A stretch of DNA of 64,000 bases from Intrasporangium calvum DSM 43043 (GTDB taxonomy: Bacteria > Actinomycetota > Actinomycetes > Actinomycetales > Dermatophilaceae). Positions 1 to 64,000 of the stretch are shown here, one piece after another. The notes beneath the pieces were generated by a model. It saw only the letters and a list, made by a program, of their open reading frames with translations, made no database searches and was not told where the DNA came from. How positions within the stretch are numbered: position 1 is the stretch's first letter; every line of letters begins with the position of its first letter. The DNA lies in assembly GCF_000184685.1 (NCBI RefSeq), contig NC_014830.1, positions 124,001-188,000 on the forward strand. The letters run 5' to 3'. The translations under genes were made by a program, and so were the position numbers.

Positions 1-446
1 TGGCCGGAGCCGGCGGGCAGACCCGCACGGTCGCCGCGGACGACTTCTTCGAGGACCTGTTCACGACGGCGGTCGGTGAGGGTGAGCTGCTGACCCAGAT
101 CCGGATCCCGAAGCACACGGGCTGGGGCTCCCACTACGAGAAGTTCGTCCGGGTCAGCCACCAGTGGTCCATCGTCGCGGTCGCGGCCGCGGTGCGGGTC
201 GAGGGTGGCTCCATCGCCGAGGCCCGCGTCGGTCTGACCAACATGGGCGCGACCCCGTTGCGGGCCCGGTCCGTGGAGGCCGCGCTGGTCGGCCAGGCGC
301 CCACCGACGAGGCCGTCCGGGCGGCGGTGGCTCAGGTGGCCGACGGCACGAACCCGCCGTCCGACCTCAACGGCGGCGCGGACTACCGTCGCCACCTCGC
401 GACGGTGTTGACCCGCCGCGCGGTCCTCGCGGCGGCAGGGGCGTGA
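1..446 (+). CDS. coxM: CO dehydrogenase / xanthine dehydrogenase-type FAD-binding medium subunit, 3' end
   Basis: The reading frame is open from base 3 and ends with TGA at 444-446; the start lies before the window. The visible residues carry the CoxM/CutM FAD-subunit signature: a stretch beginning FFEDLFTTAVGEGELLTQI followed by an IRIP strand, then YEKFVRVSHQWSIVAVAAAV and the CO_deh_flav_C region (VGLTNMGATPLRARSVE). In the family this subunit passes electrons between the iron-sulfur subunit and the molybdopterin subunit of CO dehydrogenase or aerobic aldehyde/xanthine oxidoreductases. The coxG-like gene starting 8 bases later fits a cox operon. The actual substrate (CO or an organic) cannot be told from this fragment. 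Confidence 0.85.
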   Translation, partial: AGAGGQTRTVAADDFFEDLFTTAVGEGELLTQIRIPKHTGWGSHYEKFVRVSHQWSIVAVAAAVRVEGGSIAEARVGLTNMGATPLRARSVEAALVGQAPTDEAVRAAVAQVADGTNPPSDLNGGADYRRHLATVLTRRAVLAAAGA

Positions 447-453
447 TCGTCGG

Positions 454-1284
454 ATGGAGCTCACCCACTCGTTCACCGTGCCGACCTCCGTCGACGAGGC
501 GTGGGTGCTCCTCACCGACCTGAGACGCGTCGGTGACTGCTTCCCGGGGGCCACCGTCACCGAGGTCACCGGCGACGAGTTCACCGGAACCGTCAAAGTC
601 AAGCTGGGCCCGATCTCCCTCGTCTACGGGGGCTCGGGCTCGTTCGTCGCCAGGGACGACGAGAACCACCGGGCGGTGATCGAGGCGAAGGGGAAGGACA
701 AACGGGGCAACGGCACTGCGGGGGCCACGGTCACGGTCGAGCTGACGCCCGACGGTGACGGCGCCCGGGCCGACGTCGTCACCGACCTCGCCGTGACGGG
801 CAAGCCGGCTCAGTTCGGCCGGGGAGTGATGCAGGACGTCTCCGACAAGCTCCTGGGCCAGTTCATCGCCTGTATCGAGAAGCAGCTCGGCGGCGGCGCG
901 CCCGTGGTCACCGAGGCGGACGCGGCGCCGGTTCCGCAGGCGACGGTCCAGGACGCCGGGGAGGCCGCCCAGCGACCCGAGATCGTCACGGACGCGGTGC
1001 CCGACCAGGTGCACGACACCGGCGAGCCGCTGACCTTGCCCGAGGAGGTGGAACGGTCGAAGTCCGCTGCGGCCGAGGCCGCAGCGGCGGCTGCCGCACT
1101 GCGAGGTCCCACCCCGGGCGCTCGGTCGGCCGCTCCGTCGGGCGGTGAATCTGCCGATGATGCGCTCGACCTCGGTGCGACCGTGCTGCCCGTCCTCATC
1201 CAGCGTTACTCGGGCTTCGCGGTCGCCGCGGTCGCGGGAGCTGTCGTGGGCTGGCTCCTCGGACGACGGCAGTCCCACCGCTGA
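454..1284 (+). CDS. coxG: CoxG-type SRPBCC protein with C-terminal membrane anchor
   Basis: 276 aa. Residues 1-145 form an SRPBCC/CoxG domain (MELTHSFTVPTSVDEAWVLL at the N terminus, DVVTDLAVTGKPAQFGRGVM near 115-135). A long Ala/Pro-rich linker follows, and one hydrophobic helix near the C terminus (FAVAAVAGAVVGWLLG) ends in a basic RRQSHR tail, so the protein is probably membrane-tethered. Family knowledge: CoxG is needed to recruit CO dehydrogenase-type enzymes to the membrane and may handle quinone transfer. It starts 8 bases after the coxM stop, so it is in the same operon and appears to be its last gene, since a strong hairpin follows. Confidence 0.85.
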   Translation: MELTHSFTVPTSVDEAWVLLTDLRRVGDCFPGATVTEVTGDEFTGTVKVKLGPISLVYGGSGSFVARDDENHRAVIEAKGKDKRGNGTAGATVTVELTPDGDGARADVVTDLAVTGKPAQFGRGVMQDVSDKLLGQFIACIEKQLGGGAPVVTEADAAPVPQATVQDAGEAAQRPEIVTDAVPDQVHDTGEPLTLPEEVERSKSAAAEAAAAAAALRGPTPGARSAAPSGGESADDALDLGATVLPVLIQRYSGFAVAAVAGAVVGWLLGRRQSHR

Positions 1285-1288
1285 CCGA

Positions 1289-1329
1289 GAGAGCAGTTCG
1301 CGCCATGCACGGTGTCGCGAACTGCTCTC
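1289..1329. terminator. Bidirectional hairpin between convergent genes
   Basis: Perfect 14-bp inverted repeat, GAGAGCAGTTCGCG at 1289-1302 and its complement at 1316-1329, 13-base loop, between the coxG stop and the stop of the opposite gene. There is no long T tract; both transcripts probably end here. Confidence 0.7.
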
Positions 1330-1337
1330 CCGATCGG

Positions 1338-2273
1338 TCAGGCGCGCGCCACCCCGGCCGCGATGACGAGGTCCTCCCAGGACATGCCGACGCTCTTGAA
1401 GACGTTCGGGCGGTCGGTGGCGCGCCCGACGGCACCGGTGACCAGGTCCTTCAGCGGATGCAGGTCCGCGGTGCTGAGCACTCCTTCCCCCATCGCCAGC
1501 ACGACGTCGCCCGCCTCGCGCAGGGCCGTGCCGATGTCCTCGACGACGACGAGCGAGCGACCCAGCAGCGCTGCGTCGAGCTCGCGGCGGTCCGGCTCAT
1601 GCGAGCCGATCGCGACGACGCACGCGCCGTCGGCGACCCAGGAGCCGTCCAGGACGGGAGTGCCTGCGGACGTCGCTGTGACGACGACCTCGGAGCCGCC
1701 GACGGCGGTGCGCACCCGCACGTCCTCGGCGGCGAGAGCCGTCGTCTCGACTCCGAGCTCGTCGATCCGTCGGGCCGTGGCCCGGGCCCCGTCGAGGTGG
1801 CGCGTGACGATCACGACCCGCTCCGGCTGCCGGACGGCGAGCACGGCCTCGACGTGACCCAGTGCCTGCGGCCCGCCTCCGAAGACGGTCAACGTCCGAG
1901 TTGTCGGCGGGGCCAACGCGTCCACGGCCACCGCTGACACCGCCGGAGTCCGGAGCGACGTGATGGCGCTGCCGTCCAGGATGACCGACGGGGCGAGGGT
2001 GTCGGCGTCGAAGAGGACGTAGAGGGCCTGGATGCGCTCGAGCCCCCGCACCGGGTTGCCCGGAGCCACCGACAGGACCTTGACGCCGACCGAGTCCCCC
2101 GTCGACGAAGGCATGATGAGCAGCTGGCCGCCCGGGACCACGGGTGCCAGTCGAGCCGGGTCCCCAGCAGGGTCGAAGTCGCCCTCCAGCGCCTCGCGGA
2201 TGAGGCGCCGAGCCTGCTCCGGTGAGAGGGCCCGGCGGATGTGCGCCGCATCGATCCAGCGGGGCGCCTCCAT
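1338..2273 (-). CDS. Ornithine cyclodeaminase / mu-crystallin family protein
   Basis: 311 aa. The N-terminal part (MEAPRWIDAAHIRRALSPEQ) and the Rossmann segment TLTVFGGGPQALGHVEAVLA at about 125-145 match the ornithine cyclodeaminase/mu-crystallin family, which binds NAD(P)H and acts on ornithine, lysine, alanine or imine substrates. The substrate here cannot be assigned. The start is fixed by coupling: its ATG shares one base with the TGA of the upstream small gene (TGATG). It is the last gene of a minus-strand run, sortase, small protein, cyclodeaminase, and faces coxG across a hairpin. Metabolic linkage with the sortase is not obvious. Confidence 0.82.
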   Translation of the reverse strand: MEAPRWIDAAHIRRALSPEQARRLIREALEGDFDPAGDPARLAPVVPGGQLLIMPSSTGDSVGVKVLSVAPGNPVRGLERIQALYVLFDADTLAPSVILDGSAITSLRTPAVSAVAVDALAPPTTRTLTVFGGGPQALGHVEAVLAVRQPERVVIVTRHLDGARATARRIDELGVETTALAAEDVRVRTAVGGSEVVVTATSAGTPVLDGSWVADGACVVAIGSHEPDRRELDAALLGRSLVVVEDIGTALREAGDVVLAMGEGVLSTADLHPLKDLVTGAVGRATDRPNVFKSVGMSWEDLVIAAGVARA

Positions 2274-2575
2274 CACGCGTCCCGGACGCGAGATCGGGCG
2301 ACCTCCGCGAGCCGTTCCACCTGGCGCACTGCCTGGTGGCGCAACAGCCACTGCGTCGGCTCGTGAGCGAGCCGGGCCAGCCAAGCCGGCCCAGCGGCAT
2401 ACGAGATGGTGTGGATGGCGAGCGCTCCGGCACCTTCGGGACGGAATCGCCACGCTGCTCGCACTGATCGGACGTGCGGGGGAACGCGTGGCCTCGCCGG
2501 GGGGAACGACTCGGCGACGGCCGCGGCCGCGTCGGGCGGCAGGGGGACGTGGGCGTCGGCGCTGACCTGCGGCAT
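2273..2575 (-). CDS. Small hypothetical protein, translationally coupled
   Basis: 100 aa, not recognised. It begins MPQVSADAHVPLPPDAAAAV, which loosely recalls the first strand and helix of SRPBCC (START-like) proteins, but the chain is too short for a complete fold. Support for it being real: it lies 17 bases downstream of the sortase gene on the same strand and overlaps the next gene in a TGATG junction. It contains a copy of the dispersed repeat, giving the peptide SYAAGPAWLARLAHE, with a partial second copy next to it, so the C-terminal half may have been altered by that insertion. Confidence 0.5.
   Translation of the reverse strand: MPQVSADAHVPLPPDAAAAVAESFPPARPRVPPHVRSVRAAWRFRPEGAGALAIHTISYAAGPAWLARLAHEPTQWLLRHQAVRQVERLAEVARSRVRDA
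2390..2404 (+). repeat. Dispersed motif copy, intragenic
   Basis: CCCAGCGGCATACGA inside the small coupled gene, preceded at 2366-2380 by GCGAGCCGGGCCAGC, which looks like a displaced left half of the 20-bp motif. Confidence 0.7.
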
Positions 2576-2592
2576 GAGTCGACCCTATGCCG

Positions 2593-3324
2593 TCAGCCCC
2601 GGCGGACCGGGGTCGCGACGAGCAGGCTGATGTCGTCGTAGTTCTGCGTGACGCTGTTCCAGCTGCCCCCACACGTCGTCAGGAAGAGCCGCTCCGGGCC
2701 CTCGAAGTCATAGAGGTGCTCCGAGACGACGATGCGCGGGTAGTCCCGCGCCGCATCGACCTCGCGCCACACGCGCGAGACCGAGTAGGAGCACGTCGAC
2801 CCGTTCCGCTGCCGGACGTGGATCAGCTGGCCCACCGCGATGCGCTCGGCGAAGTCCTCCTTGAAGATGGCCGAGTTGTCGCGGTAGGTGTGCCCGTTGG
2901 TCAGGACCGTACCGGTCCCGGTGCCGGGGCGGGGTCCGTCGGCGTACCAGCCGGCCCTGGTGCGGTCCTTCGGGTTGCCGAGGGGACGGCGGCCCTCGGT
3001 GTCGGGCTCGGCGGTCTGGTCGAGCCCGATCCGCTCGAAGGGCGCGTCGACGCCGAGGGCGGGGATGACGAGGCGGGCGGGTTCGCCCGCGCGGCACGTC
3101 GACGCGCGCGAGGGCGTGCTCGACGGGGAGCCGGCGCGGGACGACGGTGGGGCCCGGTCGGCCGGTGCGACATCAGCTGCTCCGGTCGTCCCGGCCACGC
3201 GAGCGCCGGTGCCGCCCTGGGCGGGCTCCGGCTGGAACGGCTGAGCGAGGAAGACCCAAGCGGCGACGACCAGCACGAGTGCGGCCGCGACGAGGGCGGT
3301 CACACTCCGCGGGGTGGGCGTCAC
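2593..3324 (-). CDS. Class F sortase with atypical active site
   Basis: 243 aa, GTG start with AGGAGGG just upstream. A single N-terminal anchor helix (about 8-28) is followed by a Pro/Ala-rich linker and a sortase domain from about residue 85. The catalytic His is H145 in TNGHTYRD and the catalytic Cys is C218 in TTCGG. In class E/F sortases the strand after the Cys normally carries the conserved Arg (pattern CGG..., then YRDN); here the corresponding residues are YDDI, so Asp230 sits where Arg is expected. The family joins secreted proteins to the cell wall or to pilins by transpeptidation. The gene just upstream on the same strand encodes a secreted protein with a C-terminal sorting-like tail and is the natural candidate substrate. 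Confidence 0.85.
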   Translation of the reverse strand: MTPTPRSVTALVAAALVLVVAAWVFLAQPFQPEPAQGGTGARVAGTTGAADVAPADRAPPSSRAGSPSSTPSRASTCRAGEPARLVIPALGVDAPFERIGLDQTAEPDTEGRRPLGNPKDRTRAGWYADGPRPGTGTGTVLTNGHTYRDNSAIFKEDFAERIAVGQLIHVRQRNGSTCSYSVSRVWREVDAARDYPRIVVSEHLYDFEGPERLFLTTCGGSWNSVTQNYDDISLLVATPVRRG

Positions 3325-3371
3325 GGTCCCTCCTGCTCGACTCGTTGGCGGATCGGGCCGCCGGCATGACG

Positions 3372-3405
3372 CAGGGGCCGACGGTCATCCGACCGGCGGC
3401 CCCTG
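3372..3405 (-). terminator. Hairpin after the secreted stalk protein gene
   Basis: CAGGGGCCG at 3372-3380 pairs with CGGCCCCTG at 3397-3405. It lies between the secreted protein gene and the sortase gene, so it may end or attenuate transcription from the former. Confidence 0.6.
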
Positions 3406-3413
3406 ACGATGAC

Positions 3414-4121
3414 TCAGCCGTCGGCGACCACGCGGCGGCGGCGGACCGCCTCGGAGGTCAGGATGCCCGCGGCGCCCAGCAGCAGGCCCGTGCCGATGAG
3501 GCCGTTGACCGGGACGGAGTCGCCTGCGCCACCCGCCGGGCCGCCGCCGGTGTCCGGCGCGCCCGGTCCGGGCGTCACGCCGCCACCCGCACCCGGAGGG
3601 GTCGTCCCCGGCGGCTGCTCAGGCGGGGTGGTGCCCGTCGTCGTCTCGGTGGTTGGAGGTGTGGTCGTCTCCGTGGTCGGCGGGGTCGTGGTCTCGGTGG
3701 TTGGAGGTGTGGTCGTCTCCGTGGTCGGCGGGGTCGTGGTCTCGGTGGGAGGCGGGGTCGTGGTCTCGGTGGGAGGCGGCGGGAGCTCCGGCGGGCACAC
3801 CGGCTCGGGCTCGCCCTCCTGGCCGCCGCCCGGCTCGCCGTACCCGATCACCACGGAGCGGCCCTGAGCATCCTGGAACGGCGCTCCGATGACCGGGGGC
3901 CCGTCGATCGCGTTGACCGACACGAGGATGGGGTTCTGCCCGGTCTGCAGACGCTCATCCACCCCCGGTGTGCCCACGTACTTGCAGACGTAGACCCACT
4001 GGTTGTGCTCGTCGGCCGTGGCCGACGTAGCGCTCGAGAGGGCGAGTGCACCCGTTGCGGCGAAGGCGACGGACGTGATGAGCCAGACCGCTCTTCGACG
4101 CATACCGATCGTGGTCGTCAT
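3414..4121 (-). CDS. Secreted wall-associated protein with PPTTETTT stalk and C-terminal anchor
   Basis: 235 aa. A signal peptide (basic MTTTIGMRRR, hydrophobic core to about residue 35) leads into a small domain with WVYVCKYVGTPGVDERLQTG, a conserved sequence I associate with actinobacterial surface proteins. Residues about 115-165 are an 8-residue repeat (PPTTETTT), forming an extended, probably glycosylated stalk. The C terminus is Gly/Pro-rich with APDTG, then a hydrophobic helix (LIGTGLLLGAAGILTSEAV) and RRRR, a sorting-signal-like arrangement although APDTG is about 15 residues ahead of the helix. With a sortase gene immediately downstream it is the likely local sortase substrate. GGGGA upstream of the ATG serves as ribosome binding site. 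Confidence 0.72.
   Translation of the reverse strand: MTTTIGMRRRAVWLITSVAFAATGALALSSATSATADEHNQWVYVCKYVGTPGVDERLQTGQNPILVSVNAIDGPPVIGAPFQDAQGRSVVIGYGEPGGGQEGEPEPVCPPELPPPPTETTTPPPTETTTPPTTETTTPPTTETTTPPTTETTTPPTTETTTGTTPPEQPPGTTPPGAGGGVTPGPGAPDTGGGPAGGAGDSVPVNGLIGTGLLLGAAGILTSEAVRRRRVVADG
3637..3780 (+). repeat. 24-bp in-frame tandem repeat encoding the Pro/Thr stalk
   Basis: About six copies of a 24-bp unit (for example GTGGTCGTCTCCGTGGTCGG plus CGGG on the plus strand) encode PPTTETTT units. Two alternating sequence versions form 48-bp composite repeats, a sign of recent unequal exchange; copy number probably varies between strains. Confidence 0.8.
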
Positions 4122-4327
4122 GACAGATCCCCTAACTCCAAGTTTTCAGCGCCTGTTGGCACCCCCGACGGCGCCGGTCGCGTGAGCCCCGTCCGTGGAG
4201 GGAGGGCACAGGTCAGTCCTACCCACTTTCGGGGAGCGGCACCACCCGCGGGCGCCGGACGTCACCCGGTCGTTACGTGGCACGCGGTCGCGGGCGCTGC
4301 GGGGACGGCGGAACGGGCCCGCACTCG

Positions 4328-5668
4328 TCAGGCGAGCGACCGCCCGCGCCACTCCGGCAGGGCGAGCGACGCCACGGCGGCGAGGGCGAAGGCGACGCCG
4401 AAGACGGTGAAGACGAGACCGGAACCACCGAGGTCGAGCAGCCACGGGACGGAGAGCGGCGCGAGGATCGAGGCGATCCGGCCGAAGGCGGCCGCGGAGC
4501 CGGAGCCGGTGCCGCGCAGGAAGGTCGGGTAGACCTCCGGGGTCACGGCGTACAGCGCTCCCCACGCGCCGAGGTTGAAGAAGGACAGCGCGCACCCGGC
4601 GGCGATGATCGCGCCCTCGCTGCCGGCCTGACCGAAGGCGTAGGCGGACACGGCCGACCCGACGAGGAAGGTGGCCAGGGTGGCGCGTCGGCCCCAGGCC
4701 TCGATGAGGAACGCTGCGACGCCGTAGCCGGGCAGCTGGGCCAGCGTGATGATGAGCGTGAAGCCGAAGGACCGCGTCAGGGAGAAGCCTTGGGACACCA
4801 AGAGGCTGGGGATCCAGATGAAGGCCCCGTAGTAGGAGAAGTTGATCCCGAACCACGCCGCCCAGAGCGCCGCGGTGCGGGTGCGCAGGCCGTCGGACCA
4901 GAGGTCGGACCAGCGCGGCCTGGGGGCGGGTGGTGCCTCCGGCGACTCGACCGCCGCCACCCCGGACGGGGCCTCGAAGGTGCGCACGGCCTGTTCCGCC
5001 TCCGCGGTGCGCCCCCGGCCCTCGAGGAACCGCACGGACTCCGGCAGCCGGGCCCGGACGTAGAGCGCGTAGAGGGCAGGCACGATGCCGATGAAGAGAG
5101 CCCACCGCCACCCGTCGTCGGAGGCGGGGACGACGAAGTAGCCGACCAGGGCAGCGAGGATCCACCCCACGGCCCAGAACGCCTCGAGGATCACGACGAC
5201 ACGGCCGCGGATCCGAGCCGGCGCGTACTCGCTGACGAGGGTGGAGGCGACGGGCAGCTCCGCCCCGAGACCGAGCCCCACGACGAAGCGCAGGCCGATG
5301 AGCATGGCCAGGCCGGTGGAGAGACCGGCGGCTCCGGTCGCGAGACCGTAGACGAGCAGGGTGAGCGCGAAGACGTTGCGCCGGCCGATGCGGTCAGCGA
5401 GCAGGCCGCCGAGCGAGGCGCCGATCGCCATCCCGACGAAGCCGATCGACGCGACCCAGGACAGCTCGGTCGGGCTGATCAGCCACTGCTTGGCCAGGGC
5501 CGCCATGACGAAGGAGATGAGACCGACGTCCATCGCATCGAGGGCCCAGCCGATGCCGGAGCCGACGAGGAGCCGTCGGTGCTGCGCGTTGAACGGGAGC
5601 CGGTCGAGGCGCTCGCTGCGCGTGGGACGGGGGCCGACCTCAGTGGGTGTCGTCATGGGGCTCGTCAT
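4328..5668 (-). CDS. MFS transporter (sugar porter / NiaP-AAHS-like)
   Basis: 446 aa, about 12 membrane helices. Diagnostic pieces are ASLGGLLADRIGRRNVFALT between helices 2 and 3, the RFVVGLGLGAELPVA helix and RARLPESVRFLEGRGR in the central loop, as in sugar-porter and aromatic acid/niacin transporters. The ATG at 5668 has GAGGGA 9 bases upstream and overlaps the end of the hemerythrin gene by 29 bases; a second in-frame ATG lies at 5656. This is the third gene of a DUF2249-hemerythrin-MFS run, so it may be expressed with them, but the substrate is unknown. Confidence 0.82.
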   Translation of the reverse strand: MTSPMTTPTEVGPRPTRSERLDRLPFNAQHRRLLVGSGIGWALDAMDVGLISFVMAALAKQWLISPTELSWVASIGFVGMAIGASLGGLLADRIGRRNVFALTLLVYGLATGAAGLSTGLAMLIGLRFVVGLGLGAELPVASTLVSEYAPARIRGRVVVILEAFWAVGWILAALVGYFVVPASDDGWRWALFIGIVPALYALYVRARLPESVRFLEGRGRTAEAEQAVRTFEAPSGVAAVESPEAPPAPRPRWSDLWSDGLRTRTAALWAAWFGINFSYYGAFIWIPSLLVSQGFSLTRSFGFTLIITLAQLPGYGVAAFLIEAWGRRATLATFLVGSAVSAYAFGQAGSEGAIIAAGCALSFFNLGAWGALYAVTPEVYPTFLRGTGSGSAAAFGRIASILAPLSVPWLLDLGGSGLVFTVFGVAFALAAVASLALPEWRGRSLA

Positions 5669-6113
5669 GAGTGTGGGGTCCCTCATCCGGGGTGAGCTGG
5701 ATCGCTTCGACCCAGTCTGGCCCATCCATCTCGATGGCGGCAGCGGGGAAGAGCCCGTTGTCCTCCTTGTCGATGTGGTCGCGCAGCTCGTCGTAGAAGG
5801 TGTTGACCAGCGCGGTGTCGCCGCCTCGGATGCGCTCGGCGAGGTCGTCAAGCCGGGCGTGCTCGGCGCAGAGACCATCGATGTGCTCGGTGAAGTCGGG
5901 GTTGCGCCGGAGAACGGCGAAGAGCCCCCGCTCCTCCGCCGTCGTGTGCGGGTGCAGGTGCGCGAGCGTGTGCCCGAGGGCCTCAGCGACGGAGTCCGGG
6001 CCGTGGCCCTCGACGGCACGGTGGAGGACCCCGGCGACGTTGACGATCTCCTCGTGCTCGGTCATGAACCGGCCGATCAGGGAGATGTCGCGACACCCGC
6101 AGTAGCTGCACAT
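5640..6113 (-). CDS. Hemerythrin-domain protein with N-terminal Cys motif
   Basis: 157 aa. The N terminus MCSYCGCRDISLIG precedes a hemerythrin HHE-type four-helix bundle with His/Glu ligand candidates at TEHEEIV, LAHLHPHTTAEERG, CAEHARLDD and LRDHIDKEDNGLFP. Such proteins bind a non-heme di-iron centre and are linked to oxygen or nitric oxide handling. The gene sits 32 bases downstream of a DUF2249 gene and overlaps the MFS gene downstream. DUF2249 and hemerythrin domains are commonly paired in nitrosative stress loci, which suggests that role; this is inference. Confidence 0.85.
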   Translation of the reverse strand: MCSYCGCRDISLIGRFMTEHEEIVNVAGVLHRAVEGHGPDSVAEALGHTLAHLHPHTTAEERGLFAVLRRNPDFTEHIDGLCAEHARLDDLAERIRGGDTALVNTFYDELRDHIDKEDNGLFPAAAIEMDGPDWVEAIQLTPDEGPHTHDEPHDDTH

Positions 6114-6145
6114 CGCCGGGGGCTCCTCTCGTGCGTCGCGGCCCG

Positions 6146-6433
6146 TCAGGCCGGGCGCGTCAGCCGCAGCGTCCAGGCCTCCGGGCCCTCAACAAGGTAC
6201 TCGATCCCGATCTCGCCGAACTGCTGCTGCAGCTGGGCGAGCAGCGGGAGCGGGTTGTGGGGTGCCACGAGGTCCATCGCCCCGCCGGCCGGGATGGCGC
6301 TGAAGGCCCCGAAGACGGTGGCGTGCCGGATCGCGTGGGGGATGACGGTGACGTCGAGCGTCGGCACGCCCTCGTCGCTGCAGCCGCAGCCGCAGGAGTG
6401 CTGGCTCTTCTCGGTGAGGGACAGTTCGGTCAC
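6146..6433 (-). CDS. DUF2249 protein with CGCGC motif
   Basis: 95 aa from a GTG with AGGAG 7 bases upstream; longer upstream starts lack such a site. It contains HSCGCGCSDEG near the N terminus, then the DUF2249 fold (LDVTVIPHAIRHATVFGAF near 30-48, and the ending EAWTLRLTR). The function of DUF2249 is not established; it is often near hemerythrin, nitrite or nitric oxide genes. It heads the minus-strand run that continues into hemerythrin and MFS genes and diverges from the Cys-rich repressor gene at 6532. Confidence 0.8.
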   Translation of the reverse strand: MTELSLTEKSQHSCGCGCSDEGVPTLDVTVIPHAIRHATVFGAFSAIPAGGAMDLVAPHNPLPLLAQLQQQFGEIGIEYLVEGPEAWTLRLTRPA

Positions 6434-6531
6434 GGGATGCTCCTGGTTGAGTGGGTTCCAGTCGATGGTCGACAGGCCTGGTGGTGGCCGGCGTTTGGCG
6501 GACCGGCCGGCCGCGAGATACATTTTAGACG
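6434..6531. promoter_or_regulatory. Divergent promoter region, AT-rich core GATACATTTTAGACG
   Basis: The 98 bases between the DUF2249 gene and the regulator contain one AT-rich island in otherwise very GC-rich DNA (about 6515-6530). It is the plausible shared promoter and operator for the divergent repressor. No perfect palindrome is visible. Confidence 0.35.
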
Positions 6532-7254
6532 GTGATCAACGTGGAAAAGGACGAGGGGTGGGGCCCGAGGCCCTCCCGGCGCAGCGCAGCAGACGCTGTC
6601 GCCGGTCTCTCCGCGCAGCGCAGACGCGTCTTCGAGGTCCTCGAGGCCGAGCCGAGATCCATCGCCACGGTCGCCCAGACCCTCGACCTCCACGTCAACA
6701 CGGTGCGTGAGCACCTCGACGGGCTCGTCGACGCCGGGCTCGCGCAGCGCTCGCGACTGACGCCGGCCGGTCGCGGTCGCCCCGGGTGGGGCTACTCGTC
6801 GCGGCCCGGTGTGGCCGCCCCCTCGATCGGTGAGTACGCCTCTCTCGCAGCCGTCCTCGCTGACCACGTCGCGGCCCAGGGTGGCGACGTGGCCGCCGAC
6901 ATGGCCAAGCTCGGCGTCGGCTGGGGGCGTGGGCTCGTCGAGTCGCACGGCGAGGTCGACGACCCCAACCGCGCCATGCTGGGCGTCCTCGAGACGCTCG
7001 GGTTCGATCCCGACGAGCGCGGGGACGTCGTGCGGCTGCGCCAGTGCCCCATGCTCGACGTGGCCCGCCGCCACCCGGAGGTCGTCTGCCAGGTGCACCT
7101 CGGACTCGTCCGGGGCGCCCTGGAGGCCGCGGGTGGCACCGCGGAAGGCGTCGGCCTCGAGGCCTTCGCCGAGCCGGATGCGTGCGTCCTCCACCTCAGT
7201 CGCGGCGCCGAGGCGGTCCGGGGTGCCCGCGCCGACGTCACGACCGGGAACTGA
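6532..7254 (+). CDS. SufR/ArsR-like HTH regulator with three-Cys C-terminal domain
   Basis: 240 aa, GTG start. Residues about 22-75 form a winged helix (RRRVFEVLEAEPRSIATVAQ, then TLDLHVNTVREHLDGLVDAG and a GRGRPGWGY wing). The C-terminal part has C172 in RQCPML, C186 and H189 in VVCQVHLG, and C218 in DACVLHL. Three cysteines spaced 14 and 32 resemble the iron-sulfur ligand pattern of SufR-type repressors (spacings 13 and 28 in the cyanobacterial protein), so an Fe-S or metal sensor is likely. It is divergent from the DUF2249-hemerythrin-MFS run, which it probably controls. Confidence 0.75.
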   Translation: MINVEKDEGWGPRPSRRSAADAVAGLSAQRRRVFEVLEAEPRSIATVAQTLDLHVNTVREHLDGLVDAGLAQRSRLTPAGRGRPGWGYSSRPGVAAPSIGEYASLAAVLADHVAAQGGDVAADMAKLGVGWGRGLVESHGEVDDPNRAMLGVLETLGFDPDERGDVVRLRQCPMLDVARRHPEVVCQVHLGLVRGALEAAGGTAEGVGLEAFAEPDACVLHLSRGAEAVRGARADVTTGN

Positions 7255-7298
7255 GGGCACCGCGCACTCCCCCGATGGGCGTGGGCCAGAATGAGCCC

Positions 7299-8492
7299 GT
7301 GCCCCACACCTCCGTCGCCGAGCACCGCATTGCCCTCCGCCACGTCATCGGGGCCGCGGCGACCGAGGTGATCCCCGTCGACCGGCACGCCCTCGGTCGG
7401 CGGCTGGCGGAACCGCTCCTCGCTATCGACGACCTGCCTCGCTTCGACAGCTCGGCGATGGACGGCTACGCAGCGGTCCCCGAGACGCCTGACCAGCGGG
7501 TCTTCCTCGTGGTGGGTGACGTCGCGGCCGGTGACGCGGCCGGTTTCGTCCTCGAGCCCGGCCAGGCCGCCCGCGTCATGACCGGCGCCCGGCTGCCGAC
7601 GGGTGCGGTGGGCGTCGTGCCCGTCGAGCAGACCGACGCGGAGCGGACCGGACCCGCCCCCCGGCAGGTGACTTTCGCGGCGCCGGTCGCGCCGGGTCGT
7701 CACGTTCGGAAGCAGGCCGAGGACATCGCGGCCGGAGTCCCGGTCGCGGGGACCGGGGCCCCGCTCACTGCTGCGGTCATCGCGCTGGCCCGCTCCGCCG
7801 GCTGCACCGAGGCGGTCGTCCACGTCCCGACCCGGGTCGCGGTCGTCGCCACCGGTGCCGAGCTGACGGTCCCCGGCGTGGACCCCGGCCGGGGCGGCAT
7901 CCACGAGTCGAACTCCGAGATGGTCGCCGCTCTGGCGTCCGCCGCCGGGTGCAGCGTGACCCGGGTCGCCACCTGCACCGACGACCCGGGTGCCCTGGAG
8001 GGTCTGCTCACCGAGCTCAGCGCAGCCCCCGACGTCGACCTCGTCATCACGACGGGCGGTGTCAGCGCGGGCGCCTACGAGGTGGTGCGCCAGGTCTGCG
8101 AGCCGCGCGAGTCGTTCAGCTTCGTCCACCTCGCCATGCAGCCGGGTGGACCGCAAGGTCTGGGCCGCTGGGATGGCATGCCGGTGGTCTGCCTGCCCGG
8201 CACACCGGTGGGCGCCTTCGTCTCCTTCGAGATGCTGGTGCGACCGGCGCTCGACGAACGCCATGGTGCCCCGGCGCGCGGAGCCAGCTCAGCGGCATAC
8301 GTCGGAAGGCCCCGGCACACCCGGGCCGGCATGGTCCAGTTCATCTCCGGAGTCGTCGCTCCCGACGGGACCGTCAGCGCACCCGACGCGCGTCACCTGT
8401 CGGCGCTCGCGGGCTCCAACGCGCTCATCGAGGTGCCTGAGACGGTCGAGCAGATCGTCCCGGGAGACATCGTCACCGTCCACCCGCTCTGA
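7299..8492 (+). CDS. moeA: Molybdopterin molybdenumtransferase MoeA
   Basis: 397 aa from the GTG at 7299, which has CAGAAT six bases upstream as a leaderless-type box; an in-frame ATG at 7275 is the alternative. Family hallmarks: PRFDSSAMDGYA near residue 45, ARVMTGARLPTGAVGVVPVE, the MoCF-binding segment ITTGGVSAGAYEVV, and MQPGGPQGLGRWDGMPVVCLPG followed by PVGAFVSFE. MoeA inserts molybdate into adenylylated molybdopterin. It lies with fdhD and mobA close to the end of a molybdo-hydroxylase cluster. A dispersed repeat copy sits inside at 8288-8301 (SSAAYVG). Confidence 0.93.
   Translation: MPHTSVAEHRIALRHVIGAAATEVIPVDRHALGRRLAEPLLAIDDLPRFDSSAMDGYAAVPETPDQRVFLVVGDVAAGDAAGFVLEPGQAARVMTGARLPTGAVGVVPVEQTDAERTGPAPRQVTFAAPVAPGRHVRKQAEDIAAGVPVAGTGAPLTAAVIALARSAGCTEAVVHVPTRVAVVATGAELTVPGVDPGRGGIHESNSEMVAALASAAGCSVTRVATCTDDPGALEGLLTELSAAPDVDLVITTGGVSAGAYEVVRQVCEPRESFSFVHLAMQPGGPQGLGRWDGMPVVCLPGTPVGAFVSFEMLVRPALDERHGAPARGASSAAYVGRPRHTRAGMVQFISGVVAPDGTVSAPDARHLSALAGSNALIEVPETVEQIVPGDIVTVHPL
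8288..8301 (+). repeat. Dispersed motif copy inside moeA
   Basis: CTCAGCGGCATACG; contributes SSAAY in a surface-loop-like part of MoeA. Confidence 0.7.
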
Positions 8493-8568
8493 CCGCAACA
8501 CACCCGCTTACCGCCTGACCCTGACGCCTGCAGACGGCAAGGTCACGCGGTAGGCGGGTGTGTTGCGG
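8493..8568. terminator. Long inverted repeat, family copy 1, between convergent genes
   Basis: The arm CGCAACACACCCGCTTACCG starting at 8494 pairs with the complementary arm ending at 8568 with one mismatch, around a 32-base loop. The same arms flank an unrelated loop at 61732-61806. The site separates moeA from the facing YciI-like gene and probably terminates both. Confidence 0.75.
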
Positions 8569-8594
8569 AAGGGGTGCGACGGAGGGCGCAGCGG

Positions 8595-8933
8595 TCAGGC
8601 GTTGCCCTGGCTCGCGTCGGCGACCCACGGCCCCAACGGCGGGTTCCACTCGCGCACGACCCGGCGCAGCACGTAGCCGCCGGCCCAGTACGGGTCCTCC
8701 TCGAACGTCGCCAGCACGTCGGCGAGCGAGTCCGCCTCCACGATGATGAGCGCGCCGTTGGGTGGCTCCTCGACCGTCACCTCACCCTCGGAGAACTCGT
8801 CGTGCCCGGCCTGGTACATCCCCGCGGCGCGGAGCCCCGGCAGCCCGGTCAGCCAGTCGCGGTGGTCGGGCCGGATCTTGAGCTGCTCAGTCATGTCCTC
8901 GGGATAGGTGTACTGGATCGCGAAGATGGCCAT
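8595..8933 (-). CDS. YCII-related (YciI-like) protein
   Basis: 112 aa. MAIFAIQYTYPEDMTEQL and the HRDWLTGLPGLRAAGMYQAG helix-strand match the YciI-like ferredoxin-like fold; PNGALIIVEADSLADVLATF and DPYWAGGYV are the later conserved blocks. Members act as small dehydrochlorinase-like or structural proteins; no reaction can be assigned here. The ATG at 8933 is chosen because TACAGT lies six bases upstream, as in a leaderless promoter; the next start upstream adds 12 residues without homology. Confidence 0.8.
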   Translation of the reverse strand: MAIFAIQYTYPEDMTEQLKIRPDHRDWLTGLPGLRAAGMYQAGHDEFSEGEVTVEEPPNGALIIVEADSLADVLATFEEDPYWAGGYVLRRVVREWNPPLGPWVADASQGNA

Positions 8934-8946
8934 GGCTGGACTGTAG

Positions 8947-9801
8947 TCAGGGAAACCGCAATCGGTCACCGCGGGAGTACACGTTGAGCGTCGCCCCGCG
9001 GACGAAGCCCAGCAGCGTCATCCCCGCGTCGGACGCCGTCTCGACGGCAAGGGACGACGGCGCGGACACCGCGGCCAGGCACGGCACCCCGCCCATCAGG
9101 GCCTTCTGCGTCAGCTCGAAGGACGCCCGGCCGGAGACCATGAGCACGCACCCGGTGGCCGGGAGGCGCCCGGAGAGCAGGGCCCACCCGAGGACCTTGT
9201 CGACGGCGTTGTGCCGGCCGACGTCCTCGCGCACCGCGAGGAGCTCTCCGCCCGGGCCGAAGAGGCCTGCTGCGTGCAGCCCCCCCGTCTTGTCGAACGA
9301 CCGCTGCTCGGACCGCATCCGCTCGGGCATGGCCGTGATCACGGCGGCCGGCCAACGGGTGGCGTCGTCCCGGACCGGCCACTGAGTGCGCGCGCGGAGC
9401 TGCTCGATGGAGGCCTTGCCGCAGACTCCGCAGGACGACGACGTGAAGAAGTTCCGCGCCAGCTCCGCGGCCGGTTGGGCCACCCCTGGAGCGAGGGTGA
9501 CGTCGATGACGTTGTAGGTGTTCTCCTCGAAGCCGCTCTCCCCGGAGACGACGGCTCCCTCGCAGTAGCGGGCGAGGCTGACGTCGGCGGCGTCTCGGAT
9601 GATGCCCTCGGTGAGGAGGAAGCCGTGGACGAGCTCGATGTCGTGGCCGGGGGTGCGCATGGTGACCGTGAGCGGTGTGCCCCCGACGCGCAGCTCGAGC
9701 GGCTCCTCCACGGTGACGGTGTCGGTGCGCGACCGGCTCGTCGGTCGGTCGCCCGACACGTCAACGACCGTGACCTTGGTGCGCTGCGTGACACGTCCCA
9801 T
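8947..9801 (-). CDS. fdhD: Formate dehydrogenase accessory sulfurtransferase FdhD
   Basis: 284 aa. The conserved Cys pair is in FFTSSSCGVCGKASIEQLRA, with PGHDIELVHGFLLTEGII upstream and DVGRHNAVDKVLGWALL plus SGRASFELTQKALM downstream, all FdhD signatures. FdhD moves sulfur from cysteine desulfurase to the molybdenum cofactor of formate dehydrogenase-type enzymes. The start ATG is 25 bases from the divergent mobA start, so the two promoters must overlap. No formate dehydrogenase gene is in the window. Confidence 0.93.
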   Translation of the reverse strand: MGRVTQRTKVTVVDVSGDRPTSRSRTDTVTVEEPLELRVGGTPLTVTMRTPGHDIELVHGFLLTEGIIRDAADVSLARYCEGAVVSGESGFEENTYNVIDVTLAPGVAQPAAELARNFFTSSSCGVCGKASIEQLRARTQWPVRDDATRWPAAVITAMPERMRSEQRSFDKTGGLHAAGLFGPGGELLAVREDVGRHNAVDKVLGWALLSGRLPATGCVLMVSGRASFELTQKALMGGVPCLAAVSAPSSLAVETASDAGMTLLGFVRGATLNVYSRGDRLRFP

Positions 9802-9826
9802 GCGGCAAGCGTGCCAGACTCCGACC

Positions 9827-10447
9827 GTGCAGCCGTCCCTCGCCCGAGCCGCCGCCGTCGTCCTCACTGGTGGGGCGTCGTCGCGGATGGGCCGCCACAA
9901 GCCGGCCATCCACGTCGCGGGCCGCGCCATCGTCGAACGGGTCGTCGGGGCGGTGGGCGGGTGGCCCCTCGTCGTCGTGGGCAGCGGTGCCGCCGTTCCC
10001 GAAGGGACGCGAGTCGTCTCGGAGGAGCCCCCGGGTGGGGGGCCGGTCGCCGGGATCGCCGCTGGGTGGGCTGCCCTCACCACCGGGACGGATGCCGCTG
10101 GGCTCGCTCCCAGCGGACCGGACGTCGTCCTCGTGCTCGCTGGGGATCTGCCCTTCCTCACCCGGGCCCACCTCGAGGCCCTGGTGGCCGCTGCCGAGGG
10201 CTCGGTCGCCGTGACGTGGTCGTCGACCGGCCCCAACTGGCTGTGTGCCGCCTGGCCCGCCGAGCTGCTCAGGGAGCGGCTGGCGGCCGTCGGCTCGCCC
10301 GCCGGGGTGAGTGTGCGGCGCCTCCTGGGTGACGTCCCGCGGGTCGAGGTGCGGGACGAGGCGGACGTCGCCACGGACGTCGACACCCCGGAGGACCTGG
10401 AGGCGGCGCGACGCCGCGCTGACGGGTCGGAGGCGCCCGGGTCCTGA
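9827..10447 (+). CDS. mobA: Molybdenum cofactor guanylyltransferase MobA-like
   Basis: 206 aa, GTG start with CAGACT six bases upstream. The nucleotidyltransferase signature LTGGASSRMGRHKPA is at residues 13-27 and the metal-binding motif LAGDLPFL near 104-111, followed by TGPNWLCAAWPAEL. MobA couples GMP (or CMP in relatives) to molybdopterin for DMSO reductase/formate dehydrogenase-type enzymes, consistent with the divergent fdhD. A dispersed repeat copy at 10089-10108 encodes DAAGLAP in a loop just ahead of the metal-binding motif. Confidence 0.85.
   Translation: MQPSLARAAAVVLTGGASSRMGRHKPAIHVAGRAIVERVVGAVGGWPLVVVGSGAAVPEGTRVVSEEPPGGGPVAGIAAGWAALTTGTDAAGLAPSGPDVVLVLAGDLPFLTRAHLEALVAAAEGSVAVTWSSTGPNWLCAAWPAELLRERLAAVGSPAGVSVRRLLGDVPRVEVRDEADVATDVDTPEDLEAARRRADGSEAPGS
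10089..10108 (-). repeat. Dispersed motif copy inside mobA
   Basis: CGGATGCCGCTGGGCTCGCT on the plus strand, followed at 10109-10115 by CCCAGCG, so a short inverted partner is present. Confidence 0.7.
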
Positions 10448-10496
10448 CGGGGGACGTGTCCTGAGGCTCAGGGGTCGACCCGGGCGGTGGACCGCC

Positions 10497-11102
10497 TCAG
10501 GTGGCGGGTGCGGGGACCGGGCTGGTCGGAGTCGTGCACCGGGTGGTGGCGGGCGACGACAGGGTCACGTCGGCGACGAGCGCCCCGACGAGACCGGCCA
10601 CCTCACCGAGCGAGGGGTCGCGCAGGTCGAGGGGGCGCAGCTTGTGGTCGGTGATGTTGATGAGGATGGCGTCGTTGGACGTCTGGTCGTCGCCCTCCGG
10701 CGGGAGGGGGACCGTGGCCGCCGTGGAGCCGGCGGTCGGAACGCTCGCGTCGACGAGCCGCAGCGTGTTGAGGAGCGAGAGGAGGTGCTTCTGCTCGGGA
10801 CCGGTCAGCTGGCAGACCCTGCCGTGCACGGAGCGGGTGTCGACGAGCACCTTCCCGTCGGCGTGGAGCACGACGGTGTCGTCGTAGCCCGCGATGCCGC
10901 CGGTGCGGCGCAGGGTGAGCGGGAAGAGCGGCGTGGTCAGCGGCTCGGTCGAGTCGCCGATCGGCCCTCCGGCGAAGGTGCGCGTGGCGGGCTGCGAGTC
11001 GATCGGCGCGGGAGTGCCGCTGCTGCCGCGGTCGGCCCCGGCGCACCCGCCCAGACCGACGGCGAGACTCATCGCGACGACCGCGAGTCCCGTCCTCCCC
11101 AT
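10497..11102 (-). CDS. Hypothetical lipoprotein
   Basis: 201 aa from the ATG at 11102, which is preceded by CATAGT and 7 bases. MGRTGLAVVAMSLAVGLGGC is a lipoprotein signal with Cys20 as lipid anchor. The mature part contains LRRTGGIAGYDDTVVLHADG and VCQLTGPEQKHLLSLLNTL, typical of a small secreted family in actinobacteria with no assigned function. It faces mobA and is not obviously in an operon; a weak 8-bp inverted repeat (CCTGAGGC, GCCTCAGG) in the 10,450-10,500 gap could act as terminator. Confidence 0.7.
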   Translation of the reverse strand: MGRTGLAVVAMSLAVGLGGCAGADRGSSGTPAPIDSQPATRTFAGGPIGDSTEPLTTPLFPLTLRRTGGIAGYDDTVVLHADGKVLVDTRSVHGRVCQLTGPEQKHLLSLLNTLRLVDASVPTAGSTAATVPLPPEGDDQTSNDAILINITDHKLRPLDLRDPSLGEVAGLVGALVADVTLSSPATTRCTTPTSPVPAPAT

Positions 11103-11220
11103 GCCGACCACTATGCGCCCTTCAGGTGCCAGGATGCGCGCCGACGTGCGCGCAGGATTGCAACACTACGGTGAACTTTTCCCGCGCCACCTCGCCACCG
11201 GCGTCCAGCTGGTGGGCGGG

Positions 11221-13155
11221 TCAGCCGGCGTCCTCGGCGTCGTAGGACCTGAGGAAGTCGATGATGAAGGGCGCCGCATGGGTCGTCCCGCTCGGCCCCT
11301 CCTCGTGGTACGCCGCGATGGCGAGGTCACCCCGACCGGCCACCATCCACGCATGGGTCCGGGGCGGGTTCGTCGTCCCGAACTCGGCGGTGCCGGTCTT
11401 GGCATACTCGACGCCGACCGTCCGGAGCACCGTGCCGCTGCCCTCCGTGACCACGGCTCGCAGGGCGCGGCGCAGCACCTCGGCCTCCTCCTGCCGCAGC
11501 GGGGTCGCCGGGGCCGGGAGCGCCGTGTCGGTGACGACCAGCCGCGGCCGGACCGTCTCTCCCCGCATCACGGAGGCGATGACGAGCGCCATGGTGAGCG
11601 GCGAGGCCTCGACGCGTCCCTGGCCGATGAACGACGCCGCGCGCTCGACGACGTCGTCGGTCGGCGGCACTGACCCGAGGAAGCCGGTGAAGGGCAGGTC
11701 GAGCTCCTCGCCCATGCCGAGGGACTCCGCCGCGGCGATGAGCTCGTCCTGGGAGACCTTCTCGTGCTGGCTGATGAAGGCGGTGTTGCAGGAGTATGCG
11801 ACGGCCCGCTCGAGCGGGATGTCGCCGAGCTGGGAGGACGGGTACCTGCTGTAGTTGCCGAAGACGCGCCCGTTGACCGTCAGGGTGTCCGTGCACGGGA
11901 GCTTCGTCTCGGCGGTCGCCCCCTTCCGGATGAGGGCGAGCGCGCTGGCGATCTTGAAGGTGGAGCCCGGCGCCTCCTTGCCGGCCAGGGCGAGCGGGGC
12001 CTGCTCGGCCCCGGGGCCGACCGCGGCGGCGAGGACCTCGCCGGTCGAGACCTTGACCGCGACGAGGGCGGTCGGGCGCTTCGTCTGCTCCGCGAGTGCT
12101 GCCTCGGCCGCCGTCTGGGCCTTCGCGTCGAGCGTCACGGCGAGCGGCTCCGCCTTCTCCGAGGGCTCGGCGAAGAGCTCGCGTTTGTCGATGGCCGACC
12201 CGTCCTTGCCGCGCTGGACCGCGTGGACGGCGACGCCCGGCTTGCCCCGGAGCCGCTCGTCGTAGCGCAGCTGCAGGCCGTTCTGCCCGACGACGTCGCC
12301 GACCTCGAGCACGCCGCCGGACTTCTCGATCTGCTCGGCGGTCGCCTCGGCCACCCGCCCCAGGATCGGCGCGGCCCAGGTGCGGGTGGGGGCCAGCACC
12401 TGCATCGCCGGCACCCGGAGGGCTCCGTCCACGGAATCGATCCGGTCGACGTTGTCGGCGAGCGTGGGGTCCGTGACCCGGAGGGTGATGGCGGCGACGA
12501 AGGCCTTCGGCCCCGCCGCTGCGACCCGGTCGGCGAAGGCGGTGCCGTCGACACCGACGACCTCCGCCAGCGCACGCGCGGATCGCGTGGCGGTGGCTCC
12601 GGAGACCTTCGTCTTGTCGATCCCGATGTGGGCGACCTCCCGCTCGGTCATCAGCCTGCCACCGCGGCGGTCGACGATGTCGGCGCGCCGCGGCCACGTC
12701 CGGACGATGTCGAGGGTCTCGTCCGCGGCGAGCTCGGGGGCCACGACCGACGGGGCCCAGCGCACCTGCCAGGTGTTCTCGGCCAGGGTGAGTGGGACCT
12801 GGGTCTCGTAGGTCCAGTCCTGCGCGCTCGCCGACACGTCCCACGTCGTGCGGAGCGTCGCCGTCGCGCTCGTGCCCTCCTCGTCGGGCACGACGCCGGC
12901 GACCGCCACCGACGGCCGCAGGTCGCCGAGGTCCTCGTAGACCCCTTTGAGGAAGGCGGTCGCCTGTTGGGCGGTCGTGCCGCTCAGCGTCACTCCCGTC
13001 AGGTCGCCCCTGGCGAGACCGCGGGCGAGCGCCGTTGCGGTGTCGGCCGGATCCGGGTCGGACTCGAAGAGCGAGCAGCCTGCCGTGAGGCTGGTGGCCA
13101 GGACGAGACTGACGGCTGCGGAGATGGTGCGACGTGTGGAGGTGCCCCTGCGCAT
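11221..13155 (-). CDS. Penicillin-binding lipoprotein (class B transpeptidase, MecA_N type)
   Basis: 644 aa from the ATG at 13155 (TACGGT lies 7 bases upstream; a GTG at 13164 is the alternative). A lipobox (SLTAGC) gives a lipid anchor. An NTF2-like MecA_N domain spans about 30-150, a dimerisation/pedestal region about 150-330, then the transpeptidase domain with SxxK at S398 (PGSTFK), SxN at S455 (YSCNTAF) and KTG at K586 (YAKTGTAEFG). It crosslinks peptidoglycan outside the membrane. This domain order is widespread in actinobacteria as an accessory PBP. The divergent App1 gene starts 53 bases away. Confidence 0.92.
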   Translation of the reverse strand: MRRGTSTRRTISAAVSLVLATSLTAGCSLFESDPDPADTATALARGLARGDLTGVTLSGTTAQQATAFLKGVYEDLGDLRPSVAVAGVVPDEEGTSATATLRTTWDVSASAQDWTYETQVPLTLAENTWQVRWAPSVVAPELAADETLDIVRTWPRRADIVDRRGGRLMTEREVAHIGIDKTKVSGATATRSARALAEVVGVDGTAFADRVAAAGPKAFVAAITLRVTDPTLADNVDRIDSVDGALRVPAMQVLAPTRTWAAPILGRVAEATAEQIEKSGGVLEVGDVVGQNGLQLRYDERLRGKPGVAVHAVQRGKDGSAIDKRELFAEPSEKAEPLAVTLDAKAQTAAEAALAEQTKRPTALVAVKVSTGEVLAAAVGPGAEQAPLALAGKEAPGSTFKIASALALIRKGATAETKLPCTDTLTVNGRVFGNYSRYPSSQLGDIPLERAVAYSCNTAFISQHEKVSQDELIAAAESLGMGEELDLPFTGFLGSVPPTDDVVERAASFIGQGRVEASPLTMALVIASVMRGETVRPRLVVTDTALPAPATPLRQEEAEVLRRALRAVVTEGSGTVLRTVGVEYAKTGTAEFGTTNPPRTHAWMVAGRGDLAIAAYHEEGPSGTTHAAPFIIDFLRSYDAEDAG

Positions 13156-13208
13156 GGGGTCCACCGTACGTCGTGGTCCGGACGTCCTCGTGAAGTAGGT
13201 TGGGCGAC

Positions 13209-14303
13209 ATGTCCCGACCGCACGCGGCCGCCATCATCGAGGACGCCTTCAACGAGCAGGTCGAGCGGCTCCTGCGTGGGCGCGGTTGGGGCAACCGCGT
13301 CGTCACGCACATCGGCTACGGCACGAGCACCTACGTCCGCGTCTTCGCCCGGATCGTCCTCGGCCGCCGGGGTGAGGCGGGACCGCCGGAGCGACAGGAC
13401 GCGACCGGCGCGCTGGTCCCGCGTCGGTACGACCGGGGGTGGCGCGTGTTCGTCACGGCGCCCGCCGCGGGCGTCCCCGTCGTCGTGACCATCGGGGACC
13501 GGGAGGTCTACGGCCGCTCGGACCGGGGCGGCTACATCGATGTCGTCGCCCACGACCACGGTCTGGGGCCGGGCTGGCAGCAGGTCGTCGTCGCGGCACA
13601 GGGCACCGACCCGGTGCCGGCCGACATCTTCGTCGTCGGCGACGACGTCACCTTCGGCATCGTCAGCGACATCGACGACACCGTCATCACGACGATGCTG
13701 CCGCGTCCGATGATCGCCGCGTGGAACACCTTCGTCCGCAGCGGCAAGTCGCGCCGGGCGGTGGCCGGGATGGCGCCGATGTACCGGCGGCTGCTCGCCG
13801 CCCACCGCGGGGCCCCGATCGTCTACCTCTCGACGGGCGCGTGGAACACGACACCCACACTGACCCGGTTCCTCGTCGAGGCGGGCTATCCACTGGGACC
13901 GTTCCTCATGACGGACTGGGGTGCGACCAACACGGGCTGGTTCCGGAGCGGGCAGGAGCACAAGCGCAGCGCGCTCCACCGGCTGGCCCGCGACTTCCCG
14001 CACATCACTTGGCTCCTCGTCGGTGACGACGGCCAGCACGATCCGCAGATCTACGCCGAGTTCGCGGAGGCGCGGCCCGACCGGGTCGGTGCCGTCTGCA
14101 TCCGTCAGCTGACGCCCACCGAGCAGGTCCTCTCGCACCCGATGGGGCGAGCGGAGGGGCCGCACCGCGGGTGGGCGAGCCGGACCGCGCCCACCTTCCT
14201 CGCCCCGGACGGCGACGGGCTGCTGCGGATGCTCGACGAGGCGGGGATGGTCGGCGAGCCGGTCGCGGCCGACGAGCAGCCCTCCCGCCCGCCGGTGACC
14301 TGA
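13209..14303 (+). CDS. App1-family phosphatidate phosphatase-like protein
   Basis: 364 aa. The catalytic HAD-like motif is D154-I-D156-D-T158 in FGIVSDIDDTVITTM, the App1 (DUF2183) signature, with PIVYLSTGAWNTTPTL and HITWLLVGDDGQHDPQIYAE as motifs II and IV. Yeast App1 dephosphorylates phosphatidic acid; bacterial members are uncharacterised. The ATG is preceded by TAGGTT and 7 bases, so the transcript is probably leaderless. No signal peptide is seen. It ends in a long inverted repeat before the DNA glycosylase gene. Confidence 0.87.
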   Translation: MSRPHAAAIIEDAFNEQVERLLRGRGWGNRVVTHIGYGTSTYVRVFARIVLGRRGEAGPPERQDATGALVPRRYDRGWRVFVTAPAAGVPVVVTIGDREVYGRSDRGGYIDVVAHDHGLGPGWQQVVVAAQGTDPVPADIFVVGDDVTFGIVSDIDDTVITTMLPRPMIAAWNTFVRSGKSRRAVAGMAPMYRRLLAAHRGAPIVYLSTGAWNTTPTLTRFLVEAGYPLGPFLMTDWGATNTGWFRSGQEHKRSALHRLARDFPHITWLLVGDDGQHDPQIYAEFAEARPDRVGAVCIRQLTPTEQVLSHPMGRAEGPHRGWASRTAPTFLAPDGDGLLRMLDEAGMVGEPVAADEQPSRPPVT

Positions 14304-14310
14304 CGAGCAC

Positions 14311-14354
14311 GTCGAGTGCGCAGTTCCTGCCCGGCAGGTTCTGCACACTCGACG
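14311..14354 (+). terminator. Imperfect inverted repeat after the App1 gene
   Basis: Arms 14311-14332 and 14335-14354 are complementary apart from about three positions (outer part GTCGAGTG / CACTCGAC; inner part CCTGCC / GGCAGG). The minimal loop makes a long GC-rich hairpin. Confidence 0.6.
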
Positions 14355-14392
14355 GGGTGGGCGGGAGGGCTGGGACGCCCCGTGGCCCCTGG

Positions 14393-14413
14393 GAGCGAGC
14401 TCAGCGGCATGCG
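14393..14413 (+). repeat. Dispersed motif copy, intergenic
   Basis: AGCGAGCTCAGCGGCATGCG with two changes from the main form; it lies 27 bases before the DNA glycosylase start. Confidence 0.6.
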
Positions 14414-14439
14414 GGCGCGTGCTTTGGCAGGATGGGGGC

Positions 14440-15300
14440 ATGCCTGAGCTGCCCGAGGTGCAGGCGCTCGTCGACTTCCTCGCCGAGCGGACGGCCGGCC
14501 TGGCCGTGACGAAGGTCGAGCTGGCCTCGATCAGCGCGCTCAAGACGTTCAACCCGCCGCCCCAGTCGCTCGAGGGGGCACCCATCGACGGGGTGCACAG
14601 GCACGGGAAGTTCCTCGACATCGACTGCGACGGCACCCATCTCGTCTTCCACCTCGCCCGGGCCGGCTGGCTGCGGTGGAGCGACCAGCTGCCGACGACC
14701 GTGCTGAGACCCGGCAAGTCCCCGATCGCCTTGCGCGTCAGGCTCTCCGATGGCAGCGGCTTCGACCTGACCGAGGCCGGCACGAAGAAGTCGCTCGCCG
14801 CCTACATCGTCCGCGACCCCAAGGAGGTGCCCGGTGTCGCCCGGCTCGGGCCGGACCCCCTCGCCGACGACTTCACGCTGGAGCGCTTCCGGGAGCTGCT
14901 CACCGGTCGGCGGACCCAGATCAAGGGCCTGCTCCGCGACCAGGAGGTCATCGCCGGGGTCGGGAACGCCTACAGCGACGAGATCCTCCACGTGGCGAAG
15001 GTCAGCCCCTTCGCCATCGCCGGGAGCCTGCCCCCGGACGTGGTGGACCGCCTCTACGCAGCGCTCCGCGAGACGCTGTCGAGCGCCGTGCACGCTGCTT
15101 CGGGCAAGCCGGCCAAGGAGCTCAAGGATGCCAAGCGGGCAGGCATGCGCGTCCATGCCCGCACGGGCCAGGCCTGCCCCGAGTGTGGCGACGTCGTGCG
15201 GGAGGTGAGCTTCGCCGACACCTCGCTGCAGTACTGCGCCACCTGCCAGACCGGTGGCAAGCCGCTCGCCGACCGGCGGATGTCCCGGCTGCTCAAGTAG
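14440..15300 (+). CDS. Fpg/Nei-family DNA glycosylase
   Basis: 286 aa. The start must be the ATG at 14440 because the mature N terminus MPELPEV supplies catalytic Pro2 and Glu3. K in FNPPPQ-adjacent ALKTF and the H2TH segment (VIAGVGNAYSDEILHVAKVS) follow, and a C-terminal zinc finger uses CPEC and CATC. These enzymes excise oxidised bases and cleave the abasic site. The N-terminal half differs from classical MutM, so it may be one of the actinobacterial Nei-like branches. CAGGAT lies six bases before the ATG, a leaderless-type arrangement. Confidence 0.9.
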   Translation: MPELPEVQALVDFLAERTAGLAVTKVELASISALKTFNPPPQSLEGAPIDGVHRHGKFLDIDCDGTHLVFHLARAGWLRWSDQLPTTVLRPGKSPIALRVRLSDGSGFDLTEAGTKKSLAAYIVRDPKEVPGVARLGPDPLADDFTLERFRELLTGRRTQIKGLLRDQEVIAGVGNAYSDEILHVAKVSPFAIAGSLPPDVVDRLYAALRETLSSAVHAASGKPAKELKDAKRAGMRVHARTGQACPECGDVVREVSFADTSLQYCATCQTGGKPLADRRMSRLLK

Positions 15301-15354
15301 GTCCCGCCGTCAGGGGACGATGCGGTTCGCAGGGCCGCCACTATCGTGACGAGC

Positions 15355-16203
15355 GTGAAGATCCTGTCGATCCAGTCCCACGTCGCCTACGGCCACGCCG
15401 GCAACTCGGCGGCCGTCTTCCCGCTCCAGCGGCTCGGGCACGATGTCTACCCCGTGCTGACGGTCACCTTCTCCAACCACACGGGCTACGGTGCGACCCG
15501 CGGACCGCTGATCGCACCGGATGACATCGCCGAGGTGCTCCTGGGCATCGAGGAGCGTGGCGCGTTCCCGCACATCGACGCGGTCCTGTCCGGCTACCAG
15601 GGTGCGGAGTCGGTCGGTGCGGTCATCCTCGACGCGGTCGCGCGGGTCAAGGCCGCGAACCCCTCGGCGCTCTACTGCTGCGACCCCGTCATGGGTGATG
15701 TCGGGCGGGGGTTCTTCGTCCGCGAGGGGATCCCCGAGTTCATCCGCGACGAGGTGGTCCCTCGAGCCGACATCATCACCCCCAACCACTTCGAGCTGGA
15801 GTTCCTCGTCGGGCGCCCGCTCGCGACCCAGCAGGCCGTCGTGGCGGCGGCCGAGGAGCTGGGCGCTCGCGGTCCGCAGGTCGTCCTCGTCACCTCGACC
15901 CTGACCGAGGACACTCCCGGCGACTGCATCCAGATGACCTGTGTCGCCCATGCCGGTGCCTGGGTCGTGACGACTCCGCTGCTGCCGATGACGGTCAAGG
16001 GTGGTGGCGACGTCACGGCGGCGCTGTTCCTCGCGCACTACCTGACCGATGGGCCACGGCTCGCGCTGGTGCGCACGGCGGCGACGATGCACGCGATCCT
16101 CGAGGGCACCCACGCCGCGGGCAGCGAGGAGATGCTCCTCGTCGCGGGGCAGGACGCCATCGCCCAACCTGGGGAAACCGTGGAGATTTCGCAGATTCGT
16201 TGA
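15355..16203 (+). CDS. pdxY: Pyridoxal kinase
   Basis: 282 aa. VKILSIQSHVAYGHAGNSAA at the N terminus, the GYGATRGPL loop, LSGYQGAE, YCCDPVMGD and VKGGGDVTAALFLAHYL (the ATP/anion-hole GGGD) are PdxY/PdxK signatures. It phosphorylates pyridoxal to PLP in the salvage pathway. The GTG at 15355 is preferred over one at 15346 because TATCGT ends 7 bases upstream. A T-tailed terminator follows. PLP-dependent indole- and phenol-lyases occur 12 kb downstream but there is no direct genetic link. Confidence 0.92.
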   Translation: MKILSIQSHVAYGHAGNSAAVFPLQRLGHDVYPVLTVTFSNHTGYGATRGPLIAPDDIAEVLLGIEERGAFPHIDAVLSGYQGAESVGAVILDAVARVKAANPSALYCCDPVMGDVGRGFFVREGIPEFIRDEVVPRADIITPNHFELEFLVGRPLATQQAVVAAAEELGARGPQVVLVTSTLTEDTPGDCIQMTCVAHAGAWVVTTPLLPMTVKGGGDVTAALFLAHYLTDGPRLALVRTAATMHAILEGTHAAGSEEMLLVAGQDAIAQPGETVEISQIR

Positions 16204-16236
16204 CGGGGTCCGATCACATCGCGTTATGCTCGCTTC

Positions 16237-16284
16237 GCGCCGTTCCGCATGACCACCCCTGACCGTGCGGAACGGCGCCTTTTC
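16237..16284 (+). terminator. Rho-independent terminator after pdxY
   Basis: GCGCCGTTCCGCA at 16237-16249 pairs perfectly with TGCGGAACGGCGC at 16266-16278, followed by CTTTTC. It is the clearest intrinsic terminator in the window. Confidence 0.85.
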
Positions 16285-16303
16285 ATGCCCACCCCCACCG
16301 GGC

Positions 16304-16323
16304 CGTATGCCGCTGCGCTCGGT
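16304..16323 (-). repeat. Dispersed motif copy, intergenic
   Basis: CGTATGCCGCTGCGCTCGGT, two mismatches from the main form, between the pdxY terminator and the ATPase gene. The rest of 16285-16431 holds only the probable promoter TAGCCT six bases before the GTG. Confidence 0.6.
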
Positions 16324-16431
16324 CGGGCGCCGGTGGCGCGCTCCTCGGGTGGCTGGGTGGCTGGCTGCGACACGATCGGCCCGTCTGCCGATGTCTCAGG
16401 TTTTCCCTAGAGGCCCGTATAGCCTCCGATC

Positions 16432-17694
16432 GTGGACCCCATCACGAACCCGTACGCCCCGGGCGCGGGGCAGCGTCCCCCCGAGCTCGCCGGCCGCGAC
16501 GAGCAGCTGCGGACCTTCGACGTCGTGCTCGAGCGCATCGCCCGCGGGAGGTCGGAGCGGTCGATCGTCCTCACCGGCCTGCGCGGAGTGGGCAAGACCG
16601 TCCTGCTCAACGCGCTGCGATCCTCGGCCGTGCGAGCGGACTGGGGCACCGGCAAGCTGGAGGCGCGGCCCGACCAGCGGCTGCGTCGGCCCCTCGCCGC
16701 CGCCGCGCACCAGGCGGTGCGCGAGCTCGGACACCCTCGGGGCGACGAGGTCGACCAGGTGCTCGGCATCATCAAGTCCTTCGCGCTGCGTGACGCCGCG
16801 AGCGGGAGCAAGCTGCGGGACAAGTGGCAACCGGGCATCGACGTGCCCGCCGTGCCCGGCCGGGCCGACTCCGGCGACATCGAGATCGACCTCGTCGAGC
16901 TCTTCACCGACATCGGCGGGCTCGCCGCCGACCTCGGCAAGGGGGTGGCCTTCTTCGTCGACGAGATGCAGGACCTCGGGCCCGAGGACGTCTCCGCCGT
17001 CTGCGCGGCGTGCCACGAGATCTCCCAGTCCGGTCTGCCCGTCATCGTCGTCGGGGCCGGGCTGCCGCACCTGCCGGCCGTGCTGTCGGCCTCCAAGTCC
17101 TACTCCGAGCGGCTCTTCCGCTACCAGCGCATCGACCGGCTGCCCCGCGACGCCGCCGACCAGGCCCTCGTGGGCCCCGCCGCAGAGGAGGGGTGCGCGT
17201 TCACCGACGAGGCGCTCGAGGCGATGTACTCCGTGACCGCCGGCTACCCCTACTTCATCCAGGCCTACGGCAAGGTCGTCTGGGACGTGTCCCCCTCCTC
17301 GCCCATCTCGGCGCAGGACATCCGGGTCGCCGCACCGGAGGCCGAGTCCGAGCTCGCGGTCGGCTTCTTCGGCTCCCGGTTCGAGCGGGCCACGCCCGCC
17401 GAGCGCGAGTACCTCCGGGCCATGGCGGACGCCGCGCTCGTCCGGGGGCCCGGCGACCAGGCCACCACGGAAGGCCACGGTGACGCGGGAGCGAGCCCAG
17501 CGGCATACGGCATCGTCGACGAGCTCGACGCCGTCGCGACCTCCGCGGTGGCTGACCTCCTGGGGCGCAAGCCCCAGTCCCTCTCTCCCGCACGGGATGC
17601 GCTGATCAAGAAGGGACTCATCTACTCCGGCGAACGCGGGCAGATCGCGTTCACGGTGCCGCACTTCGGGCGGTACCTGCGCACTCAGGCCTGA
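16432..17694 (+). CDS. AAA/STAND-type ATPase
   Basis: 420 aa, GTG start with TAGCCT six bases upstream. Walker A is GLRGVGKT at about 49-56 and Walker B is VAFFVDEMQDL at about 172-182; GYPYFIQAYGKVVWD is the conserved AAA_16-like C-terminal helix, and a winged-helix-like end (LSPARDALIKKGLIYSGERG) follows. Such orphan ATPases resemble archaeal-type ATPases whose partners are unknown. Residues about 343-363 are a low-complexity insert (GPGDQATTEGHGDAG) containing a dispersed repeat copy. No obvious partner gene is adjacent. Confidence 0.75.
   Translation: MDPITNPYAPGAGQRPPELAGRDEQLRTFDVVLERIARGRSERSIVLTGLRGVGKTVLLNALRSSAVRADWGTGKLEARPDQRLRRPLAAAAHQAVRELGHPRGDEVDQVLGIIKSFALRDAASGSKLRDKWQPGIDVPAVPGRADSGDIEIDLVELFTDIGGLAADLGKGVAFFVDEMQDLGPEDVSAVCAACHEISQSGLPVIVVGAGLPHLPAVLSASKSYSERLFRYQRIDRLPRDAADQALVGPAAEEGCAFTDEALEAMYSVTAGYPYFIQAYGKVVWDVSPSSPISAQDIRVAAPEAESELAVGFFGSRFERATPAEREYLRAMADAALVRGPGDQATTEGHGDAGASPAAYGIVDELDAVATSAVADLLGRKPQSLSPARDALIKKGLIYSGERGQIAFTVPHFGRYLRTQA
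17488..17509 (+). repeat. Dispersed motif copy inside the ATPase gene
   Basis: AGCGAGCCCAGCGGCATACG in full form; encodes ASPAAYG within a low-complexity insert. Confidence 0.8.
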
Positions 17695-17786
17695 GGCGCA
17701 ACCAGCGGGCCAGGGCGGCGGCCAGGAGCAACCACCGCAGCCACTGCGGGCGTCAGACCCAGGCGCAGGAGCTGGGGGGTGACGGG

Positions 17787-18146
17787 TCAGTGGAGGTGGT
17801 CGCCCCAGTCCGGGGGAACCCGGTCGCGCGGCCCGGGGACGCCTTGGTCCTCGGGATGGTGGTCGGGAGGAGCCAGCGGCGGACCCTCGACGAACTCCTG
17901 GGTGCGGTAGTCGTAGAACCACGTCTCGCCCGGCTCGAAGCTGCGCACCACCGGGTGCCCGGTCATGCGGAAGTGGCGAGTCGCGTGCTGGGCGGGCGAG
18001 GTGTCGCAGCAGCCGACGTGTCCGCACGCGGCGCAGCGCCGCAGGTGGACCCACCATCCGCCGGCGGCCACGCAGTCCGCGCAGCCGGTCCCGCTCGGGG
18101 GCGCCGTCGGGTCGATGTCGGGGAGGTCTCCGGGAGGGACGGCCAT
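17787..18146 (-). CDS. UBP-type zinc-finger protein
   Basis: 119 aa. The zinc ligands follow the UBP pattern: GCADCVAAGGWWVHLRRCAAC, then GHVGCCDTSPAQHATRHF and GHPVVRSFEPGETWFY. In eukaryotes this finger binds ubiquitin C-termini; bacterial stand-alone versions are uncharacterised and often found in actinobacteria. A Pro/His-rich tail (about residues 92-119) follows. It is monocistronic and convergent with the ATPase gene; the intervening 92 bases hold nothing recognisable. Confidence 0.85.
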   Translation of the reverse strand: MAVPPGDLPDIDPTAPPSGTGCADCVAAGGWWVHLRRCAACGHVGCCDTSPAQHATRHFRMTGHPVVRSFEPGETWFYDYRTQEFVEGPPLAPPDHHPEDQGVPGPRDRVPPDWGDHLH

Positions 18147-18233
18147 GACGGCAGCCTAAGCCGCGCGCCGGCATCCTGCGCCTTCTCGACGCGGTCTGGC
18201 TAGGCTGAGAGGGTCCGGACTCGCCTCGCCTGA

Positions 18234-18485
18234 ATGGATGTGTCGATGAACGCTGAGCTCCACGACCGACCGGAGACCGTGGTCCCCGGCTTCTGGATGA
18301 CCATCCTCGGATCCATCCTGGCCGTGATCGCACCGCTCGCCGGCTTCCTCGGAGGAAGCAGCACCGGAGCGGTGGCCCGAGAAGGCCAGCTGGGCACATG
18401 GCTGCTCGTCGGCCTCGTCATCGGGGGCCTCGGGGTGCTCGTCGCGTTCGTGGGCGCCCAGCGGTGGTGGCGGGCCACCCACTGA
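18234..18485 (+). CDS. Small two-helix membrane protein
   Basis: 83 aa (79 if the second ATG at 18246 is used). Two hydrophobic segments, FWMTILGSILAVIAPLAGFL and LGTWLLVGLVIGGLGVLVAF, separated by a short charged loop, predict a membrane hairpin. TAGGCT at about 18199-18204 is a candidate -10 box. Not recognised. It lies 76 bases before the ECF sigma gene on the same strand, but the sigma gene has its own leaderless-type box, so co-regulation is uncertain. Confidence 0.6.
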   Translation: MDVSMNAELHDRPETVVPGFWMTILGSILAVIAPLAGFLGGSSTGAVAREGQLGTWLLVGLVIGGLGVLVAFVGAQRWWRATH

Positions 18486-18561
18486 CCGGATCCGCGTCCC
18501 CTGCCGGATTTGTCCGGCTCTGGCCTAGCGAATTCGTCTCGGACGCGACAGACTGTCCGGC

Positions 18562-19134
18562 GTGATCGGCGCAGACTTCCAGACGGTCCTCGCTGACGCC
18601 CAGGGCGGTGACGAGTACGCGTTCGCCCGACTCTGGCGTGACCTCAACCCCGCGCTCCTGCGCTACCTGAGTCTCGGTGGCGAGATGGCCGAGGAGGTCG
18701 CGGCCGAGACCTGGACCACGGTGGTCCGTGGTCTGGCCCGCTTCGAGGGGGATGAGACCGCCTGGCGCGCGTGGGTGTTCACCACGGCTCGACGACGTGC
18801 GGTGGATGCAGGACGCAAGCGCGCCCGCGAGGCCGGCCTCGGCTGGCGCGCGAACACGTGGGCGGCCGAGGTGTCGCCGGACAGCGCCGAGGCGGTCATC
18901 GAGGCGGCGACCACCGAGGACATGCTGCGACTGGTCCGGACCCTCCCCGCGAGTCAGGCTGAGGCGGTGCTCCTCCGGGTCGTCGCCGGCCTGCCCGTGG
19001 CTGAGGTGGCGGAGCTGCTCGGACGCAGCCCGGGTTCGGTTCGGGTGGCGTGCCATCGGGGTCTGGAGAGCCTGGCGAAGAAATTGTCGAAGCAGGACGT
19101 AACGGATGGCGCCCTGCGGGCGCTTCGGGGGTGA
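18562..19134 (+). CDS. ECF-type RNA polymerase sigma factor
   Basis: 190 aa, GTG start with CAGACT 7 bases upstream. Region 2 covers about 15-85 (DEYAFARLWRDLNPALLRYL, ETWTTVVRGLARFEG, AWRAWVFTTARRRAVD) and region 4 about 125-185 (LRLVRTLPASQAEAVLLRVV, AELLGRSPGSVRVACHRGLE). It directs RNA polymerase to a dedicated promoter set. The next gene begins 1 base after its stop and encodes a one-helix membrane protein, in the usual position of an anti-sigma factor. Confidence 0.88.
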   Translation: MIGADFQTVLADAQGGDEYAFARLWRDLNPALLRYLSLGGEMAEEVAAETWTTVVRGLARFEGDETAWRAWVFTTARRRAVDAGRKRAREAGLGWRANTWAAEVSPDSAEAVIEAATTEDMLRLVRTLPASQAEAVLLRVVAGLPVAEVAELLGRSPGSVRVACHRGLESLAKKLSKQDVTDGALRALRG

Positions 19135-19135
19135 C

Positions 19136-19900
19136 ATGAGCAACGAAAAGCAGAGCGAGGGGTTCCCCGACCGGGCCGGGTCGCACGACGACCTGCTCGA
19201 TGAGGTCGCGGCGAACCCTGAGCTGGCTCGGGTGGCCTTCCTCCTCTCCGCCCGGCCCAGCGATCGGGAGCTGTCCGGTCTCGACGGTCCCCTCGATGCG
19301 TTCCGGGCTCAGGTCACCGCCCCGAAACCCCAACGACGGAGACCCTCCATGATCTCAACGCTCGCCGGCGCGAAGCTCGGCGCGACCATCGCCGGTATCG
19401 CCGTGGGCCTCGGTGGTGCAGCCACCGTGGCCTACGTCTCAGCCAGCACCCCGGCCACGCCCGAGACCCACGCCACCGCCGCCACCACGCCCTCCCAGGC
19501 GGATGCTGCAGCAGACGCGAGAGAGAACGGAAAGGGCGAGGGCAAGAAGGACAAGGCCACCCCCGTCGGCCCCGACGCGACTGGTTGGGCCGCTTTCGGC
19601 CTCGGCACTGCCTGGAAGGGCGTCGCCGGCAATGGCAAGGCCATGGAGTCGGTCGCCTTCCAGAACCTCGTCACCGCTGCCGGGGGCGAGGACGAGGTCG
19701 AGGCCTTCTGCGCCGAGGTGGACGCACCAGGCAGCTCGGGCGACCACGCCACCGGCAAGCCCGAGATCGCTCCCACGGGCAAGCCCGACTCGGTTCCGAG
19801 CGCCACGCCGTCGCAGCGACCCGAGATGACCCCCACACCTCCGGCCAAGCCGGACACAGTTCCGACCGCCTCACCCTCCCACCCGACCGGGCGGTCGTGA
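19136..19900 (+). CDS. Membrane-anchored protein paired with the sigma factor
   Basis: 254 aa. A cytoplasmic N-terminal region of about 75 residues (DDLLDEVAANPELARVAFLL) precedes one membrane helix (about 82-103, GAKLGATIAGIAVGLGGAAT) and a long Thr/Pro/Ala-rich extracytoplasmic tail ending in repeated GKPE/GKPD-like segments. No zinc-binding anti-sigma motif is visible, so an anti-sigma role is inferred only from position and topology. The tail includes a small ordered patch (AFGLGTAWKGVAGNGKAMES) that might sense an external signal. Confidence 0.65.
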   Translation: MSNEKQSEGFPDRAGSHDDLLDEVAANPELARVAFLLSARPSDRELSGLDGPLDAFRAQVTAPKPQRRRPSMISTLAGAKLGATIAGIAVGLGGAATVAYVSASTPATPETHATAATTPSQADAAADARENGKGEGKKDKATPVGPDATGWAAFGLGTAWKGVAGNGKAMESVAFQNLVTAAGGEDEVEAFCAEVDAPGSSGDHATGKPEIAPTGKPDSVPSATPSQRPEMTPTPPAKPDTVPTASPSHPTGRS

Positions 19901-19933
19901 AGGCGCGGTAGCTAGCACCGCGCAGCCCCCAAA

Positions 19934-19980
19934 ACCCAGCCGTATGCCGCTGAGCCCCACTCACCGGCATACGGCTGGGT
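19934..19980. terminator. Inverted pair of the dispersed motif between convergent operons
   Basis: ACCCAGCCGTATGCCG at 19934-19949 pairs perfectly with 19965-19980. The arms are built on the dispersed motif core (CGTATGCCG). It separates the sigma operon from the carboxylase gene and probably terminates both. Confidence 0.75.
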
Positions 19981-20052
19981 CGCGTTCGGCCCTCCTTCCC
20001 CCGACGGACGCCCGACCCGCCCCGCTGACGGGGGCAGGGCCAGAGCACGTCG

Positions 20053-23000
20053 TCAGGGGGTGAGCCCCGCCTCCAGCGCGGAGATGATCCGGGGCCGGAG
20101 GTCGCTCGCCTCGATCACCTCGTCGACCGACCCCACGGCCACGGCACGATGGATGCTGTGGACGCTGTCGAACTCGGCGGCGACCGCTCCGAGCTTCTCG
20201 GCGCGCACCGTGGCCCGCAGGTCGGCCAGCTCGGTGGCCAGCTGGGCGCGTTCCACTCCCTCGGACGCGTCGACCCGGGCGGCGAGCTCGGCGACGCGCG
20301 AGTCCGCGGCCGTGCGCGCGTCGACGTCTCGGGCGAACACGACGGCGGCCGCCGGTGCGCCCCCGATGACGGAGGCGAAGGAGCCTTCGATCGCGAGGAC
20401 CGTCATCCTGGGGTTGAGCGCCTTGGAGAAGACGACGAAGGCGCCGCCGTGGTAGCGGGAGACGACGGTGAAGACGATCGGCCCGTCGAAGTTGACGATG
20501 GCCCGGCCGATCTCCGCGCCGTACTCGAGCTGGAGGCTGCGCATCGACTCCGGTGACCCGTCGAAGCCGGACAGGTTGGCGAGGATGACCACGGGCCGGT
20601 TGCCGCTGGCCGCGTTGATGGCTCGCGCGACCTTCTTCGACGACCGGGGGAAGAGCGTTCCCGCGGTGTAGGTGTCGGGACCGTCGGTGGGCGGGAACCC
20701 GCGGCGCGGGACGGACTTCGACTCGATGCCGATGAGGCACACCGGGATGCCACCGAGGTGCGCGTCCTGGACCACGGCGGTCTCGGCGTCCGCCATGCCG
20801 GCCCAGCGCTCGAGCGTCGCGTGGTCCTGGTCGGTGAGGGCCCGCATCAGGGTCCGGATGTCGAAGGGCTTCTTGCGGTCGGGGTTCTTCTCGGCTGAGA
20901 AGATGTCGCCCACCGTCGTGAAGCCCGAGTCGGGCAGCGAGTGGGGGTATGACGTGACGTCGCGGTCGATCGGGTCACTCGTGGCGACCCGGCGCGGACC
21001 GCCTTCGCCGGGAGCGACGTAGGCGTGGTCGTAGTGGGTCATCAGGATGTCCCTGGCCGCAGCGAGGTCCTTCGCCCAGTACTGCGCCTGGCCGTTCGGG
21101 CCCATCACCCGGTCGTAGCCGCCGATGCCGAAGTTGTCCTCGGCCGAGACGCCACCGGAGAAGTCGAGCGACTGCTTTCCCGTCAGGACCATGGCGCTGT
21201 CGGGCGTCATGACGAGGATGCCCTTGGTGTGCATGAGCATCGTCGCCTCGGCGTTCCAGTAGGGCTGCGCGCCGACGTTGATGCCGGCCACGACGATGTT
21301 GATCTCCTGCCCCGCCTGGGTGAACTCGATGATCCGTTTGAGCGCCCGGGCGACCCAGTCCATGTTCTCCGTGCCGGAGTCCATCGAGATCCGTGCGCCG
21401 GCCGAGAGCGAGTACCACTCGACCGGGATGCCGCGCTCCTCTGCGAGGTCGAGTGCCGCGATGACGCGGGCGCACTCCGCCTCGGCCACCGATCCGAGGG
21501 AGCGGAGCGGGTCGCCGCTGAGCACGACGCGCTGGACCCCTTGGGGGTGGCGCTCGGTCGGCGACGTGACGAGAGCGACGATGATGCCGGCCTTGTTGAG
21601 GCCGAACGGCCGGTCCACCGGGACGAGGCGACCCGCGTCGTCGAGGTCGTGCTCGACCACGGTCCCACCGTCGCCGGCGATCATCGACTGCAGCTCGTAG
21701 GGGTAGACGAGGCCACGGCGACGGGCGCGGACGACCTTCGAGGCGTAGTCATCGAGCGGTTTGAGCGGCTCAGCCGGCGGCTGTCCCACTGTCCCGACGA
21801 CACCTGAGCCCGGCTGGTAGGAGAACCGGCCGGCGATGGTGACGGGCCCCTCCTCGGGATCGAGGACGACCCGGGCCTGGACGAGGACCTCCTCCACGCC
21901 CGCGCCGACGGTCAGTGGGGCGATCTTGGCCTGGAGGGCGGTCAGCTGCTCGAGGTCGGCCTCGATGATCGGCCAGATGGTCACCCAGACGTAGTTCATG
22001 TCGAGCCGGGAGCCCGCCGAGCCGCGGGACGCTCGCACGCGTCGGATGGCGTCGAGGCAGTTGGCGATGGCCCGCTCGGCCTGCGGGAGCCCGGACACGC
22101 GACCGTCGTCGTCACGGACGACGACGAGCTGGCGGACCTGCGCCGAGGCGACGATCCGTCGGTCGTCCGCGTTGTCCCGGGCGACGCACTCGTAGAGGAA
22201 GACGTCCTCCGGGGCCTCGAGCCGAGTGACCTCGAAGTCACGCAGCCGCCACAGCTGGAGGCGGCGCCCGACCATCGGGTGCACGCCCCGGACGAGGCGG
22301 TCCTCGACGAGCTCCTCACCCTGGGGTCGGAAGGTGAAGTAGCCGACGGGCTGGTCGTGGTTGCCGGTGACCGCGACGGCCACGCGGCGCACGTCCCTGG
22401 TCCAGTCGAGGGCCTTGAGGCGCGTGGCGAGGGTCGCGCTCACCTCCTCCGGGTCAGCGGGCTGGTCGCGCCAGCGGAGGTAGAGGTCGACCACGGCGTG
22501 GTGCTGCTCGGCGCGGCTCCACACGTCGTTGCCGACCGACACGTCGAGGTCGCTGCCCGGAGCGAGCTCCGCGACGTCGCCGATCGTCGAGGTGAGATGG
22601 GTGGGTCTGCCGTCGAGCGTGTAGTCGGCCACGGCGAAGGGCCGGTCACCCGCGTGGAAGCGGTGCGGTCCGTGCAGGTCGTGCTCGTGGTAGTGCCGCT
22701 TGATCAGCACCTCGATCATCGGCTCGTGTCGCGGGATGCTGTCATCCGGCCGGTCGAGACGCTCGGCGAGGAAGCGGACGATCTGTTCGGGGATGGCGGC
22801 GAGCTCGTCGATCCCTGCCGCGTAGTCCGGGCTGACGGTCTCGGGAGTCGCGCCACCCTCGTCGCCCACCCGCTCGGCCTCGGCAGTCAGGGACTCGAGC
22901 TGGTCCCGGACCCCGGCGAGGACGCTCTGACGCTCCGCATCGACCATCGGCTGTTCGAACCAGCGGAAGCGCACGCTACGGGCGAGGTCGCCGATCACGG

Positions 23001-25638
23001 GGAACCGCAGCTGGGTGGCGAGCACGAGCCGGTCGAGGGTGTCGCGGGCGGCGGCGGCGTTCCGCGCCTCCGGTGTCGGCTCGCCGAGCCAGCGCTGGAG
23101 GAGCGAGGTCGCCAGCGCGATCTCCGGGGAGGTGCGCTGCTGGGCGAGGAAGATCCGGAAGACCGCCTCCTCCAGGTCCGGCGTGCGGTCGAGCTCAGTG
23201 ACGCCGTAGTGCCGCAGCACGCGGGCGAGCTTGTCCCGGAAGGCGGCCGGCAACCCGGCCCGGTCGGCGTCGAGACTCTGCAGGTAGGTGTGGAAGTGCT
23301 CCCTGGGCGTGTGGACGAGCAGCTCGGTGTGCCGCTCCTCCTCCGCGGGTCGGTTGCGGCTCAGCTCGGCGAAGTCGGCGACGAGCTCGAGGAGGATGAT
23401 CTCCTCGGCGATCGGGCTGGTCCCGTCCGCTGCGGCCTCGTCCCGAGCGGACAGGTAGGCGGTGAGGCTGCGGTGGGTGCCGTTGTCGTCGTTGTCGAAG
23501 CCGAGGACGCCGGCGGACAGCTCGGACACGCCGCGGGCGATCCGGTCGCGAAGGGTCTCGTCGGCCACGGTGCAGTCCGGCAGGTCGAGGTCGACCGTGG
23601 GGGCGGGGCTCGCGCCGGCGCCGGGCTCGTCCTCGTCACCCGTCGGCTCGAGTCGCACGAGGGCCGCACCGGTCTCGACCTGGCCGCCGACCCCGACGAG
23701 GATCTCCTTGACCCGTGCGGCGAAGGGAGCCGCCAGCACGGTCTCCATCTTCATCGACTCGAGGACGAGGACCGGGGCGCCCGCCGCCACCTCGTCGCCC
23801 ACCTGCACGGGGGCAGCGACGACGAGGGCAGGGGCGGGGGAGCGGAGCACGCCGCCCTCGTCGCGGGACACCCGGTGGGTGACGCCGTCGACCTCGACGA
23901 GGAGCACCGGACCGTGCAGGGCGGTGATGAGGCGGTGGTTCTGGCCACCGACGACGATGCGGCTCTGGTAGTCGTCGATCCGGTCGAGCTGGGCCTCGAC
24001 GACCTGGCCGTCGTCTCCGCTCGCCCCCGACCCGACCGTGACCCGGTACCGGTGCGGGGCGATGCGCAGGACGTTGACCTTGTGGATCGTGCCCCGCAGC
24101 TTGAGGTCCACGCCCCGGCCGACCTGGTGGTGCGCCTGCGGGCGGCCGCCGCGAGCGGTCTCGAGCAGGCGGGCGCGCTCGATCGCCTCGGCCTCCTCGT
24201 AGGCCTCGATGCCGGCTGCCACGAGGGCGATCCCGGAGTGGCGCTGGGACATGAGGCGCCCCTCGCCGCGCACCCGGTCGATCCAGCCGGTGTCGGCGGA
24301 GCCGTCGATGACCTCCGGCTGGTCGAGGAGGTCGAGGATGAAGCTCTTGTTCGTCGCCCCGCCCTCGATGACCACCGTCGTCTCGGCCATCGCCCGGCGC
24401 AGCCGCGCCAGGGCCTCGTCACGGTCGCGGCCGTAGGCGATGATCTTGGCGATCATCGAGTCGAAGTCGGCGGGGATCGAGTCGCCCTCTCCGACGCCCG
24501 TGTCGACCCGGATGCCCGGACCGGAGGGGAAGTCGAGCAGCGCGATACGTCCCGGGGCGGGGGCGAAGTCACGGTCGGGGTCCTCGGCGTTGAGCCGCGC
24601 CTCGACGGCGTGGCCCCGCTCGACCGGACGCGCTCCCTCCAGGCGACCGCCGTTCGCGACGTGGATCTGCAGCTTGACGAGGTCCGTGTCGGTCGTCGCC
24701 TCGGTGATCGGGTGCTCCACCTGGAGGCGGGTGTTCACCTCGAGGAAGGCGAAGAACTTCTCGGCCGGGTGGTAGAGGAACTCGACGGTCCCGGCCCCCG
24801 CGTAGCCGACCGCCACCGCGAGCCGTTCGGCCGCCGTGCGCACCTCGGCTGCCTCGTCGGCCGAGAGCACGGGGGATGCGGACTCCTCGATGACCTTCTG
24901 GTTGCGGCGCTGGACGGAGCAGTCCCGGACGCCGACGGCCCACGCCGTGCCCTGCCCGTCGCCGATGACCTGGACCTCGATGTGGCGGGCACCGGTGACG
25001 AGCTTCTCGAGGAAGACGACGCCGGAGCCGAAGGCGCGCGCCGCCTCGTCACGAGTCCGCTCGTAGGCCTCGGTCAGCTCGGCGTCCGACTCGACCTTGC
25101 GGATCCCGCGCCCACCCCCGCCGGCGGTGGCCTTGAGCATGAGGGGGTAGCCGATCCGGGCCGCGGCCTCCGTCGCCTCCTCGAGCGTGTCGACGCCGCC
25201 GCGCGACCACGGGGCCACGGGGACGCCGACCTCCTCGGCGATGAGCTTGGAGCCGATCTTGTCGCCGAGCTGGCGCATCGCCTCGGCGCTCGGACCGATG
25301 AAGATGACCCCGATCCGCTCGCACAGCTCGGCGAAGGCCGGGTCCTCGGCGACGAAGCCCCAGCCGACCCACGCGGCGTCCGCTCCTGTCTCGCGGAGCG
25401 CGCGCTCGAGGACGGCATGGTCGATGTAGGGCCGGTTCGCGGCCGGGCCGAGGTCGTAGGCGTGGTCGCTCTCGCGGACGAACATGGCACGACGCTCACC
25501 CTCGGTGTGCAGCGCGATCGTCTCGATCCTCTGGTCGCTGCGCCCCTCCACCGCGTGCTGGGCGTTGAGGTCGCGGACGGCGTGGATGAGGCGCATGGCG
25601 GCCTCGCCGCGGTTGACGATCGCGATGCGCGAGATCAT
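20053..25638 (-). CDS. Single-chain multidomain acetyl/acyl-CoA carboxylase
   Basis: 1861 aa, ATG with AGGAG 9 bases upstream. Domain order: biotin carboxylase about 1-450 (IAIVNRGEAAMRLI, KATAGGGGRGIRKV, EVNTRLQVEHPITE); biotin carrier with biotinyl Lys630 in LESMKMETV; a long central region about 700-1290 with no catalytic motif; carboxyltransferase about 1300-1860 (GVSAEDNFGIGGYDRVMGPN near 1506, GRAIVNFDGPIVFTVVSRYHGG near 1713). This is the order of eukaryotic acetyl-CoA carboxylase and differs from the usual split actinobacterial AccA/AccD pairs. It should carboxylate acetyl-CoA or a longer acyl-CoA using biotin. No biotin ligase or other lipid gene is nearby, and the gene stands alone. 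Confidence 0.9.
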   Translation of the reverse strand: MISRIAIVNRGEAAMRLIHAVRDLNAQHAVEGRSDQRIETIALHTEGERRAMFVRESDHAYDLGPAANRPYIDHAVLERALRETGADAAWVGWGFVAEDPAFAELCERIGVIFIGPSAEAMRQLGDKIGSKLIAEEVGVPVAPWSRGGVDTLEEATEAAARIGYPLMLKATAGGGGRGIRKVESDAELTEAYERTRDEAARAFGSGVVFLEKLVTGARHIEVQVIGDGQGTAWAVGVRDCSVQRRNQKVIEESASPVLSADEAAEVRTAAERLAVAVGYAGAGTVEFLYHPAEKFFAFLEVNTRLQVEHPITEATTDTDLVKLQIHVANGGRLEGARPVERGHAVEARLNAEDPDRDFAPAPGRIALLDFPSGPGIRVDTGVGEGDSIPADFDSMIAKIIAYGRDRDEALARLRRAMAETTVVIEGGATNKSFILDLLDQPEVIDGSADTGWIDRVRGEGRLMSQRHSGIALVAAGIEAYEEAEAIERARLLETARGGRPQAHHQVGRGVDLKLRGTIHKVNVLRIAPHRYRVTVGSGASGDDGQVVEAQLDRIDDYQSRIVVGGQNHRLITALHGPVLLVEVDGVTHRVSRDEGGVLRSPAPALVVAAPVQVGDEVAAGAPVLVLESMKMETVLAAPFAARVKEILVGVGGQVETGAALVRLEPTGDEDEPGAGASPAPTVDLDLPDCTVADETLRDRIARGVSELSAGVLGFDNDDNGTHRSLTAYLSARDEAAADGTSPIAEEIILLELVADFAELSRNRPAEEERHTELLVHTPREHFHTYLQSLDADRAGLPAAFRDKLARVLRHYGVTELDRTPDLEEAVFRIFLAQQRTSPEIALATSLLQRWLGEPTPEARNAAAARDTLDRLVLATQLRFPVIGDLARSVRFRWFEQPMVDAERQSVLAGVRDQLESLTAEAERVGDEGGATPETVSPDYAAGIDELAAIPEQIVRFLAERLDRPDDSIPRHEPMIEVLIKRHYHEHDLHGPHRFHAGDRPFAVADYTLDGRPTHLTSTIGDVAELAPGSDLDVSVGNDVWSRAEQHHAVVDLYLRWRDQPADPEEVSATLATRLKALDWTRDVRRVAVAVTGNHDQPVGYFTFRPQGEELVEDRLVRGVHPMVGRRLQLWRLRDFEVTRLEAPEDVFLYECVARDNADDRRIVASAQVRQLVVVRDDDGRVSGLPQAERAIANCLDAIRRVRASRGSAGSRLDMNYVWVTIWPIIEADLEQLTALQAKIAPLTVGAGVEEVLVQARVVLDPEEGPVTIAGRFSYQPGSGVVGTVGQPPAEPLKPLDDYASKVVRARRRGLVYPYELQSMIAGDGGTVVEHDLDDAGRLVPVDRPFGLNKAGIIVALVTSPTERHPQGVQRVVLSGDPLRSLGSVAEAECARVIAALDLAEERGIPVEWYSLSAGARISMDSGTENMDWVARALKRIIEFTQAGQEINIVVAGINVGAQPYWNAEATMLMHTKGILVMTPDSAMVLTGKQSLDFSGGVSAEDNFGIGGYDRVMGPNGQAQYWAKDLAAARDILMTHYDHAYVAPGEGGPRRVATSDPIDRDVTSYPHSLPDSGFTTVGDIFSAEKNPDRKKPFDIRTLMRALTDQDHATLERWAGMADAETAVVQDAHLGGIPVCLIGIESKSVPRRGFPPTDGPDTYTAGTLFPRSSKKVARAINAASGNRPVVILANLSGFDGSPESMRSLQLEYGAEIGRAIVNFDGPIVFTVVSRYHGGAFVVFSKALNPRMTVLAIEGSFASVIGGAPAAAVVFARDVDARTAADSRVAELAARVDASEGVERAQLATELADLRATVRAEKLGAVAAEFDSVHSIHRAVAVGSVDEVIEASDLRPRIISALEAGLTP

Positions 25639-25765
25639 GGGGCGGTTCTCCTTCGGTCACCCGGTCGGGCTGTGACGCGAGACACGTCACGACGCAGCCT
25701 TTCACCAGGAGCAGGTTACGGGCGAGTGCACCAGCCGACTTTCGGGGGGCCGCCGCAGAGGAGGC

Positions 25766-25797
25766 CGTATGCCGCTGAGCCGGCTCAGCGGCATCCG
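25766..25797. terminator. Inverted pair of the dispersed motif
   Basis: Perfect 26-bp palindrome at 25769-25794 (ATGCCGCTGAGCC and its complement, no loop), flanked by further motif bases. It lies after the small membrane protein gene and before the carboxylase promoter region. Confidence 0.65.
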
Positions 25798-25822
25798 TGA
25801 CCTTTGGCGGGTGGCTCGGCGC

Positions 25823-26323
25823 TCAGGGCAGGTCCGGCAGGTCGACCCCGTGGCCCCGCAGGACCGTCCGGACCGCCGCTTCATCGCGGTTGGCATAGAC
25901 GAGCGACGCGGTGGGCTCAGGGTCCGCGGGCGAGTCGATCCGGTCCCACCACGGCTGCTCGTACCGGGGGTCGGGGCGCACGGCCGCGGCGACGCCGTAA
26001 GCCCGGAGCTCCTCCACCATCCTGGACACGTCCGCGACGGAGCCGCCCCAGCCGTAGCTCGTCTCCATCGCGGCCCACCGCCGCCGGTCGACGAGGATGA
26101 CCGCGCCGAGCGGCAGCAGGGCAAGGGGGGAGCCCGCCCAGGCGGGCACGTCGATCGCCCGGGCCAGCAGGGTGCCGGCAAGGCCCGCAAGGGCGCACAG
26201 GCCGATGAGCGCGGACCAGCCCCGGACGTTGAGCTGGGCGGTGCGCAGCCAGGGCCGCCGGCGACCAGGACCCTCGCCCAACGGCTCGTACGGGCCGTAC
26301 CCTCGGCGGCGGCTGCGTGGCAT
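25823..26323 (-). CDS. Hypothetical two-helix membrane protein
   Basis: 166 aa, ATG at 26323. The basic N terminus (MPRSRRRGYGPYEPLGEGPG) is followed by two hydrophobic segments (WSALIGLCALAGLAGTLLAR and WAGSPLALLPLGAVILV) and a soluble C-terminal region of about 85 residues (VADVSRMVEELRAYGVAAAV, ending VLRGHGVDLPDLP). Not recognised; the C-terminal part recalls small regulatory or interaction domains but no motif decides it. It stands 31 bases downstream of the Lrp-family gene on the same strand and may be co-transcribed. Confidence 0.65.
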   Translation of the reverse strand: MPRSRRRGYGPYEPLGEGPGRRRPWLRTAQLNVRGWSALIGLCALAGLAGTLLARAIDVPAWAGSPLALLPLGAVILVDRRRWAAMETSYGWGGSVADVSRMVEELRAYGVAAAVRPDPRYEQPWWDRIDSPADPEPTASLVYANRDEAAVRTVLRGHGVDLPDLP

Positions 26324-26354
26324 GCGCAACAGCGTGCCACGCCGGTCGCTGACC

Positions 26355-26810
26355 TCAGGGGGAGGGGACGGGTTGAACGGGGCTCCAGGGCAGCTGGTCG
26401 GCGAGGATCATGCTGCTGCTCGGCCGGCCGTATCGGGCCAGCCGGTCGATCAGGTCCTCGAAGGCGTCCATCGACGCCGTCGCCACGACGAGCACCGAGC
26501 ATCCGGGTCCGGTCACCCGGTAGAGCTCCTGCACCTCCGGCCATGCGGCGACCTCGGGGTCGCGCAGGAGGCAGGTGGGTCCGTAGCAGTCCATGACGAC
26601 GACGGCCCGGACCGGGCGACCGGCCCGCTCGAGGTCCACCTGTGCGTGGTAACCGACGATGACGCCGGCCTCCTCGAGCCGGCGCACGCGGTCGGCCACT
26701 GCAGGGGCGGACAGCTTCACCCGTCGGGACAGCTCGTTGAACGACAGCCGGGCATCCGCCTGGAGCTCGGAGAGGATGTGCCAGTCGACGCGGTCCACGG
26801 CACCCATCAT
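26355..26810 (-). CDS. Lrp/AsnC-family transcriptional regulator
   Basis: 151 aa. The HTH is at about 10-55 (VDWHILSELQADARLSFNEL, KLSAPAVADRVRRLEEAGVI) and the RAM-type ligand domain follows (VRAVVVMDCYGPTCLL, VQELYRVTGPGCSVLVV). The Lrp start pattern suggests the GTG at 26798 (four residues later, with CATGAT 7 bases upstream) may be the true start. It is downstream of a DUF2249 gene and 0.5 kb from the divergent tryptophanase gene, so an amino-acid-responsive role in controlling those genes is plausible. Confidence 0.85.
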   Translation of the reverse strand: MMGAVDRVDWHILSELQADARLSFNELSRRVKLSAPAVADRVRRLEEAGVIVGYHAQVDLERAGRPVRAVVVMDCYGPTCLLRDPEVAAWPEVQELYRVTGPGCSVLVVATASMDAFEDLIDRLARYGRPSSSMILADQLPWSPVQPVPSP

Positions 26811-26861
26811 GGCCGAACCCCTGGTGGCAGCGGGGCGGATGCCCGACTGGTCAAACCCGGG

Positions 26862-27098
26862 TCAGGCGGCAGGTCGCCCGATGCGGACCCGCCAGACGTC
26901 CGGGCCCTCCTCGAGGTAGTCCCAGGTGAACTGGTCCTTGTACTCGGCGTCGAACTGGTAGTAGAGCGGCTTGGGGTCGTGGTCGTTGACGAGCTCGAAG
27001 CCAGCGCCCGGGGTGAGGGCGTGGTAGGTGTCGAGGATCAACGTGTGGCGACGTGCCGGCGGCTCGGAGCGGACGTCGAGCTGGGGGTCGGTGGTCAT
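26862..27098 (-). CDS. DUF2249 protein (second copy)
   Basis: 78 aa, ATG with AAGGAG 6 bases upstream. HTLILDTYHALTPGAGFELV and LEEGPDVWRVRIGRP are the DUF2249 blocks. It lacks the CGCGC motif of the copy at 6146-6433. It precedes the Lrp-family gene by 51 bases on the same strand and diverges from the tryptophanase gene. Function unknown; the family is frequent near nitrite, nitric oxide and hemerythrin genes. Confidence 0.78.
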   Translation of the reverse strand: MTTDPQLDVRSEPPARRHTLILDTYHALTPGAGFELVNDHDPKPLYYQFDAEYKDQFTWDYLEEGPDVWRVRIGRPAA

Positions 27099-27198
27099 GC
27101 GTTCTCCTTGGATAATCACGGAACAGGCCGTATTAAACCTCTGGAGCGTATCCCATGGCTCGCCGTCGCGGCGCGGGCACCTCGCCCTGCTTCCGGAC

Positions 27199-27273
27199 CG
27201 GACCGTTCTTCCGATCATGAGGTGCCGTGGCCCATCCCGACATGATCGGAAGGCGACCACGACGAAACGGTCC
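27199..27273. promoter_or_regulatory. Nested inverted repeats upstream of the tryptophanase gene
   Basis: CTTCCGATCATG (27208-27219) pairs perfectly with CATGATCGGAAG (27241-27252), and outside it GGACCGTT (27199-27206) pairs with AACGGTCC (27266-27273). It could be an operator or a leader structure for the plus-strand gene, whose start is 46 bases downstream. Confidence 0.5.
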
Positions 27274-27286
27274 GTGACGGGCCTTC

Positions 27287-27305
27287 CGAGCCCAGCGGCA
27301 TACGG
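27287..27305 (+). repeat. Dispersed motif copy, intergenic
   Basis: CGAGCCCAGCGGCATACGG, directly upstream of the tryptophanase start, between the nested inverted repeats and CAATCT, a possible -10 box six bases before the ATG. Confidence 0.7.
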
Positions 27306-27318
27306 CCAATCTGTCGGT

Positions 27319-28701
27319 ATGGACGACGCCCCCTTCACGACGATCATCGAGCCCTTCCGGATCCACTCCGTGGAGCCGCTGACGATGACCACCCGAGCCG
27401 AGCGGCAGGACCACCTGCGGACGGCCGGGTACAACCTCTTCCAGCTGCGCGCCCAGCACGTCCTCATCGACCTGCTGACCGACTCGGGCACCGGTGCGAT
27501 GAGCCGCGACCAGTGGGCGGCCATCCAGCACGGCGACGAGTCCTATGCCGGCTCACCCTCGTACTACGTCTTCGTCGACGCCGTCCGGGAGCTGTTCCCC
27601 TTCGAGCACGTCATCCCGGTGCACCAGGGCCGGGCCGCGGAGAAGATCCTCTTCTCCGCCCTCGGTGGGGCCGGGAAGGTCGTGCCCAACAACACCCACT
27701 TCGACACGACGCGCGCCAACGTCGAGGCGAGCGGCGCGAGCGCCGTCGACCTCGTCATCGCCGAGGGACGCGACCCGGTGAGCGACCACCCCTTCAAGGG
27801 GAACATGGACCTCGCCGCCCTCGAGGCGCTCCTCGCCGCACGCGCCGACGACGTCCCGTGCGTCATGGTGACGATCACGAACAACAGCGGCGGCGGGCAG
27901 CCGGTCTCCCTCGAGAACCTTCGCGGCGTCCGGGAGATCTGCGACCGCTACGGCAAGCCGCTGTACCTCGACGCGTGCCGGTTCGCCGAGAACGCGTGGT
28001 TCATCCGCGAGCGCGAGGAGGGCCAGGGCGACCGCGACGTCAGCGACATCGTCCGCGAGATCTCCGGACTCGCCGACGGCATGACGATGAGCGCGAAGAA
28101 GGACCCGATGGGCAACATCGGCGGCTGGCTCGCGATGAACGACGACGACCTGGCGCAGCGGTGCCGCAACACCCTCATCCTCACCGAGGGCTTCCCGACC
28201 TACGGCGGGCTCGCCGGGCGCGACCTCGAGGCCCTCGCCCAGGGGCTGCGCGAGGTGGTGCAGCACGACTACCTCCGCTACCGGATCCGCTCGACCGCCT
28301 ACCTCGGCGAGGCGCTCGTCAAGCTCGGCGTGCCGGTGCTGACCCCGATCGGTGGGCACGCCGTCTACATCGACGCCCGAGCCCTCGCCCCGCACCTCTC
28401 GCCGCTCGAGTACCCGGGTCAGGCCGTGGCCGTGGCGCTCTACGAGCTGGGCGGGATCCGGTCCTGCGAGATCGGGACCGTCATGTTCGGCCGACAGGCC
28501 GACGGCACCGAGCAGCCCGCGTCGATGGAGCTCGTCCGGCTCGCCATCCCGCGGCGGACCTACACGCAGAGCCACATCGACTACGTCATCGAGGTGTGTG
28601 AACGGCTGGCCGCGGTGGCGCCGTCGCTGCCCGGCTACCGGATCACGTCGGAGCCGCCGGTCCTGCGCCACTTCACGGCGTCCTTCGAACCCCTGAGGTG
28701 A
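27319..28701 (+). CDS. tnaA: Tryptophanase (tryptophan indole-lyase)
   Basis: 460 aa, PLP-dependent beta-lyase. The Schiff-base Lys is K261 in SAKKDPMGNIGG. Compared with the neighbouring phenol-lyase, the substrate-specific positions are of the tryptophanase type: CEIG (hydrophobic where phenol-lyases have Arg381), RHFTA at the C terminus (the tryptophanase His), and HFDTTRAN. It splits tryptophan into indole, pyruvate and ammonia. The start is preceded by a dispersed motif copy and nested inverted repeats; no Shine-Dalgarno sequence is seen. It faces tpl across a hairpin. Tryptophanase is uncommon in actinobacteria, so acquisition by transfer is possible although base composition matches its surroundings. 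Confidence 0.88.
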   Translation: MDDAPFTTIIEPFRIHSVEPLTMTTRAERQDHLRTAGYNLFQLRAQHVLIDLLTDSGTGAMSRDQWAAIQHGDESYAGSPSYYVFVDAVRELFPFEHVIPVHQGRAAEKILFSALGGAGKVVPNNTHFDTTRANVEASGASAVDLVIAEGRDPVSDHPFKGNMDLAALEALLAARADDVPCVMVTITNNSGGGQPVSLENLRGVREICDRYGKPLYLDACRFAENAWFIREREEGQGDRDVSDIVREISGLADGMTMSAKKDPMGNIGGWLAMNDDDLAQRCRNTLILTEGFPTYGGLAGRDLEALAQGLREVVQHDYLRYRIRSTAYLGEALVKLGVPVLTPIGGHAVYIDARALAPHLSPLEYPGQAVAVALYELGGIRSCEIGTVMFGRQADGTEQPASMELVRLAIPRRTYTQSHIDYVIEVCERLAAVAPSLPGYRITSEPPVLRHFTASFEPLR

Positions 28702-28713
28702 GGGTGGGGCATG

Positions 28714-28755
28714 CCGAAGGGCCCGGAAGTGGTGTGGCGACGCCCGGGCCCTCGG
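28714..28755. terminator. Bidirectional hairpin between the two facing lyase genes
   Basis: AGGGCCCGG at 28718-28726 pairs with CCGGGCCCT at 28744-28752, extended by CCG/CGG on the outside. It lies in the 65-base gap between the two stop codons. Confidence 0.75.
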
Positions 28756-28766
28756 TCAACTGGTTG

Positions 28767-33309
<4,543 letters not shown>

Positions 33310-33379
33310 ACGCCGGATTATCCGTGATGGGTCCGACAACGTCTCGTCCGTTTTCGGGACGGCAGTCGAGGCCGGCTGG

Positions 33380-33565
33380 TCAGTGCGCCCGGGCCGGCAC
33401 TGCCAGACGGGCCGCCTCGTCGGTCCGCTGACGGTGCGCCCGTGCCTCGACGGCGAGCGACGAGGCGGGCCTGCGTCGCCAGCTGCGGCGAGGCCGCGGG
33501 CCGTACCTGGCCTCGAGCTCCGCCTTCATGAACTCGGGAGTGATCAAGGTGATCGAGCTGGTCAT
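33380..33565 (-). CDS. Small basic hypothetical protein
   Basis: 61 aa, ATG at 33565 with AGGGAA upstream. [20 protein letters not shown] leads into a strongly basic stretch ([16 protein letters not shown]). Small proteins with a similar N terminus occur in actinobacteria, without known function. It is transcribed towards the LAL regulator gene. The region from 33566 to 33791 contains its promoter and the regulatory elements of the divergent fused gene. Confidence 0.5.
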
Positions 33566-33675
33566 GATGGTTCCCTGTCGTGGTCCTCTTCTGCTGACCT
33601 CTCCAGAGTCGGCTCGTGAGGTAGGCCGCCACATCGGGCGACCTCCCTATCTCTGCATTGCGGCGCCTTGGCCCC

Positions 33676-33723
33676 GGTACCTCAGACGCGGTTGCGAGGG
33701 CTGAGGCGCGTCGGGTACCTCAG
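33676..33723. promoter_or_regulatory. Two direct GGTACCTCAG repeats
   Basis: GGTACCTCAG at 33676-33685 and again at 33714-33723, 38 bases apart centre to centre, with a CTGAGG between them that can pair with the second copy. It lies upstream of the iron box and may be a second regulator site. Confidence 0.4.
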
Positions 33724-33761
33724 CCGACCGGGCGTACCGCAGCGTGGAACGCCGGTTTGCA

Positions 33762-33780
33762 TTAGGTAAGGCTTACCTAT
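33762..33780. promoter_or_regulatory. IdeR/DtxR-type iron box
   Basis: TTAGGTAAGGCTTACCTAT matches the actinobacterial iron-box consensus TTAGGTTAGGCTAACCTAA at 16 of 19 positions and is itself almost perfectly palindromic. It abuts TATTCA, a possible -10 box 8 bases before the GTG start of the next gene, so an iron-loaded repressor bound here would block transcription. Confidence 0.8.
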
Positions 33781-33791
33781 TCAATGACTCC

Positions 33792-36371
33792 GTGACTGTG
33801 CTGACCGGCGACCTCACCCGGGCGCCTTGCGGACTGCCATGGGTGCGCGACCTCGCCGCCCACGGCTCGGCGCGCGCCGTGGTGACGGAGCACGACACGC
33901 TCACCTATGCCGAGCTCGCCCGGCGCGTGGACGCGGTGGCTGAGTCCCTCGGCACGACGCGACGCCTCGTCCTCGTCGAGGGGGCCAACCACCTCGAGAG
34001 CCTGATCGGCTACCTGGGGGCTCTTGCGGGGGGCCACGTCGTGCTCCTCGTCCCCAGCGACAGCGAGCCGGCGCGCGAGACGCTCCGAGCGGCATACGAC
34101 CCGGATGTCGTCATCGGCGCCAGCGGGGCACTCGACGTCGTCCGGGAGGGATCGGCGCACGAGCTGCACCCCGACCTCGCCCTCCTGCTCAGCACCAGCG
34201 GCTCGACGGGCTCGCCCAAGCTCGTCCGGCTCTCCTGGGACAACCTCGCGGCCAACGCCGACCAGATCGCGACCTACCTGAACATCCGGGAAACCGACTG
34301 CGCAGCGACAACCCTCCCGCTGCACTACTGCTACGGGCTGTCCGTGGTGCACTCTCACCTGAGCCGGGGTGCCAGCATCGCGCTCACCGACCTCTCGGTC
34401 GTCGACGAGTGCTTCTGGAACCTCTTCCGGGCCGCGAGAGCCACCACGCTGGCCGGCGTCCCCTACACGTTCGAGCTCCTCGAGCGCGTGCGTTTCGGCT
34501 CGATGGACCTCCCCAGCCTGCGCTACGTCACCCAGGCCGGGGGTCGGCTCGACCCCGAGCAGGTCCGCCACTGGGCCGAGGTGGGCCAGGCCCGCGGCTG
34601 GGACCTCTTCGTCATGTACGGCCAGACCGAGGCAACGGCCCGGATGGCCTACCTCCCTCCGCGGCTGGCACTCGAGCAGCCGGCGTCCATCGGGGTGCCC
34701 GTCCCCGGGGGGTCCCTCGAGGTGGTCGACGGGGAGCTCGTGTACTCCGGCCCGAACGTGATGCTCGGCTATGCCGACTCCCCTGCGGACCTCGCCCTGC
34801 CCCGCACGGTCGAGCGACTCCGGACGGGCGACCTCGGCCGACGGACGGAGGCCGGCGTCTACGAGGTGACTGGGCGGAGCAGCCGCTTCACCAAGGTCCT
34901 CGGCCACCGCATCGACCTCGACCAGGTCGAGCGCGGGCTGCGACTCGGTGGCCACGACGTCCGGTGCGCCGGCCGCGAGGGGCTGCTCGCGGTCACGGTC
35001 GCCGCCGGTGAGGTTGGCCCGGGGTTGGTGGACCACGGGGCGCTGCGCCGGTCGGCCGCCCGCCTGAGCGGCGCCCCGCCCTCGGCGATCGCCGTCGTCG
35101 CGGTCCCGGAGCAGCCGGTCCGAGCCAACGGCAAGACGGACTACGCGGCGGTGCTGTCGCTGGTCGAGCAGCTTCGGGACCGAACCGACGGCTCCGCGAC
35201 GGCGCGGACGGACACGGTCGCTGCCCTCTACGCGGCAGCCCTCGGCCGGTCTCAGGTCGCGCCGTCCTCGACGTTCGTCACGCTGGGGGGCGACTCCTTG
35301 TCCTACGTCGAGGTGTCCATCCGCCTCGAGCAGCTGCTCGGGACCCTGCCTCCGTCGTGGCACGTCACGCCAGTTGCAGAGCTCGAGGAGGCCGCCGCGC
35401 GACGGCCCGCGGCGACGCACCGAACCGTCGAGACCAACGTGTGGCTCAGGGCCTTGGCCATCGTGCTCATCGTCGGCACCCACGCCGACGTCTTCGTCCT
35501 CCAGGGCACGGCGCACGCGCTCCTCGTGCTCGTCGGCTACAACGTCGTGCGCTTCGCCCTCGCCTCGGAGCGCGCGCGCGACCGCCTGCGTTCGCTGGCC
35601 CGCGGCGCAACCCGGGTCGTCCTGCCGACCCTGGCCGTCGTCGTGCCGGCGCATCTGTTCGGTGGCTACTACGAGACGCGCAACCTCTTCCTCGCCAACT
35701 GGCTCCTCGGCGAGGAGCGCCTGGGCCCGCCGTGGCGGTTCTGGTTCATCGAGGCCCTCGTCGTGGCGCTCGTCGTGGCCATGGGCCTCGTGGCCGTCCC
35801 GGCGGTGGCTCGCGCCGAGCGGCGCTGGCCCCTCGGACTGCCGCTGGCGCTCACCGCCCTGGCCTTCACGCTGCGCCTGCCGCTCTTCCCCCTTCCCGGT
35901 CCGCGCATGCAGGGCTCGGCCCTCGTCGTCCTCTTCCTCTTCTTCCTCGGCTGGTCGATCGCGCGGGCCAGCACCCGGCGCCAGCAGTGGATCGTCACGG
36001 CGGTCGCAGTGGTCAGCGTCGGCACGTTCTCCGGCAACCCGGCGCGCGACCTGCTCTCGCTCGCCTTCGTGCTGCTTCTCATCTGGAAGCCGCTCTCGCG
36101 GATCCCGGTTGCACTCGTGCCGGTCGTCCAGGTCCTCGCGGCAAGCTCGCTCTACGTCTATGTCATCCACTGGCAGGTGCTCGAGCACCTCTGGGGCGCC
36201 CCCGTTCCCGCCTTCGTCGCCTCTCTCGCCGTCGGTGTCGGCTACTGGTGGGTGTGGACGAACGGCGTGGACGCCGTCAGGCGGGGTGTGTCCGGCCTTT
36301 CCGCCGGCCGGTCCGCCGCGGGCCGAGAGCCGACGATCGGCCTCTCTGCGGATCTATTGCGCTCATACTAG
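33792..36371 (+). CDS. Iron-box-controlled fusion: adenylation domain, carrier domain, membrane acyltransferase
   Basis: 859 aa from the GTG at 33792; starts further upstream would place the iron box inside the gene. Residues about 1-460 are an AMP-forming adenylation domain (STSGSTGSPKLVRLSWDN, MYGQTEATARMAYL, RTGDLGRR, FTKVLGHRIDLDQVE, and K448 in RANGKTDYA). Residues about 470-530 are a phosphopantetheine carrier domain with S502 in TLGGDSLSYVE. From about 550 there are around ten membrane helices of the acyltransferase-3 type (LRALAIVLIVGTHADVF with H564; FWFIEALVVALVV; SLYVYVIHW). It should activate a carboxylic acid, load it on its own carrier and pass it to an acceptor at the membrane, as DltA-DltC-DltB do with three proteins. 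Iron control suggests siderophore or envelope modification. No transport gene is adjacent. The acid and acceptor are unknown. Confidence 0.85.
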   Translation: MTVLTGDLTRAPCGLPWVRDLAAHGSARAVVTEHDTLTYAELARRVDAVAESLGTTRRLVLVEGANHLESLIGYLGALAGGHVVLLVPSDSEPARETLRAAYDPDVVIGASGALDVVREGSAHELHPDLALLLSTSGSTGSPKLVRLSWDNLAANADQIATYLNIRETDCAATTLPLHYCYGLSVVHSHLSRGASIALTDLSVVDECFWNLFRAARATTLAGVPYTFELLERVRFGSMDLPSLRYVTQAGGRLDPEQVRHWAEVGQARGWDLFVMYGQTEATARMAYLPPRLALEQPASIGVPVPGGSLEVVDGELVYSGPNVMLGYADSPADLALPRTVERLRTGDLGRRTEAGVYEVTGRSSRFTKVLGHRIDLDQVERGLRLGGHDVRCAGREGLLAVTVAAGEVGPGLVDHGALRRSAARLSGAPPSAIAVVAVPEQPVRANGKTDYAAVLSLVEQLRDRTDGSATARTDTVAALYAAALGRSQVAPSSTFVTLGGDSLSYVEVSIRLEQLLGTLPPSWHVTPVAELEEAAARRPAATHRTVETNVWLRALAIVLIVGTHADVFVLQGTAHALLVLVGYNVVRFALASERARDRLRSLARGATRVVLPTLAVVVPAHLFGGYYETRNLFLANWLLGEERLGPPWRFWFIEALVVALVVAMGLVAVPAVARAERRWPLGLPLALTALAFTLRLPLFPLPGPRMQGSALVVLFLFFLGWSIARASTRRQQWIVTAVAVVSVGTFSGNPARDLLSLAFVLLLIWKPLSRIPVALVPVVQVLAASSLYVYVIHWQVLEHLWGAPVPAFVASLAVGVGYWWVWTNGVDAVRRGVSGLSAGRSAAGREPTIGLSADLLRSY
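34083..34100 (+). repeat. Dispersed motif core inside the fusion gene
   Basis: CTCCGAGCGGCATACGAC, a truncated form; encodes RAAYD. Confidence 0.5.
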
Positions 36372-36387
36372 ATAGTCATAGACGAGT

Positions 36388-37863
36388 TCATCGACGGTTG
36401 CGTCGTTCGATCGCCGCGCTGAGCACCGTGGCGAAGCCGCACCACGCCACGTAGGGCACGAGGGCCCGGCCGGCGACCGGGTTGACCGCAGCGGAACGGC
36501 GCGCCAGGTCCGCTCCGCTCGCGGTCAGGACGGCCGACTCGAGGGCGGCGGCCCCAGGCCTCCGGGCCCGCCAGAAGACGACGCTCCACCCCGCGTTGAG
36601 GGCGAGGTTGGCGCCCACCGCGGCGAGGTACGTCCGGCGCTTCCGTGCCGCCCCCTCGCCCTCGCGGTCGAGGCCGGTGAGCGTCGCCGCGGTGGAGGCG
36701 GCGAGGTCCGCGTAGAGGAGACTCCAGACGATGGGGAAGGTCGCCTTCGGCGGTTGCCAGGCCGGCAGGTCGAGACTGCGATACCACCGTGAGTCGGGCT
36801 GGGTGGCGAGCGAACCCACGACCGCGGCAGCCGTGACAGCCGCACCGGTGAGTGCGAGGTTGCGCAGTGCCGTGTCCGGCGTGGTCCCCTCCATCGCCCG
36901 TCGCACCGCGTCGTCGAAGCCGGTGAGCCCTCCGGGCACGGGGACGAGCTCGAGCAGGTCCGACTCCTTGGCGACGACCTCGTGGACGAGGCTGCCGACG
37001 AGGGGTTTGGCGATGCCGGCGCCGATCGGGGTGACGAGGCCGACCCAGTGGCTGGCGAGGCGTGGGGTGAGGACGGGGATCGTCACGACGACCCGCTGAC
37101 GCATTCCTGTCACGGCGGCGAAGCGCTGGATCATCTCCCGATAGGTCAGCACGTCCGGGCCGCCGATGTCGAAGGTCCGGTTCGCGTCAGCGGGCAGGTC
37201 GGCCGCGCCGGCCAGCAGCGTGATGACGTCGTCGACGGCGATGGGCTGGATCCGGTTGTCGAGCCACTTCGGCGCCACCATCGCGGGAAGGCGGGTGGTC
37301 AGGTGGCGCAGCATGTCGAAGGAGACCGACCCGTCGCCGAGGACGACGGCCGCCTGCAGCACGGCCGTGGGCACCCCTGACTCGAGCAGGATGCGCCCCA
37401 CCTCGACGCGGGAGGCGAGATGCGGTGACAGCTCCTCGCCGGCGGGGTGGAGCCCGCCGAGGTAGACGATGCGTTGCACGCCGGCGTCCCGCGCCGCGGA
37501 GCCGAAGGTGTCCGCCGCCTCCCGGTCGCGCTCGGCGAAGTCCGGCTCGTCGTCCATCGAGTGCACGAGGTAGTACGCCGTCCGTATGCCGCTGAGCGCC
37601 TTCCCGAGGTCGCCGCGGTCCGCGACGTCCCCCACGACGACCTCGACGTCCCTCGCCCACGGGCGGGCGTCGAGCGACCCGGCCCGTCGGGTCAGGACCC
37701 GGACCTGCCAGCCCTCGGCGAGCAGCCGGGGGACGAGCTGGCCGCCGATGTAGCCGGAGGCGCCGGTCACCAGCGCGGTTCGGCCGTCGTTCGGCTCGGC
37801 CGGGCCGTTCTGCGAGCGGATGGTCGGGCTGCGTGTCGGGCTGGGAGTGGGCTGGGTGGTCAA
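36388..37863 (-). CDS. NmrA/SDR-like reductase fused to a TspO/MBR domain
   Basis: 491 aa, TTG start with GAGGTGA 6 bases upstream. Residues about 28-335 are an extended SDR/NmrA-like NAD(P)-binding domain (ALVTGASGYIGGQLVPRLLA, YYLVHSMDDEPDF, RIVYLGGLHP). Residues about 355-490 have the TspO/MBR pattern (WYRSLDLPAWQPPKATFPIV, WSLLYADLAAST, NLALNAGWSVVFWRARRPGA, LVPYVAWCGFATVLSAAIE), five membrane helices that in TspO bind porphyrins. It starts 4 bases after the CPBP gene and is the last gene of the photolyase operon. An enzyme tethered to a porphyrin/light sensor fits a photo-oxidative stress role; this is inference. Confidence 0.82.
   Translation of the reverse strand: MTTQPTPSPTRSPTIRSQNGPAEPNDGRTALVTGASGYIGGQLVPRLLAEGWQVRVLTRRAGSLDARPWARDVEVVVGDVADRGDLGKALSGIRTAYYLVHSMDDEPDFAERDREAADTFGSAARDAGVQRIVYLGGLHPAGEELSPHLASRVEVGRILLESGVPTAVLQAAVVLGDGSVSFDMLRHLTTRLPAMVAPKWLDNRIQPIAVDDVITLLAGAADLPADANRTFDIGGPDVLTYREMIQRFAAVTGMRQRVVVTIPVLTPRLASHWVGLVTPIGAGIAKPLVGSLVHEVVAKESDLLELVPVPGGLTGFDDAVRRAMEGTTPDTALRNLALTGAAVTAAAVVGSLATQPDSRWYRSLDLPAWQPPKATFPIVWSLLYADLAASTAATLTGLDREGEGAARKRRTYLAAVGANLALNAGWSVVFWRARRPGAAALESAVLTASGADLARRSAAVNPVAGRALVPYVAWCGFATVLSAAIERRNRR
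37583..37600 (-). repeat. Dispersed motif copy inside the SDR-TspO gene
   Basis: CGTATGCCGCTGAGCGCC; encodes ALSGIRTA. Confidence 0.6.
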
Positions 37864-37867
37864 GGGT

Positions 37868-38587
37868 TCACCTCACGAGGTCGAGGACGGGTGGGAGGAG
37901 CAGGAGCATCCCGGTCGACCACGTGACATGCGTGATGACCGGTCCGAGGATCCCGCCGGTGACGCGTCGCTGCAGGGCGGTGACGAGGCCCACGACGACG
38001 GCCGCGAGGACGAGCAGGGGCACGCCGCTGCCGACCGTGGTCAGCGCGTAGAGCACGGTGGTCACGGCCACGGCATGCTTGGGGAGGGCCGCGTAGAGGG
38101 CGCCGCGGAAGTACAGCTCCTCGGCGATCCCGTTGAGCACGGTGATGCCGAGCACCACGGGCAGGGACCCGAAGCGGGCGTGGTCGAGCAGGTCGTCGAC
38201 CGGGGCCCGGAGCACCGGGATGCGGGCGACGACGAGGGCGCCGGCGAGGAAGGCCCCGAGGAGGAGTCCGCCCAGGGCCAGGGACTGGAGGACGGGGCGT
38301 TCCCGAGCACCCCGGCGGGTGTGCCCGAGACCGAGGCGGAGCGGCCCGGAGAGGACCGCGCCCAGGCACCACACTCCGGCGAGGCCGAGGGTGGCGGCGT
38401 AGAAGAGGGCGTCACCGGGCCGGATCCGCAAAGCCCAGGCGAGCAGGGCCGCGCCGACCACGAGACTGAGCGCGACGACGACCCGGCGCCGGAGCCGCAT
38501 CTCGGGCGGGTCGGGTCGGGCGTCGACGACGGGTCGCACGAGGGCGGCGTCGAGGAACGCCCTCAGCTCGGCCACCGGGCCTCGCAC
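37868..38587 (-). CDS. CPBP-family intramembrane metalloprotease
   Basis: 239 aa, GTG start with AGGAGG 8 bases upstream, 4 bases after the photolyase stop. Six to seven hydrophobic helices; the Abi/CPBP signature is EELYFRGALYAAL near residue 165 (EExxxR), with a later His in THVTWSTG. Family members are membrane-embedded glutamate/zinc-type proteases or protein-maturation factors. Its place in the operon between photolyase and the SDR-TspO gene implies joint expression with the light-response genes; its substrate is unknown. Confidence 0.85.
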   Translation of the reverse strand: MRGPVAELRAFLDAALVRPVVDARPDPPEMRLRRRVVVALSLVVGAALLAWALRIRPGDALFYAATLGLAGVWCLGAVLSGPLRLGLGHTRRGARERPVLQSLALGGLLLGAFLAGALVVARIPVLRAPVDDLLDHARFGSLPVVLGITVLNGIAEELYFRGALYAALPKHAVAVTTVLYALTTVGSGVPLLVLAAVVVGLVTALQRRVTGGILGPVITHVTWSTGMLLLLPPVLDLVR

Positions 38588-38591
38588 CAGG

Positions 38592-39959
38592 TCACCTCCT
38601 CGACAGCTCGTAGCGGGCCAGGGCCTCCCTGCGCTCGGCGTCGTGGTCGACGACGCGGCCCGGATACCCGTGCGCATACCCGTTCGGGTGGTCCCAGGGC
38701 TCGTGCACGGCCGGACCCGCCAGGTGCCCGAGCTCCGGCACCCACCGTCGCACGTAGTCGCCCTCGGGGTCGAAGCGGTGGGCCTGCCGGAGCGGGTTGA
38801 GGACGCGGAAGTACGGTGCGGCGTCGGTGCCGGTCCCGGCCACCCACTGCCAGCCGTGGCTGTTCGAGGCGATGTCGCCGTCGAGGAGCTGGTCGAGGAA
38901 GTAGCGGGCGCCGACGGGCCACCAGACGTGGAGGTCCTTGGTGAGGAAGCTCGCGGTGATCATGCGCAGCCGGTTGTGCATCCAGCCCTCTCCGAGCAGC
39001 TGGCGCATCCCGGCGTCGACGATGGGGTAGCCGGTGCGCCCCTCCCGCCAGGCGGCGACGAGCCGGTCGGTCTCCGGGCCGTCGTCGTACGACATCCGGC
39101 CGAGATCGGGCCGCAGGTCCTCCCACGCCGACTCGGGCCGGTGCCAGAGGACGTCGGCGTAGAACTCCCGCCAGGCCAGCTCGGTGACGAAGGTGGCTGC
39201 CCCGCCCGTGCGACCGTCCGGGTGGGAGGCGATGTCCGCGAGCAGGGTCCGAGGATGGATCTCCCCGTACTTCAACGGGACGGACATCCGGCTCGTGGCG
39301 TCGAGGTCCGGTCGGTCGCGGTCCTCGGCGTACCGGCCCAGCCGCCCCTCGGCGAGGAAGTCGAGCCAGCGGGTGCGTGCCGCCGCCTCGCCGGCGATGC
39401 CCCCGGGTCCGCCGGCCGCCGCGACGGCCGGCAGCGCCAGGCCCCCTACGTCGCCGTCGAACCAGGGGATCCGCAGCGGTGGCGCAGCCGGCGGCGGAGA
39501 GCCGTGGGCCCGCCACGCCCTGGCGAACGGGGTGAAGACGCGGTAGGGCGCGCCGCTCTGGGTGACCACGAGACCGGGCCCAGCGGCATACGGCGTGCCG
39601 GTCGCGACGAGGCGACGACCCTCCGACTGCAGGGCGACCTCGACGGCAGCGTCCCTCGTGCGCCCGAAGGGCGTCGTCTCCCGGGTGACGTGGACCGACT
39701 CCGCGCCGACCTCCCGGGCGACCTGCGGGATCACGTCGACCGGGTTGCCGGTGCGGACGACCAGGTGCCCGTCGAGGGAGTCGGCGAGCGCCCGCAGGGA
39801 GGTGATGAGCCGCCGTGACCGTGGCTGCCCGGTCTCGAGCAGCCTCGGGTCGAGCACGAAGACCGGCAGCACCGACGTCCCCGAGTCCAGCGCGGCGAGC
39901 AGGGCGGGGTGGTCCGACACCCGCAGGTCGCGCCGGAACCAGAGGACCGAGACGGTCAC
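38592..39959 (-). CDS. phrB: Deoxyribodipyrimidine photolyase
   Basis: 455 aa. The GTG start overlaps the SDR stop (GTGA), which fixes it; VTVSVLWFRRDLRVSDHPAL is the canonical photolyase N terminus. The C-terminal FAD-binding domain shows TGYPIVDAGMRQLLGEGWMH, NRLRMITASFLTKDL, DGDIASNSHGWQWVAGTGTD and APYFRVLNPLRQAHRFDP. It repairs cyclobutane pyrimidine dimers using blue light. A dispersed motif copy at 39576-39595 encodes PYAAGPG in the N-terminal antenna domain. It is the fifth gene of a seven-gene operon headed by the FAD oxidoreductase. Confidence 0.95.
   Translation of the reverse strand: MTVSVLWFRRDLRVSDHPALLAALDSGTSVLPVFVLDPRLLETGQPRSRRLITSLRALADSLDGHLVVRTGNPVDVIPQVAREVGAESVHVTRETTPFGRTRDAAVEVALQSEGRRLVATGTPYAAGPGLVVTQSGAPYRVFTPFARAWRAHGSPPPAAPPLRIPWFDGDVGGLALPAVAAAGGPGGIAGEAAARTRWLDFLAEGRLGRYAEDRDRPDLDATSRMSVPLKYGEIHPRTLLADIASHPDGRTGGAATFVTELAWREFYADVLWHRPESAWEDLRPDLGRMSYDDGPETDRLVAAWREGRTGYPIVDAGMRQLLGEGWMHNRLRMITASFLTKDLHVWWPVGARYFLDQLLDGDIASNSHGWQWVAGTGTDAAPYFRVLNPLRQAHRFDPEGDYVRRWVPELGHLAGPAVHEPWDHPNGYAHGYPGRVVDHDAERREALARYELSRR
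39576..39595 (+). repeat. Dispersed motif copy inside phrB
   Basis: GGGCCCAGCGGCATACGGCG; contributes PYAAGPG. Confidence 0.7.
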
Positions 39960-40708
39960 GCCCGGCCACCCCGGGAGGTGAGTGTCGTCCACAGCCGGCC
40001 GGGGACGAGACGGGCGACCGCCATCGCGACCGCCATCCGCTTGGGAAAGACGATGGTGTCGTCACCGCGCTCGAGGCCGTCGGCGATGGTGCGCCCCGCC
40101 TCGTCGGCGTCGATGAGGAACGGCATGGGGAACTCGTTGACCGAGGTCATCTCGGTGCGGACGAAGCCCGGCGCCACCGTCGTCACCCGGACCCCGTGGG
40201 GTGGCAGGGACGCGCGCATGGCCTCGAGGAGGTTGAGCTGCGCCGCCTTGGTCGCACCGTAGGCCTCGGACCCGGCGAGGCCGCGGTAGCCCGCGACCGA
40301 CGCGATGCCGACGACGTGGCCGCGGCCCTGCTCCACGAACCCGGGCACGACCGAGGCGAGGACGTTGTTGAGGCCGAGCAGGTTGACCTCGACGTGGCGG
40401 GCGAAGACCTCGCGGTCCCAGCTGGCCGCGTCGAACTGCTTCCAGTAGCCGGCGCTGTGGATGACCATGTCGAGGCCGCCCAGGCCGTCCCGGACGGCGT
40501 CGGCCGCCTCGGCCACGGCGTCGGCGTCCGTGACGTCGACCGGGACGCTGCGCATGCGCCCCCCCGACACCGCCTCCAGCTCGCTCGCCCGGCGTCCGCT
40601 GACCGCTACCGAGGCGCCCCGCCGGACGAGCTCGTCGGCCAGCTGCGCCCCGATCCCGCTGGACGCGCCGACGACCCAGACCCGCTGGCCGCTGAGCGCC
40701 GTCCTCAC
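39956..40708 (-). CDS. Short-chain dehydrogenase/reductase
   Basis: 250 aa, GTG start overlapping the cfa stop by 4 bases (GTGA), and its own stop overlaps the photolyase start the same way. Classical SDR motifs: VWVVGASSGIGAQLADELVR (TGxxxGxG type), IHSAGYWKQF (NAG-like), catalytic Ser in GIASVAGYRG and YGATKAAQLNLL (YxxxK). It is probably an NADP-dependent oxidoreductase of a lipid intermediate, given the flanking Cfa-like methyltransferase and FAD oxidoreductase; the substrate is not known. Confidence 0.9.
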   Translation of the reverse strand: MRTALSGQRVWVVGASSGIGAQLADELVRRGASVAVSGRRASELEAVSGGRMRSVPVDVTDADAVAEAADAVRDGLGGLDMVIHSAGYWKQFDAASWDREVFARHVEVNLLGLNNVLASVVPGFVEQGRGHVVGIASVAGYRGLAGSEAYGATKAAQLNLLEAMRASLPPHGVRVTTVAPGFVRTEMTSVNEFPMPFLIDADEAGRTIADGLERGDDTIVFPKRMAVAMAVARLVPGRLWTTLTSRGGRA

Positions 40709-42015
40709 GCTGCGTCCTGCGCCACGCCCGCGGACGGCGAAGCACCGCGGACCGTGTCGGGACCCTGCCGCTCGAAGCGGATCTGGGCGACGTCGAGGTA
40801 GCCGGAGTCGAAGCCGGCCTCGCAGTAGGCCAGGTAGAACTCCCACTTGCGGCGGAAGGTCTCGTCGAAGCCGAGCCGCTCGACCTGCGGCCACTGCGCC
40901 ATGAAGGTCGCCCGCCAGCGGCGGAGCGTCTCGGCGTAGTCGAGCCCGAACCGGTGGACTCCCGTCACCCGCAGCTCGGTGCCGCGCTGGGTGACGTCGG
41001 TGATCGCGCGCAGGCTGGGGATGAGCCCGCCGGGGAAGATGTGCTTCTGGATCCAGCCGTAGGAGCGCCGCGTCACGAGGTAGCGGTCGTGGGCCATCAG
41101 GATCGCCTGGATCGCCGCGACCCCGCCCGGCGCGAGGAGGCTGTCGATGGCGCGGAAGTAGGTGGGCCAGTACTCCTCGCCGACCGCCTCGATCATCTCG
41201 ACCGAGACGATCGCGTCGTAGCTGCCGCGTGCCTCGCGGTAGTCCTCGAGGCGGACGTCGACGCGGTCCGCGACGCCGGCGGCCGCGGCGCGGTCGCGGG
41301 CCAGGGCCGCCTGCTCGCGGGAGAGCGTCAGGGTCGTCACGTGAGCCCCCCTGCGGGCCGCCTCGATCGCGAGGGTCCCCCAGCCCGTGCCGATCTCGAG
41401 GACGGTGGTGCCGTCGCCGACGCGTGCCTCGTCGAGGATCGCGTGGACCTTGCGCAGTTGGGCGTCCTCGAGCGACTGCCCCTCGAGCGGGGCCGTCCGG
41501 TCGAAGAGAGCCGAGCTGTACGTCAGTGTCTCGTCGAGGAAGGCGGCGAAGAGGTCGTTGGACAGGTCGTAGTGCGCCTCGATGTTGCGGCGGGACCCCG
41601 TCAACGTGTTGCGCTGGTCGTGCGGGATGGCACGGTCGACGACCTGCCGGAGGGCGACCCACCTGCGTGGGATCGCCGTCGTGAGCCGCGCGGCGAAGGG
41701 TCGCAACACGTCCGCGAGGTCGGTGCCCGGCGCGGCGCGCCAGTCGCCGGCCATGTAGGCCTCGCCGATGCCGATCTTCGGGTGGTGGGCGAGGCGCTCG
41801 AAGAAGGCTGAGGGCCGTCGCAGCTCGACGGTCGGCCGGATGCCGCTGGGCTCGCTCCCGCTCGCGGCGGACCTTCGCAGCGGGGAGCCGTCGGGGAGGA
41901 CGACGTCGACGGGCACCCGGTCGAGGACCTGCTCGAAGATGGTGCGTGCGAGCTTGGCCTGCAGACGGACCGGTGCGAGCGTCGGGACGATGGGGCGGGG
42001 CTGGATCGTGGTCAT
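40705..42015 (-). CDS. cfa: Cyclopropane-fatty-acid synthase-like methyltransferase
   Basis: 436 aa, ATG overlapping the DUF1365 stop (ATGA). The CFAS features are SRRNIEAHYDLSNDLFAAFL, FLDETLTYSSALFD, the SAM-binding VLEIGTGWGTLAIEAARRGA, YDAIVSVEMIEAVGEEYWPT and WIQKHIFPGGLIPS. It methylates double bonds of phospholipid acyl chains. Homologous sets (FAD oxidoreductase, DUF1365, Cfa, SDR, photolyase) belong to light or singlet-oxygen regulons in other bacteria, where modified (for example furan) fatty acids are implicated. A dispersed motif copy at 41837-41859 encodes GSEPSGIRP near residue 55. Confidence 0.92.
   Translation of the reverse strand: MTTIQPRPIVPTLAPVRLQAKLARTIFEQVLDRVPVDVVLPDGSPLRRSAASGSEPSGIRPTVELRRPSAFFERLAHHPKIGIGEAYMAGDWRAAPGTDLADVLRPFAARLTTAIPRRWVALRQVVDRAIPHDQRNTLTGSRRNIEAHYDLSNDLFAAFLDETLTYSSALFDRTAPLEGQSLEDAQLRKVHAILDEARVGDGTTVLEIGTGWGTLAIEAARRGAHVTTLTLSREQAALARDRAAAAGVADRVDVRLEDYREARGSYDAIVSVEMIEAVGEEYWPTYFRAIDSLLAPGGVAAIQAILMAHDRYLVTRRSYGWIQKHIFPGGLIPSLRAITDVTQRGTELRVTGVHRFGLDYAETLRRWRATFMAQWPQVERLGFDETFRRKWEFYLAYCEAGFDSGYLDVAQIRFERQGPDTVRGASPSAGVAQDAA
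41837..41859 (-). repeat. Dispersed motif copy inside cfa
   Basis: GGATGCCGCTGGGCTCGCT with CCGCT following; encodes SEPSGI in the N-terminal region of the methyltransferase. Confidence 0.75.
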
Positions 42016-42767
42016 CGGGCTGCCTCCTCCAGGCGGTGTGGGCGGGGGACCACGGGCAGGCGTCGCATCCACAGTCGCACGCCGTGCCACCGGATGAGGG
42101 CCGTGACGCGGTACGTCATGAGGGCGTGGCGGGCGGTGGTCGAGAGGATCGTGCGGAGCGTGGCGGGTCTCGGCCGACCCGACACGGAGGCGTCGAGGAT
42201 CGGCTGACCGTCCCGGGTGAGCCGGATGGCCACGGCGACGCGCTGCTCGTCGAGGACGAGCCGGACGTGGTATTCGCCGGAGACGTCGTTGAACGGAGAG
42301 ACGTAGAACGCCTTGTCGACCACTGCGCGGCCATGGTCGTCGACGTCCACGAGGTAGGCGTGCCGGCCTCCGTAGGTGTTGTGCACCTCGAGGACCGTCG
42401 CGACGAGCCGTCCGTCGGGGGCAATGCACCAGAAGACGCTCAGGGGGTCGAAGACGTGCCCGACGGAGCGGGCGTGCGCGAGCATGAGGACCCGCGCGCC
42501 GGCTGGCAGGGCGACCCCTCGGCTCGCGAGGAACCGGTCGAGGTCGCCCCTGATCCCGCCTTCCTCGTGTCCGCCGTCGAGGTGGTCGGCGGGGTCGAAC
42601 CGGGCGAGGACGGACAGCGGCCACGGCAGGCGGGGCAGGTCGTCCAGGTCGACGAGCCACTGGTGGTGGCGGTGGCGGAAACGGTGCGTCACCGGGGTCC
42701 GGCGGGTGTGGGACACGACCCCTTCGACGAGGCTCGGGACCCGGGGCGGCCTGATGGACGGGCTCAC
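42012..42767 (-). CDS. DUF1365 protein
   Basis: 251 aa, GTG start overlapping the FAD oxidoreductase stop (GTGA). DUF1365 blocks are seen in order: VVSHTRRTPVTHRFRHRHHQ, LMLAHARSVGHVFDPLSVFW, LEVHNTYGGRHAYL and KAFYVSPFNDVSGEYHVRLV. The biochemical role is unresolved; the family nearly always sits between a COG2907 FAD oxidoreductase and a Cfa-like enzyme, and is assumed to act in the same lipid modification. The coupling here makes a stoichiometric relationship with both neighbours likely. Confidence 0.9.
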   Translation of the reverse strand: MSPSIRPPRVPSLVEGVVSHTRRTPVTHRFRHRHHQWLVDLDDLPRLPWPLSVLARFDPADHLDGGHEEGGIRGDLDRFLASRGVALPAGARVLMLAHARSVGHVFDPLSVFWCIAPDGRLVATVLEVHNTYGGRHAYLVDVDDHGRAVVDKAFYVSPFNDVSGEYHVRLVLDEQRVAVAIRLTRDGQPILDASVSGRPRPATLRTILSTTARHALMTYRVTALIRWHGVRLWMRRLPVVPRPHRLEEAAR

Positions 42768-44044
42768 CAGGACACCCCGAACGACTGGGCCGCCTCGACG
42801 CCGGAGCGGCAGCCGTCCTCGTGGAAGCCCCAGCCGAGATGCGCTCCCGCGAAGGCGAGCCGCTCACCCCCGGCCGAGCGGAGCCGGCCGGCCGCGGCGA
42901 CGGCAGGTGCGGTGAAGACGGGGTGCTCGTAGGAGAGGTCCGCCGTGACCGTGTCCGGGTCGACGTGGTCGCCGGGGTCGAGGGTGACGATGTGGTCCTC
43001 GGTGCCGGGGAGGCCCTGGAGCCGGTTCATCCAGTAGCTGACGGCGACCTGGGGGCTGGGCGCGTCGCAGGACTGCATCCGGTAGTTCCATGCCGCGCGG
43101 GCCTGCTTCGCGGCCGGCAGCACGGACGAGTCGCGGTGCAGCCACACGGTGTTGCGCGAGTACCGGATCGCGGCGAGGTCCTCTTTCTCCTGGGGCAGTG
43201 CGTCGGCGAGAAGGTCGAGGGCCTGGTTGGCGTGGGTGGCGATGACCACCCGGTCGAACCGCTCTGGGGCGGCGTCGCCGACCCGGACGTCGACCCCGTC
43301 GTCGTGCCGCTCGACCGCGGTGACCGGGGCCGACCGACGCACGTCGGCCAGCCTGGCGACGAGGCGGTCCACATACGTCGCCGAGCCGCCGACGACGGTG
43401 CGCCACTCCGGGGACCCGCTGACGGTGAGCATGCCGTGGTGGTCGAGGAACTGGAAGAGGTGTCGTGCCGGGTAGGTCTCGGCGTCGAGGTCACCACAGG
43501 ACCAGACGGTGGCGACGAGCGGGATGGCGAAGTGGCGCACGAAGTAGGTCGAGAAGCGGCCCTCACGGAGGAACTCTCCCCAGGTCGGCTCGGCTGACGG
43601 GTCGGCGAGCAGGCGCCTGGCGGCGCGGTGGAACCGGGGGACCTCGGTCAGCAGCCGGACGAACCGCGGGTCGGCAGCCCGCCAGGGCTGGGCGAGGATG
43701 CCGGCCAGACCGCGACCCCCGGCGTAGGAGAGCCCGCACTGCTCGCAGGTGATGCTCATGCTCATCTCCGTCGGGCGGGTCTCGACGTCGAGCTCGGCGA
43801 AGAGGCGCAGCAGGTGCGGGTACGTCCGCTCGTTGTGGACGATGAACCCGCTGTCGATCCGGAGCGGGCTCGCGCCGGCGGTGGACCCGCCGGCCGGCAC
43901 CGTGTGCGTGTGGGCGTGCCCGCCGACTCGCTGGTCCGCCTCGAAGAGGGTCACCGCGTCGGTCCGGGACAGCACGTGCGCGGCGGTCAGGCCCGCGACG
44001 CCCGCGCCGATGACTGCGGTGGTCTGTGGCCGGCTCTGGTTCAT
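42764..44044 (-). CDS. FAD-dependent oxidoreductase (COG2907-type amine-oxidase fold)
   Basis: 426 aa, ATG with GAGGGAG upstream. The dinucleotide-binding motif AVIGAGVAGLTAAHVLSRTD is at residues 11-30, followed by VTLFEADQRVGGHAHTH. Further conserved parts are DSGFIVHNERTYPHLLRLF, ATVWSCGDLDAETYPARHLF and the C-terminal FAD contact GERLAFAGAHLGWGFHEDG. It is a desaturase- or oxygenase-like flavoprotein presumed to act on acyl chains. It is the first gene of the seven-gene operon; a TTGACA-N18-TACATT promoter lies about 90 bases upstream, inside the repeats that probably bind the divergent MerR/B12 regulator. Confidence 0.9.
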   Translation of the reverse strand: MNQSRPQTTAVIGAGVAGLTAAHVLSRTDAVTLFEADQRVGGHAHTHTVPAGGSTAGASPLRIDSGFIVHNERTYPHLLRLFAELDVETRPTEMSMSITCEQCGLSYAGGRGLAGILAQPWRAADPRFVRLLTEVPRFHRAARRLLADPSAEPTWGEFLREGRFSTYFVRHFAIPLVATVWSCGDLDAETYPARHLFQFLDHHGMLTVSGSPEWRTVVGGSATYVDRLVARLADVRRSAPVTAVERHDDGVDVRVGDAAPERFDRVVIATHANQALDLLADALPQEKEDLAAIRYSRNTVWLHRDSSVLPAAKQARAAWNYRMQSCDAPSPQVAVSYWMNRLQGLPGTEDHIVTLDPGDHVDPDTVTADLSYEHPVFTAPAVAAAGRLRSAGGERLAFAGAHLGWGFHEDGCRSGVEAAQSFGVSW

Positions 44045-44134
44045 GGTGCTCCCTCGGGGGCGTGCGGTCGCGTCGACGACCAGCCATTCGGAGCCGACGG
44101 GCGGCTGGATGGGACTTTCCCTGGCGTGGAACTC

Positions 44135-44169
44135 AATGTAGAGTCGATGTATAAGGTTTGTCAAAGGTT
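44135..44169. promoter_or_regulatory. Divergent promoters with three 11-bp direct repeats (CarH/LitR-type operator)
   Basis: TGTAGA, TGTATA and TGTCAA start at 44137, 44148 and 44159, exactly 11 bases apart. On the minus strand TTGACA (44164-44159) and TACATT (44140-44135) with an 18-base spacer form a near-consensus promoter for the FAD oxidoreductase operon; on the plus strand TGGAAC (44127-44132), 17 bases, TATAAG (44150-44155) is a weaker one for the SRPBCC gene. CarH-type regulators bind 11-bp direct repeats, so binding here would cover both promoters. Confidence 0.7.
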
Positions 44170-44185
44170 CGTTCAGGAGGAAGCC

Positions 44186-44614
44186 ATGCAGTTCGTCCGC
44201 ACGCTCACCGTCCCCGTTCCGGCCGACCGGGTGTTCGCGTACCTGGCCGACTTCACGACCACGACCGAGTGGGACCCGGCCACGGTCCGCACGGAACGCA
44301 TCTCCGGCACCGGGGGGGTCGGCACGCGCTATCGCAACCGCTCCCGGTTCATGGGGCGCGAGGCCGAGGTGGACTACGTCGTGACCGAGCTCGACCCGGG
44401 GCGCCACATCCTCCTTCGCGGGGAGAACCAGAGCCTCGTCGCGCACGACGACATGACGGTCGAGGGGGATGCGTCCGGGGCCACGGTGACCTACTCGGCG
44501 TCGTTCGACCTCAAGGGGCTGTGGAAGCTCGCCACCCCCGTCCTCGCGCCGGCCCTGAAGCGCCTGGTCGACCAGGGTGCCGACGGTCTGCGACGCACGC
44601 TGCACACGCTGTGA
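44186..44614 (+). CDS. SRPBCC-family protein
   Basis: 142 aa, ATG with AGGAGG 6 bases upstream. MQFVRTLTVPVPADRVFAYL and DFTTTTEWDPATVRTERISG are the start of a polyketide-cyclase/START-like lipid-binding fold; SASFDLKGLWKLATPVLAPA is its C-terminal helix. It could carry a hydrophobic intermediate of the adjacent lipid-modifying operon. It shares the control region with that operon and is followed 25 bases later by the MerR/B12-binding regulator gene, so regulator and target appear to be expressed together. Confidence 0.85.
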   Translation: MQFVRTLTVPVPADRVFAYLADFTTTTEWDPATVRTERISGTGGVGTRYRNRSRFMGREAEVDYVVTELDPGRHILLRGENQSLVAHDDMTVEGDASGATVTYSASFDLKGLWKLATPVLAPALKRLVDQGADGLRRTLHTL

Positions 44615-44639
44615 GCTCTGGACCTAGACTCGACAAACC

Positions 44640-45554
44640 ATGTACACCATCAAGCGCGCTGCCGAGCTGACCGGCATCAGCCTGTCCACCCTGCGGGCCT
44701 GGGAGCGGCGCTACGGCGTCGTCAGCCCGGTGCGCTCGGACGGCCGTTACCGCCTCTACTCCGCCGACGACCTGCGCGCCCTCGGCATCATGGCGGCGCT
44801 CGTCAACGAGGGCTGGTCGGCTCGGGAGGCGGCCGCCGAGACCAAGGCTCGCATCGAGGGCTCCGCACAGCGTGGCGGCCCACTGTCGCAGGTCGACGGC
44901 GGCCCGGGCCCTCGACCGGAGGCCTCGGTCCTCCCGCGCGTCGACGAGCTCGTCGCCGCAGCCGGGCGACTCGACACGGTCGCTGTCTCCGACATTCTCG
45001 ACGAGGCCTTCAGCCGCGCAGGTTTCGAGAGGGTCGTCGACGACTGGCTCATGCCTGCCCTCAGCGTCATCGGCGAGTCCTGGGCTGACGGGAGGATCTC
45101 CATCGCGGGCGAGCACCTGCTCAGCCATGCGATCCAGCGTCGGCTGGCGGCGGCCTACGAGGCGGCCGGGGCCAGGACCTCTGGCCCGATCGTGACGCTG
45201 GGTCTCCCGCCCGGTGCGCGGCACGAGCTGGGGGTCCTCGCCTTCGCCGTGGCCCTTCGCCGGGCCGGCTACTCCACTGCGTACCTCGGAGCGGACCTGC
45301 CGGCGGGGGACTGGGGTGAGGCTGTGGCGGCCCGCGGCGCCACCGCGGTCGTGCTCGCGGTGCCGCGAGCCGCGGATGTCGTCCCGGCCCGCCAGGTGTG
45401 CGAGGAGCTGCTCGCTGCCCATCCTGATCTCGTCGTCTTCGTCGGGGGCGGAAGGCAGGACGAGGTCGGTGCTGGGTCCGTCCCCCTCGGGCACGACATG
45501 CGCACTGCGGTCGAGGCCGTGGACTCGGCGCTGAACGCGCGCCGCCCGGCGTAG
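44640..45554 (+). CDS. litR: MerR-type regulator with B12-binding domain (CarH/LitR-like photoreceptor)
   Basis: 304 aa. The MerR HTH is at 1-70 (YTIKRAAELTGISLSTLRAW, ERRYGVVSPVRSDGRYRLYS). The cobalamin-binding part has W148 and E158-H159 in SWADGRISIAGEHLLSHA, matching the W-x9-EH light-sensing signature of CarH, and the lower-ligand His is H195 in PPGARHELG, where CarH has Glu two residues before this His and here it is Ala. A Rossmann-type B12 domain follows (VVLAVPRAADVVPARQ, VVFVGGG). In this family adenosylcobalamin-bound tetramers repress in the dark and dissociate on illumination. Its likely targets are the divergent photolyase operon and its own operon; cobD occurs 3 kb away. Confidence 0.87.
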   Translation: MYTIKRAAELTGISLSTLRAWERRYGVVSPVRSDGRYRLYSADDLRALGIMAALVNEGWSAREAAAETKARIEGSAQRGGPLSQVDGGPGPRPEASVLPRVDELVAAAGRLDTVAVSDILDEAFSRAGFERVVDDWLMPALSVIGESWADGRISIAGEHLLSHAIQRRLAAAYEAAGARTSGPIVTLGLPPGARHELGVLAFAVALRRAGYSTAYLGADLPAGDWGEAVAARGATAVVLAVPRAADVVPARQVCEELLAAHPDLVVFVGGGRQDEVGAGSVPLGHDMRTAVEAVDSALNARRPA

Positions 45555-45570
45555 GAGCCGCGACGGCGGG

Positions 45571-45590
45571 GGCCCGACATCTATCGGGCC
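45571..45590. terminator. Short hairpin between convergent genes
   Basis: GGCCCG (45571-45576) pairs with CGGGCC (45585-45590) around an 8-base loop, in the 57-base gap between the regulator and the deacetylase gene. Confidence 0.45.
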
Positions 45591-45611
45591 GGGAACGTCG
45601 CCGGGAACGAC

Positions 45612-46661
45612 TCAGGGCGCAGATCCCAGAACGGCCTGCAGGGTGACGAACCCGTAGCCGCGCGCCCGGAGCGCGTCGATCATCCGGGGGAGCGCGTCGG
45701 CGTCGAGCGTCGAGCCGTCCTTCGGGTGGGCGCCGACGTGCATCAGCACGATCTCGCCCGGCACCGCGGCGTCGAGGACCCGGTTCACCACGGTTCCGAC
45801 CGACTGGCCGCCCGAGGTGCCCTTCCACCCGAGCGTGTCGACGGTCCACCGGAACGGCACGTAGCACTCCGCGTTCACGACCGCGATCGTGCGCGTCGTC
45901 ACCGCGCCGAACGGGAAGCGGAAGTACGGTCGCGGGTCCTGACCCGTGACCGCCTTGATGCGGCTCTCCGCGCTGTTGATCTCGGTGCGGATCCCGCTGT
46001 CGGACAGGGTCGTCAGGTCGGGGTGGTTGTACGTGTGGTTGCCGATCGGGTACTTGGCCATCGCCCGGGCGCTGCTCGGGAACGCGTCGACGAAGTCACC
46101 AGTGAGGAAGAACGTCCTCGGAACGCCCTTGTCCGCCAAGGTCGCCAGAATCGAGGCGACGCCGTCGTTGCTCGCCCCGGCGTCGAAGGTCAGGGCGACG
46201 ACCTTGCGATCGGTCGGGACCCTGGTGAGGTCCCGGCCGAGCAGCCCGCTCGGGACCGTGCACGCCACCGGCCGGGGAGATGTCGTGGTCGGGGTCGTGC
46301 GGGGCGTGGTGGCAGGGGTGGTGGTCGACGCTCTCGAGGTCGTCGGAGGCGGCGCGGTCGGGGTGCGCGTGGGGGGCCGGGGCGGGGTCGTCACCGGCCG
46401 GGACGTGGGCGGTCGCGACGTGGCGCTGGTCGAGGACGGGCTCGTCGAGGCCCTGGGTGACGTCCTGGGTGACGGCGTCGACGTCGCCGAGCTGGTCGGG
46501 GCCGAGGCAGTCGGACTGCTGCTCGTCACTGAGGCTCCGCCGCCGGACGTCGGGCCGCCCGGCTCGTCCGGTGCCGTGCCGCTGCAGGAGGTCAGGAGCA
46601 GGCCGGACACCATCGCCGCGGTGGCGAACCACCGGGACCGGGGTGTCGACGCTGCACCCAT
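45612..46661 (-). CDS. Polysaccharide deacetylase lipoprotein
   Basis: 349 aa, ATG with AGGAAG upstream. Lipoprotein signal ending LLLTSC (Cys about 26), then a Ser/Thr/Pro-rich linker of about 105 residues, then a NodB domain: KVVALTFDAGASNDGVASIL (metal Asp in TFDAG), IGNHTYNHPDLTTL (HxxxH), YFRFPFGAVT and IVLMHVGAHPKDGST. It should remove acetyl or related groups from cell-wall glycans or exopolysaccharide, outside the membrane. The long linker suggests it must reach through the wall. It diverges from the SulP transporter gene. Confidence 0.9.
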   Translation of the reverse strand: MGAASTPRSRWFATAAMVSGLLLTSCSGTAPDEPGGPTSGGGASVTSSSPTASAPTSSATSTPSPRTSPRASTSPSSTSATSRPPTSRPVTTPPRPPTRTPTAPPPTTSRASTTTPATTPRTTPTTTSPRPVACTVPSGLLGRDLTRVPTDRKVVALTFDAGASNDGVASILATLADKGVPRTFFLTGDFVDAFPSSARAMAKYPIGNHTYNHPDLTTLSDSGIRTEINSAESRIKAVTGQDPRPYFRFPFGAVTTRTIAVVNAECYVPFRWTVDTLGWKGTSGGQSVGTVVNRVLDAAVPGEIVLMHVGAHPKDGSTLDADALPRMIDALRARGYGFVTLQAVLGSAP

Positions 46662-46786
46662 GGCGCCTTCTTCCTTCACCTCCAGTTGACTCCCAGTGGG
46701 CCTTCGCGGTTGACCTGTGTGGTGGAGGGAACGCGTCTTCTCCGTCACACCGGCCGGTCGGCCGGTCGGCCGGTACGTTCGACAGG

Positions 46787-48568
46787 GTGACCGACCAGCG
46801 CGAGGGAGCCGCCGGGTGGGCGCGGTTCGCCCCCGGCCTGGGCGTGCTCCTCTCCTACGACCGGACCTGGCTGCGCGGCGACGTCCTCGCCGGCGTCACC
46901 GTCTCGGCCTACCTCGTCCCACAGGTCATGGCCTACGCGGAGGTGGCGGGGCTCCCCGCGATCACCGGGCTGTGGGCGTGTGCGCCGGCCCTCGTCGTCT
47001 ACGCGCTCCTCGGGTCGTCGCGGCAGCTGTCCGTCGGCCCCGAGTCGACGACGGCCCTGATGACCGCGGCGGGCATCGGCGCTCTCGCAGGTGCGGCCGG
47101 CGGCGGTCGCCACGCGGAGCTGGCTGCCCTGCTCGCCCTCGCCGTGGGCGTCGTCTGCGTCCTCGCGTGGCTCGTCCGGCTCGGGTTCCTCGCCGAGCTC
47201 CTGTCGAAGCCGGTGCTCGTCGGCTACATGGCCGGTATCGCCGCGCTCATGGTGGTCAGCCAGCTCGGCAAGATCACCGGGATCGAGGTGGAGAGCGGCA
47301 CCTTCCTCGAGGAGGTCGGCTTCACGGCGACCCACCTCGGTGAGGTGCACGGTCCCACCCTGGCGGTTGCTTCCGGTGTCCTCGTGGTGCTGCTGGCCTT
47401 CGGCCGCTGGGCGCGGCGCTGGCCGGGCCCGCTCATCGCGATGGTGTCGGCCGCGGCGCTCGTCCACGTCCTGGGGCTGACGGACGAGGGCGTCCGGGTC
47501 GTGGGCGAGGTGCCCCGGGGGCTGCCCCCGCTGAGCGTGCCCCAGCTCGACGACGTCGAGATCTGGAAGCTCCTGCCAGCGGCCGTGGGGGTCGCGGTCG
47601 TGGCCTACAGCGACAACGTGCTCACCGGTCGCGCCTTCGCCCTCAAGCGCCGCGAGACGATCGACAGCAACCAGGAGTTCGTCGCGCTCGGCGCCGCCAA
47701 CATCGCGTCCAGCCTCGCGTCCGGGTTCCCGGTCAGCTCGAGCGGCAGCCGCACCGTGCTCGCCAACGCGATGGGGGCCCGCACGCAGCTGCACTCGCTC
47801 GTGTCCGTCGCCGTCCTCGCGGCGACGATGTTCTGGCTCGGGCCGGTGCTCGCGACGTTCCCGACGGCGGCCCTCGGGGGCGTGGTCGTCTACGCCGCGC
47901 TGCGCCTCGTCGACGTGGCCGAGCTGCGGCGGATCACCGGCTTCCGGCACAGCGAGCTGGTCCTCTCGCTCGCCACGACGGTGGCGGTCCTCGGGTTCGG
48001 CGTCCTGCCGGGCATCGGGGTGGCCATCGTCCTGTCCGTGCTCGACCTGCTGCGGCGGATCGTCCACCCGCACGACGGGGTCCTCGGCTACGTCCCCAAC
48101 GTCGCCGGCATGCATGACATCGACGACCACTCCAACGCCGTGCAGGTGCCCGGTCTGGTCGTCTACCGCTACGACTCCCCACTGTTCTTCGCCAACTCCC
48201 ACGACTTCGTCCGGCGCGCCCTGCAGGCGGTGGCCGACTCCCAGCGGACGGCGCCGGTGGAGTGGTTCCTGCTCAACGCCGAGGCCAACACCGAGGTCGA
48301 CCTCACGGCCGTCGATGCCCTCGACACGTTGCGGCTGTCCTTGGCGGACGAGGGGATCCGGTTCGCCATGGCCCGAGTGAAGCAGGACATGCGCGAGCCG
48401 CTCGACGCAGCGGGGTTCGTCGACAAGGTCGGCGAGGACCACATCTTCCCCACCCTGCCGACCGCGGTCGCCGCCTACGCGAAGTGGTACGAGGAGCACC
48501 ACGGCCGCCCGCTCGAGGGGCTCGAGATCCCGCCGGTGCCGAGGCAGCCGCGCCCCCCCGAGCGCTAG
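46787..48568 (+). CDS. SulP-family anion transporter with STAS domain
   Basis: 593 aa, GTG start with TACGTT 7 bases upstream. The membrane part (about 1-420) has VTVSAYLVPQVMAYAEVAGL, GLWACAPALVVYALLGSSRQ and LSVGPESTTALMTAAG, the SulP signature; the cytoplasmic STAS domain runs about 450-570 (VVYRYDSPLFFANSHDFVRR, FLLNAEANTEVDLTAVDALD). It carries sulfate, bicarbonate or another anion in exchange or with cations. Three short CGGCCGGT repeats lie just ahead of the promoter (46751-46773). Its TAG stop overlaps the facing cobD stop within CTAG. Confidence 0.9.
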   Translation: MTDQREGAAGWARFAPGLGVLLSYDRTWLRGDVLAGVTVSAYLVPQVMAYAEVAGLPAITGLWACAPALVVYALLGSSRQLSVGPESTTALMTAAGIGALAGAAGGGRHAELAALLALAVGVVCVLAWLVRLGFLAELLSKPVLVGYMAGIAALMVVSQLGKITGIEVESGTFLEEVGFTATHLGEVHGPTLAVASGVLVVLLAFGRWARRWPGPLIAMVSAAALVHVLGLTDEGVRVVGEVPRGLPPLSVPQLDDVEIWKLLPAAVGVAVVAYSDNVLTGRAFALKRRETIDSNQEFVALGAANIASSLASGFPVSSSGSRTVLANAMGARTQLHSLVSVAVLAATMFWLGPVLATFPTAALGGVVVYAALRLVDVAELRRITGFRHSELVLSLATTVAVLGFGVLPGIGVAIVLSVLDLLRRIVHPHDGVLGYVPNVAGMHDIDDHSNAVQVPGLVVYRYDSPLFFANSHDFVRRALQAVADSQRTAPVEWFLLNAEANTEVDLTAVDALDTLRLSLADEGIRFAMARVKQDMREPLDAAGFVDKVGEDHIFPTLPTAVAAYAKWYEEHHGRPLEGLEIPPVPRQPRPPER

Positions 48569-49521
48569 CGCCGGGGTCGCGGGAGGAGCGCGAGGGCGAT
48601 CGCACCCACGAGGGAGAAGGTTCCCACGCGGCGGGACAGCCGGTTCGCCCGCGCGATGTCGGATGCCGCTGGGCTCGGCCCCGTGCCCAGGGTCCCTCGG
48701 TCCTCGGCCCGGCCCTCGTACACGTTGGTCCCTCCCAGGGTGACGCCGAGGACTCCGGCGAACGCCGCCTCGACGACGCCGCCGTTGGGGCTCGGGTGGG
48801 CCGGGGCGTCGTGCCGGATCGCCTCGCGGGCGCGGGACACCGCCAAGGAGTCGCCGTCGAGCGCCGCGCCCGTCAGTGCGGCTCCCGCGGCGACCCGGGC
48901 AGGGACCCAGTTCACGAGGTCGTCCAGCCGCGCCGCCGCCCAGCCGAAGTCGCGGTACCGCGGCGTCCGGTGGCCGATCATCGCGTCGAGGGTGTTGACG
49001 GCCCGGTAGCCGACGAGCCCGGGGATCCCGAGCAGGCCGCCCCAGAGCAGCGGGGCGACCACCGCGTCCGAGGTGTTCTCCGCGACCGACTCTACGCACG
49101 CCCGGGCCACCTCGTGCTCGTCGAGCCGGGTCGTGTCGCGCCCGACGAGGTGGCGCAGCCGTCGTCGGGCGGCCACCCGGTCCCCGGACGACAGGTGCCG
49201 GCCGATGACGTCGCCCTCGCGCACCAGGGAGCGCCCCCCGAGCACGGCCCACGTCGCCGCCGCGGTGGCCGCCACATGGACCACGGGGGAGTGCCGCGTC
49301 GCCCGCTCGGCGACGAGCCCGAGGGCGGCCGTGGAGCCGACGAGCAACGCGACGTGACGGACCCCGGCAGCGCGCCCAGCGGCATACGTCCGCTGCTCGA
49401 CGGCCGCTGCCGCGGTCCCGAAGCCGGCGACGGGATGCCAGCGCCTCGGGTCGCCGAGGAGACGGTCCGCCACGAAACCCACCGCGAGCCCCACGGCCCT
49501 CGATCCGACGCCCTTCCGCAC
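48565..49521 (-). CDS. cobD: Adenosylcobinamide-phosphate synthase CobD/CbiB
   Basis: 318 aa from the GTG at 49521 (GGAGGG 6 bases upstream). Membrane protein with VGFVADRLLGDPRRWHPVAG, SVAENTSDAVVAPLLWGG, GYRAVNTLDAMIGHRTPRYR and HPSPNGGVVEAAFAGVLGV, all CobD signatures. It attaches aminopropanol (phosphate) to adenosylcobyric acid in B12 synthesis. Two dispersed motif copies lie inside: 49372-49388 (TYAAGRAAG) and 48661-48679 (PSPAASDI). Adenosylcobalamin made by this pathway is the chromophore expected for the regulator at 44640. Other cob genes are not in the window except a CobF-like fusion at 55335. Confidence 0.92.
   Translation of the reverse strand: MRKGVGSRAVGLAVGFVADRLLGDPRRWHPVAGFGTAAAAVEQRTYAAGRAAGVRHVALLVGSTAALGLVAERATRHSPVVHVAATAAATWAVLGGRSLVREGDVIGRHLSSGDRVAARRRLRHLVGRDTTRLDEHEVARACVESVAENTSDAVVAPLLWGGLLGIPGLVGYRAVNTLDAMIGHRTPRYRDFGWAAARLDDLVNWVPARVAAGAALTGAALDGDSLAVSRAREAIRHDAPAHPSPNGGVVEAAFAGVLGVTLGGTNVYEGRAEDRGTLGTGPSPAASDIARANRLSRRVGTFSLVGAIALALLPRPRR
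48661..48679 (-). repeat. Dispersed motif copy inside cobD (1)
   Basis: GGATGCCGCTGGGCTCGGC; encodes PSPAASDI near the C terminus of CobD, a loop before the last helix. Confidence 0.7.
49372..49388 (+). repeat. Dispersed motif copy inside cobD (2)
   Basis: GCGCCCAGCGGCATACG; encodes TYAAGRA near the N terminus. Two copies in one gene, in opposite orientation. Confidence 0.65.
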
Positions 49522-49625
49522 GGCTGCCCTCCTGTCGCCGCGGGCAGTCTGCCAGATCCCGGACGGGCGTTCCGCAGAGGCGGACGGCACGGGCGCGGTG
49601 GGCCCGGCTGTGGGACAGTGGCGCC

Positions 49626-50459
49626 GTGAGTGCCCCCGACAGCGTCACCGAGACACCGGTGTTCTTCCTCGCCGGCGGCACCGGCATCTCCGCGGAGACC
49701 CTGGGCAACCTCATGCTGAACCAGTTCCCCTCGGTCCGCTTCCGGCGCCGCAAGATCCCGTTCATCACCACACCCGAGATCGCCCGGCAGGTCGTCGCCG
49801 AGATGGACGAGGCGATGACCGACGCGGTCACCCCGCTCGTCTTCTCGACCGTCGCGGACGAGGAGGTGCGGACCGAGCTCGTCAAGACGAAGTGCGCCTT
49901 CATCGACCTCTTCGGCAGTCACCTCGACGCCATCGAGCGGGTCCTCCACGTCAACGCGAGCCACAACCGGGCCGGCCTGCACGGGCTCGGCGACCCGCGC
50001 CGCTACGAGCAGCGGATGAAGGCGATCGAGTACGCCATGGAGCACGACGACGGCCAGAGCCTGCGCAACCTCGCCCAGGCCGAGCTGATCCTCGTCGCCC
50101 CCTCACGCTGCGGCAAGACGCCGACGTCGATGTACCTCGCCCTCCAGCACGGGATCCGGGTCGCGAACTACCCCCTCGTCGAGGAGGACCTTCACTCCAC
50201 CCACCTGCCCCGTCCGATCCGGGACTACGCCGACCGGTGTTTCGGCCTCGTCTCGACGCCCGCGCGCCTCAGCCAGGTGCGCAGCGAGCGGCGCCCGGGG
50301 TCGACCTACGCCTCGCTGGCCCAGTGCAGCTACGAGCTGCGGCGGGCCGAGGCCCTCTACCGAGCCCACCGGATCCCCTCGATCAACTCGGCGTCGATGT
50401 CGGTCGAGGAGATGGCCGCGGTCATCATGCAGACCCGGCACATGAGCAACCTCGCCTAG
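49626..50459 (+). CDS. ppsR: PEP synthase regulatory protein (bifunctional kinase/phosphorylase)
   Basis: 277 aa, GTG start. It has the PSRP/DUF299 features: VFFLAGGTGISAETLGNLML, KTKCAFIDLFGSHLD, the P-loop VAPSRCGKTPTSMYLA near residue 158, and VANYPLVEED. The family inactivates PEP synthase by ADP-dependent phosphorylation of a threonine next to the catalytic His and reactivates it by phosphorolysis. The target gene ppsA starts 69 bases downstream, so both are probably co-transcribed. Confidence 0.93.
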   Translation: MSAPDSVTETPVFFLAGGTGISAETLGNLMLNQFPSVRFRRRKIPFITTPEIARQVVAEMDEAMTDAVTPLVFSTVADEEVRTELVKTKCAFIDLFGSHLDAIERVLHVNASHNRAGLHGLGDPRRYEQRMKAIEYAMEHDDGQSLRNLAQAELILVAPSRCGKTPTSMYLALQHGIRVANYPLVEEDLHSTHLPRPIRDYADRCFGLVSTPARLSQVRSERRPGSTYASLAQCSYELRRAEALYRAHRIPSINSASMSVEEMAAVIMQTRHMSNLA

Positions 50460-50528
50460 CGGCCGGGTTGCCGCCAGGCTCCAGATCTCCAGACTTCGCC
50501 CGTCATCGCCGACGAAAGGACAACACAC

Positions 50529-52904
<2,376 letters not shown>

Positions 52905-52933
52905 GCCCGGCACCCACGGCGCCGGCCGCGCGG

Positions 52934-52981
52934 AGCGAGCCCAGCGGCATACGACCTCGTTCGTATGCCGCTGGGCTCGCT
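52934..52981. terminator. Perfect inverted pair of the full dispersed motif
   Basis: AGCGAGCCCAGCGGCATACG starting at 52934 pairs with its complement ending at 52981: 21-bp stem, 6-base loop. This is the best full-length copy. It lies between ppsA and the facing methyltransferase gene and probably terminates both. Confidence 0.85.
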
Positions 52982-52994
52982 GCCGCTCGAAACG

Positions 52995-53672
52995 CTAGCT
53001 CTCGCGTCGGAAGGTCAGCAGGTAGTCGCCGGTGAAGTCGTGCGGGAGCGTGTCCCAGTGGACGACGGTCTCGCCCTGGAACGGGAGCACGGCGCCGACC
53101 GCCCGGGCGACGTCCCACGCGAGAGCGGTGGTGTGTCCGGCGTGGCGGATGTTGGCGACGTTGAGCACGAGGTGACCGCCGGGGCGGAGGATGCGCCGCA
53201 GCGCCTGCGCGATCGACGCGAGGTCCGCGAGGTAGCTCGCGTAGCTGCCCGCGACGAGCGTGTAGGCGGTGAGCGGGTCGTGCGGGTGGTCGTTCGCGGT
53301 GCGGTAGGGCGGCGACGTGAGGCAGAGGGCGACGGGGCCCGCGTCAGGGAGGAGCCGGTGCAGGCCGCGGGCGTCGCCCTCGACGATCGTCGCCGCGGGA
53401 ACGCGCGCGCGAACCACGTCGACCCGCTCGGGGAGCAGCTCGACGCCGAGCCCGCGCCGCCCGAGCCGGTCCGCGACCAGGAGGGTCGTGCCGAACCCGG
53501 CGAACGGGTCGAGGACGAGGTCCCCCGGCTCGCTCAGGCGCTCGATGACCTCGGTGGCGAGGTGCTCGGTGAAGTGGACGTCCTCGTCGGCGCCATCGGC
53601 ACCGGCGGCCCGCTCGGCCACGAGCTCGGACGCGGTCGCCGTCAGGTACGGCGGGAGGGGAGGCCTCGGCAT
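52995..53672 (-). CDS. DNA N4/N6-type methyltransferase, orphan
   Basis: 225 aa, ATG at 53672. The SAM-binding motif LDPFAGFGTTLLVADRLGRR is at about residues 53-72 and the catalytic TSPPYRTA at about 115-122; HFTEHLATEVIERLSEPG precedes motif I, the order seen in beta/gamma-class N4-cytosine or N6-adenine methylases. It has no visible target-recognition domain and no restriction gene partner, so it could modify DNA for regulation or act on another nucleic acid. It is 13 bases downstream of the rhodanese gene on the same strand. Confidence 0.75.
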   Translation of the reverse strand: MPRPPLPPYLTATASELVAERAAGADGADEDVHFTEHLATEVIERLSEPGDLVLDPFAGFGTTLLVADRLGRRGLGVELLPERVDVVRARVPAATIVEGDARGLHRLLPDAGPVALCLTSPPYRTANDHPHDPLTAYTLVAGSYASYLADLASIAQALRRILRPGGHLVLNVANIRHAGHTTALAWDVARAVGAVLPFQGETVVHWDTLPHDFTGDYLLTFRRES

Positions 53673-53685
53673 GGGGAAGCCGGGC

Positions 53686-54135
53686 TCAGTCGGTGACGAC
53701 CTCGCCGCCGGACTGTTGCCAGGCTCCGATCCCACCGCTGAGGTGGTACGCCGAGGTGAACCCGGCAGCCTGCATGAGCTGGAGCGCTGCGGCGGACCGG
53801 TTCCCCGAGCGGCAGTAGACGGCGTAGGGCGCCTTGGGGTCCAGCTGGGCGATCGTCGTCGCGAAGTCGGCTCCCTCGACGTCGACGTTGACCGCGCCCG
53901 GCAGGTGACCCTCCGCGAACTCGGCGGGCGTGCGGACGTCGAGGATGGTCGTGCCCTCGCGCTTCGCGGCGGCGGCGAAGTCGGCGGCGGACAGCTCGGC
54001 GCCCAGGGTCGGCGCGGCGGCTGCGGGTGCGGCGGAGGAGAGGTTCGCGCCGTCGTCCGCGCCGCTGCAGGCGGCCACGGAGGTGACGGCGACGAGGGCG
54101 AGGAGGGCGCCGGCGAGACGACGACGGTGTGACAT
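53686..54135 (-). CDS. Rhodanese-domain lipoprotein
   Basis: 149 aa, ATG with AGGAG upstream. Lipoprotein signal MSHRRRLAGALLALVAVTSV with lipobox VAAC, a short Ala-rich linker, and one rhodanese domain (ILDVRTPAEFAEGHLPGAVN, active-site Cys in YCRSGNRS, LSGGIGAWQQSGG). It would transfer sulfane sulfur or bind persulfide/metal outside the membrane. A perfect ATACCCC-CA-GGGGTAT site 83 bases upstream resembles CsoR/CstR operators, and CstR-type repressors control rhodanese genes elsewhere. The methyltransferase gene follows immediately. Confidence 0.9.
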   Translation of the reverse strand: MSHRRRLAGALLALVAVTSVAACSGADDGANLSSAAPAAAAPTLGAELSAADFAAAAKREGTTILDVRTPAEFAEGHLPGAVNVDVEGADFATTIAQLDPKAPYAVYCRSGNRSAAALQLMQAAGFTSAYHLSGGIGAWQQSGGEVVTD

Positions 54136-54217
54136 GGGTGATCTCCTGACGGGGGCGGGGTCGCACGCCCATTGTGGGTCAGCGTCCGTGGGAGCGCCGA
54201 CACAGGGCAGGTCAAAC

Positions 54218-54233
54218 ATACCCCCAGGGGTAT
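54218..54233. promoter_or_regulatory. CsoR/CstR-like operator palindrome
   Basis: ATACCCCCAGGGGTAT: two 7-base perfect half sites (ATACCCC, GGGGTAT) around CA, in the gap between the divergent rhodanese and SprT-like genes. G/C tract palindromes with flanking AT are typical of CsoR-family copper or persulfide repressors. No such repressor is encoded in the window. Confidence 0.65.
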
Positions 54234-54357
54234 CGTGCCTCGCAATCGAAGGAGCACTTCGCGACCCGCCCGCCCATCGGGAGGGCACGTCGCGACACCG
54301 AGGTTGTCGGTGCGTCCTCCTAGGGTCACGGCAGGGGCACCGACAGTAGGGACACCA

Positions 54358-55032
54358 ATGGAGCTGAGTGCTGCACTGAAACTGGGCCGGGAGCTGATGG
54401 CCGTCCACGGCCTGAGCGACTGGACGCTGAACCTCGACCGAGCGAGGACGCGGGCCGGGGTCTGCCGGGCGGGCAAGCGGGAGATCTCGCTGAGTGCCCA
54501 TCTGACGCGGCTCCACCCCGAGGCCGAGGTCCGCGACACGATCCTGCACGAGATCGCCCATGCGCTCGTCGGTCCCGGGCACGGCCACGACGCGGTGTGG
54601 CGCGCCAGGGCCCGGCAGATCGGCTGCTCCGGCAACCGCTGCTCCTCCGTCGACGCCCCGGGCATCGCGGGGGCGTGGGTGGGGACCTGCCCCGCCGGCC
54701 ACCGGACGACCCGGCACCGGATGCCGTCGCGAGTCGTGCTCTGCACCCGCTGCCGCGGCACGGAGGCCGCCCGCGTCTTCGACTGGACCCACCAGGGACG
54801 GCGGGTGGCGATGCACCCGAACTACGCGGCCGAGCTCGACGCCCTGCTCCTGGGGTTGCCCCACCTCGCGCCGGGCCGCCTCGGACCCGGTGCAGTGGTC
54901 CGCATCGCGGCTCCGGGTCAGTACGACGGGGCGGTGGGTCGGATCGTCACGCGGGGGCGGACGCGCTACCGGGTGCGGGTCCCCGACGGACTGCTCTCGG
55001 TGCCCTTCGCGTGGGTGGAGCAGGCCGGCTGA
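54358..55032 (+). CDS. SprT-like zinc metalloprotease-domain protein
   Basis: 224 aa. The zinc site is TILHEIAHALVGPGHGHDAVW at about 61-80 (HExxH plus a third His), and a zinc-ribbon-like part with paired cysteines follows (IGCSGNRCSS, GTCPAGH, LCTRCRG). Residues about 175-224 form a small beta domain (VVRIAAPGQYDGAVGRIVTR). SprT-type proteases resemble SPRTN, which degrades DNA-protein crosslinks, but bacterial roles are largely unknown. It is monocistronic and diverges from the rhodanese gene. Confidence 0.82.
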   Translation: MELSAALKLGRELMAVHGLSDWTLNLDRARTRAGVCRAGKREISLSAHLTRLHPEAEVRDTILHEIAHALVGPGHGHDAVWRARARQIGCSGNRCSSVDAPGIAGAWVGTCPAGHRTTRHRMPSRVVLCTRCRGTEAARVFDWTHQGRRVAMHPNYAAELDALLLGLPHLAPGRLGPGAVVRIAAPGQYDGAVGRIVTRGRTRYRVRVPDGLLSVPFAWVEQAG

Positions 55033-55045
55033 GCCCGGCGGCCCG

Positions 55046-55200
55046 TCAGGCCGGGTGACCCCGCGCCCGGCGCGCCGCCGTGACGAGGTCGCCGGGCTCC
55101 CGGACGACCGCGCAGGTGCGGGCGTCGGGCCGGACCAGCCAGATGTCAGCGGGGTCCGACTTGAGGGAGTCGAGCAGGATGCCGCTGGGCCCGGGCTCGC
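55046..55200 (-). pseudogene. Remnant of a gene C-terminus, possibly an FAD monooxygenase
   Basis: A minus-strand frame ends at TGA 55048-55046 and reads, going back, DPADIWLVRPDARTCAVVRE then PGDLVTAARRARGHPA. The pattern of a strand ending LVRPDA followed by AVVRE and a short tail is that of aromatic-ring hydroxylase C-termini. Upstream it runs into a dispersed motif copy (55177-55200) and then into a 17-bp tandem array that cannot stay in frame. I interpret it as the surviving end of a disrupted gene; a real short ORF from a GTG inside the repeats cannot be excluded. Confidence 0.4.
55177..55200 (-). repeat. Dispersed motif copy at the edge of a tandem array
   Basis: GGATGCCGCTGGGCCCGGGC with a CTCGC end, i.e. 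the motif with a short internal duplication, directly adjoining the 17-bp array. Confidence 0.6.
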
Positions 55201-55319
55201 GGCCCGTGACGCCGCGCCGCCCGTGACGCCGCGCGGCCCGTGACGCCGCGCCGCCCGTGACGCCGCGCGGCCCGTGACGCCGCGCGGCCCGTGACGCCGC
55301 GCGGCCCGTGACGTCGCGC
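55201..55319 (+). repeat. 17-bp tandem array, seven copies
   Basis: Unit GGCCCGTGACGCCGCGC repeated seven times, with GG or CG at the first position alternating in the first copies and a single change (GTCGCGC) in the last. 17 is not a multiple of three. The near identity implies recent expansion, so copy number should vary. Confidence 0.88.
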
Positions 55320-55334
55320 TGACCGCGAACCGCC

Positions 55335-56639
55335 TCAGCGGCGCACCCGCGCGTACGTCACCTCGTCGGAGAAGGTCCCGTCCACGTTCCGCAGCCGGCC
55401 GGTGAGGACGCTTTCCCGGACGAACCCGGCGCGGGCTGCGACGACGCCCGAGGCGACGTTGCCGACCTTGTGGCCGAGCTCGAGCCGCACGATCGAGGTC
55501 GCGCTGAACGCCCACTCCGCGAGCAGCTCGAGCGCTCGGGTGGTGAAGCCGCGGCCCCGGAACCGGGGCAGGACCCCGTAGCCGATGAGTCCGATGTCGG
55601 GAGGCCCCATCCGCAGGACCCCGATCGCCCCCGCCGGGTGCCCCGTCGCCTCGTCGACCATGACGAACCGTGCCGCCCGCCCGCTGACCCAGTCCCGACG
55701 AGCCGAGGCGGCCCGGCGGCGGGCCTCGGCCTCGGTCAGCGGCCCGGTGAGCGACCACCTGAGCGACTCCTCGTCGTTGTTCTCCTCGAGCACCGTCTGC
55801 CAGTCGCTCGCGGTGAGCGGGCGCAGGCCGAGGACGCCGTCGGACAGGCGCTCGACCGGGGGCCAGGGGGGCGGCCCGACCTCGCTGCTCGGTTCCGACG
55901 GGCGCACGACGTAGGCGTCGAGCAGCCACCCCGACGCGTCCTCGGCACGCCGCCGCGCCGCGGTCAGGGTGGCCGCGAGGTCGCCGAGCCGCCCCGAGAC
56001 GAGCACCTCGTCGTCGCGGTCGAGGTGCGCTCCCCAGAAGACCTCGAGGTCGGGGTACAGCTCGGCGAGCTCGAGGCAGCGCAGCTCGGCGTCGGCGACG
56101 ACGACCGCATCGCCGTCGTGGGGCTGGTAGGTGTCCACGAGGTGCTGGCCGGAGATGGCGTGGACGCCCGTTCCGTCTCGTCCCAGGGTGATGCCGTGCC
56201 GCGCCGCGAGCAGCTGAGCCGCCCCGACGCCCGGAGTGATGGCGACGCCGATGCCGAGTCGGTCGGCCAGCGCCGTGGCGAGCTCGTGCGCCGCGGCCTC
56301 GAGCGCCGGGACCCCCGGCACGAGGAGGCCCACCGTCGCCGCGGGCGGAGCCAGCTCCCCGAGCTCCCGGACGATCGCCGTCACGCGCTCGCTCACCGAC
56401 CCCACGCCGTATGCCGCTGGGCTCCCAACGCTCCCAGGCTCGCTCGGGTGGGCGGTGGGCTCGATGAACCGGTGCGCACCGGGGTCCGTCAGCACCGCGG
56501 CGAGCAGCTCCCGCTGGGCCGCAGCCCCGGGCTCGAGGACGACGAAGACGTCGAGGGTGTCGAGGGCGGCGACGCCCGCCCCGGTGAGGTGGGCACGGTC
56601 ACCGAGTCCGATGCCGACGAGGTGGATTCGCTGGGTCAT
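55335..56639 (-). CDS. Fusion of CobF-like tetrapyrrole methylase and GNAT acetyltransferase
   Basis: 434 aa, ATG at 56639. Residues about 1-235 are a class III (tetrapyrrole) methylase fold close to precorrin-6A synthase CobF (RIHLVGIGLGDRAHLTGAGV, FVVLEPG, VGLLVPGVPALEA, DADELRCLE-like EVFWGAHLDRD). Residues about 262-434 are a GNAT domain (LGLRPLTASDWQTVLEENND, GYGVLPRFRGRGFTTRALEL with the acetyl-CoA-binding R-G-x-G-x-T, ARAGFVRESVL). The two activities have no known joint pathway. CobF would belong to aerobic B12 synthesis, and cobD is 7 kb away. A dispersed motif copy at 56408-56426 encodes GSPAAYG in the first domain. Confidence 0.8.
   Translation of the reverse strand: MTQRIHLVGIGLGDRAHLTGAGVAALDTLDVFVVLEPGAAAQRELLAAVLTDPGAHRFIEPTAHPSEPGSVGSPAAYGVGSVSERVTAIVRELGELAPPAATVGLLVPGVPALEAAAHELATALADRLGIGVAITPGVGAAQLLAARHGITLGRDGTGVHAISGQHLVDTYQPHDGDAVVVADAELRCLELAELYPDLEVFWGAHLDRDDEVLVSGRLGDLAATLTAARRRAEDASGWLLDAYVVRPSEPSSEVGPPPWPPVERLSDGVLGLRPLTASDWQTVLEENNDEESLRWSLTGPLTEAEARRRAASARRDWVSGRAARFVMVDEATGHPAGAIGVLRMGPPDIGLIGYGVLPRFRGRGFTTRALELLAEWAFSATSIVRLELGHKVGNVASGVVAARAGFVRESVLTGRLRNVDGTFSDEVTYARVRR
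56408..56426 (-). repeat. Dispersed motif copy inside the CobF-GNAT fusion gene
   Basis: CGTATGCCGCTGGGCTCCC, followed by CTCCCAGGCTCGCTCGG, so a second partial right half is present. Encodes SPAAYGVG. Confidence 0.75.
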
Positions 56640-56740
56640 CGGGCCGGCTCCTGTCCGGGTCCGCGCCGGGAAGGCTGGCGCAGCTCCCGCGTTTGGGTGA
56701 ATGCTATGGAGCACCAGTCTCGTTCGATCCGGGAGGGTTC

Positions 56741-58288
56741 ATGAGCACCACAGCGGACGACGATGTTCGCGAGGCACATCGGGGCATGTTCTCCACGAGG
56801 CGGGTCTTCATCCTCGCCGCGATCGGGTCTGCCGTGGGCCTCGGCAACATCTGGCGCTTCCCCTATGTCGCCTACGAGAACGGTGGCGGCGCCTTCATCC
56901 TGCCCTATCTCGTCGCACTGTTCACCGCAGGCATCCCGTTCCTCTTCCTCGAGTACGCCCTGGGGCACAAGTACCGCGGGTCGGCCCCGCTGTCGTTCGC
57001 GCGGCTCTCCCGCGGCACCGAGGGGCTCGGCTGGTGGCAGGTCGGCGTCTGTTTCATGATCGCCGTCTACTACGCCGCCGTCCTCGCGTGGGCGCTCAGC
57101 TACACCGTCTTCTCCTTCACCAAGGCGTGGGGGGACGACCCGAACGCCTTCCTGTTCGGCGACTACCTCAAGGTCGCGGAGTCCCCCGGGATCTCGCTGG
57201 ACTTCGTCCCGGGCGTCATCATCCCGCTCCTCATCGTCTGGGGAGCGCTCATCGTGCTGATGGCCCTCGGCGTCCAGCGAGGCGTGGGGCGCACCTCGGT
57301 CATCTTCATCCCGGTGCTCGTCGTCGCGTTCCTCGCGCTGGTGATCCAGGGGCTCACCCTCCCCGGTGCGGGTGCCGGACTCGACGCCCTCTTCGCGCCG
57401 AACTGGGGGGCGCTCGCCGACCCGGCCGTCTGGGCGGCGGCGTACGGCCAGATCTTCTTCTCCCTGTCGATCGGGTTCGGGATCATGATCACCTACGCCA
57501 GCTACGTGAAGCGGCGCACCGACATGACGGGCTCGGCGATGGTGGTCGGCCTGTCCAACTCCGGCTTCGAGATCCTGGCCGGGATCGGCGTCTTCGCGGC
57601 GCTCGGCTTCATGGCGCAGGCGTCCGGCGTCGCCGTCAGCGAGGTCGCCACCTCGGGGCTCGGTCTGGCGTTCGTCGCGTTCCCGGCCATCGTCAACGAG
57701 GCCCCGGCCGGCGCGGTCCTCGGCGTGCTCTTCTTCTTCTCGCTCGTCCTCGCGGGCTTCACGTCCCTCATCAGCGTCCTCGAGGTGGTCGTCTCCGCCG
57801 TTCGGGACAAGTTCGAGATGTCGCGGATCGGGGCGACGCTGTGGGTCACCATCCCGTGCGCCATCCTCAGCCTGCTCGGGTTCAGCACCACCAGTGGCCT
57901 CTTCGTCCTCGACATCCTCGACCACTTCATCAACCGCTTCGGCATCCTGCTCGTGGCGGTGGTGAGCATGGTCGTGCTCGCCTGGGTGGTCCGGGCGCTG
58001 CCGGGCCTGCAGAGCCACCTCAACACCGACGGGTCGGTGCCGGTGCGCTGGTGGTGGATCGCCCTCGTCTCGGTGATCAGCCCGATCGCGCTCGGTTTCG
58101 TCCTCGTCCGCGAGTTCATCGCCGTGGTGCAGGAGCCCTACGGTGGCGGCGACTACCCGCAGTGGATGCTCCTCGCCTTCGGCTGGGGAGCAGCCCTCGC
58201 GGTGCTCGTCGCAGGCTTCCTGCTGGCCCGGATCCCTTGGCGCCCGGACACACCCGTCCACGGACACGGGAGGGAGGACTCAGAATGA
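56741..58288 (+). CDS. metP: NSS-family sodium-coupled amino acid importer (MetP-like)
   Basis: 515 aa, ATG with GGGAGGG upstream. Helix 1 has the NSS signature AAIGSAVGLGNIWRFPYVAY and ENGGGAFILPYLVALFTAGI; about 11-12 helices follow, with SLSIGFGIMITYASYVKRRT in helix 6-7. The family couples amino acid uptake to sodium. Its stop overlaps the start of a 41-residue one-helix protein of the MetS type (ATGA), which identifies this as the large subunit of a MetPS-like methionine/alanine importer. Confidence 0.87.
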   Translation: MSTTADDDVREAHRGMFSTRRVFILAAIGSAVGLGNIWRFPYVAYENGGGAFILPYLVALFTAGIPFLFLEYALGHKYRGSAPLSFARLSRGTEGLGWWQVGVCFMIAVYYAAVLAWALSYTVFSFTKAWGDDPNAFLFGDYLKVAESPGISLDFVPGVIIPLLIVWGALIVLMALGVQRGVGRTSVIFIPVLVVAFLALVIQGLTLPGAGAGLDALFAPNWGALADPAVWAAAYGQIFFSLSIGFGIMITYASYVKRRTDMTGSAMVVGLSNSGFEILAGIGVFAALGFMAQASGVAVSEVATSGLGLAFVAFPAIVNEAPAGAVLGVLFFFSLVLAGFTSLISVLEVVVSAVRDKFEMSRIGATLWVTIPCAILSLLGFSTTSGLFVLDILDHFINRFGILLVAVVSMVVLAWVVRALPGLQSHLNTDGSVPVRWWWIALVSVISPIALGFVLVREFIAVVQEPYGGGDYPQWMLLAFGWGAALAVLVAGFLLARIPWRPDTPVHGHGREDSE

Positions 58289-58410
58289 GCACTGGAGCGA
58301 TCGTCATGATGGTCGTCGCCATCCTCGTGGTGTGGGGCGGGCTGGCCCTGGCCATCCACAACCTGCGTCGCGGTGACGCCCAGGAGATGCTCGAGCACCG
58401 GGACCTGTGA
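58285..58410 (+). CDS. metS: MetS-type small subunit of the NSS importer
   Basis: 41 aa, ATG overlapping the transporter stop by 4 bases. One membrane helix (GAIVMMVVAILVVWGGLALA) followed by the charged tail IHNLRRGDAQEMLEHRDL, as in MetS-family NSS small subunits. In Corynebacterium both MetP and MetS are needed for methionine uptake. The gene is easily missed because of its length; the coupling and helix pattern make it convincing. A strong hairpin follows 15 bases after the stop. Confidence 0.82.
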   Translation: MSTGAIVMMVVAILVVWGGLALAIHNLRRGDAQEMLEHRDL

Positions 58411-58424
58411 GGTCCGCCTGCCAC

Positions 58425-58464
58425 GGCGGCTCCCCGGGGACCGTCGAGGTCTCGGGGAGCCGCC
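58425..58464. terminator. Hairpin between metS and the PadR-type gene
   Basis: GGCGGCTCCCCG (58425-58436) pairs perfectly with CGGGGAGCCGCC (58453-58464). Bidirectional terminator for the two convergent units. Confidence 0.75.
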
Positions 58465-58469
58465 GGGTC

Positions 58470-59279
58470 TCACTCGGGGTCGCCATCGGCGAGGAGCTGG
58501 TAGAGGCGGCGCCGGGTCTCGGAAAGGATGTCGCGGGCCTCGGCGCGCTGTTGCGCCGTGCCGGTGGTGACGACCTGCCACATCGCGCCCATCACCTGTC
58601 CGACGACGGGCATCAGGCCGTCGCCCCCGGGGGTGCCGCTGAAGCCGTGGCTCGCCCGGTCGTCGGGAGCGGCGTCGTTCTCCGGCTCGAAGGGAGCCCA
58701 CGTGGCACCCATCTCGTCCGGGTGCTCCTCGACGTAGCGGCGACCTTCGTCGGTGAGGCGGAGCAGACGCCGCCCCTCGGCGTCGCGGCCCTCGACGAGG
58801 CCCTCGTCCTCGAGCTGCTGGATGGTCGGGTAGACCGAGCCGGGGCTCGGTTTCCACCCGCCCCCGGTGCGCTCCGCGATCTCCTGGATGAGCTGGTAGC
58901 CGTTCATCTCGTTGCCGGCGAGCACGTCGAGGATGGCGGCCCTGACATCGCCCCGCCTGGCGCGGGGGCGGCGCGGTCCGCGGGGGTGCTGCTCTGGTCC
59001 CAAGGCCGGCCCCCCGAACTGGCGGATGAGGTCGTGGATCCATGGCGGCGGTCCGGGACGTCCGCGTCCCATGCCGCCCCAGGGGCCACCCTCCGGCCCC
59101 CAGCCCCCGAACCCGGTGAGCCAGTCCGGCCCCCCGGGGCCGCGGCCCCCCGGACCTCCCGGTCGGCGGTGGCCTCCGTGTCGGCTCGGGCCACCTCGGT
59201 GGCCGGGCTCACCTTCCGAGCCGGCCGTCGCGTCGGACCAGCCCCACTCTTCGTTCGCTTCGTTGCGGTCTGAGTTCAT
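58470..59279 (-). CDS. PadR-family transcriptional regulator with Gly/Pro-rich N terminus
   Basis: 269 aa, ATG with GGGAGG upstream. Residues 1-100 are low complexity (HRGGPSRHGGHRRPGGPGGR type). The PadR winged helix is at about 108-185 (GDVRAAILDVLAGNEMNGYQ, LIQEIAERTGGGWKPSPGSV, YPTIQQLEDEGLVEGRD), followed by a helical C-terminal region. PadR proteins repress detoxification or export genes and usually their own gene. Two short palindromes just upstream (59315-59335) are the likely operator. The long disordered N terminus is much longer than the family norm. Confidence 0.88.
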   Translation of the reverse strand: MNSDRNEANEEWGWSDATAGSEGEPGHRGGPSRHGGHRRPGGPGGRGPGGPDWLTGFGGWGPEGGPWGGMGRGRPGPPPWIHDLIRQFGGPALGPEQHPRGPRRPRARRGDVRAAILDVLAGNEMNGYQLIQEIAERTGGGWKPSPGSVYPTIQQLEDEGLVEGRDAEGRRLLRLTDEGRRYVEEHPDEMGATWAPFEPENDAAPDDRASHGFSGTPGGDGLMPVVGQVMGAMWQVVTTGTAQQRAEARDILSETRRRLYQLLADGDPE

Positions 59280-59314
59280 CGCTGCCTCCCTGTGATCCAC
59301 GACCGGAGCAATCG

Positions 59315-59335
59315 TGATGCATCAACGATATATCG
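59315..59335. promoter_or_regulatory. Adjacent palindromes upstream of the PadR-type gene
   Basis: TGATGCATCA (59315-59324) and CGATATATCG (59326-59335), both perfect and separated by one base, in an AT-rich island about 40 bases upstream of the ATG. Likely autoregulatory operator. Confidence 0.6.
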
Positions 59336-59398
59336 CGACTGGATCGTTGGCTAGGTTTGGCGGACTGAGGTTGCGGGTAGGACTCGGTTGATGCTTCA

Positions 59399-59427
59399 TT
59401 GTTTGCGCGCCCCGACGTCGCTACGCT
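59399..59427 (+). promoter_or_regulatory. Sigma-70-type promoter of the HATPase gene
   Basis: TTGTTT (59399-59404), 17-base spacer, TACGCT (59422-59427), ending 50 bases before the GTG start of the ATPase-fold gene. Confidence 0.5.
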
Positions 59428-59477
59428 GACGGAGCGCATCCGGACGGGCGACCGGCGCCCAGGGGAGGAGGACCCGC

Positions 59478-59936
59478 GTGCCGACGATGCAGGACGGCAG
59501 TCCCAGCACGGACGGGGGTGCCCCCCAGAACGAGAAGAGGACTGTGCGCATCCCTTGGGCCCCTTCGGCAGCGCCCAGCATCCGCAAGACCCTCGTCGCC
59601 GACCTCGCGTCCCGCGAGGTCCCCGGCGAGGTGGTGGAGGAGGCCGAGATCGTCGTGAGCGAGCTCGTCGCCAACGCGATCCGCCATGCGAAACCCCTTG
59701 CGGACGGCGCGATCCGCGTCCACTGGAAGGTCAAGAACAACGTCGTCGAGGTCGAGGTCACCGACGGTGGCGGACCGACGGTCCCGCGGCCGGCCCCGCC
59801 GACGACGTGGGGCCCGGGCGGCCGCGGGCTGCGCATCGTCCGTTCGCTGGCCCACGAGTGGGGCGTCCTCGACGAGCCCAACGGCCGCACGGTGTGGGCC
59901 TCGGTGGGCGGTCCCTCGCGGCGCCGCTCACACTGA
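59478..59936 (+). CDS. HATPase_c-fold protein (RsbW/SpoIIAB-like)
   Basis: 152 aa, GTG start. The GHKL ATP-binding motifs are present: SELVANAIRHAKPLADGAIR (N box, about 62-81), VEVTDGGGPTVP (G1, about 92-103) and GPGGRGLRIVRSLAHEWGVL (G2). Such single-domain proteins act as anti-sigma factors/serine kinases or as atypical regulators in actinobacteria. No STAS anti-sigma-antagonist or sigma gene is adjacent, so the partner is unknown. Confidence 0.85.
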   Translation: MPTMQDGSPSTDGGAPQNEKRTVRIPWAPSAAPSIRKTLVADLASREVPGEVVEEAEIVVSELVANAIRHAKPLADGAIRVHWKVKNNVVEVEVTDGGGPTVPRPAPPTTWGPGGRGLRIVRSLAHEWGVLDEPNGRTVWASVGGPSRRRSH

Positions 59937-59950
59937 GCCACTGCGGGAGC

Positions 59951-59970
59951 CGTATGCCGCTGGGCTCGCT
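59951..59970 (-). repeat. Dispersed motif, full-length single copy, intergenic
   Basis: CGTATGCCGCTGGGCTCGCT exactly as in the right arm of 52934-52981. It lies after the HATPase gene, before TAGGGT and the next start. Confidence 0.85.
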
Positions 59971-60007
59971 CACGCGGGCGTCTGACCACCCACTAGGGTG
60001 ACGTCCC

Positions 60008-60895
60008 ATGGGTAAGGCTTCTCGACGTTCCCGGGCTGACCGCGCTGCCCGCACCTCCGGCCCCGTGCCGGCCCCCTTCGTGGCGCGGCCCTTCGAGGGC
60101 CTGCCGGGAGAGACCGACTGGGTGGCGATGCGCGAGATCGTGCCGGCGGCGACGGCGACCATCCGCTTCGCACCGGGCAGGGCTCCCGAGGGCGCCCCGG
60201 AGACGGTGACCATCGCGACCGTCCTGCCGCTGGCCTGGCCCGCGCTGCACCGGGACACCGGCGAGATCCTCGTCGGGATCCAGTCCGGCAACGCCAGCGG
60301 CGACACGAGCCGGGACATCGCCCAGGCGATCGAGCTGGCCGTCGCGGCCCAGCCGGGCAGCCCCGTGACCACCCTGCCGGTCTCCACGCTCGACACCGAC
60401 CGCCTCCAGGACCTCCTCGACCTCGACGCACCCTTCGACATCGAGGTCCACGAGGGCTTCGAGTTCTGGGTGGGGGACAGCGAGCTCGACGTCGAGGGGC
60501 AGCAGTCCCTCGAGCGCGCGAACGAGTCGGCGATCCCCACGGTGAAGCTGGCAGCGGCTCCCTCCGCCTACTGGTGCCGTATCGGCGAGCGATGCTACGT
60601 CCGGTGGGTCCTGCCCCACGACGAGGAGACCTCGACGAGTGCCCTGGCCCGGCTGCACGCCGCCGGCACGTCGACGCTCGGCGACGGGGGCCGGTTGCTC
60701 GGCTGCTTCCGTTCCAGCGGGCTGCTCATCCCCGTGTGGGAGGTGGACCCGGAGGCGGAGCCCGAGTCCCACGAGGCGGGCGTCTCGGCGATGCACGGGC
60801 GGCTCGAGGGGGCCGTCACGTCGACGGCGCCGCTCACCGCCGCGGAGCGCGGCGCGCGGGCGGGTCTGATGAACCGCCAGGTCACGCTGCGCTGA
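60008..60895 (+). CDS. DUF5926 family protein
   Basis: 295 aa, ATG with TAGGGT 8 bases upstream. The basic N terminus (MGKASRRSRADRAARTSGPV) is followed by a conserved body (LPGETDWVAMREIVPAATAT, VTIATVLPLAWPALHRDTGE, SYWCRIGERCYVRW-like SAYWCRIGERCYVRWVLPHD, MNRQVTLR end) that I recognise as DUF5926, sometimes annotated as SecA-like without functional evidence. It lies 11 bases before a glycosyltransferase gene and is probably co-transcribed with it. Function unknown. Confidence 0.82.
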   Translation: MGKASRRSRADRAARTSGPVPAPFVARPFEGLPGETDWVAMREIVPAATATIRFAPGRAPEGAPETVTIATVLPLAWPALHRDTGEILVGIQSGNASGDTSRDIAQAIELAVAAQPGSPVTTLPVSTLDTDRLQDLLDLDAPFDIEVHEGFEFWVGDSELDVEGQQSLERANESAIPTVKLAAAPSAYWCRIGERCYVRWVLPHDEETSTSALARLHAAGTSTLGDGGRLLGCFRSSGLLIPVWEVDPEAEPESHEAGVSAMHGRLEGAVTSTAPLTAAERGARAGLMNRQVTLR

Positions 60896-60906
60896 GCGAC
60901 CGGCCG

Positions 60907-61659
60907 ATGCCGCACCCCACCGGTGTTGCCGTCCCGTTCGTCGTCGTCATCCCGGCCAAGGACGAGGCGACACGCATCGCTGCGACGATCCGGGGCGTCC
61001 GGCGCATCCCGGGGGTCGGCGAGATCGTCGTCGTCGACGACGGCTCGAGCGACTCGACGGCGCGGATCGCGGCCGGCGCCGGTGCCGAGGTGGTCCGGCT
61101 CACCCGGAACCACGGCAAGGCCGACGCCCTCATGAGCGGCCTCGGCCGCATGGCCGGACTGCAGCGGGTGGGTCGGGTCGACCCGGGCGCCGCCGTCCTC
61201 TTCGTCGATGCCGACCTGGCGGACTCCGCCACGGAGGTCGGGGCACTCGTCGGCCCGGTCCTCCGTGGCGAGGCTGATCTCACCATTGCGACCCTGCCCC
61301 CACAGCGCAGCGCCGGCGGGGGCCGCGGGCTCGTCGTCGGCCTGGCCCGACGCGGGATCGAGGAGCTCACCGGCTGGAGCCCGGTCCAGCCGCTCTCCGG
61401 CATGCGGTGCCTCTCGCCGGCCGCCCGCGCGGCGGCGACGCCGTTCGCCCGCGGGTGGGGCGTCGAGGTGGGCATGACGATCGACGTCCTGGAGGCCGGG
61501 CTCGTCGTCCGAGAGATCCCGTGCGACCTGCACCACCGCGTCACGGGCGCTGACTGGCGGGGCCAGCTGCACCGGGCGGCGCAGTACCGTGACGTGGCCC
61601 TGGCCCTGGCGGTGCGCCGCCTCCGACTTGGCTCTCACCGCCACTCCCACCGCCCCTGA
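60907..61659 (+). CDS. Glycosyltransferase family 2
   Basis: 250 aa, ATG at 60907. GT-A fold: VVVIPAKDEATRIAATIRGV, VVVDDGSSDSTARIAAGAGA (nucleotide-binding), VLFVDADLADSATEVG (metal-binding DxD) and LSGMRCLSPAARAAATPFA. It transfers a nucleotide-activated sugar; the overall pattern resembles dolichol-phosphate-mannose-synthase-like or GpgS-like cytoplasmic enzymes. It follows the DUF5926 gene by 11 bases. Its TGA stop lies inside the first unit of a 17-bp tandem repeat. Confidence 0.87.
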   Translation: MPHPTGVAVPFVVVIPAKDEATRIAATIRGVRRIPGVGEIVVVDDGSSDSTARIAAGAGAEVVRLTRNHGKADALMSGLGRMAGLQRVGRVDPGAAVLFVDADLADSATEVGALVGPVLRGEADLTIATLPPQRSAGGGRGLVVGLARRGIEELTGWSPVQPLSGMRCLSPAARAAATPFARGWGVEVGMTIDVLEAGLVVREIPCDLHHRVTGADWRGQLHRAAQYRDVALALAVRRLRLGSHRHSHRP

Positions 61660-61704
61660 TCCGCCACCGTCCCTGACCCGCCACCGTCCCTGACCCGCCA
61701 CCGC
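61654..61704 (+). repeat. 17-bp tandem repeat, three copies, over the GT2 stop codon
   Basis: CCCTGATCCGCCACCGT, CCCTGACCCGCCACCGT, CCCTGACCCGCCACCGC. Each unit carries a TGA; the first supplies the stop of the glycosyltransferase gene. A run of CCACCG units follows to about 61718. Confidence 0.75.
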
Positions 61705-61731
61705 CACCGCCACCGCCTGCACCGCGCTCAA

Positions 61732-61806
61732 CCGCAACACACCCGCTTACCGACCGCACCCCTCGGTTGCAGGTGGGGGTGGCAGACGGTAAGCGGGTGT
61801 GTTGCG
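61732..61806. terminator. Long inverted repeat, family copy 2, between convergent genes
   Basis: CGCAACACACCCGCTTACCG starting at 61733 pairs perfectly with the complement ending at 61806, loop about 34 bases. The arms equal those of 8493-8568; the loops differ. Separates the glycosyltransferase gene from the facing membrane protein gene. Confidence 0.75.
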
Positions 61807-61881
61807 CGGCTGGCCCGGTCGCCGGGTTCGGGGTCCTGAGTGCGGGGAGGGGGCGGCTGGCGCGTCCGGCGTGCGGTTCGG

Positions 61882-64000
61882 TCAGCGGTGGTGCCGGTCA
61901 CGCCGGCGTCGGACCGGCTCGTTGGCGCGCTCGATCGCCATGAACGCGGCGACGGCCGCGACGACCAGCGGAACGGTGAGGACCATGGCCACCGGGGGGA
62001 TCGCGGCCCCGGAGTCATTGGTGAGGAAGCCGATGGCCGACAGGACGAGGATGGCGACGAGCCCGTCGCGCAGCAGCGGGGCCTCCTCGACGAGCCGCGC
62101 GAAGGGGGCCGTGCCGAAGCGGCCCGGCTGGAGCACGAGCACGAGGACGAACGCGGCGACGGCGAGGACCACCGCCAGCAGAGCCGGGTGCGCGGTGGAC
62201 AGCTCGACGTTGGCCAGCAGCTTGCGGGACACGACCGTGAACGCGTCCCCGTCGAGCAGCGTCTGGAAGAATCGGCCGGGGTGCGAGCGGTACTGCTCCG
62301 GTCGGCGCCAGTCGAGGTAGCAGACGAGCCCGACGACGAGCCCTGCGGCGAGACCGACGAGCGCCAGGCTCCGCACCGAGACGCGGATCCCCGCGACCCG
62401 CATCAGGAGCAGACCCAGCGCCGGCACCAGGGCGATCGGGCCGCCGAAGTCAGCACCCCAGGCCGGCAACACGTCGACGGCCAGCGCGGCACCTCCGAGG
62501 ACGAGGACGACGACGACGGCGAGCCGAGGGGCGTTGCGCCGCCTCAGGGCGTGCGCCATCGCCGCGCAGAGGAGGATCACGGCGGAACCGTAGAGGGCGA
62601 AGGCGACGTTGCCCATCCCGTAGAAGCGGCCGCCGACCAGGGGCTGCAGTCCGAAGATCGAGGACATCTGCAGGCGGGAGCCGGTCATCAGGTCGAGCCC
62701 GATGACGCTCGCGGTCACGGCCGACAGGACGGCGAGCGGGCCGAGGGCCGAGGAGCCCCAGGGTCCGTTGAGGCAGACCACGGCGATGAGTCCGCTGATG
62801 AGCAGGACGAGGGCGCTGAGCAGCGCGACGAGCACCGAGGACGGCGGCGACCACCGCCACCAGGGCACGAGGTTGGCGAGGAAGGTGGCGGCGGGCATTC
62901 CGGCCGCGACGAGCCCGACGAGCCGGGTGAGGCGCAGGATCCGCTGACGGGACAGGCGCGTGTGCCAGGGACGAGCGCGCTGCCAGAGGATCCACAGCAC
63001 GAGCAGGGCGAGCAGGGCGCTGGCCAGCCACACGACGAGGAAGGGCACGACGATGCGGTGCATCGCGTCGGCCTTGGTGTCGATGTCGGTGAGCCGGGTC
63101 AGCTTCTTGGCGGCCGTCGACTCGCTGTTGTTCGGCGACGGGCTGGCCGACAGGGCCCGCCCGCCGATCGGCTCGACGGCCCGGACGCCGCCGCGCTGGA
63201 GGATCGTCGCGGTGACGTCGGAGATCTGCGCGATCCCCTCCATCCGGGTCGACGCGGACGCGAGGATGCCGGGTGCGTAGTGCGGGCCGGTTGCCGTGAG
63301 GATCCGCAGCCGCTCCTGCTGGTCGCGGTCGGCGAGCCCGGCGACGATGAGGTCCGCGCCGGTCGGCATGGCGTCCCGCACCCGGGCGATGCGCTGCTCG
63401 ATCGCCGTGGTCTGCTCGACGTGCGTGGCCGGGTCGGGGTCCGTCGTCAGGATCCCCCCGGCGTCGACCAGGGTGATCGGGCACTGCGCCAGCTCCGACA
63501 CCAGAGTTCCCTCGTCGAAGGGGGTGTACCGCTGCACCGTCCCGTCGGAGCGGGCCGCGGCGATGGCCGCCCCGGGCCCGATCGCGCCGACGCAGGAGGT
63601 GTGGTCGGCGAAGCTGTCGCCGAGCAGGCCGAGCCGGGCCTCGAACGCCGCCTCCCGGGACGCGGCCGCGATCTGCGCGAAACCCGCGACGGAGTAGCCG
63701 CGCTGCTCGTCCCCGACGACCTCGGGCAGGGGCGTGCACTCCGGGCGGTCGCCCTCCGCCCGGGGACCGGCGGCCTCACCTGCGGAGAGGGTCGCCCAGC
63801 CGTCCGTGGGGCAGGTCGTCAGGTGCAAGGTCTTGACTGACACCGAGGCGGCCGCCCCGTCCCGCAGGAGACCCCACAGGACTGGTGTCCGGTCGGGGGA
63901 GACGTCGTCCCAGGAGATACCGCCGACACCGACGACGACGAGCGACTCCCCCGGCTCCGGGTCGGCGGTGCGGGGCACGGGAACCGAGTCCCGCGTCGCA
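61882..64000 (-). CDS. Large polytopic membrane protein with N-terminal extracytoplasmic domain, 5' end outside window
   Basis: At least 706 codons lie in the window; the frame is open to the right edge, and since the visible N terminus lacks a signal or anchor, the true start is probably beyond it (a GTG at 63978 is possible). About residues 1-300 form a soluble domain (SLVVVGVGGISWDDVSPDRT, CPTDGWATLSAGEAAGPRAE, PLPEVVGDEQRGYSVAGFAQ) resembling an alkaline-phosphatase-like domain as used in some actinobacterial surface proteins; the rest has about 12 membrane helices (RFYGMGNVAFALYGSAVILL is distinctive) and a basic C terminus. Function unknown; an envelope role is likely. Confidence 0.75.
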   Translation of the reverse strand, partial: ATRDSVPVPRTADPEPGESLVVVGVGGISWDDVSPDRTPVLWGLLRDGAAASVSVKTLHLTTCPTDGWATLSAGEAAGPRAEGDRPECTPLPEVVGDEQRGYSVAGFAQIAAASREAAFEARLGLLGDSFADHTSCVGAIGPGAAIAAARSDGTVQRYTPFDEGTLVSELAQCPITLVDAGGILTTDPDPATHVEQTTAIEQRIARVRDAMPTGADLIVAGLADRDQQERLRILTATGPHYAPGILASASTRMEGIAQISDVTATILQRGGVRAVEPIGGRALSASPSPNNSESTAAKKLTRLTDIDTKADAMHRIVVPFLVVWLASALLALLVLWILWQRARPWHTRLSRQRILRLTRLVGLVAAGMPAATFLANLVPWWRWSPPSSVLVALLSALVLLISGLIAVVCLNGPWGSSALGPLAVLSAVTASVIGLDLMTGSRLQMSSIFGLQPLVGGRFYGMGNVAFALYGSAVILLCAAMAHALRRRNAPRLAVVVVLVLGGAALAVDVLPAWGADFGGPIALVPALGLLLMRVAGIRVSVRSLALVGLAAGLVVGLVCYLDWRRPEQYRSHPGRFFQTLLDGDAFTVVSRKLLANVELSTAHPALLAVVLAVAAFVLVLVLQPGRFGTAPFARLVEEAPLLRDGLVAILVLSAIGFLTNDSGAAIPPVAMVLTVPLVVAAVAAFMAIERANEPVRRRRDRHHR

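Follow-up and report, generated by a model that had tools for sequence, protein, structure and literature searches.

Predicted CarH-type operators at the divergent photolyase and regulator operons of Intrasporangium calvum

Described CarH and LitR systems and the Intrasporangium locus

The LitR of Streptomyces is known for light-induced carotenoid genes. As an actinobacterial LitR that uses coenzyme B12 (PMC12705666), it is one of several described systems with which the locus analysed here, contained in a 64-kb window (64,000 nucleotides) of the Intrasporangium calvum DSM 43043 genome, can be compared. Thermus thermophilus CarH (3whp, 5c8d) shares with the regulator of this locus the HTH and the two-part cobalamin-binding domain, W-x9-EH, the lower His, GxxH and GxxxP, and its operator is likewise made of tandem 11-bp units; the published CarH direct repeat is nnnnTnnACAn, with the -35 TTGACA inside one unit (PMC9304148). 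The differences from T. thermophilus CarH lie in the pocket (no His132 and no ExHxxG Glu here), in the operator (two well-conserved units here, three there), in the targets (photolyase and lipid genes, not carotenoid genes) and in the layout, which here combines a predicted divergent promoter sharing its -10 with a candidate extra operator on the regulator's own start codon. Bacillus megaterium CarH, a described photoreceptor, is also alike in having tandem 11-bp operators that overlap the -35 or -10 (PMC9304148), and loci of the B. megaterium group similarly have no upper-ligand His, but the identity is about 26–28% and B. megaterium keeps ExHxxG and four-unit operators.

Other comparisons concern the target genes. 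In Pseudomonas, phrB and genes for a short-chain dehydrogenase (SDR), an FAD oxidoreductase and ufaM adjoin class II LitR, and photolyase, SDR, FAD oxidoreductase and ufaM are targets in the PplR/PmlR regulons (PMC9758184). Unlike the regulator described here, class II LitR has no Rossmann B12 domain, acts via a LOV protein and uses the site TGTACA-N12-TGTACA. In Rhodobacter, a methylated furan fatty acid is the product of UfaD (FAD desaturase), UfaO (DUF1365 oxygenase) and UfaM (CFA-type methylase) (ufaM and RSP1087-1091 in R. sphaeroides; PMC7380195). Expression of those genes rises when the anti-sigma factor ChrR is lost, whereas here their counterparts adjoin a CarH-type regulator.

The locus comprises two divergent operons (Table 1). 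On the minus strand, the genes for an FAD oxidase, a DUF1365 protein and a CFA-type methylase are adjacent and can be likened to UfaD, UfaO and UfaM by protein family; the oxidase and DUF1365 genes overlap in GTGA and are thus probably translated together. In view of the Ufa set and the Pseudomonas class II LitR neighbours, the most fitting reading of this operon is a lipid-and-DNA photoprotection set, whose product may be a furan fatty acid. The position of the CPBP gene in the order is the same in Terrabacter (L040) and Janibacter (L043).

Table 1. Genes, promoter elements and repeat units of the locus (window coordinates)
Feature	Coordinates	Strand	Evidence or remark
NmrA-like/TspO fusion protein, probable last operon gene	36388..37863	-	profile match and gene order
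CPBP-type (Rce1-like) membrane protein, probable operon member	37868..38677	-	profile match and gene order
DNA photolyase	38592..39992	-	PF03441, PF00875
Short-chain dehydrogenase (SDR)	39956..40729 (start codon approximate)	-	PF00106
Cyclopropane-fatty-acid-synthase family methyltransferase, UfaM-like	40705..42015	-	PF02353, 279 bits
DUF1365 protein, UfaO-like	42012..42767	-	PF07103, 225.9 bits
FAD amine-oxidase-type protein, UfaD-like (putative role)	42764..44044	-	PF01593; first gene of the minus-strand operon
Oxidase-DUF1365-CFA-SDR-photolyase operon promoter	44135..44164	-	TTGACA-N18-TACATT
Repeat 1 (TGTAGAGTCGA)	44137..44147	+	pseudo-repeat; orthologues invariant only at bases that the two overlapping -10 boxes require
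SRPBCC-regulator operon -10 TAGAGT	44139..44144	+	TA in common with the minus-strand -10
O1 repeat 2 (TGTATAAGGTT)	44148..44158	+	within the minus-strand promoter spacer, about -24
O1 repeat 3 (TGTCAAAGGTT)	44159..44169	+	complement carries the photolyase-operon -35 TTGACA
Near-match CGTTCA	44170..44175	+	in register, 1 mismatch; possible further pseudo-repeat; column +11 not conserved
SRPBCC/Polyketide_cyc2 protein	44186..44614	+	PF10604, E 1.4e-21; first gene of the plus-strand operon
Regulator-gene -10 TAGACT	44625..44630	+	probable leaderless promoter
Candidate operator O2 (TGTACATGGTTTGTCGA)	44630..44646	-	two tandem 11-bp units over the regulator start codon, inverted relative to O1
CarH/LitR-family regulator, 304 aa	44640..45554	+	MerR HTH, B12-binding four-helix and Rossmann domains

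Two observations stand apart from the question of control. A match between the SRPBCC protein and the NCBIfam model of Rv0910-family toxins was rejected (45 bits against a cut-off of 100), and relatives of this protein in such probably light-regulated operons could be mis-annotated as toxins. The window also carries a dispersed short repeat, GTATGCCGCTGGGCTCG, at positions 2400, 10092, 17506, 27301, 39589, 41840, 48663, 49385, 52950/52965, 55179, 56411 and 59954; ATGCCGCTGGGC is present in 13 exact copies over the 64 kb, within and between genes, the photolyase and CFA synthase genes included, and GGATGCCNCTNGG has 47 matches in the genome versus 0 for its reversed control.

Tandem 11-bp units at O1 and O2

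The initial annotation had described three 11-bp direct repeats over divergent promoters at 44135-44169. Direct reading of the sequence confirms the hexamers TGTAGA (44137-44142), TGTATA (44148-44153) and TGTCAA (44159-44164) at steps of exactly 11, and both promoters were found as claimed, that of the photolyase operon (minus-strand TTGACA at 44164-44159, an 18-bp spacer and TACATT at 44140-44135) and a weaker opposite one (plus-strand -10 TAGAGT at 44139-44144 with a poor -35, TTTCCC, at 44116-44121). Three copies of TGT..A-N5-TGT..A are present in the window, where second-order Markov sequences would lead one to expect 0.06; for the 11-bp triple the figures are one and 0.00. One of the three pairs falls outside the interval first annotated: it spans the regulator's start codon (minus strand, 44646-44630). 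This site, O2, had been missed and is an amendment to the earlier description. Across the 4.02-Mb genome, TGTNNANGGTNTGTCNANG with up to one mismatch matches only O1 and O2, which are 480 bp apart. Since the reversed TGTNNANGGTNTGTCNANG control gave three scattered matches, it is the co-location of both sites at the regulator that is telling and not their count. A relaxed triple returned four extra sites in the genome, none with a plausible light gene adjoining, and these were treated as chance. An Rfam scan of the window gave no RNA family above threshold, indicating that there is no known cobalamin riboswitch in the locus.

To follow these sites in relatives, we used 150 genomes of the host's family, of which 129 contain a match to the regulator (E <= 1e-3); many of these matches are paralogues. 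The best 30 loci were inspected, and 23 of them (that of the window included) have an SRPBCC gene upstream and a comparable region. GTCAAA.GTT, present in 23/23 regions, also served as anchor of the comparison, and columns were counted with one sequence per genus-level group (11 representatives). In repeat 2, each base of TGTnnAaGGT is kept in 8–11 of the 11 representatives, the outer flanks being not conserved. The first T of repeat 1 is present in a single representative (1/11), and its invariant bases are A(-24), T(-20), A(-19) and T(-15) relative to TGTCAA. Conservation in orthologous intergenic regions, the absence of which the initial annotation had named as grounds for refutation, is therefore seen for repeats 2 and 3 and not for repeat 1 as a repeat: as judged from these alignments, only two repeats are conserved as such, and what repeat 1 retains is limited to bases belonging to two overlapping -10 boxes.

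The promoters themselves are conserved too. All 23 regions carry TTGAC(A/G)-N18-TAnnnT on the minus strand and a plus-strand TAnnnT -10 at the same place, the -10 hexamers of opposite strands overlapping with TA common to both; many also have a plus-strand TTGTnn -35 at 17-bp spacing. The O1 region is thus predicted to be a bidirectional promoter whose two directions share one -10, a concept set out in PMC12825309. It could then be argued that the conserved block consists of nothing else than two overlapping sigma-70-type promoters, bound by no regulator, with the 11-bp pattern a by-product of -35 and -10 conservation; the restriction of repeat 1 to -10 bases and the presence of the -35 within repeat 3 are what this would predict. 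However, TGTnnAaGGT of repeat 2 is conserved in the spacer, which sigma does not need, and O2 is oriented opposite to O1. In Janibacter-type loci, moreover, the second unit lies at -46 and not at -24, i.e. it shifts around the promoter yet keeps the 11-bp step, which is unlike a plain promoter. Terrabacter-type relatives have an additional pair of units over the plus-strand -35 (TTGTCCATCCTTCGTCCA).

The period itself also argues for more than promoters. An 11-bp tandem near the regulator start was found in 41 of 80 loci from Actinobacteria, Chloroflexi, Bacillota, Proteobacteria and others, while control periods of 10, 12 and 13 bp were found in 3, 1 and 3 of the same loci. Composition and relatedness are identical for all four periods, so that the 11-bp period is a signal even though the 80 loci are not independent, specific over several phyla. 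Together with the points above, it makes the promoters-only explanation highly improbable. The tandem units match the published CarH repeat and overlap promoter elements of the target genes or of the regulator's own gene.

The motif follows the genes and the regulator family. Scanning the 150 genomes with TGTNNAANGTNTGTCAAANGT (up to one mismatch) gave 53 matches in 43 genomes, compared to two for the reversed control. Thirty-five of the 53 have a regulator match no more than 2 kb away, and seven further ones precede photolyase, oxidase or SDR/SRPBCC genes in split clusters (L162, L164-L166, L169, L171). Elsewhere, in two Knoellia-type species, an 11-bp tandem precedes a glycosyltransferase-domain gene (L158 4010-4050, L159 3966-3986), which suggests a rewired regulon, and in L174 (3169-4069) the motif immediately precedes the gene of a sigma-70-family factor that has regions 2, 3 and 4 and is possibly under light control.

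O2 recurs at a fixed position. T..ACA stands exactly at -10..-5 from the regulator start in 9/30 loci, one 11-bp step ahead of a TGTACA that the start codon helps to form (ATGTACA), against one match in total for the 16 other offsets tested. A TAnnnT box at -15 is found in 10/30 loci, including 8 of the 9 that carry the O2 unit, and as the box ends where the unit begins, a leaderless promoter is suggested. In loci without the O2 unit the regulator is mostly close behind the SRPBCC stop codon. Knoellia-type loci that have no SRPBCC and oxidase neighbours (L017, L028-L031) still keep the operator on the regulator start, which points to autorepression. From the evidence at both sites, O1 and O2 are very probably operators of the CarH-family regulator.

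How the regulator would act on them is a further question. In the manner of MerR, it might activate the photolyase promoter by bending the 18-bp spacer: its HTH is of the MerR family, repeat 2 falls between the -35 and -10 of a promoter that is slightly long, and a Vibrio MerR/LitR homologue has been proposed to act both ways (PMC5241685). Yet the -35 itself lies under the units, which have the period of CarH repressors, and repression is what has been described for CarH/LitR proteins with such sites (PMC9304148, PMC9758184), so that activation is very unlikely and repression remains our reading of O1 and O2.

The regulator and its cobalamin pocket

The regulator aligns to CarH (3whp/5c8d) over the HTH and the cobalamin-binding part with an E-value of about 1e-29. 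PF13411 and PF02607 are above cut-off and PF02310, at 29.9 bits, is just under its cut-off of 32.1, while the NCBIfam CarH equivalog model gives 128 bits, far below the cut-off of 400. W-x9-EH and the lower His, already recognised by the initial annotation, are borne out by the alignment. All four signatures of light-responsive CBDs (GxxW, EH, GxxH and GxxxP; PMC11796333) are present, as GESW, EH, GARH and GADLP, and so are the Arg-Asp pair and two interface glycines (numbering counted on the alignment), the roles of which in CarH are described in PMC9304148. AdoCbl can probably be made by the host, given that the genome encodes the cobalt chelatase CobN, a corrinoid adenosyltransferase and CbiB. 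The CbiB/CobD cobalamin biosynthesis gene is in the window (48565-49590), about 3 kb from the regulator, and is near the cluster in Terrabacter (L040) too.

Several features count against a CarH-like light switch. The position of T. thermophilus CarH (TtCarH) His132 is Ala in all 30 of the closest sequences; the Glu of ExHxxG, two residues before the lower His, is Ala in the regulator (AxHxxG) and Ala, Ser, Val or Gly in its clade, whereas it is kept in most of the non-actinobacterial loci compared; and the equivalog score is low. In addition, class V LitRs of Micrococcales have been described without a B12 domain (PMC9758184), which this regulator has.

The same operators and regulator could in that case sense AdoCbl supply (or redox/oxygen) rather than light, with cofactor supply setting the expression of the locus and light releasing the AdoCbl oligomer only inefficiently for want of His132. 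The loss of both residues in the clade fits this, and in one study TtCarH H132A was found to stay mainly tetrameric in the light, at odds with earlier work that the study cites (PMC10442372). The upper His132, which gives the bis-His light state of TtCarH, is nevertheless not universal in the family ("many" CarH carry it; PMC9304148) and was not treated as defining. The loci of Priestia megaterium and P. aryabhattai (L094, L073) have Arg/Glu at this position, although B. megaterium CarH is a photoreceptor, and CtMerR, with Arg, monomerises in the light (PMC11796333); for these reasons we rejected the argument that a protein without His132 cannot be a photoreceptor. A light switch would also suit photolyase, an enzyme that needs light to work. 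Sensing of AdoCbl supply is accordingly rather unlikely, and the regulator itself is likely to respond to light, by analogy with these proteins.

A predicted light switch and its meaning

The preferred explanation is AdoCbl-dependent repression in the dark from O1 and O2, released by light. In the dark, the AdoCbl-bound oligomer of the regulator would sit on the tandem 11-bp units of O1 (44148-44169, overlapping the -10 region at 44135-44147) and cover the -35 and the -10 region of the back-to-back promoters, blocking both the ufaD-ufaO-ufaM-SDR-photolyase operon and the SRPBCC-regulator operon, while O2, which lies across the -10 and the start codon of the regulator gene itself, would add autorepression. 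Light would cleave AdoCbl, the oligomer would loosen and both operons would be expressed. Binding, AdoCbl dependence, light release and repression rather than activation are what we infer from the computed repeats, their conservation, their association with target genes and the regulator family, and the pocket residues. If O1 and O2 are indeed the operators of this regulator, AdoCbl dependence and relief by light are quite probable, and we consider the explanation as a whole likely. The binding oligomer may differ from those described, as there are two conserved units against three for CarHTt and four for CarHBm. Of the light-inducible, B12-dependent control of the whole locus initially proposed, what stands is a predicted CarH/LitR-type operator for both divergent operons, conserved in orthologues and next to a CarH-domain regulator with AdoCbl-pocket residues; what does not is the count of three repeats.

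The pairing of operator and regulator belongs to the known CarH kind. New are the host family and the genes targeted in this lineage, as are a -10 common to both promoters, a second operator and a pocket without His132 next to intact operators. The CarH operator code would in this way extend to a Gram-positive family (Terrabacter, Knoellia, Janibacter and kin), where it is linked to photolyase and membrane-lipid genes rather than to carotenoids. More tentatively, and with somewhat less than even confidence, these actinobacteria may hold a clade of AdoCbl light switches without the upper His and the ExHxxG Glu, running a furan-fatty-acid/photolyase operon through a shared -10 and an operator on the regulator's own start; such switches would need some other coupling of photolysis to the release of the oligomer. 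With His132 consistently missing alongside intact operators, the disputed bis-His requirement for CarH release becomes directly testable in a natural protein.
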